A DNA stretch of 24,812 bases from a virus. The notes below the pieces were generated by a model. It did not search any database. It was not told where the DNA came from and was given only the letters and a program-made list of their open reading frames with translations. The stretch is taken from IMG/VR virus record IMGVR_UViG_3300005095_000151, positions 1 to 24,812 of that record. One strand, given 5' to 3'. The translations under genes were made by a program, and so were the position numbers. Position 1 is the stretch's first letter. The number at the start of each line of letters is the position of its first letter. Positions 1 to 24,812 of the stretch are shown piece by piece.

Positions 1-304
1 ACTCTCCGGTTTGGGGGTTAAAGACCTCCGTGCGTCCATACCAGCCTTTGGCAACAAGGGTAGGTTTGAGCTTGGCTTTCCACTCTTTGAACGGTGTGCC
101 ATCTTTGGCCGCTTTAGTAAGGGAGTCGTGGATATCTTTGAGGATGTCAAGCTTCATGAGCTTGGCAACGGTGAAGGTGCGCTGGTGCGCTTCGCCCCAC
201 ACTTCGGTGTAGTCCCAGCTGGTCTTGAGACCCTTTTGTTTGATATAGTCTACCGCTTCTTCTGGCTCCATGCCAAAGAGTGCGGCGATCTCTTTCTTAC
301 GCAT
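1..304 (-). CDS. F: Mu gpF-like head morphogenesis protein (SPP1 gp7 family), N-terminal part
   Basis: This is the first ~101 codons of a gene that runs off the left edge. I read it directly from the reverse complement. The ATG at 304 overlaps the portal stop codon (297-299), which suggests translational coupling. The N-terminus starts MRKKEIAALFGMEPEEAVDY and continues with a helical stretch containing TSWDYTEVWGEAHQRTFTVA, then GTPFKEWK and LVAKGWYGRTEVFN. This pattern (W..VW..AH.R.F.VA, then a G(T)xFxxWxxxL stretch and a GW.GRT motif) is typical of Mu gpF and its relatives, minor head proteins that act with the portal during capsid assembly. The position right after the portal is the Mu order (29 then 30/F). 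The C-terminal SPP1 gp7 domain is outside the window, so the assignment rests on the N-terminus and synteny. Confidence 0.82.
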   Translation of the reverse strand, partial: MRKKEIAALFGMEPEEAVDYIKQKGLKTSWDYTEVWGEAHQRTFTVAKLMKLDILKDIHDSLTKAAKDGTPFKEWKAKLKPTLVAKGWYGRTEVFNPQTGE

Positions 305-1655
305 CTTCAGTTCCTGCCTCGATGTTGCCATAGAGCATGGCGTTGGAGAGATACTTCTCGAAGGCTTGAAGCAGTAGGGCTTCATCGAGTGTGCTTAGGG
401 CGCTGGTGAGCGACTCATACGCCTCTTCGTAACTGGTGGCGTTGGCAAATGCCTCCTGGAGTGCTTGGAGTATCTTCTCTTCTGTGTGCTCTGTCTCGAT
501 GGCGTTCGTGGCACGGTCTATCTCATCTTCTGGGAGCGGTTTGGCACTCATGGCAAAGGGGCGTTTGGCAGGAAGCGTCTTTGGCGCTGCCTCGATGTCG
601 ATGCCGTAGGTTTGGGTGAGGTAGGCTTCGGTGAATACGAAGCGATCGCCCATCAGTTCGCCCAGTGTCTTGTCGCGGGTGGCAAGATCGGTGTTTGGGT
701 TCGAGGTGTCCTCAAGGGTAAAGGTGATGGGTGCGGTAATGTGGTTGAGCGTTCTAAACTGCTCGATGAGCTTGGTGATGGCTTCGCTTAGCAGCTTCTC
801 GTCTGCCATGGAGATCTCATCGGAGATAAGTTTATGCGTCTGTGTGGCCGCGTAGCTTCCCTCTTTGACATTGCCGGTGAGGTTGCCACCGGTGATCGCC
901 TCTCTGATCTGGTCATCGAGGTAGAGCAGTAACTCCTTGAAGCCCCCTTTTTCGTTTGGTGTAGCAAGGTCGATGGTATCCTCTTGCTCGATGACTGCGA
1001 CATCGCCACCAAGCATGGCATAGAGCTCTTGTGCCATGGCGTTCTTGTCTGCATCGGTCTTACCGATGACCCACGGTTTGCCAAAGCGCTCCATGAACTC
1101 TAACCAGAACTCCATAGAGGAGGCTTTGAAGCGGCGCAGCCAAAAGAGGGTGTCGTAGAGTCCACGCCCCAACTGCGAACTGAACTTGGCACGGTATGTC
1201 AGGTGTAGCACTTTGCGTGGGTCCACCTCTTCGAACTCATAGATGAGCTTCCCGTCAAGCAGACTGAAGGCACGGTAGTCCCTCTCTACAGGAATGGGGT
1301 AGTAGTAGCCCTCCCGCTCCTCCCAGTTGAGTTCAAAAAGGCTCATTCCCTGATAGACCGTGTCGAGCACTTGAGAGCGGAAAGTGTGATCGATGATCTC
1401 TTCAAGTGTGGCGACAAAGGTGTCGTTACTGCTGTGTATCTTGAGGCTCTTTTTGAGTGTGGCCGCTTTGCGTTTGGCAATGGCGGAGAGAATGGTGGGG
1501 TCGTTCTCTATCTTCTCTATCTCAACATCGTCAAGCCACTCACCATGGACGGGCAGATCGTGCGCTAATGTATAGAGTGAGTGCGCCAGCTGCCTGATGC
1601 GTGGTTTGGGTGGTTGTGTCTTCTTTTTGCGTTGGTTCTTTTTGCGTTTTGCCAT
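297..1655 (-). CDS. Portal protein, Mu gp29-like (DUF935)
   Basis: The product is 452 residues, close to the usual length of Mu-type portals. It would form the dodecameric ring at the capsid vertex through which DNA is packaged and to which the tail joins. The N-terminus is a run of Lys/Arg. The body carries features I associate with DUF935: a conserved DxxIxxALxxR-like helix, an IPVERDYRAFSLLDG segment, HLTYRAKFSSQLGRGLYDTL, and an ERFGKPWVIGK stretch followed by a GGDVAVIEQEDTIDL strand. The start at 1655 follows an AGGAGAG ribosome site by a few bases and lies 9 bp after the large terminase stop. Terminase followed by portal followed by gpF is the Mu order. Confidence 0.9.
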   Translation of the reverse strand: MAKRKKNQRKKKTQPPKPRIRQLAHSLYTLAHDLPVHGEWLDDVEIEKIENDPTILSAIAKRKAATLKKSLKIHSSNDTFVATLEEIIDHTFRSQVLDTVYQGMSLFELNWEEREGYYYPIPVERDYRAFSLLDGKLIYEFEEVDPRKVLHLTYRAKFSSQLGRGLYDTLFWLRRFKASSMEFWLEFMERFGKPWVIGKTDADKNAMAQELYAMLGGDVAVIEQEDTIDLATPNEKGGFKELLLYLDDQIREAITGGNLTGNVKEGSYAATQTHKLISDEISMADEKLLSEAITKLIEQFRTLNHITAPITFTLEDTSNPNTDLATRDKTLGELMGDRFVFTEAYLTQTYGIDIEAAPKTLPAKRPFAMSAKPLPEDEIDRATNAIETEHTEEKILQALQEAFANATSYEEAYESLTSALSTLDEALLLQAFEKYLSNAMLYGNIEAGTEDA

Positions 1656-1664
1656 GGGTCTCTC

Positions 1665-3368
1665 CTATCGGTATCCGCCGTAGCGGGAGTGTCTTACGGG
1701 TTTTTTGTAGGTGCGTCTGTTCCCTTGCTTTTTAAGCCTTACAAGCCTCCACAGGCCTGCAAGCGTGTCGCTTAGGTCGTCGTGTGTGGCCTCTGGGAAG
1801 TCGTCGAGTTCACGGAAGAGTTCGGGGTGTTCCCCAACAAACACGATGTCACCATCGGAGAGGGGGAACTCCAACTCTGCGATGCGCTCCTCTTTTTTGT
1901 CACGGTTGTGGATGAAGCGGGTAGAGGGGATGGTGCCAAGGCGGTGGACACACTTCTCTTTGAACCAGTCGCGGTAGGCGTAGAAGCCTGAGTTGCTTTC
2001 GCCCCCTACAAGGTAGAAGCGCTCTTTTTTAAAGAGATCTACCAGAAAATCGACCGCTTTGACCCCTTTGATGCGTGCACGGTAGGTGTAGTAGATGTAG
2101 AGGGTTCTTGCCTCTTTGTCAAACCCTCCGGCTGTGACGGCAAAGTAGTCGCCACCCAGTGCATCGCCTTTGAAGTCAGTGTAGAGAAATGTCTTGACCA
2201 GTGGGGGCATCTGCGTTTTTGAGATGACGGTGAACTTGGAGGAGTCGAAGGTGCTAAATTCACTTCCTGGGTTGTTCTGCAACTCTCGCTCAAAGGCACG
2301 GGGGTTGGCAAAGCGCTTCTTCATGAGGTGTTCAAGGCTGACAGCACGCCACAGCAGTACCGCCCCTGCATCCATGGTGCTTTGGTTGGCACGGTAGTAG
2401 GCGTGTGCGGCGGCGGATCCTTCTCGTTTGTAGAGGTGTTCGTAGTGGTCCCACAGATCAAGGCGGTCTGGCATACGGATGATGGCACGAAAGATCTTAG
2501 GGTGCCAGAATGCCAACTTTAATTTTCGTGCCAGGACGGCATCTTTGTGTAACAGGGTTCCGATGTAGAGGATGTCCATGCGTCCGTCGGCACCGCCGAG
2601 GTTGTCTACTGCTGCATCTAACCACTCTTCGAGTTTGTCACGCTGTTTTCTACTCTTTACATTCTCATCGTTCTCGAGGTCGTCGATGATGGTGAGGTCT
2701 GGACGGTAGGTGCCGTGTTTGACACCCCTGACCCGTTTGCCAGACCCATACCCCTTGATGCGTACGCCGTTGGCAGTGACGATGTCGCCTACCTTCCAGA
2801 CGCTTCCTATGCCGCAGGCGTGCGGGAAGTCCTGTTTGAGACGGGTGTTCTCTTCGAGCTCGGCTTTGATGGCTTCTATTTGGATCTCTGTGAGTTCGAC
2901 GGCATCGGAGAAGAGGGTGATGAAGTGCTTGAGGTCATTGACCACACACCAGATGACAAAGGTGAGTGAGACATCGGTGGACTTCCCAAAGCCTCGCGGC
3001 GCGGCAAGGGCGTACTTCTCTCCGGCACTGTCGCTGTGTGCACGGGAGGCGATGTCAAGGTAGATGCCTTCAAGATGCTCCTGGAGTGCGGATCGTTCCG
3101 CGTGACGGTAGTAGTGAGGGAAGTAGGTCTGCCTGAAAGTGTGAAACTCCTCTTTTTGTTTTGCCACACGCGCATCACGCTGGTCAAGGGGGAGGGAGTT
3201 GATGCTTTTGATCTCCTCTTTGAGGGCATCGACCTCCGCTTCAAGCCACTTGACAAAGGCGCGTCGGGTGATCTTTTTTGCCTGCTTCTTGTTGGCTCCT
3301 TCGCTTTTGGCAATGGCGGTCGTCTCGGAAAGAAACGCAGCAAGCTCCTCTTTACTAAAGAGAGACAT
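1665..3368 (-). CDS. Terminase large subunit, Mu gp28-like
   Basis: This is the packaging motor ATPase and nuclease, 567 residues from the ATG at 3368. I prefer this start to an upstream TTG at 3374 because AGGAGGAG (3376-3383) sits 7 nt before it. A Walker A-type motif, PRGFGKST, lies near residues 124-131. A Walker B, TIIDD, lies near 226-230. The C-terminal RNase H-like nuclease shows three acidic sites: YTDFKGD (about 398), GGES (about 457) and THDDLSD (about 530). All the expected catalytic elements are therefore present. The gene overlaps the end of the small terminase gene by 14 bp and is followed at 9 bp by the portal. The basic C-terminal tail (RTYKKPVRHSRYGGYR) probably contacts DNA or portal, which is inference. 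Confidence 0.93.
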   Translation of the reverse strand: MSLFSKEELAAFLSETTAIAKSEGANKKQAKKITRRAFVKWLEAEVDALKEEIKSINSLPLDQRDARVAKQKEEFHTFRQTYFPHYYRHAERSALQEHLEGIYLDIASRAHSDSAGEKYALAAPRGFGKSTDVSLTFVIWCVVNDLKHFITLFSDAVELTEIQIEAIKAELEENTRLKQDFPHACGIGSVWKVGDIVTANGVRIKGYGSGKRVRGVKHGTYRPDLTIIDDLENDENVKSRKQRDKLEEWLDAAVDNLGGADGRMDILYIGTLLHKDAVLARKLKLAFWHPKIFRAIIRMPDRLDLWDHYEHLYKREGSAAAHAYYRANQSTMDAGAVLLWRAVSLEHLMKKRFANPRAFERELQNNPGSEFSTFDSSKFTVISKTQMPPLVKTFLYTDFKGDALGGDYFAVTAGGFDKEARTLYIYYTYRARIKGVKAVDFLVDLFKKERFYLVGGESNSGFYAYRDWFKEKCVHRLGTIPSTRFIHNRDKKEERIAELEFPLSDGDIVFVGEHPELFRELDDFPEATHDDLSDTLAGLWRLVRLKKQGNRRTYKKPVRHSRYGGYR

Positions 3369-3822
3369 CGGCAAGCTCCTCCTGGGTCTGTTCGATAAGC
3401 ATTACCAGTGCTTTCAGGCACTCGGTGCTGAGGCTTGTTTTGGCATTGGCGATGAGCGTAGCAAGGGTGTGGCGAATGATGCCGTGCGTGAAGAGCTTGG
3501 GGTCTTCGTATTGTGCGATGCGCTTCATCTTGGCAAAGGCATCGCCTATCTGGGAGATCTTCTCTGCTTTGATCTCCGGCTTGATGTTCGCCTCTTTGAT
3601 CTCTTTGACGAACTCATCCATATAGGCGATGAAGTTCTCGTAGAGCTTCTCTCCGCCCTTTTCCATGTGTTGTGCGGCAAGGGTCTCCTCCCAGTCGCCA
3701 TCGGTGGCTTTGTAGTTCTGTACCGTTCGCACAGAGACCCCCAACACTTCGGCGATCTGTGAGAGGCTTTGGCCTGAGAGGTAGAGTTTTTTAGCCAGTG
3801 ATCGTTTCTGCTTTGCGGTCAT
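3355..3822 (-). CDS. Terminase small subunit (Mu-like, DUF1804/DUF3486 type)
   Basis: The product is 155 residues. The first ~35 residues form a helix-turn-helix: KRSLAKKLYLSGQSLSQIAE followed by VLGVSVRTVQNYK. This is the pattern of DNA-recognition subunits that choose the packaging site and recruit the large subunit. The rest is predicted all-helical (YENFIAYMDEFVKEIKEANI, then a long amphipathic C-terminus), fitting the oligomerisation region of this family. The ATG at 3822 overlaps the upstream stop in an ATGA junction, and the gene overlaps the large terminase start by 14 bp. Position immediately before the large terminase supports the call. Which of the two DUF families it belongs to needs a profile search. 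Confidence 0.85.
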   Translation of the reverse strand: MTAKQKRSLAKKLYLSGQSLSQIAEVLGVSVRTVQNYKATDGDWEETLAAQHMEKGGEKLYENFIAYMDEFVKEIKEANIKPEIKAEKISQIGDAFAKMKRIAQYEDPKLFTHGIIRHTLATLIANAKTSLSTECLKALVMLIEQTQEELADVSL

Positions 3823-4208
3823 AGGTAGCCTTTGAAGTGGTTTCGTTTGGGCTGGTGCTTAAAGGCGAAGCTCGCCTCTTTTTGTGGTGCATCTTGCAAA
3901 GTAACAGGGATCTGCTTTTTTGCCATCTTTAAAAGATATGACTCTATTTTTGCCATCTTCTCTTTGCGTTCATCCTCTCCGAGCTTGTTGCGGTGACGCA
4001 GTTCAAGAATGGTCAACTCAACAGCGATATGCTTGAGCAGATCGGTAGGGTTGTCTGGTAGAGAGAAAAAAGAGCCGATAAAAGAGAGGGCATCGTTGAT
4101 GGCATCGCCAAGTACCTCTTCGTTGAGCCGTCCTGTGGCATTGAGGTCTGTGAGTTGTGTCAGCTCTGTGAGGCTTGTCTCTTTTAGCAGGTCTTCTTTG
4201 GTTATCAT
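3819..4208 (-). CDS. Head-tail connector, Mu gp36-like (DUF1320)
   Basis: The product is 129 residues. The N-terminus (MITKEDLLKETSLTELTQLT DLN, then LNEEVLGDAINDALSFIGSF) matches the DUF1320 pattern of a short strand, ELTQLTD, and a helix with D..I.DA...I.S. These proteins are thought to form an adaptor ring below the portal. The start at 4208 follows an AGAGGAA ribosome site. In Mu this gene sits after the capsid gene, and here it also directly follows the capsid gene in transcription order. The C-terminal ~25 residues are basic and weakly conserved. Confidence 0.78.
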   Translation of the reverse strand: MITKEDLLKETSLTELTQLTDLNATGRLNEEVLGDAINDALSFIGSFFSLPDNPTDLLKHIAVELTILELRHRNKLGEDERKEKMAKIESYLLKMAKKQIPVTLQDAPQKEASFAFKHQPKRNHFKGYL

Positions 4209-4223
4209 GGGTTCCTCTTTGTT

Positions 4224-4240
4224 CCCGGGAGAGCCCCGGG
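4224..4240 (-). other. Strong GC hairpin between capsid and connector genes
   Basis: CCCGGG (4224-4229) pairs perfectly with CCCGGG (4235-4240) around the five-base loop AGAGC. It lies 9 bases after the capsid stop in the direction of transcription and about 16 bases before the gp36-like start. No T-run follows, so it is not a classic intrinsic terminator. It could protect the 3' end of the capsid message or reduce read-through into downstream genes, giving more capsid than connector. That role is inference. Confidence 0.5.
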
Positions 4241-4248
4241 TAGATCGG

Positions 4249-5223
4249 TTACGAGAGTGTAACGGTCGTGTCGCAGATGGACTTGACAGATGGGATCGGC
4301 AACGGTTTTGACTGCGCGATCACCTTGTAGCCCGATGGGTCTTGTAGCTTGATGGGGTTAAGCCACAATGGCAATGGCTGAAGCCCTGCATCGACATCAT
4401 CGATGGCGAGGTAACGGAAGGCAAACCCACCATCTTTTGCGACCGCCTTAATGGCATCGTCTGCAAGGACTGGGACATACTTCTTTTGTGTAGGGTCGTA
4501 GTACTTTGTGTTGTAGCGCTTGATAGTGTAGCCGCCAATGACAATAGTGCTGTCTGTGACCTTGGTGCTGATGGCAACGGTCTGAATAGTGCTTACGATG
4601 TCAAGCAGTCGCGCATAGACACTCTTTCCGGCACGGAACTCGACCGTTGAGCCACCGCCATTCTCTTCAATGAGTGCCGCCATATCGGACAGGTCTGAGA
4701 AGATCTGCCCGATCTTGGTGTCAGAGACCCAACTGAACGCTGATGGCATCTGCAGTGTGCTTCCATAGTCGACCACATAGGTGTCAAGACCATCCTCTGT
4801 CTTCATGGCAAATGAGATCTTTCCTGTCAGCGACTGTGCACAGAGCGCTTCAGTGGTATAGCGTACCGTACGGCGCGCAAAGTCGATGGTGTTCCTTAGC
4901 CAAGTGTCCTTGCCAGAAGCACTGAGTGTCTTGATGCGGTTAAGCTCTGCTGCACTGATGGGCTTATTGACAATGATCGGTAGCGGTTCGATGGTCTGCA
5001 GCTGTGTTGCACCACCGCCAAGAGTGACAGAGGCAGACCCACGACTAACGACCGGCACAGCCTTGGCAATAGAGCTGACCTCCTCAAGCGTAATAGTGTC
5101 AAACGGATAGGTATCTCTCACAGAGGATGGGTAGATGTCGTCCATCACCGGTGTTTTAAGCGGTGACAGTTTACCCAGCTGTTCTCTAACATTTTTTGGG
5201 GTAATGATATTTTTTAGTGGCAT
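4249..5223 (-). CDS. Major capsid protein, lambda gpE-like
   Basis: The product is 324 residues, close to lambda E (341). It would be the HK97-fold shell subunit. Visible family-type features are an N-terminal domain ending in DTITLEEVSS, a glycine-rich VSRGSASVTLGGG loop, P.I.VNKPISAAELNRI in place of the lambda-family core, ARRTVRYTTEALCAQSLTGK (long spine helix) and a C-terminal LPIPSVKSICDTTVTL strand. It directly follows a decoration-protein-sized gene, which is the lambda D-E order. An AAAGGAG ribosome site lies upstream of the ATG at 5223. The capsid identity is firm from position, size and fold pattern. The lambda E subfamily, rather than Mu gpT, is my reading and could be checked by profile. 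Confidence 0.85.
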   Translation of the reverse strand: MPLKNIITPKNVREQLGKLSPLKTPVMDDIYPSSVRDTYPFDTITLEEVSSIAKAVPVVSRGSASVTLGGGATQLQTIEPLPIIVNKPISAAELNRIKTLSASGKDTWLRNTIDFARRTVRYTTEALCAQSLTGKISFAMKTEDGLDTYVVDYGSTLQMPSAFSWVSDTKIGQIFSDLSDMAALIEENGGGSTVEFRAGKSVYARLLDIVSTIQTVAISTKVTDSTIVIGGYTIKRYNTKYYDPTQKKYVPVLADDAIKAVAKDGGFAFRYLAIDDVDAGLQPLPLWLNPIKLQDPSGYKVIAQSKPLPIPSVKSICDTTVTLS

Positions 5224-5238
5224 GGTTGTCTCTCTCCT

Positions 5239-5586
5239 TTATACGGCATAGATAGGAAGTTGGCTGGTAAGCAGTGCGATCTGGTCGTCGTCTGCAAGTA
5301 GCATCTCTTTTGTCACGGTACCGTGCACGATCGCCTCGACCATATTGACGATGGCTGGGTCGAAGTCACTTGTAGCAACCCCCACAATGACCTGCTGTGG
5401 GTCTGCATCGGGGTCATACGCTACCATTGGTTTGATACCATCATCAGTCTTGGCAAGAATGGTGCCTTTGTCAAATGCTCCTACCCCATCTGCAATGGTC
5501 TTTGTCACGATCACTGGTGGGTGAAGTCTGTTTACGACGCTGTCTTGGTTGTATTGGGTCTGTTCTTTTACTGCATGGTATGCCAT
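5239..5586 (-). CDS. Head decoration protein, lambda gpD-like
   Basis: The product is 115 residues, against 110 for lambda gpD. After a short N-terminal arm it has KGTILAKTDDGIKPMVAYD, then PQQVIVGVATSDFDPA and IVHGTVTKEMLLADD. A rising-and-falling beta pattern with G.(I/V)L....G.. and a GVA...D segment is typical of trimeric capsid-stabilising proteins that sit on the threefold axes. The ATG at 5586 follows AAAGGAG (5593-5599) by 6 nt. That ribosome site overlaps the stop codon of the upstream protease gene, so the two are probably coupled. The capsid gene follows after 15 bp. The function is inferred from size, order and pattern. Confidence 0.78.
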   Translation of the reverse strand: MAYHAVKEQTQYNQDSVVNRLHPPVIVTKTIADGVGAFDKGTILAKTDDGIKPMVAYDPDADPQQVIVGVATSDFDPAIVNMVEAIVHGTVTKEMLLADDDQIALLTSQLPIYAV

Positions 5587-5597
5587 AGGTCACTCCT

Positions 5598-5906
5598 TTA
5601 GATTCTGTCCATAGCCATAGGCTCGGCATCTGGCTTGTTGGTTGCTGGGTATTGGTTTGGTGGCGGTACATCCGCTGCTGGTTTTGCCGCTTGCAAGTAT
5701 GCATCGAACCCTTCTGGGTCTTTGATAGCATAGTCACACGCCCACTGCTCTTGTTCGGGGTGCAGCTTCTTGGCGGCAATGGCATCTTTTACTTTGGAGG
5801 TAGCTGCTACCTTCTGTACCTCTTTTAGGGTTTGCTGTGTCTGTTGCAACTGCTCTTTGAGTGTGTTGTTCTCTGCTTGCAGTGCTTCGAGTGCCTCTTT
5901 ACTCAT
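5598..5906 (-). CDS. Z: Internal-start scaffold protein, Mu gpZ-like (in frame within I)
   Basis: Codon 160 of the protease gene is an ATG (5906) preceded by AAAGGAG with AGGAG at 5916-5920, a spacing of 9 nt. A ribosome site this strong is not expected by chance inside a gene, and it sits exactly at the protease-scaffold boundary. It would give a 102-residue protein starting MSKEALEALQAENNTLKEQL, mostly coiled coil, the usual shape of a capsid scaffold. Mu and lambda (C/Nu3) use the same nested arrangement. The ribosome site and frame are seen directly. Expression as a separate protein is inferred. Confidence 0.72.
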   Translation of the reverse strand: MSKEALEALQAENNTLKEQLQQTQQTLKEVQKVAATSKVKDAIAAKKLHPEQEQWACDYAIKDPEGFDAYLQAAKPAADVPPPNQYPATNKPDAEPMAMDRI

Positions 5907-6383
5907 GGTGTCATTCTCCTTTGTGTGTTGGTTTTTAGCCGCAATGGGCGGCAGTTCATTAAAGAACGGTGTATTGGTGAGTGCTACAGAGTGCAACATC
6001 CACCCGACATCCTCTCCGCTTTTGGGATCGGTGGCGTGTGCCACAAGGGTAGGGGAGAGGTATCGGTACTCTCCGGACTTTATTTGGGCTTTTGCCTCTT
6101 TGGTCCATTCGATAAGCGCAAAGAGCTTTTCATCTTCGACCTTGAGCCCATCGGGGTGGCGGATCCACCCGGATGCGGGGGCTTTTTCGCCATAGAGCGA
6201 CTGGTGTTCGTAGTCGACCACCACATCGAGCCCCATGGCCTTGAAGTTCTTGACGATCTTCTCAAGATCAAGTGCATCGAGTGAGAACTTTCCTGCGCTG
6301 TGCCCCTCCCAGGAACCTACCATGGCGATCTGTTGCCACTTCTTACTGTTTTTGTCAATACGACATGCGATCACGCCGTCCAT
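5598..6383 (-). CDS. I: Prohead protease/scaffold precursor, Mu gpI-like
   Basis: The product is 261 residues. The first ~150 form the Mu I-type protease region: VGSWEGHSAGKFSLDALDL, VVVDYEHQSL, APASGWI, SGEYRYLSPTLV and the typical HSVALTNTPFF segment. After a linker comes a helical coiled-coil region (LEALQAENNTLKEQLQQTQQ, TLKEVQKV) and a charged end, as in scaffolds. In Mu the protease matures the capsid and the C-terminal part is also made separately as scaffold Z. The same internal start exists here and is listed on its own. The ATG at 6383 overlaps the upstream gene by 13 bp. Decoration and capsid genes follow directly. Confidence 0.9.
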   Translation of the reverse strand: MDGVIACRIDKNSKKWQQIAMVGSWEGHSAGKFSLDALDLEKIVKNFKAMGLDVVVDYEHQSLYGEKAPASGWIRHPDGLKVEDEKLFALIEWTKEAKAQIKSGEYRYLSPTLVAHATDPKSGEDVGWMLHSVALTNTPFFNELPPIAAKNQHTKENDTMSKEALEALQAENNTLKEQLQQTQQTLKEVQKVAATSKVKDAIAAKKLHPEQEQWACDYAIKDPEGFDAYLQAAKPAADVPPPNQYPATNKPDAEPMAMDRI

Positions 6384-6802
6384 TCATATACTCCTTCATC
6401 TGTGGTGTATGCCGTAATAGAACGGCTAAATAGGCTTAGGTACCCCTCATCGATGGCAGCATCGAAGAGTTTGCGTGATCTGTTCGTTCTCACGAAGAAC
6501 CGTGTCACCTTGTCAAGACGCTTCTCTACCTCTTCCATCATCTTCGAGATGGTAGCGTTTGTCTGCTGCCGGTAGGATTCGTTGGCAGAGTATGCAATGT
6601 GCACAAAGTAGAGGTTGAAGTAGAGTGCACGGTTGCTTCCCTCTCTTTCATCTCCTACGAAATCGACCAAAATCTTTGGCAACTCCTCTTTTTGTATATC
6701 GGGGTCTTTCGGGTCGCTTAGTTGCCCATAGTATCGGTCAACGCTCACCCCGCCAATGGCAGAGAGTGTCTCGACAATATGGTTGTGTACCTTTTCGATC
6801 AC
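6371..6802 (-). CDS. Mu gp37-like protein (DUF1834), first gene of the head operon
   Basis: The product is 143 residues from the GTG at 6802. I chose this start because AAAGGAG precedes it by 5 nt and the protein then begins (M)IEKVHNHIVETLSAIGGV, the usual amphipathic opening helix of DUF1834. A longer reading with ATG at 6823 is possible but has no ribosome site. Other segments are LPKILVDFVGDEREGSNRAL, YFNLYFVHIAYSANESYR and FFVRTNRSR. In Mu gp37 lies with gp36 between capsid and sheath genes and probably belongs to the neck. Here it has been moved in front of the protease. The family assignment is from pattern and neighbours. Confidence 0.68.
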   Translation of the reverse strand: MIEKVHNHIVETLSAIGGVSVDRYYGQLSDPKDPDIQKEELPKILVDFVGDEREGSNRALYFNLYFVHIAYSANESYRQQTNATISKMMEEVEKRLDKVTRFFVRTNRSRKLFDAAIDEGYLSLFSRSITAYTTDEGVYEWTA

Positions 6803-6845
6803 GGCGACTCCTTTTGCGTGCATTGTAGAAGATAGTGGGGTGGCA

Positions 6846-6854
6846 AGTACAGCA
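6846..6854 (-). promoter_or_regulatory. Candidate extended -10 promoter for the head operon
   Basis: Read on the minus strand, TTTCTGCTGTACT (6846-6858) contains a TGC-TGTACT extended -10, about 44 bases before the GTG start at 6802. It matches, in 12 of 13 positions, the TTTCTGCTATACT of the minus-strand promoter at 16554-16566. No good -35 is visible, and the left copy of a 15-bp repeat (6871-6885) lies where an activator could replace it. The motif is seen; promoter activity is inference. Confidence 0.35.
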
Positions 6855-6870
6855 GAAAATACACAGCTAA

Positions 6871-6917
6871 AATGACACTTACGACCACATAGCAAGCGTG
6901 CGAGTGACATTTACGCC
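6871..6917. repeat. Pair of 15-bp direct repeats in the divergent control region
   Basis: AATGACACTTACGAC (6871-6885) and AGTGACATTTACGCC (6903-6917) agree at 12 of 15 positions, with starts 32 bp apart, about three helical turns. They lie between the leftward head operon and the rightward holin/tail operon. This is a reasonable binding site for a phage late activator (a Mor/C-type role in Mu) acting on both promoters. The repeat is seen directly and the regulator is inferred. Confidence 0.45.
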
Positions 6918-6941
6918 TTTATTTAAGGGGGCTAAACCCTC

Positions 6942-6947
6942 TATACT
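6942..6947 (+). promoter_or_regulatory. Candidate -10 box for the rightward holin/tail operon
   Basis: TATACT lies 24 nt before the ATG at 6972, within CTATACTG, which also occurs in the minus-strand promoter near 16554. The -35 region (6919-6924, TTATTT) is poor. The right copy of the 15-bp repeat ends just before it, which suits an activator-dependent late promoter. A start near 6954 would leave a short leader with AAGGAG at 6960-6965. Confidence 0.38.
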
Positions 6948-6971
6948 GCGGCAAACAACAAGGAGTTGCCC

Positions 6972-7388
6972 ATGGCACTGATGGATTTTAGCTTAGGTGA
7001 TGTCGGCGGTGTCTTCACCTCTATAAGAGAGGCGATCACCGGCGAGAAGATCGCAGACCCGAACGAGCAGGCAAAGCTAATGCTGGCACTCGACGAGATC
7101 GAGGCGAAACTCAAGATGGCACAGATGGATGTGAACAGAACCGAAGCACAGCACAAGAGCATCTTTGTGGCAGGCTGGCGACCGTTCATTGGGTGGATCA
7201 GCGGTAGCGCATTGGCGTATAACTACATTGTGCAACCGCTGCTGTTCGTGCTTTTGAGTGCCAATGGCATCAGTGTTGAGATGCCTGTACTTGACATTGG
7301 TACGCTGATGATGCTGATGGGCGGCATGCTTGGGTTTGGTGCGTTTAGGACTTTCGAGAAAGTCAAAGGCGTGGAGCATGGATACTAA
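6972..7388 (+). CDS. Holin-like membrane protein, 3TM GTA-holin type
   Basis: The product is 138 residues from the ATG at 6972, chosen because AAGGAG (6960-6965) precedes it by 6 nt; a TTG at 6966 lies too close to that site. The N-terminal half is a charged helix (NEQAKLMLALDEIEAKLKMA) followed by AGWRPFIGWISGSALAYNYI, IVQPLLFVLL and a C-terminal MMLMGGMLGFGAFRTFEK. The WRPFIGW...A.NY signature and the order of a soluble helix then three membrane segments are typical of the GTA_holin_3TM family. These insert in the inner membrane and help release phage at lysis. It is the first gene of the rightward operon. Confidence 0.8.
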   Translation: MALMDFSLGDVGGVFTSIREAITGEKIADPNEQAKLMLALDEIEAKLKMAQMDVNRTEAQHKSIFVAGWRPFIGWISGSALAYNYIVQPLLFVLLSANGISVEMPVLDIGTLMMLMGGMLGFGAFRTFEKVKGVEHGY

Positions 7389-7410
7389 AGAGAGAGGAGA
7401 GAAGACGACA

Positions 7411-7743
7411 ATGCCACAGAACGATCCAAGCAACTACTCTCTGCTCACCTATGCGTGGGTACTCATCTTATCTGTATGGGGTGGGATAACACACTACATC
7501 AAAAAGGTCAAATCTGGCGCGCTGCAACGCTTTAGCATCAGCGAGCTTGTGGGTGACATATTCATCTCTGGATTTATTGGGGTAATGACATTCTACCTGT
7601 GTGAGTATGCCCACTTCGACAAGATGCTTACCGCTTTTCTTGTAGGCATCAGTTCGCACATGGGTACTAGAGGATTAATGATGCTTGAGGAGGTCGCCGC
7701 CAAGAGACTTGGTGTCGATGTGCCTAAGGATGGGGAGAAGTAA
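7411..7743 (+). CDS. Second holin-like protein, LydA/holin superfamily III type
   Basis: The product is 110 residues from the ATG at 7411 (P1 LydA has 109). An upstream ATG at 7378, inside the end of the preceding gene, would add 11 residues and has AAGG 8 nt before it, so the start is not settled. The sequence YAWVLILSVWGGITHYIKK forms the first membrane helix, then ISELVGDIFISGFIGVMTFY and FDKMLTAFLVGISSHMGTRG. The FS.(S).LVGD.F.S...G...F pattern and the GISSHMGTRG ending fit LydA-type holins. Two adjacent holin-like genes suggest a holin/antiholin pair. No endolysin gene is seen nearby. Confidence 0.75.
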   Translation: MPQNDPSNYSLLTYAWVLILSVWGGITHYIKKVKSGALQRFSISELVGDIFISGFIGVMTFYLCEYAHFDKMLTAFLVGISSHMGTRGLMMLEEVAAKRLGVDVPKDGEK

Positions 7744-7744
7744 G

Positions 7745-8257
7745 ATGGTAGATACACACGAAGAGATCTCGGCACTTAAACAGCAGATGGCGGCGCTGGT
7801 CGCGTTTGGTACGGTTGTCGAGAGCAAAGCGCATGAGGGTAGAGCGCTTGTTCGTGTAGCTGTCTATGAGAGAGTAACGGACTGGCTTCCTGTCGCCAGC
7901 CTCTCAAACAGTTTCTTTAAGCTGTGGGTACCGCCACTGGTAGGGATGCAGGTGACTGTCATTAGCCCAGGTGGTGATGCCGCCTATGGGGTGGTGATCC
8001 CTGCGATATTTAATGCGCAGTGCAAAGAGCCAAACGGGGCGAACGGGGCGAATGCCATTCTTGAAGCCGGTGGCAACAGGGTGGTGTTCAACCAAAACGA
8101 CATTGCCATCAGTGCCCCTTCAGGGGTAAGCATTACGACACCAACAGTAAACATCAGTGGCGACCTTGTCGTAGGTGGGAACATCTCCGATGGTCGTGGA
8201 GACCTAACAGGGCACACACACGACACCACCGATGGTGCAACAGCGAAGGCGCGATAA
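7745..8257 (+). CDS. V: Baseplate spike protein, P2 gpV/Mu gp45-like
   Basis: The product is 170 residues and would be the trimeric membrane-piercing spike at the centre of the baseplate. The N-terminal region holds an OB-like barrel (GTVVESKAHEGRALVRVAV, then WVPPLVGMQVTVISPGGDAA and GVVIPAIFN). The C-terminal half is a repetitive beta strand pattern (ISAPSGVSITTPTVNISGD, LVVGGNISDGRGDLTGHTHD) expected for a triple beta-helix needle. The tip motif GHTHD near residues 156-160 fits the HxH iron-binding site known in P2 and phi92 spikes. The ATG at 7745 follows GGAG (7733-7736) by 8 nt. The stop overlaps the next start as TAATG. Confidence 0.9.
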   Translation: MVDTHEEISALKQQMAALVAFGTVVESKAHEGRALVRVAVYERVTDWLPVASLSNSFFKLWVPPLVGMQVTVISPGGDAAYGVVIPAIFNAQCKEPNGANGANAILEAGGNRVVFNQNDIAISAPSGVSITTPTVNISGDLVVGGNISDGRGDLTGHTHDTTDGATAKAR

Positions 8258-8550
8258 TGGAAACCAAGAAGATCTCCATGCAGCAAGCGGTCATTCGGGT
8301 GCTTACCACACCGCTTGGCAGCCGTGTGATGCGACCAAGTTTTGGAAGCAGGCTCTATGAGCTTATAGACAGAACCTACGACAGCAGCTACCGCATGGAT
8401 GCAGTGGAGTGGAGTGTAGATGCAATAGAGAAGAACCTTCCTGATCTAACCATTAAAGAGGTAAGCAGCCAAGAGGGTGCCATCACGATGCGACTGTTTG
8501 ACAGGATCACACAGAGAGAAGAGGAGGTGCGTATTGCTTTTGCTGCGTGA
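8257..8550 (+). CDS. W: Baseplate wedge protein, P2 gpW / T4 gp25-like
   Basis: The product is 97 residues, the size of the gp25-like family. It carries the expected pattern: QQAVIRVLTTPLGSRVMRPS, FGSRLYELIDR and a closing beta hairpin (EGAITMRLFDRITQREEEVR). The PxGxRxMRPxFGSxL signature is the hallmark. The protein forms the wedge that starts sheath polymerisation. It starts at the TAATG junction with V, and its end overlaps the J start by 17 bp. Confidence 0.92.
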   Translation: METKKISMQQAVIRVLTTPLGSRVMRPSFGSRLYELIDRTYDSSYRMDAVEWSVDAIEKNLPDLTIKEVSSQEGAITMRLFDRITQREEEVRIAFAA

Positions 8551-9619
8551 TATTCCCGCACCTACTATTGTTGAGACACTCTCCTATGAGGAGATCGTAC
8601 AAAGAAAGAGCGATAGTGTCAAACGCATATTAGATGAACGCAACATAGCGTACACCCCAAGTGAAGCCGATGACCTCATGACACTCATTGAGATGGATGC
8701 GTACGAGGAGATGCTGCTACGATCAGAGATCAACATTCGCATCAAACAACTCTTTTTGGCATATGCGACAGAGAGCAACCTTGACCATATTGGCACTACG
8801 CGCTTTGGCGTGGCGCGGCTTGTGGGGAAAAAACCTGTTGCCACGGTGAGTTTTACGCTATCGATGCTACAGGAGAGTGATGTTGTCATTCCTTCTGGCA
8901 CCCTGCTTGGGGATGGCACAGAGACAGCGGTACTGCTTGAGAGTGTCATCATTAAAGCCGGTAATACAGAGGGAGAAGGAGAGATGGAGCTACAGCACAT
9001 CACCGCACAGAGCGAGACAAAGTGCGAAACCATTCTTACTCCGTTGCCATGGGTCGTAGAGGCTTCTCAGCTTACACCATTTGCCAACGGTGCAGACAGA
9101 GAGGATGATGAGCGATACAGAGAGAGATTGTGGCTAAGCAGAGAGCGACGCACCACAGCCGGAAGCGAGAAGATGTATCTCTACTACGCAAAGAGTGCCG
9201 ATGTGCGTGTTGAAGAGGTTGCAGTCATCAATGGGGGTGCTGGCATGGTTCGCGTTGTGGTGTTCCCAGGTGAAGCAGACATCATTGAGAGTGTAGAGGG
9301 GTATCTTAACAAAGATGAGATCAGACCACTAACCGACACACTACAGGTCGAAGCCGCCAAGATAAAGCCGATAACCATAGAGGCAACACTCATTGCAAGG
9401 TCGGTCGATGTGGTCGATACTGCCAAAGTAGAGGCACGGTTTGCCCCATACATCAACACATTTGGTGCGAAACTCACCATTGCGAAGATCTACGATCTGC
9501 TTGGTGATGAGAATATTGTAGATGTAGAACTTGTCACACCGGTTGCCTCCATGGAATGTGGTGATGATGAAGTGATGCAGATCGTATTCATACTGCATGT
9601 AAGGGGTGAAGATGTGTAG
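8534..9619 (+). CDS. J: Baseplate wedge protein J (P2 gpJ/Mu gp47-like)
   Basis: The product is 361 residues if translation starts at the TTG at 8534, with GAGGAGG (8521-8527) 6 nt upstream. A longer open frame back to 8477 has no ribosome site and would overlap W heavily. Family segments include LLRDIPAPTIVETLSYEEI, the ESNLDHIGTTRFGVAR signature after LFLAYAT, ESDVVIPSGTLL, then DREDDERYRERLWLSRER and TAGSEKMYLYYAKSADVRVE. The C-terminus has the PITIEATL and KLTIAKIYDLL pattern of baseplate J. The protein builds the wedge between hub and fibres. It sits between W and I as in P2. Confidence 0.9.
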   Translation: MLLLRDIPAPTIVETLSYEEIVQRKSDSVKRILDERNIAYTPSEADDLMTLIEMDAYEEMLLRSEINIRIKQLFLAYATESNLDHIGTTRFGVARLVGKKPVATVSFTLSMLQESDVVIPSGTLLGDGTETAVLLESVIIKAGNTEGEGEMELQHITAQSETKCETILTPLPWVVEASQLTPFANGADREDDERYRERLWLSRERRTTAGSEKMYLYYAKSADVRVEEVAVINGGAGMVRVVVFPGEADIIESVEGYLNKDEIRPLTDTLQVEAAKIKPITIEATLIARSVDVVDTAKVEARFAPYINTFGAKLTIAKIYDLLGDENIVDVELVTPVASMECGDDEVMQIVFILHVRGEDV

Positions 9620-10199
9620 CTTACCACACTATACGCCCCTTATACTCAAAGCGTACTTTGAAGTGGCAAGCAGCGATAGAAGATCGCTGCTTGATGCACG
9701 CTTTTTTAGTGATGACCCCAAAGTGTGTCATGAGGCGTTCTTGCCACTATTTGCTGTTGAAGCCGGCATTGACATCGATGGTGAGGATGCGAAGACAGCT
9801 CGCTCACTCATTGCCGATGCTTACGAAGCGAATCTAAGAGCGGGGACAGCCTATGCGATAAAGCGAGCGCTGTCAACACTTGTAGATGTCGATGTGCAAG
9901 AGAAGGAGGGTTACAGGTTTGACCTTTTCTTTTCGACAGAAGACAGAGAGATCACAGCAGAACTACTCAATAAGGCCACACACATATCGATGCGAAACAA
10001 AAATGTACGAAGCGTTCTTGACGGTATCACGCTTGGGTATGTTGTCGCATGCAATATTCAACAAAAAGCTGGCTGCGCAGGGGAGAGTTGTGGCGTGGCA
10101 GTGCCTATAGATGGGTATGATACACACATTTTGTTTGCGCAGCATGTGTATGCAGGCTGTGTAGGTGAAGCGATATTTTTAGCAGAAATGGAGGTATAA
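9612..10199 (+). CDS. I: Tail protein I (P2 gpI-like)
   Basis: The product is 195 residues from the ATG at 9612, within the end of J. Helical segments FFSDDPKVCHEAFLPLFAVE, ARSLIADAYEANLRAGTAYA and IKRALSTLVDVDVQEKEGYR fit the P2 gpI pattern, which includes a (C/L)P..(L)P.LA....... region and a G(T)..A(I)...L opening. The C-terminal part, with several cysteines (GCAGESCGV, YAGCVGEA), differs from P2. The protein joins the baseplate to the tail fibre. Order V-W-J-I-fibre supports the call. A short GGGG ribosome site lies before the start. Confidence 0.82.
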   Translation: MCSLPHYTPLILKAYFEVASSDRRSLLDARFFSDDPKVCHEAFLPLFAVEAGIDIDGEDAKTARSLIADAYEANLRAGTAYAIKRALSTLVDVDVQEKEGYRFDLFFSTEDREITAELLNKATHISMRNKNVRSVLDGITLGYVVACNIQQKAGCAGESCGVAVPIDGYDTHILFAQHVYAGCVGEAIFLAEMEV

Positions 10200-10202
10200 A
10201 AA

Positions 10203-10721
10203 ATGGCAGTTGGAAGCAGCATCATTACAGCAGATGGCATAAACGCACTGGCAAACGCAAGCGCAACTGGGACAAGTGTAAAACCAAAGTATTTTAAGTT
10301 CAGCGAGCAGGAGCTTGTGCTTGATCCAAATCTAAGTGCAGACGATATAGTTGGATGGCGCACACAAGAGATAAGTCTATACCAAAAAGTAGATGACAGG
10401 AGTGTCGAGTTTGTGTGTGATGTACAGCCAGATGAGGCAACCGCCTATACGCGACTATGTGGTCTGTTCCTAGATGATGGCACCCTTTTCATGGTGGCAA
10501 AACCACCATTCCCATTCCCACCACAGTTAAGACAGACATTCAAAATACAGATGATCTATGATGGGATAGATGAGATATTGAACTTCCAGTATCTGCCATT
10601 TAGCGAAACAGAACAGAGCTTGGCACTGCTAAACACGCAAGCGACGCTAGGAGAGCAGATACTCAGAAATGCCCTCGATATCGGCCTTATGAAAAACACA
10701 AATCACAACACAGGAGAATAG
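10203..10721 (+). CDS. Tail-collar fibre N-terminal-type protein (P2 gpH N-terminus-like)
   Basis: The product is 172 residues and resembles only the N-terminal collar domain of P2-type tail fibres (Phage tail-collar fibre family): ITADGINALANASATGTSVK, KYFKFSEQELVLDPNLSADD, then TQEISLYQKVDDRSVEFVCD and LCGLFLDDGTLFMVAKPPFP. It ends with a helical tail containing FSETEQSLALLN. In P2 this domain begins a long fibre. Here it is a separate short gene placed directly before the DGR target. It may therefore be the baseplate adaptor to which the variable tip protein attaches, which is inference. GGAGG precedes the ATG. Confidence 0.75.
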   Translation: MAVGSSIITADGINALANASATGTSVKPKYFKFSEQELVLDPNLSADDIVGWRTQEISLYQKVDDRSVEFVCDVQPDEATAYTRLCGLFLDDGTLFMVAKPPFPFPPQLRQTFKIQMIYDGIDEILNFQYLPFSETEQSLALLNTQATLGEQILRNALDIGLMKNTNHNTGE

Positions 10722-10722
10722 C

Positions 10723-11967
10723 ATGGATCTTAACGGAATCAATGAAAATGTAAATAGACTTGTTCAAAACATTGCTGAGCAGAATAGAAAGGCACAAGAG
10801 ATATTCTTTGACCCAACACCAAAGAGTGTCGAACTGCAGCAGCTCGATGAAAATGGTATATTGCAGACAATTATGCTGCCAAACAGAGCAAAGATCCTCT
10901 CTGATGTATCACTCACAACATTTGACAAGCAAGATAACACATCACCGGCATTCAAAAAACTTACACCCTACAGCATTGCCATTAAAGCTGGACTTCGCGT
11001 CAAAGTAGAAGGGGAGACCGTCACACTTGTAAGTGACTATACGCTTGACATCAACACACACCTCGACACCGGTACAAAAGTGCCTGGTACTGACTATTTT
11101 ATTTATGTCAATACAGATGGCACTTTTTACTTGAGTGCGAACAGGAATCTTACATCTGGAAGAGTGATAGGCGGTTTTCACTACAGCTTAACACCTGAAG
11201 ATGAAGCAGCCACAGGAAATAAGACAGAAGGAGACATGGAGGCGATCAGAGGCATCAATATGTACTCTATGTGGGATCTGAAATTCAGGCCAACATGTGA
11301 TCCACGCGGGATGGTATATATCCTTGGAAAATGGTACGACATCTATCTGCATGACAGCAACTATGGCCTAAGAAAATACTCTGCACCAACATCGCACACA
11401 GGTGCCAAGATAGCAGGTGGCGCTACAACGAACAGCAGACAGATCCCAAAAATACCACTTGAATTCGGAGGTGATGGAGCTATTGATTATGGATCGTATA
11501 CTTGGTTCCAGGCGTGCGAAGTTGCAGGTGCAGCTGGCAAACACCTACTCTCCTATGAGGAGTTCCAAAAAATTGCGTATGGTGTCACTGAGGGCATCGG
11601 TGCTGTAGCACAAAATGCGGCATACGACACAGATGACAACGAGGGCAGAGTTACACATTACCCAGAGTTCTTGTCGAAGTGGGGCATAGAGCAGGCAACC
11701 GGCAATGAGTGGATATGGGGAAGAGAGGTCTCTGGGAATAGAGATGAAGGATCCACATCATGGGATTGGAGAGACAAAACAGGTGGAAGAGGGATGATAT
11801 ATGCACTACACGATAATCATATTACTGCACCGATTTTTGGTGCGCACAGAGATTATAGCGATGACGGGAAGGCTGGTTCCCGCTGTTCGACTTGGCACGA
11901 CTATGTTTGGGATTCGGATTGGAGCATCGGGTCTCGCGCCGCGTGTGACCACCTGAATCTTGCGTAA
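10723..11967 (+). CDS. DGR target: tail-fibre tip protein with C-terminal C-type-lectin (FGE/Mtd-like) variable domain
   Basis: The product is 414 residues. The N-terminal ~40 residues are helical and likely attach to the tail. A middle beta-rich part follows (LRVKVEGETVTLVSDYTLDI; FYLSANRNLTSGRVIGGFHY). From about residue 190 it has the pattern of DGR-diversified C-type-lectin folds: INMYSMWDLKFRPTCDPRGM, TWFQACEVAGAAGKHLLSYE, EFQKIAYG, QATGNEWIWGREVSG and a final GSRCSTWHDYVWDSDW then IGSRAACD. The last ~30 residues correspond to the template repeat, and residues 390, 392, 393, 397, 399 and 401 are the altered positions. The protein would bind the host receptor. AGGAG precedes the ATG at 10723. 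The C-terminal domain call is strong and the tail-tip role is inferred from position after the collar gene. Confidence 0.9.
   Translation: MDLNGINENVNRLVQNIAEQNRKAQEIFFDPTPKSVELQQLDENGILQTIMLPNRAKILSDVSLTTFDKQDNTSPAFKKLTPYSIAIKAGLRVKVEGETVTLVSDYTLDINTHLDTGTKVPGTDYFIYVNTDGTFYLSANRNLTSGRVIGGFHYSLTPEDEAATGNKTEGDMEAIRGINMYSMWDLKFRPTCDPRGMVYILGKWYDIYLHDSNYGLRKYSAPTSHTGAKIAGGATTNSRQIPKIPLEFGGDGAIDYGSYTWFQACEVAGAAGKHLLSYEEFQKIAYGVTEGIGAVAQNAAYDTDDNEGRVTHYPEFLSKWGIEQATGNEWIWGREVSGNRDEGSTSWDWRDKTGGRGMIYALHDNHITAPIFGAHRDYSDDGKAGSRCSTWHDYVWDSDWSIGSRAACDHLNLA
11874..11948 (+). repeat. DGR variable repeat (VR)
   Basis: This is a 75-bp copy of the template repeat at 12352-12426, offset 478 bp. It is identical at 69 positions. 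The six differences are at 11891 and 11896 (template A, here C) and 11899, 11911, 11917 and 11924 (template A, here G). No template C, G or T differs. The last ~24 bp from CATCGGGTCTCG onward are identical and GC-rich, as expected for the IMH region that primes homing. Only six codons and the stop follow the VR. Confidence 0.96.
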
Positions 11968-11977
11968 CGAACGAAAG
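11959..11977 (+). other. Candidate hairpin just downstream of VR
   Basis: CTTGCGT (11959-11965) can pair with ACGAAAG (11971-11977) around a five-base loop, with one internal G-A mismatch. It starts 11 bp after the VR end. In Bordetella phage BPP-1 a short hairpin a few bases after VR promotes homing. This one is at a similar place but weaker, so I rate it as possible only. It spans the stop codon of the target gene. Confidence 0.3.
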
Positions 11978-11992
11978 TGAGTGGAGGAATCG

Positions 11993-12334
11993 ATGAACAA
12001 CCTTATCATCATTGAGAAATATGAAGATTTTATCAATTACATATATCCTGTATTGCAAAACATTCAACGCAGGCATGGAGTCATAAAAGAGAAAATCATA
12101 CAGACAATATTTTCTCAAGTTGAACTCTTTTATAAAGCGATAAAGTCAAACCACATAAGCAAGCTATATGAGGCAGATGGAAACTTGGCAACGATAAGGT
12201 TTTACTTAAGATTTCTCTCCGACAAGAACAGAAAACTCATATCACAGAAACAGCACCAGGTTGCAAGTATTAAACTTGCAGAAGTTGGAAAAATACTTCA
12301 TAGCTGGATAACAAAACAGACAAAGGGTAGATAA
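11993..12334 (+). CDS. avd: Avd, DGR accessory variability determinant
   Basis: The product is 113 residues from the ATG at 11993, which follows GGAGGA (11983-11988) by 4 nt; an in-frame GTG at 11981 overlaps that ribosome site and is unlikely. The sequence is all-helical and basic: EKYEDFINYIYPVLQNIQRR, IKEKIIQTIFSQVELFYKAI, ADGNLATIRFYLRFLSDKNR and IKLAEVGKILHSWITK. The four-helix pattern, the LRFLSD segment and the GKILHSW ending fit the Avd family, a pentameric barrel that binds the reverse transcriptase and the template RNA. It lies between target and template repeat, as in BPP-1 (Avd 128 residues). The coding is distinctly AT-rich. Confidence 0.9.
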   Translation: MNNLIIIEKYEDFINYIYPVLQNIQRRHGVIKEKIIQTIFSQVELFYKAIKSNHISKLYEADGNLATIRFYLRFLSDKNRKLISQKQHQVASIKLAEVGKILHSWITKQTKGR

Positions 12335-12595
12335 TTGAAATGCGTAGTCTATGGTTCCCGCTGTTCGAATTGGAACAACTATGTTTGGAATTCGAATTGG
12401 AACATCGGGTCTCGCGCCGCGTGTGAGGACAATCACTTTGGATATATGCACTCACTGCAAGTCACGGCTGCAGTGGTGCGACCAGATAATGTGGTCAGAT
12501 TATCTATCCTGCTTAGGCGAATACATAGCTTGGTTTGTAAAATTGTGAGTAGTGGAATATCGAAAGCAAAAGACAACATACTAAAGGATCCTAGT
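12335..12595 (+). ncRNA. DGR template RNA: template repeat plus structured spacer
   Basis: The interval from the avd stop to the proposed reverse transcriptase start holds the template repeat and a 169-base spacer (12427-12595). In BPP-1 the equivalent TR-spacer RNA is bound by RT and Avd, and the spacer is needed for priming. The spacer here has a perfect 7-bp stem, CACTGCA (12453-12459) with TGCAGTG (12469-12475). After it come two overlapping, mutually exclusive stems: GACCA (12480-12484) with TGGTC (12492-12496), or AGATAAT (12484-12490) with ATTATCT (12499-12505). The stems are seen directly. The transcript ends and function are inferred. Confidence 0.7.
12352..12426 (+). repeat. DGR template repeat (TR)
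   Basis: This is the invariant 75-bp donor copy. Read in the target's frame it has six AAY codons (starting at 12368, 12374, 12377, 12389, 12395 and 12401) that place Asn between fixed Trp, Tyr, Ser and Gly residues. These codons contain 12 of its 15 adenines. AAY codons cannot be turned into stops by changing the two adenines, a known design feature of DGR templates. All six differ from VR by one base each. Confidence 0.96.
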
Positions 12596-13594
12596 TTGGG
12601 AAAAAAATATAAAAACCTATTCAACAGAACTACTGACATCAACAACCTAAGAGATGCATACTGCAAAACTGTACGAGGTGGGAACAGATACACATATGGA
12701 CACCTTCACTTTAAGGAGAATATAGAGGCAAATATTATGCTACTTAAAAATCGTGTCGAATCCGGGTCGTATAGTCCTGGAGACTATAGAGAGTTTAAGG
12801 TATACGAACCAAAAGAGAGAATCATTAAAGCGTTGCCTTTTAGGGACAGAGTTCTTCAGCATGCAATATACAACATTATTGAACCAATTTTTGAGCCAAT
12901 ATTCTACAGCTGTTCGTATGCATGCAGAAAAAACAAAGGAACGCACAAAGGCGTAAAAGATGTACAGGCGACAATGAGACGACTGCACGACTCAGGGACA
13001 GTCTATTACTTAAAAATGGACTTTAGTAAATACTTTCATTCTATAGACACAACAGTGCTTTTTATGGAGATCAAAAAAAAGATAACAGACAATAGAGTTG
13101 TTGCACTCATGAAGATGTTCACAAACGAGCACAAAGGAATTCCGATCGGGAATCTTTTATCTCAGTTATATGCAAATATATATGGTCACATATTTGATAG
13201 GTTTGTAAAGACAAAACTTAAAGCAAAACACTACTTTAGGTACATGGATGACACAGTCATACTATCAAACAACAGAGATGAGCTTAAGAGATGGCAACAG
13301 ATCATCCATAGATTCATTGGAATATATATGAAACTTAAATTTAGCAAGTGGCACATCAGCAGCCTGTCGAAACCGCTAAACTTTCTTGGCTACAGAATAA
13401 CAGAAAGGTATAAACTTATACGCAAAGACAGTGTTATAAGGGCAAAAAGAAAAATAAAAACATATACAAGATCAAAAGATGAAAATAGACTAAAAATGTT
13501 CCTTGCAAGCTGGCTTGGGCATGTCAAATATGCAAACAGTTATAACCTTATCCATTTCATTCAAAAGGAGATCAAACATGGAAACAGTCAATAA
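12596..13594 (+). CDS. DGR reverse transcriptase (Brt-like)
   Basis: The product is 332 residues starting at the TTG at 12596, which has AAGGA (12584-12588) 7 nt upstream. The protein then begins MGKKYKNLF, like the start of BPP-1 Brt, which is 328 residues. The open frame extends back through the template repeat to 12335, but that part is not RT-like. Motifs in order are YREFKVYEPKERIIKALPFR, VLQHAIYNII, SYACRKNKGTHKGV, KMDFSKYFHSID (catalytic Asp about 142), GIPIGNLLSQ (about 181-190; the DGR-type IGxxxSQ in place of QGxxxSP) and YMDD (216-219). The thumb has LNFLGYRIT and FLASWLGHVKYAN. All catalytic residues are present, so it looks active. It copies TR RNA with errors at adenines. Confidence 0.95.
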   Translation: MGKKYKNLFNRTTDINNLRDAYCKTVRGGNRYTYGHLHFKENIEANIMLLKNRVESGSYSPGDYREFKVYEPKERIIKALPFRDRVLQHAIYNIIEPIFEPIFYSCSYACRKNKGTHKGVKDVQATMRRLHDSGTVYYLKMDFSKYFHSIDTTVLFMEIKKKITDNRVVALMKMFTNEHKGIPIGNLLSQLYANIYGHIFDRFVKTKLKAKHYFRYMDDTVILSNNRDELKRWQQIIHRFIGIYMKLKFSKWHISSLSKPLNFLGYRITERYKLIRKDSVIRAKRKIKTYTRSKDENRLKMFLASWLGHVKYANSYNLIHFIQKEIKHGNSQ

Positions 13595-14003
13595 AATCCC
13601 TCTTGTTGCCGTCATACAGCAGGAGACGAAAAAAGAGATAGCAATGAGGGATGGCATATACATCTATCTCGATACACAGGCAGCTGTTGACGACAGCATT
13701 GTTGATGCAGCGATCACAAAGCAGGAGGCGCACTATTTTGAGGCACAAAAAGAACACATGACAAAAACGATACAGGCACATCTAGACAATCAGGCACGCG
13801 CACTTCGATACGACAACATGATGAGCGCAAGAAGCTATGCGGGATATGACAATCCATTTATGGAAGAGGCGCAAAAGCTTGCAAGTTGGTGTAGTGCATG
13901 CTGGATCAAGGCCGCGGAGATAGAGAACGATGTTATCTCTGGTGCAGCAGTGCTGCCCACAGAAGAAGAGCTTATTGCATCACTACCGAAGTATGAAGGG
14001 TAG
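13578..14003 (+). CDS. Probable tail-fibre accessory/assembly protein
   Basis: The product is 141 residues from the ATG at 13578, with AAAGGAG (13564-13570) 7 nt upstream and a 17-bp overlap with the RT gene. The N-terminal half is unremarkable. The C-terminal half has RYDNMMSARSYAGYDNPFME, EAQKLASWCSACWIKAAEIE and LPTEEELIASLPKYE. I recognise this arrangement (a Y....SYA....P.F..EA..L..W...C(V)W ... PT.EEL...LP segment) from proteins encoded next to tail fibres in many contractile-tailed phages, some annotated as fibre assembly. I cannot confirm the function. Its place directly after the DGR suggests it serves the variable fibre. Confidence 0.5.
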   Translation: METVNKIPLVAVIQQETKKEIAMRDGIYIYLDTQAAVDDSIVDAAITKQEAHYFEAQKEHMTKTIQAHLDNQARALRYDNMMSARSYAGYDNPFMEEAQKLASWCSACWIKAAEIENDVISGAAVLPTEEELIASLPKYEG

Positions 14004-14008
14004 AAGCA

Positions 14009-14362
14009 ATGAAATATTGTGATGTGATCGTACAGCCACAAAAAGACCACAAGCTCAAGGTCGTAAAGACGATCCACTATAAAGATGTGACCGTACCGGC
14101 AGGATACAGAACGAATGGTGCTGACTCTCCACGGATCGCATGGTTCATCTACCCTCCAAACAGGACGGACATCTTACCGGCTGTCATTTTGCACGATTAT
14201 CTATGCAACAAGGAGGAGTACGCTAAAGCGGATGACATTTTTGAGGCGTGCCTTGAGGATCTTGGCATAAATTATATAGACAGGGTCATACTTGTCGCAG
14301 CTGTCAGGCTGTATCACTTTATTCGGTATGACATCAACCCATTAAACAAGGAGACAAAATGA
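14009..14362 (+). CDS. DUF1353 family phage protein
   Basis: The product is 117 residues. It shows the DUF1353 signature: VTVPAGYRTNGADSPRIAWF, then ILPAVILHDYLC, then ADDIFEACLEDLGINYI and VAAVRLYHFIRYD. The conserved HDYL...(8-15)...AD..F...L pattern with a buried His-Asp pair is the family hallmark. The family is common in phage genomes and its role is not established to my knowledge; a peptidase-like or lysis role has been guessed but is not shown here. It starts at the ATG at 14009 and ends in an ATGA overlap with the sheath gene, so it is part of the late operon. Confidence 0.75.
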   Translation: MKYCDVIVQPQKDHKLKVVKTIHYKDVTVPAGYRTNGADSPRIAWFIYPPNRTDILPAVILHDYLCNKEEYAKADDIFEACLEDLGINYIDRVILVAAVRLYHFIRYDINPLNKETK

Positions 14363-15540
14363 GTACAGCAAGAGGAGTTGTTTCATCGTGGAGTGCGGTC
14401 GGTAGCCGCCCAGTAAGAGTAAGCAGTACGGAGCCCATTGCTTTGGTCTTAACAACCAATGAGAGCAGCAACGAAATGTTCTACTTTGACAGTGTGGGTA
14501 AAGCACTTGATTACTTTATGCTTGGTAGAACGCAACAGGAGATCAAAACAGAGATAAATGACGGCACCATCAAGGGGAACTTGTTCAAGTACTTGGTATG
14601 GGCGAACAATAAGTATGACCTACGCATCCCGACCATCGTCTCTGTTGCAGCACACGATGATGATGCAGACACACAAAAGACAAATATCATCAATGCGACA
14701 GCAGACATCAAGAATGCACCGGCAAAATTCAAGATGCGTCCAGACATCATTGCAGTTCCTGACTTCACGACAGATGAAGATGTCAGCATGCAACTGCTTG
14801 CAACTTGTGATATTTTGCGTGCGAGAACCTTTATTGACCTTGCGGCAACAGATGGAAGCGATGCGATCACTAAGCGCAACAACTATGGCAGCGAGAGAGC
14901 AACTCCTACATACTGTAACTTAAAGGACTGGAGTACACTTAAAGATGCCACAGAGACATACTCTGCAGCGTTTATTCTCTCTATCTTGCGTTGTGCTGTT
15001 GATGGAAGCGATACAACCAGAGGGGTAGGGTGGAGCTTTAGCCTCTCCAACAAACTCATTCCTGTCAGTGACGCGGTCAATGATGTTGAGTTCATTTTGG
15101 GGCTTGGCGACGAGACAGATCTGTTGACACAAAACCAGATCACGACATTTATTGAGTTTAACGGCACAAGAGTATGGAACTACCAGACCTGTAGTGCAGA
15201 CCCACTGCTGCAAGATGCCAGACGCGTGCGGATCTTTGACAAGCTGACATTTGCCGTGCTACCTGCGATCTTCCCTCTTATTGATTCTGACAGAGGGGTG
15301 CAGGCGGTCAAGGAGGCCAAAGATACCGTAAGGGATTTTGTGGCGGACATGATAGGCAAAGAGGTGTTGCTTGGTGGGATCATTGAGCTTGATACTGACC
15401 TGACCACCCCTACTGCCATCACAAATGGTGAGTTCTACCTAAGTGTAAGAACGCAGGAGAATCCGGTACCAACAAAGATCGCTGTAGAGTTTACCAGAGA
15501 AGACATCTTCAGCAGTGTCGTTTACAAAACATTAGCATAA
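14359..15540 (+). CDS. FI: Tail sheath protein, P2 gpFI-like
   Basis: The product is 393 residues (P2 FI has 396). It is the contractile outer tube. Family features include GSRPVRVSSTEPIALVLTTN, FKMRPDIIAVPDFTTDEDVS, YSAAFILSILRCAVDGSDTT, LSNKLIPVSDAVNDVEF, and NGTRVWNYQTCSADPLLQDA with RRVRIFDKL, the conserved C-terminal core that links neighbouring subunits. The end (IAVEFTREDIFSSVVYKTL) is the exchanged C-terminal strand region. The ATG at 14359 overlaps the previous stop (ATGA), with AAGGAG just upstream. The tube gene follows. Confidence 0.9.
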   Translation: MSTARGVVSSWSAVGSRPVRVSSTEPIALVLTTNESSNEMFYFDSVGKALDYFMLGRTQQEIKTEINDGTIKGNLFKYLVWANNKYDLRIPTIVSVAAHDDDADTQKTNIINATADIKNAPAKFKMRPDIIAVPDFTTDEDVSMQLLATCDILRARTFIDLAATDGSDAITKRNNYGSERATPTYCNLKDWSTLKDATETYSAAFILSILRCAVDGSDTTRGVGWSFSLSNKLIPVSDAVNDVEFILGLGDETDLLTQNQITTFIEFNGTRVWNYQTCSADPLLQDARRVRIFDKLTFAVLPAIFPLIDSDRGVQAVKEAKDTVRDFVADMIGKEVLLGGIIELDTDLTTPTAITNGEFYLSVRTQENPVPTKIAVEFTREDIFSSVVYKTLA

Positions 15541-15550
15541 GGAGCAGCAG

Positions 15551-16027
15551 ATGAAAGCGGGATTTAGCAAGTATTACAACCTCTTTGTAGAGGGGGTAGG
15601 GTTCATTGGTAAAATAGAGGATTTCAAAGAGCCGGATGTCAAATCGAAAAAGGGCGAAAGCCCTATGGGGTACAAGGTCGACATCGGCATTCCTGAAGCG
15701 ATGGAGGCGGAGGTGACACTGCACTCCATCAACAAGGTACTGTTTGATTCGATGCAAAAGATGGATGAAGCGAAGATCGTCATTAAGGAGGTTGTGCTTG
15801 AGAATGGAAAGAACATCACCATCAACCACACGATGACAGGGCCAATGGAGTTCGAAGCGGACACAACCAAAGTGGCAGAGGGGAAAAAGGTAAAAGTAAA
15901 ACTATACCCGCAACGCTACACGAGAGAGCAAGATGGCGAAGAGGTTGCGTTTGTCGATGTGACAGTGCCCATCTTTAGACTAAACGGAACAGACATTGTA
16001 GAGGAGGTGAGAAATGCAGTCAGCTAA
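15551..16027 (+). CDS. FII: Tail tube protein, P2 gpFII-like
   Basis: The product is 158 residues (P2 FII has 172). It forms the inner tail tube through which DNA passes. The pattern is FSKYYNLFVEGVGFIGKIED, FKEPDV, GIPEAMEAEVTLHSINK and the late VKVKLYPQRYT and PIFRLNGTDIVEEV segments, in the order expected for FII. AAGGAG lies upstream of the ATG at 15551. The stop overlaps the chaperone E start by 14 bp. Sheath then tube then chaperone is the standard order. Confidence 0.92.
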   Translation: MKAGFSKYYNLFVEGVGFIGKIEDFKEPDVKSKKGESPMGYKVDIGIPEAMEAEVTLHSINKVLFDSMQKMDEAKIVIKEVVLENGKNITINHTMTGPMEFEADTTKVAEGKKVKVKLYPQRYTREQDGEEVAFVDVTVPIFRLNGTDIVEEVRNAVS

Positions 16028-16232
16028 CATCATACTAAGTGACGACAAGCGTGTCACCATGAGAGAACCAAAGGTAAGAGACATTAGAGCAGTGTCTTCC
16101 ATTGCATCAGAAGAGGAGAAGGAGATCGCGCTGATCTCCAACTTGACAGGGATGACGGAAGAGGAGATCGATGATCTCTCATTAGCTGACTATGCCAAAC
16201 TACAGGATGCACTGTCGGGTTTTATGTTTTAG
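16014..16232 (+). CDS. E: Tail assembly chaperone E (P2 gpE-like)
   Basis: The product is 72 residues. It has the usual content: NIILSDDKRVTMREPKVRDI, then SNLTGMTEEEIDDLSLADYA and KLQDALSGF. These match the small tail chaperone family (Phage_TAC_7) that coats the tape measure during tail assembly. It lies between tube and tape measure genes, as in P2. Near its end is the slippery heptamer GGGTTTT (16217-16223), which would allow part of the ribosomes to continue into the E' frame. Confidence 0.87.
   Translation: MQSANIILSDDKRVTMREPKVRDIRAVSSIASEEEKEIALISNLTGMTEEEIDDLSLADYAKLQDALSGFMF
16217..16223 (+). promoter_or_regulatory. Programmed -1 ribosomal frameshift site GGGTTTT
   Basis: The zero-frame codons GGT TTT can slip back one base to GGG TTT, so the heptamer has the exact X XXY YYZ form. 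It lies 6 bases before the E stop codon. The -1 frame then stays open to 16363 and encodes a chaperone-like extension. P2-like phages use a -1 shift at the same place to make E+E'. The heptamer is seen and the shift is inferred. Confidence 0.75.
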
Positions 16233-16363
16233 GGTGGGAGGATGCCATAGAGATCATAGCAACTATGGCATACCATTTCCACTTTGGGTTTGAAGAGATG
16301 ATGCGGATGGATCTGTCTATATTGATCGATCTGGCAAAAAAGCTTCCAGTACCGAAAGAATAA
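16223..16363 (+). CDS. E' extension, reached by -1 frameshift
   Basis: From 16223 the -1 frame reads YVLGWEDAIEIIATMAYHFH, then FGFEEMMRMDLSILIDLAKK and a stop at 16361-16363. This adds 46 residues after the 70 of E, giving a fused product of about 116. The pattern of an alpha-helical extension with a (F/Y)H(F)..EE(M)..M.L..L(I)..A spacing resembles E' of P2-like phages. There is no ribosome site or start codon of its own at the beginning, which supports the frameshift reading. Its last 47 bp overlap the minus-strand gene at 16317-16547. Confidence 0.75.
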   Translation, partial: YVLGWEDAIEIIATMAYHFHFGFEEMMRMDLSILIDLAKKLPVPKE

Positions 16364-16547
16364 GCGTCATCGAAGCCGAAACGGGGATGGCAACGATCCA
16401 CCCAAGCAGCAGGACATAGAGCGTGTAATCTACAATATCCTTGGTGTACGCCTTGTCTAAAAAGAAGAATGTGATCCAGACAATAAAGAGGCTTATTGAA
16501 AACTTGACAGTTTCTGATTCGTTGATCGTTTCTATAATGTTTCTCAT
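16317..16547 (-). CDS. Small two-helix membrane protein on the opposite strand (possible moron)
   Basis: The reading frame is 76 residues from the ATG at 16547. Two hydrophobic segments are clear: VKFSISLFIVWITFFFLDKA and YTLYVLLLGWIVAIPVSASM, with short polar ends. It fills the only long gap in the tail operon, between E' and the tape measure, and runs against all neighbouring genes. A near-consensus promoter ends right at its ATG, so translation would be leaderless; no ribosome site is present. I do not recognise the family. Small membrane morons often alter the lysogen's surface or exclude other phages, but that is only a possibility. The gene could also be a chance open frame. The promoter raises my confidence. 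Confidence 0.55.
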   Translation of the reverse strand: MRNIIETINESETVKFSISLFIVWITFFFLDKAYTKDIVDYTLYVLLLGWIVAIPVSASMTLILSVLEAFLPDRSI

Positions 16548-16553
16548 ATCTAC

Positions 16554-16582
16554 AGTATAGCAGAAAGGATGCAAAATGCCAA
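16554..16582 (-). promoter_or_regulatory. Sigma-70-like promoter for the minus-strand membrane gene
   Basis: On the minus strand, TTGGCA (16577-16582; 5/6 to consensus) is followed after exactly 17 bp by TATACT (16554-16559; 5/6) with an extended TGC before it. Transcription would start about 7 bp later, at or next to the A of the ATG at 16547. It overlaps the ribosome site of the tape measure gene on the other strand. The match is seen; activity is inferred. Confidence 0.6.
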
Positions 16583-18999
16583 AAACAATGGCGCTAAACA
16601 TCGCCATCGGAGCCAGTATCGCAGGAGCACTCAAGGGTGCTGCGAATGTCATGGGCAATATCGGAGACATAGGTAAAACGATCGATGGGCTTAATAAGAA
16701 AAAGATATCACTGTTAGAGAACGACAAAAGCATCAAGCGCTACACCAAGGGTCTTGCAAACATAAACAAAGCGATCAATAAACTCTCACAAGAGAAGAGA
16801 GACCTTGACATCGGGATAAAGGTGGCACGCTCTACAAAACAAGCAGAGAGACTAAAGAACGAACTTGACAGGGTTAAGCTTGGTATTGCGAAGCTTAACC
16901 GTACCAAGTTCAGACTCAAAGAGAAGGTCAACGGTGCGAAACATGCGTTTGAAGAGACGAATGCAGAAGCCAAGAGACTACAACACACCATTAACGCATT
17001 AAACCAAAACAAGATCAGACTCGATAGATACAAAGAGAAAAAAGAGGGGTATCGTTCACGGTTTGTTGAGACTGTAGCCATTGGTGCAACGGTTGCTTTT
17101 CCGGTTAAACAAGCGGTTGCATTTGAAAGCGCTATGGCGGATGTACGGAAGAGTGCGGGGCTCAGCAAGGAGGAGACCAAGGCATTTAGGAAAGAGCTGC
17201 TAAAGCTGACAGGAACCATTCCCCTTACTGGGGAGGAGCTTGCAAAACTCACTGCAAGTGGCGCGCAGCTTGGCATCAAGAGAGAGCAGCTACAAAGCTT
17301 TACGACACTTGCAGCAAAGATGTCAACCGCATTTGATATTGCAGACAAAGAGGCGGCCGGGGATGCCATTGCAAAGATCATGAACCTCTATGGCGGTGGC
17401 ATCGATGGCGTACGCAAAATAGGAGACGCGCTTAACCACCTAAGCGACAATACGGCAGCAAAAGCGAGAGATCTGCTTAATGTGCTTGGTCGCGTCTCTG
17501 GTACAGCAAAGATGTTTGGGTTAAGCGCACAGCAGACCTCTGCACTTGCAGATGCGTTTTTGGCAATGGGAAAAAGCCCGGAGGTGGCATCGACAGCCAT
17601 TAACGCCCTACTGCTTAAGCTAAACACTGCAGACAAACAGGGTAAAAAGTTCCAAGATGGATTAGCGAAAATAGGACTTACTCCTACACAGATAAAATTA
17701 GGGATCAAAGACAATCCACAAGAGACGATCATGGCGGTACTTGAGAGCATCAAGGAACTGGATAAACAGTCTCAAATAGGCATACTATCCGATATGTTCG
17801 GTGCAGAGTATGCTGATGATATCGCATTGCTTGTGGGTGGGCTTGACAACTACAAAAAAGCGCTAAAACTTGTAGCCAAAGAGAGTAACTATGCTGGGTC
17901 GATGGAGAAAGAGTATCAAAACAGACTCGACACAACAGAGAACAAACTGAGACTATTAAAGAACAGCTTGACACGCGTTGCGATCAACCTTGGGTCAGTG
18001 GTGCTCCCTGCACTCGGTGAGCTTGCAGATATGCTAAAGCGTGGCTCTGAGTGGGTCTCAGCCATGAATGAAAAGTACCCACTGCTTGGGAGCGTGATCT
18101 CTTATACTGCGGTTGCGATAGGGTCATTTACTGTCACAGGCTATGCGATGGGGTATATGTTCTCCATCGTTGGTGCAGGCATAACAAAAATGATAAATAT
18201 TACAACAACACTCAGAGGCATTCTTATTGGTGGAATAGGGCTAAAGCGTACTGGTATTGCCGCCTATTTTTTAAGTGGAGGGCTTCAAGCAAGTGGAAGC
18301 AGTGCTGGTGTTGCGAAGGGTGGGCTTATTGGGCTTAAAGGAACGGTACTCTCTCTTTATGGTGCGGTACTGGCACTTGGTGCTGCATTTGTGTGGCTAA
18401 ACAGCCAGATAGCTGCATCAGGCAAAGCGGACATAGACTCGAAACACCTTATGGGGAAAAGCGTCTCAAAGCTTAAGTCACAAGAGCAGTACCTCAAAGA
18501 GCGCATCGCAAGCATGAAAAAAGGTGGGATGTTTGAGACGATCGCACATGGATCCCCCAATGCACACAAGATAGAAGAGTATGAAAAACGACTCAAGGCA
18601 ACACAAAGACGGATCAAAAAACTACAAACAGCAGAGCCAAAAGTAAAAACAGATGCGGTAACACCAGAGAAGATAGAGAAGTCAGTAGGAGATGGCATCA
18701 AAGAAGCGACATCGCATACATACAAAGACTTTCTCAAAAAGAGCACTCCTGTACCAGGCGCACCCGTGCAAGACAAATCCACTTCAGCCTACAATAGAAA
18801 CAGTGGCAGGCACAGTGGTAGCTATGCAGGTGGATCTCAAAACAGTGCAACAGCCGGAGGGTCAAAGAGTTACACGATCAACATCAATGTCGTTGTCGAT
18901 CAGGCAAAGGATATTACGCATAACATTGCAATGATCCTGCCTGATCTCATTCGTGACATCGAGTCTGGAAAACTGGCAAGGAGTATGTATGATATGTAG
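16576..18999 (+). CDS. T: Tail tape measure protein, P2 gpT/TP901 type
   Basis: The product is 807 residues. It sets tail length and is ejected first during infection. Residues ~30-160 are coiled coil (INKLSQEKRDLDIGIKVARS and similar). Residues ~185-440 match the TP901 tape measure core: FESAMADVRKSAGLSKEETK, ELLKLTGTIPLTGEELAKLT, ASGAQLGI, GRVSGTAKMFGLSAQQTSAL and ILSDMFGAEYADDIALLVGG. Hydrophobic stretches near 505-545 and 595-610 would insert in the host membrane. The C-terminus (SYTININVVVDQAKDI) is typical. AAAGGAT (16564-16570) precedes the ATG at 16576. The U gene overlaps its end. Confidence 0.93.
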   Translation: MPKTMALNIAIGASIAGALKGAANVMGNIGDIGKTIDGLNKKKISLLENDKSIKRYTKGLANINKAINKLSQEKRDLDIGIKVARSTKQAERLKNELDRVKLGIAKLNRTKFRLKEKVNGAKHAFEETNAEAKRLQHTINALNQNKIRLDRYKEKKEGYRSRFVETVAIGATVAFPVKQAVAFESAMADVRKSAGLSKEETKAFRKELLKLTGTIPLTGEELAKLTASGAQLGIKREQLQSFTTLAAKMSTAFDIADKEAAGDAIAKIMNLYGGGIDGVRKIGDALNHLSDNTAAKARDLLNVLGRVSGTAKMFGLSAQQTSALADAFLAMGKSPEVASTAINALLLKLNTADKQGKKFQDGLAKIGLTPTQIKLGIKDNPQETIMAVLESIKELDKQSQIGILSDMFGAEYADDIALLVGGLDNYKKALKLVAKESNYAGSMEKEYQNRLDTTENKLRLLKNSLTRVAINLGSVVLPALGELADMLKRGSEWVSAMNEKYPLLGSVISYTAVAIGSFTVTGYAMGYMFSIVGAGITKMINITTTLRGILIGGIGLKRTGIAAYFLSGGLQASGSSAGVAKGGLIGLKGTVLSLYGAVLALGAAFVWLNSQIAASGKADIDSKHLMGKSVSKLKSQEQYLKERIASMKKGGMFETIAHGSPNAHKIEEYEKRLKATQRRIKKLQTAEPKVKTDAVTPEKIEKSVGDGIKEATSHTYKDFLKKSTPVPGAPVQDKSTSAYNRNSGRHSGSYAGGSQNSATAGGSKSYTININVVVDQAKDITHNIAMILPDLIRDIESGKLARSMYDM

Positions 19000-19384
19000 A
19001 GTAGGGCTGTTCAGATTTGATGCGCATAGCATCATAGGGCTTGATGAGACACTCAAGACGCCATATGCAAAGCATAATAGACCACAGAATCACCCACTAT
19101 TTCAAGATGTTGGCAAGAGTGAAGAGGAGATCACGATAAGAGGGCTTAATGTCAAGGCAAAGGTGAGTGACATGAGGTGGCTGAAGGAGCAGGCGAAACT
19201 GAAGATACCTGTCAGATTCACAACAGAGACAAGCAGCTTCTGGGTGATCGTGGATGAGATACGAACATCAAAGAGTGAGTTCTTTAAAGGAGTGTGGATC
19301 TATGAACGCTTCACGATACGAATGCGCCGGCACTATCCAGAGTACAACAGCATCATCGATGACATCATAGGAGCGTTGCTATGA
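18989..19384 (+). CDS. U: Tail protein U (P2 gpU-like)
   Basis: The product is 131 residues from the ATG at 18989, chosen because AAGGAG (18978-18983) precedes it by 5 nt; the longer frame from 18953 lacks one. It shows the gpU pattern: RVGLFRFDAHSIIGLDETLK, HPLFQDVGKSEEEITIRGL, GLNVKAKVSDMRWLKEQAKL, then the SSFWVIVDEIRTSKSEFFK beta hairpin and a last helix. In P2, U caps the tail tube near the tape measure. It overlaps T by 11 bp and X by an ATGA junction. Confidence 0.9.
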   Translation: MICRVGLFRFDAHSIIGLDETLKTPYAKHNRPQNHPLFQDVGKSEEEITIRGLNVKAKVSDMRWLKEQAKLKIPVRFTTETSSFWVIVDEIRTSKSEFFKGVWIYERFTIRMRRHYPEYNSIIDDIIGALL

Positions 19385-19587
19385 CAACCTATAGAGCAAA
19401 AAGCAAAGAGAGACTTGACCAGATCATCTATAGACACTATGGCACACTCGACATGAATACGATGAACGCCGTATTCGAGGCAAATCCGGAAAAGTTAGAA
19501 AAGATAGAGCTTGAGGCAGACGAGATCATCTATATACCAACGATCGATCCAGAAACAATAGAGACAAAAAGTAGGGCACTATGGTAG
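19381..19587 (+). CDS. X: Tail protein X (LysM-like)
   Basis: The product is 68 residues, the usual size of P2 gpX. The pattern YRAKSKERLDQIIYRHYGTL, then AVFEANPEKLEKIELEADEI and IYIPTI is that of the gpX/LysM-like fold, whose YG...(N).V...NP(G)L......G(D).I..P signature is plain here. It probably stabilises the junction between hub and spike. The start overlaps U (ATGA) and the end overlaps D by 7 bp. Confidence 0.93.
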   Translation: MTTYRAKSKERLDQIIYRHYGTLDMNTMNAVFEANPEKLEKIELEADEIIYIPTIDPETIETKSRALW

Positions 19588-20510
19588 AGAACATCATTGA
19601 CATCATACTTCAAAAACGGGTAGAGATAGTGATCAATGGCAGCGTAGTAGCGTCACTCTCAAAGCGCTTTGCATCACTGGAGGTCAAAGATGAGATGGGC
19701 GCACTCTCTGACGAATTGACGCTGGTCATACCTGGAGACTTCATGCGACCAAAAGGAGACGATGAGATAAGCTTGCTTATTGATGGCATAGACTATGGCA
19801 CCTATACGGTGCAGGAGACGACAAAGACATTCCAATCACTTACAATAAAGGCGCGTGCTGCCAATTTCTCCAAAAGCCTTAAAGAGAAGAAGAGTAGGGC
19901 GTTTGACAAAATGAAGCTTTGCAAGATCGTCGGGAAGATCGCCACAGAACATGCGATGAAGCAAAAGTGTGATGTAGAGACATATATTGACCATGTGGCA
20001 CAGAATGGCGAGAGTGACCTCAACCTACTTACACGCATTGCCAAAAAACACAACCTTGACTTCAGCATTAAAGCAAACACAATAATGATGCTTCAAAAAG
20101 GAAGCACAATGGGTAGACCCATGTTCATCATTCGTGCAACAGAGGCAAAGAGCTACCGCATCAAGCACACCACAAAGCAACTGTATGGTGCCTGTGAAGC
20201 GATGTATCACGACACAAAAAAGAACAAGGTAAAGAGGGTGAAAGTAGGAAGTGGCACACCGGTATTGACCCTTACAGGAAGCTACAAAAACGAAGCCAAT
20301 GCAAACGAGGCGGCCAAAGCCGCACTGGCGAACATCACAAGTGGCACGATAGAGGGGAGCGTGACCATTCCAGGAAGAGAGATGCGAGCAGGGGGCATAC
20401 TCACCCTTGCCGGCTTCAAAGAGGACGATGGGATATACACCATCAAGCGGGTATCGCACCGCATAGATCAAGGTGGCTATGTGGTGCGTGTTGATTTTGA
20501 AAAAGCATAG
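19581..20510 (+). CDS. D: Baseplate hub protein D (late control gpD, P2/Mu gp44-like)
   Basis: The product is 309 residues. It is the hub between tail tube and spike. Family segments include MGALSDELTLVIPGDFMRPK, IDGIDYGTYTVQETTKTFQS, LTIKARAANFSKSLKEKKSR, AQNGESDLNLLTRIAKKHNL and DFSIKANTIMMLQKG. After these come the GTPVLTLTGSYKNEANANEA and REMRAGGILTLAGFK segments and the closing VRVDFEKA. The order fits gpD well. It follows X by overlap and is the last gene of the P2-type tail set. Confidence 0.92.
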   Translation: MVENIIDIILQKRVEIVINGSVVASLSKRFASLEVKDEMGALSDELTLVIPGDFMRPKGDDEISLLIDGIDYGTYTVQETTKTFQSLTIKARAANFSKSLKEKKSRAFDKMKLCKIVGKIATEHAMKQKCDVETYIDHVAQNGESDLNLLTRIAKKHNLDFSIKANTIMMLQKGSTMGRPMFIIRATEAKSYRIKHTTKQLYGACEAMYHDTKKNKVKRVKVGSGTPVLTLTGSYKNEANANEAAKAALANITSGTIEGSVTIPGREMRAGGILTLAGFKEDDGIYTIKRVSHRIDQGGYVVRVDFEKA

Positions 20511-20519
20511 GAGGAGAAT

Positions 20520-22079
20520 ATGGCACTTAATGACCTCTTAATAGACGAATTGGAAATGACACACCTCTTCACGCTTGACAATAAAACAGTGGAGGAGGAT
20601 GGTGTTACTACTAATTATCCAACAAGAATAAACAACGATGATGGTTCTAAGTTTGTATGGGACGACAACCCTTGTTGTGAAGGTTTTACTTATGCACCAA
20701 AAACCAATGATAGCACCAGCTATTCTAGTCGCTCAAATGGTGTCATCTTCGATAACTCTGATGACATCAATAAGAAGGCTAGAGCTAACTATGGTGATGT
20801 CGGTAAGACTATCGGTATGTGGACAAGAGTAAATCAAGTATTGACACCAAGCTGTATTCTGGATGAGGGGGCACAGGTTAACAACTTTGCATTCTTTGTA
20901 GGATTGGGGCAATCCTTTACTTGGCAGGCTGCTGATGATGGTCAACCATTTCTTATCGCACAAAGTAAACTAAAAGCACAAGCAGGTAGGAACTATCTTC
21001 TAACAGGTACTTGGGAGTATCAGCGCAATGGGTACAATGCTATTGACTTTTTTGTCAATGGTGTATTACAGGAGACGGTACAGCTTACTGGTACTGATAA
21101 GTTTCCCGACCATGGCGGGGATATTAATATTGGGAACACAGATGACGACCTCAAAAGCTATAACGAGGGTGTCATCAAATCTGCCATTCGTGAGAAGTGG
21201 GCAAACCTCTTCTTTATTAAAAACCTTGAGATTTGGGATGAAACGATCATTCGTGAAATCTTTGAGAGAACTACTTTTGCAGAGGTTACAATAGAGGCTG
21301 ATACAGTTAAGAATCAGCAGGCTGCGTTGGACAACTTAATCGGAAACTCATACTTTGATGTGAATTGTGCTATCAGAATTGTTCAGGCAACAGATACAAC
21401 AAACTATACACTGCTTATGGATGATATTACATTCAAGAGAGTTGATGAATTAAGAGATATTCATATTCAATTCCTTGGTGAGGGTGAACTTCATATAGAG
21501 AACTGCAATGGATCTAACGCATACGAACTCTCTACACCAAAAGAGATTGAAAGGGTGAGTGATACATTGGTTGGCGGTGGATCACTCACAAAAACAGACA
21601 ACTCTGTACGACTCAAAGATGATAGTGACTATAACAACCACATCATCGATGGTAACTTGTGGATTGACTGCGACAGTGATGTGACAATCGATATGGAGAA
21701 TGTTAATGTTGCAGGTAAGGTGTATAACAGAAATAACGATGCTACTGTAACCATTAGAGCAACAGCATGTGAGTTGGAAGCAGATATCGCTGGTAGTGGT
21801 AACGGGCAGGTAAACATTGAGATCGTAGGTGAGCTTACAATTACGGGATTGGTTGACGGTACAGAGGTTAGACTGTACGATGTAAACATGAATGAACTCT
21901 TTGGTATCGAGGAGAGTAGCGGCAATGTTGTGTGTGATTATGTAGGGATGCACACAGATGCACTACTTGTGGCGTATCATGTGCTATACCACCCGATAAG
22001 AGTCAAGCTCAACCTGAACGGTGATAAGGCATCTATACCGATGTCACAGGCCAAAGACACGACATACTACAACCCATAA
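20520..22079 (+). CDS. Large appendage-type protein with an N-terminal lectin-like (LamG-type) domain
   Basis: The product is 519 residues, first after the tail set. GGAGG lies before the ATG. Residues ~45-245 look like a concanavalin/LamG jelly-roll: GFTYAPKTNDSTSYSSRSNG, VGKTIGMWTRVNQ, GRNYLLTGTWEYQRNGYNAI, DFFVNGVLQETVQL and NLFFIKNLEIWDETI. After a helix (FERTTFAEVTIEADTVKNQQ) the C-terminal part is a repetitive beta pattern with many Asp/Asn (DGNLWIDCDSDVTIDMENVN, NNDATVTIRATACELEADIA), suggesting a beta-solenoid rod. It could be a tail appendage that binds glycans. Domain calls are by eye and moderate. Confidence 0.55.
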   Translation: MALNDLLIDELEMTHLFTLDNKTVEEDGVTTNYPTRINNDDGSKFVWDDNPCCEGFTYAPKTNDSTSYSSRSNGVIFDNSDDINKKARANYGDVGKTIGMWTRVNQVLTPSCILDEGAQVNNFAFFVGLGQSFTWQAADDGQPFLIAQSKLKAQAGRNYLLTGTWEYQRNGYNAIDFFVNGVLQETVQLTGTDKFPDHGGDINIGNTDDDLKSYNEGVIKSAIREKWANLFFIKNLEIWDETIIREIFERTTFAEVTIEADTVKNQQAALDNLIGNSYFDVNCAIRIVQATDTTNYTLLMDDITFKRVDELRDIHIQFLGEGELHIENCNGSNAYELSTPKEIERVSDTLVGGGSLTKTDNSVRLKDDSDYNNHIIDGNLWIDCDSDVTIDMENVNVAGKVYNRNNDATVTIRATACELEADIAGSGNGQVNIEIVGELTITGLVDGTEVRLYDVNMNELFGIEESSGNVVCDYVGMHTDALLVAYHVLYHPIRVKLNLNGDKASIPMSQAKDTTYYNP

Positions 22080-22091
22080 TAAGGAGGGTGC

Positions 22092-22277
22092 ATGAAAGTA
22101 AAAGTAGTTGAAACGACAGGAGGCAAATACCTTGGCAGAGTATTCGATATACCAGAGGTCAACAAAGATATTGCTTTAAGATATGGGATAGAAGCAGACG
22201 AGATCGTGGTTGATGGAAATATCTACATTATCCGCAACCCAAACTACACAATTAAACTTGAAAGGATAGAAGAGTAA
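22092..22277 (+). CDS. Small hypothetical phage protein
   Basis: The product is 61 residues. AAGGAGG (22081-22087) is 4 nt before the ATG, a strong ribosome site that supports a real gene. It is predicted beta-rich (KVKVVETTGGKYLGRVFDI, DEIVVDGNIYIIRNPNY, TIKLERIEE) with no signal or membrane segment. I do not recognise the family. It joins the next gene by a shared base at 22277 (TAATG) and is probably co-translated with it. Confidence 0.7.
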   Translation: MKVKVVETTGGKYLGRVFDIPEVNKDIALRYGIEADEIVVDGNIYIIRNPNYTIKLERIEE

Positions 22278-23608
22278 TGGCAATTATTTATGACTTAGAC
22301 TTACTGAACCAAGGAACTGAGGTTGAATTCGATATTGACAATAGAACGATAGGGTTAAATGTAGCCGGGAACCTAACAGAAGATGGGGTAACACTACAAT
22401 GTGTCTACTCATTTACCAAGACTGAGTGGAAGAAAGATAGTGTACTCATTGGGCAGGATGAGCCGTTCGTTCCAATTGACGGGCCTTCTGGAACGCAATT
22501 CATCTTAAAAGATGGATGGAGTTGGAGAGATGTAGATACGATCAATCTACTAAGAAACGCTGGTTTTGCTGTAATGAACACTGGTGGGGTAATCACACAA
22601 GAGTGGTGTAATATTACCTCCCTAGGACTATTTCACGATAAAAATAGTGATAGAGCTTACTATACGCAAGGGGATATAGACAATCCGATCGACACCATTA
22701 GGGCTGGTGAAGTCAATCAGTGTGTGCAGATTTTTGGTGATGCTGATAACGGCAACTTTGATAAGCGTTCCGATTTTGTGATATACCTTAGAGAAGAGCA
22801 AAAAACCTATGGACAGTACGACTTGATCGTGGAGCAAAATATCTCTGCACTTACCTATAAGCAGTACACACTGCCATTAAGCAACAAAATCGACACAAAG
22901 GTTACACACACAGATGCAGAGATCGAAGCTGGTGGATACGAGAATATCACGATCACATACTATGACACAACACAGCAGAGAGATGTTGGTGGAACAGCAT
23001 ACGACTTCTCTGTTATTGTGGAGGGCAACAACAATACGCTTGAGGAGATCTACGAGAAGCACCAGTACATTATGCGTCAAGAAAGCGACATCGATAATGG
23101 AGATGGTGTCGTTAGAGGCGATACAGCAGATACACTTATGTACTTTGAGGGCGACACCCTCTATGTGAGAGGATATATCGACAATGTGCTTGATGCCGAC
23201 TCTAACCGGGTCGTATTTATTGACGATACTGGCGTAGAGCGTGTAAACCCGTTCACATCAGCAGGAGTGATCGAAACAAATGCACCGTTACAGGTTGATG
23301 ATGACGCAGAGTATTGGATGTTCTTTTCCGACACATTTAACACATCATCCCCACTACTTGTCAATGATGCAAATGGTAATCCTATTACAGGTTTGGTAAG
23401 TGGACTTAGCACAATACCATTCAACTATGACTACGATGGCAACAACCAAAGAGGTGATGGAACAGAGGGTACAGACGCACCGGTTAAAATTGTGGCGATT
23501 GGGCTAAACAATGCACAACACATTGTTGCAGATGGTATCATTACACGATCTAAATCACTCAAGTTCGCACTAGTTGCAAACCAAGAGATGACATTCGTTA
23601 ACCCATAA
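22277..23608 (+). CDS. Hypothetical virion structural protein
   Basis: The product is 443 residues, acidic and beta-rich. Segments such as TLQCVYSFTKTEWKKD, GWSWRDVDTINLLRNAGFAV and the later DIDNGDGVVRGDTADTLMYF recall a structural family I have seen in environmental phages, where a (L)Q..YS(F).K.EWK.D motif is followed by a GW.(F/W)(R/K)D...(R)N(L)(L)R..G stretch. No enzyme motif is visible. A short repeated beta region (PFTSAGVIETNAPLQVDDDA; WMFFSDTF) may form a receptor- or neighbour-binding end. It probably belongs to the tail appendage set. Function unknown. Confidence 0.6.
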   Translation: MAIIYDLDLLNQGTEVEFDIDNRTIGLNVAGNLTEDGVTLQCVYSFTKTEWKKDSVLIGQDEPFVPIDGPSGTQFILKDGWSWRDVDTINLLRNAGFAVMNTGGVITQEWCNITSLGLFHDKNSDRAYYTQGDIDNPIDTIRAGEVNQCVQIFGDADNGNFDKRSDFVIYLREEQKTYGQYDLIVEQNISALTYKQYTLPLSNKIDTKVTHTDAEIEAGGYENITITYYDTTQQRDVGGTAYDFSVIVEGNNNTLEEIYEKHQYIMRQESDIDNGDGVVRGDTADTLMYFEGDTLYVRGYIDNVLDADSNRVVFIDDTGVERVNPFTSAGVIETNAPLQVDDDAEYWMFFSDTFNTSSPLLVNDANGNPITGLVSGLSTIPFNYDYDGNNQRGDGTEGTDAPVKIVAIGLNNAQHIVADGIITRSKSLKFALVANQEMTFVNP

Positions 23609-23617
23609 GGAAAAGAG

Positions 23618-24031
23618 ATGATCGAGTTTAGCGGAGAAAACAAAACCATAACCATAACAGATGAAGCAACCGTCGATGTTATGTCAGATTTGTACTCCGC
23701 TTGGAAAGTATGGGTTACAGATAACCCACAATGGGATAGGGCATTTCGTGTTGTGGGAGGGGATTATCTCGGTGGTGGCGCTAAAGCACCTGCCTACTTC
23801 TTTCTAACGAACAGCTGGATGGTTGTTGTTGATGGGTGTGACATCAATGTTTCATATAACTTATTCTCCGACGATTATGACACACCGTTCAAGAAGGTTA
23901 ACGGAGGCGCGGTACTCAATCAAACCTCATCCGTCCCAATGGTCGCTACTGGTAGTGGCTTGAGTACGGAAGAGCACAACAAACTTATGGGTATTGTAGA
24001 CGAGATCTTCAATAGGGTAGTGGAATGCTGA
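23618..24031 (+). CDS. Hypothetical virion structural protein with YSAWKxWV/FRxxGGD motif
   Basis: The product is 137 residues. The opening (MIEFSGENKTITITDEATVD) followed by DLYSAWKVWV and AFRVVGGD, then FFLTNSWMVVVDGCDI and LSTEEHNKLMGI, follows an arrangement I recall from small structural proteins of marine and environmental phages: a (V)..(L/M)YS.WK.W(V) segment and an FR..GGD segment at fixed spacing. The C-terminal LSTEEHNKLM is also common in those proteins. It starts 10 bp after the preceding stop, with AAGGA upstream. It is probably part of the same appendage. Exact role unknown. Confidence 0.62.
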   Translation: MIEFSGENKTITITDEATVDVMSDLYSAWKVWVTDNPQWDRAFRVVGGDYLGGGAKAPAYFFLTNSWMVVVDGCDINVSYNLFSDDYDTPFKKVNGGAVLNQTSSVPMVATGSGLSTEEHNKLMGIVDEIFNRVVEC

Positions 24032-24273
24032 CATTTTCACAATGTTTATGTAAAAAAAGCGGTCTAAAAAGTGGCACGCTGCTTGAGCATATCAAGGCAA
24101 TAGCACTCACAACAGGATCAACACAATATCTTGACAAGGTACACATCAGAACAAAAAGAGCAAAGATAACACTCAACAAAACAGCATCAGTAAAAAGCAC
24201 CAAACATGCAAAAACAACAATCAAGCAAAGCAGTAAAACCATCATAAGGAAGAGTAACAATGTCATCATTTGA
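24025..24273 (+). CDS. Small basic protein, hypothetical
   Basis: The product is 82 residues and strongly basic. The start overlaps the preceding stop by 7 bp. The first 40 residues have no recognised motif. The last ~40 are low-complexity, rich in Lys, Thr and Ser (KRAKITLNKTASVKSTKHAK and beyond), with no membrane segment. It has only a weak ribosome site, so it relies on coupling. The next gene starts inside its end. It might bind nucleic acid, but the composition alone does not show that. A short spurious frame is also possible. Confidence 0.5.
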   Translation: MLTFSQCLCKKSGLKSGTLLEHIKAIALTTGSTQYLDKVHIRTKRAKITLNKTASVKSTKHAKTTIKQSSKTIIRKSNNVII

Positions 24274-24589
24274 TAGCACAATAGAAATATGCACACAATA
24301 CGCAGGCACAAGCTTTACCAGAGACATATTCAAAGAGGATGAAACAGAGTGGGAAGACGAATACAGCGCGTCATATACACTTATAGATATAGAAGGCAAT
24401 GAAGTCACACAAGGCAACCTAACAAAAGAGACAAGACATTTTCATCTCAATGTGCCTTACACAGCCACAGAAACACTTGAGGGCAAATACTTACTATTGG
24501 TGTACCTGCACAGCACATTAGACGCACAATACAAAGAAGCGATCGCAGAGTTCAACATCAAATTCAACAAGAAGATCCCAACCAAATAA
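24260..24589 (+). CDS. Hypothetical phage protein, last gene before the right end
   Basis: The product is 109 residues. AAGGAAGAG precedes the ATG at 24260. It is acidic, with a beta-type pattern: SYTLIDIEGNEVTQGNLTKE, HFHLNVPYTATETLEGKYLL, and LVYLHSTLDAQYKEAIAEFN. This resembles a small immunoglobulin-like or BppU-type beta-sandwich found near baseplate and tail-fibre genes, but that is a guess. It ends the plus-strand gene series. No gene follows in the remaining ~220 bp. Confidence 0.65.
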   Translation: MSSFDSTIEICTQYAGTSFTRDIFKEDETEWEDEYSASYTLIDIEGNEVTQGNLTKETRHFHLNVPYTATETLEGKYLLLVYLHSTLDAQYKEAIAEFNIKFNKKIPTK

Positions 24590-24612
24590 GAGCCACAAAA
24601 AACACATTTAAA

Positions 24613-24628
24613 ATGCCACAAAAGGCAT
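24613..24628. terminator. Weak candidate terminator hairpin after the last gene
   Basis: ATGCC (24613-24617) pairs with GGCAT (24624-24628) around a six-base loop. On the plus strand no T-run follows. On the minus strand the stem is followed by TTTTAAATG and later a run of six T, so it could stop transcription entering from the right. The stem is only 5 bp, so this is tentative. Confidence 0.25.
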
Positions 24629-24645
24629 CAAAAATTTAGTGTGGT

Positions 24646-24699
24646 GACATTCTTGGGTTGTTTTTTCGACATTCTTGGGTTGTTCGTACATCGTACACA
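24646..24699. repeat. Probable transposase-binding repeats and right end of the Mu-like phage
   Basis: GACATTCTTGGGTTGTT occurs perfectly at 24646-24662 and 24668-24684, starts exactly 22 bp apart, the unit size of MuA sites at Mu ends. Just outside is TCGTACA in tandem (24684-24690 and 24691-24697), followed by CA at 24698-24699. Read inwards from 24699 the end begins TGTGTACGATGTACGAA, with the 5'-TG of Mu-type ends and a TACGAA block like that near Mu's left end (from memory). The exact end (24697 or 24699) is uncertain. The repeat is seen and the role inferred. Confidence 0.6.
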
Positions 24700-24812
24700 T
24701 CTATTTTTTTAAAATAGAAAAAACAATACGCATATAAACCCAAGAGAGCAGATTCGCTTTTTTAATAGAATTTATATTATGTTAACCAATATATATTGTT
24801 ACTCTTGTAGTC
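24700..24812. other. AT-rich flank, probably host DNA
   Basis: This 113-bp tail is much more AT-rich than the phage. It contains a CTATTTT/AAAATAG hairpin (24701-24717), a CAATATATATTG palindrome (24787-24798), a possible -10 (TATATT, 24773-24778) and a single inverted AACCCAAG (24737-24744) matching the core of the end repeats. No reading frame is visible. The AACCCAAG copy leaves open that the end lies further right. Confidence 0.45.

Follow-up and report, generated by a model that had tools for sequence, protein, structure and literature searches.

The stretch of DNA analysed here, referred to as the window, is a 24,812-base IMG/VR fragment (IMGVR_UViG_3300005095_000151, positions 1 to 24,812) and almost certainly carries a complete diversity-generating retroelement (DGR) of the BPP-1 type in a phage tail module. 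An earlier note on this DNA had described a complete DGR with its parts in order, and indeed every part was found, in the order given there, between positions 10723 and 13594. The DGR itself is ordinary and complete and the type of phage is known; the part that specialists might not have seen is a variant of the target-site hairpin. The element adds a well-populated BPP-1-type branch, several members of which come from MAGs of Sulfurimonas, Arcobacteraceae and Helicobacteraceae, and which can be compared with one well-studied case. Also, the covarying hairpin with its non-canonical pairs represents a natural experiment on the function of DGR target hairpins.

Parts of the retroelement

The cassette is located between a collar-fibre gene and the DUF1353 and sheath genes. 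The following features were assigned:

10203..10721, plus strand: protein with collar-fibre N-terminal domain, directly upstream of the target (Pfam Phage_tail_fib, E 9e-4, below cut-off)
10723..11967, plus strand: DGR target, Mtd homologue of 414 aa (PF21916 mtd_2nd, E 1e-15; PHROG 11262, tail protein)
11874..11948, plus strand: VR, 75 nt, 92% identity to TR
11942..11962, plus strand: IMH-like initiation site cgtgtgaccacctgaatcttg over the VR 3′ end (18 of 21 bases match BPP-1 tctgtgaccacctgattcttg)
11967..11982, plus strand: target-site hairpin ACGAAC-GAAA-GTGAGT, which contains tandem G.A/A.G mismatches and overlaps the stop codon of mtd
11993..12334, plus strand: avd (PF22296 bAvd, E 4.6e-36; PHROG Avd, E 2.3e-24; 45% to BPP-1 Avd)
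12352..12426, plus strand: TR, 75 nt, with 15 adenines and 8 variable codons, forming a repeat pair with VR
12449..12577, plus strand: DGR RNA spacer structure between TR and RT (RF03022 Phage_DGR, cmscan 95.2 bits)
12596..13594, plus strand: DGR RT (RVT_1, E 1.1e-21; PHROG 1423, E 3e-108; 44.6% to Brt)

The best PDB match of the target is Mtd (phmmer E 2.8e-45, residues 61-413), and its variable C-type-lectin region is located at the C-terminus, with VR near the gene end. The target had been said to follow the tail-collar fibre gene, which agrees with the position of the gene at 10203..10721; its product matches homologues on two related loci, L085 (37%) and L083 (80%), each of which lies beside its own mtd. 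The earliest start codon of avd is GTG 11981 (ORF 11981-12334); ATG 11993, which is preceded by a GGAGG ribosome site, is the likelier start.

For the RNA between TR and RT, the full RF03022 model (1-127) was matched by cmscan with a score well above the gathering threshold of 50 bits (95.2 bits, compared with 104.7 bits for BPP-1), and the model also matches the relatives. The RT had been described as DGR-type with intact catalytic motifs, and both IGNLLSQ and YMDD are present. Its open frame comprises 419 aa from TTG 12335 and passes through TR; when aligned with BPP-1 Brt, the gene has its probable start at TTG 12596. A translated TR-RT fusion was considered and rejected: in most relatives, the RT frame is closed in the stretch separating TR from RT, and therefore the open frame through TR looks accidental.

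Placing the RT in a tree had been proposed as a check, and thereby it was found within the DGR clade that includes Bordetella BPP-1. The RT of the window pairs with that of L003 (97/90) in a 25-row clade (100/99), which takes in three loci from Campylobacterota MAGs and joins the BPP-1 group at 100/100, together comprising 33 rows. Several DGR-like RTs of the Sulfurimonas family (L132-L135, L137) group with Pseudomonas phage Bise instead, and four remoter RT matches (L139-L141, L144), presumably of other RT classes, lie outside the clade of the window.

The likeness to the BPP-1 DGR comprises the gene order mtd-avd-TR-RT, the proteins (34% for the target, 45% each for Avd and RT), the Rfam RNA, the position of the hairpin and its GAAA loop, the asparagine register of TR, and the IMH. 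The two differ in the repeat, which is annotated with 134 nt including the IMH in BPP-1 and has 75 nt in the window, and in the hairpin 3′ of VR, which in BPP-1 (GCGGGGCC-GAAA-GGCCCCGC) is formed by eight Watson-Crick GC pairs, whereas the stem of the window contains the tandem G.A. Further differences are the setting within a contractile P2-type tail and the Campylobacterota-type relatives. The loci L003, L083, L004-L021 and L084-L086 share the Mtd-avd-TR-RT cassette and the hairpin type of the window where these parts are present, with RTs of the same clade.

Repeats and relatives

Along their 75 positions, VR and TR have six mismatches, each of them at a TR adenine (hypergeometric p = 2.5e-5, with adenine at 15 of the 75 TR bases). 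As VR is changed at 6 of the 15 TR adenines and nowhere else, neither repeat appears to have drifted since the last retrohoming. These adenine-only changes fit at least one past retrohoming event in the window, and it is from this one TR/VR comparison that we infer activity of the window's own copy. When the whole window was compared with TR, VR was the sole match apart from TR itself, and no second VR was found.

With its eight variable codons, fewer than most relatives have, TR has a capacity of about 1.8e8 protein variants. Its length is 75-85 nt in the window, L003 and L083, 92-95 nt in L019 and L021, and 105-121 nt in most relatives. The short TR is without the 5′ end, which in BPP-1 holds the first group of variable codons, and the six remaining asparagine codons are in BPP-1 register (N-W-N-N-x-x-x-N-S-N-x-N-I-G).

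As relatives, 31 IMG/VR loci (L003-L033) with an RT identity of at least 46% were used, together with three loci from Campylobacterota MAGs (Helicobacteraceae, Sulfurimonas and Arcobacteraceae; RT 63-66%), a further Sulfurimonas locus (L096; RT 60%), and L083, which carries no RT and has an Mtd with 73% to that of the window. A search of IMG/VR for the exact 3′ end of VR/TR yielded no close siblings. Repeat pairs are present in nearly every close locus having enough flanking sequence. In 21 close relatives, 229 of 233 TR/VR differences are located at TR adenines, a proportion somewhat favoured by the repeat-pair finder, which kept pairs with at least 70% of the differences at one base.

A comparison of VR between relatives, also proposed in the earlier note, was made with three of these loci. 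Over the cassette, L025 is almost the same as L028, and L027 differs by about 4%. Outside the repeats, L028 and L025 differ by 0.23%; their VRs differ at 6 of 106 sites, all of them TR adenines, and their TRs are identical. Between L028 and L027, 14 VR sites differ, again exclusively at TR adenines and with no difference in TR. This adenine-only change of VR with a fixed TR, seen not in this phage but in relatives with an RT identity of about 47%, argues that such elements are active.

Several loci showed further features. In L018, a second Mtd-like target with its own VR (12657-12775) is located about 7 kb from the first; compared with the same TR, this VR has 15 differences, ten at TR adenines and five elsewhere, and it is followed by its own hairpin, GTGAGCGAAAGCGAAC. 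L031 contains a 125-nt repeat pair (10976-11100 and 12035-12159) with 21 differences, 20 of them at T on one side, in minus-strand sense, which is possibly a second DGR on that contig. In the DGR of the Sulfurimonas MAG locus L096 (9213-10995), the RT is broken by stops and the hairpin misfits the motif, so that this DGR is probably decaying. L010 lacks most of avd and the TR in the interval from the VR hairpin to the RT (5953-6001), due to a deletion or an assembly error.

The target-site hairpin

Published hairpins of phage DGRs have GC-rich stems of 7-10 bp and GRNA loops (PMC3240598). Position and loop of the hairpin in the window are as published, whereas its stem, consisting of six positions with two G.A mismatches, is off the published stem rule. 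With some reservation, we consider it probable that the branch of the window and a few neighbours possess a distinct hairpin, NNGANN-GNAA-NNGANN, which would replace the long GC-rich stem described for other phage DGRs and would contribute recognition or stability in retrohoming.

The 16-nt element could be aligned without gaps over 25 loci, with an invariant GA at positions 3-4, and again at 13-14, and an invariant G.AA in the loop. The other four pairs are paired in 98% of the cells, a value partly built in, since 24 of the 25 rows were chosen by a scan demanding that these pairs be complementary or G-T. Not built into the scan are the two-sided pair changes (19 double changes in the 25 loci), the constant position 17-22 nt downstream of VR throughout the relatives, and the rarity in shuffles. 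The tandem G.A had first caught the eye in the sequences downstream of VR, and the search for it was written afterwards. The pairing measures and the covariation score were reached by 0 of 500 shuffles, which is not a strict probability as the rows share ancestry, and slid controls were far lower. In shuffled downstream regions, the full motif occurred in 1 of 6,200 trials. Scanning of whole loci (311 kb) located the motif just after VR in most of them; elsewhere it turned up only twice, once at the second VR of L018. Of 96 loci with a repeat pair, 28 had the motif after VR under a looser rule, and with the exception of L117 these 28 are closely related to the window or to BPP-1. In the hairpin of L085, one outer pair is broken.

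DNA folding energies of the hairpins were indistinct from those of shuffles and standard parameters predict no stable stem; therefore, the hairpin claim is based on covariation and not on energy. DNA mini-hairpins that combine a GNA or GNNA loop with two or more G-C pairs are known for their unusual stability, d(GCGAAAGC) being an example (PMC4686876). The loop-proximal core is GC-GNAA-GC in many members, similar to this example, and AC-GAAA-GT in the window. For BPP-1, shortening or AT-enrichment of the stem resulted in less homing (PMC3240598), so that the efficiency of the window's element, with its weak stem, could be lower. A literature search combining DGR, hairpin, G-A and tandem found no paper, and the hairpin variant is possibly undescribed.

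Proposed function, phage type and host

According to the proposed mechanism, RT and Avd would bind the TR-spacer RNA and generate cDNA with random bases opposite the TR adenines. This cDNA would replace VR at the IMH, aided by the hairpin just downstream, which would give the Mtd-like tip of the tail fibre a new lectin surface and thereby change or broaden receptor binding. By analogy, the biochemistry is expected to be as in BPP-1 and the target is presumed to have a receptor-binding role. The mechanism of cDNA retrohoming is still incompletely understood, as stated in a reconstitution study of 2026 (PMC12875486). The view that the system is a BPP-1-like tail-tip diversifier, put forward in the earlier note, is supported by the part-by-part homology, the adenine-only differences, the Rfam match, the RT tree, and the VR-only variation in relatives.

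Three other readings were weighed against this one. Use of the variable protein for a purpose other than adsorption, for example for display on the surface of the lysogenic cell, is quite improbable. DGR targets in bacteria are diverse and the receptor-binding role proposed here is an analogy, but over most of its length the target is a homologue of the protein that mediates attachment in BPP-1, Mtd, and its gene comes after the collar-fibre gene and before the sheath operon. It is also unlikely that the element is a decayed remnant, with recognisable parts but no longer diversifying the phage. Such decay would be in line with the TR of 75 nt compared with 105-121 nt in most relatives, with the low predicted stability of the hairpin, and with the precedent of L096 and its split RT. 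Against it stand the intact frames of RT, Avd and target, the presence of the catalytic motifs, the RNA score nearly reaching that of BPP-1, the covariation of the hairpin across relatives, and VR differing from TR at adenines exclusively.

The RVT_1 domain, which by itself cannot separate RT classes, was the only domain found in the RT by the Pfam search. Nevertheless, we regard it as extremely improbable that the RT belongs to an element of another class (group II intron, retron, abortive infection) and that the repeat lies next to it by chance, since this search found no maturase domain, since PHROG, Avd, Rfam Phage_DGR, and the RT tree all indicate a DGR, and since the repeat mismatches are confined to adenines.

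The phage carrying this BPP-1-type DGR is a tailed phage and its host most likely belongs to the Campylobacterota, judged from sequence similarities: relatives of the RT occur in MAGs of Sulfurimonas, Arcobacteraceae and Helicobacteraceae, the terminase shows 56% to one in a Sulfurimonas MAG, and the sheath 47% to that of Sulfurimonas phage SNW-1. The head block on the minus strand (portal, terminase, DUF1804, gp36, protease) is of the Mu type according to Pfam (Portal_Mu PF06074, gp36 PF07030, Mu-like protease I PF10123), the label Mu-like being based on head genes in a 24.8-kb fragment without the early region. The capsid matches Phage_cap_E, so that calling it lambda-type was fair. The tail block on the plus strand is of the P2 type (gpV, gp25-like, gpJ, gpI, tube FII, chaperone, GpU, GpD), with the gene order gpV-W-J-I, sheath, tape measure.

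The earlier note had regarded this combination of a Mu-like head opposite a P2-type tail with a DGR as seemingly unusual, which found no support. Helicobacter pullorum prophage BK070133 and Campylobacter phage CAM-P21 share the opposed blocks in similar order, although the RT, Avd and Mtd of the window's DGR have no match in them, and the hankyphage, a transposable Mu-like phage of Bacteroides, carries a published tail-fibre DGR (PMC6199706, PMC12135933). The hankyphage belongs to another host phylum and was likened to the window by description. Phage SNW-1 has a related P2-type tail (sheath 47%, gpJ 44%), and in its genome collar fibre and DUF1353 flank the slot that holds the DGR in the window. 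It differs by having an ordinary tail-collar fibre and a tyrosine recombinase, by head and packaging genes of a type other than the window's Mu type, and by showing no DGR match. A fibre truncation relative to SNW-1 was considered and dropped, as the two collar fibres resemble each other weakly (E 0.002) and the gene that follows the RT shows no match to the DUF4376 gene of SNW-1. A literature search for DGRs in Sulfurimonas or Campylobacterota or their phages found no relevant paper; in one paper obtained thereby, the DGRs sit in Gammaproteobacteria instead.

Two further observations were made in the window. The tail-module protein encoded at 20520-22079 contains a concanavalin-like domain (Laminin_G_3), has no PHROG match, and is possibly a second adhesin. 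Where head and tail blocks meet (6966-7743), two adjacent holin-like genes are located (GTA_holin_3TM and Phage_holin_3_3).
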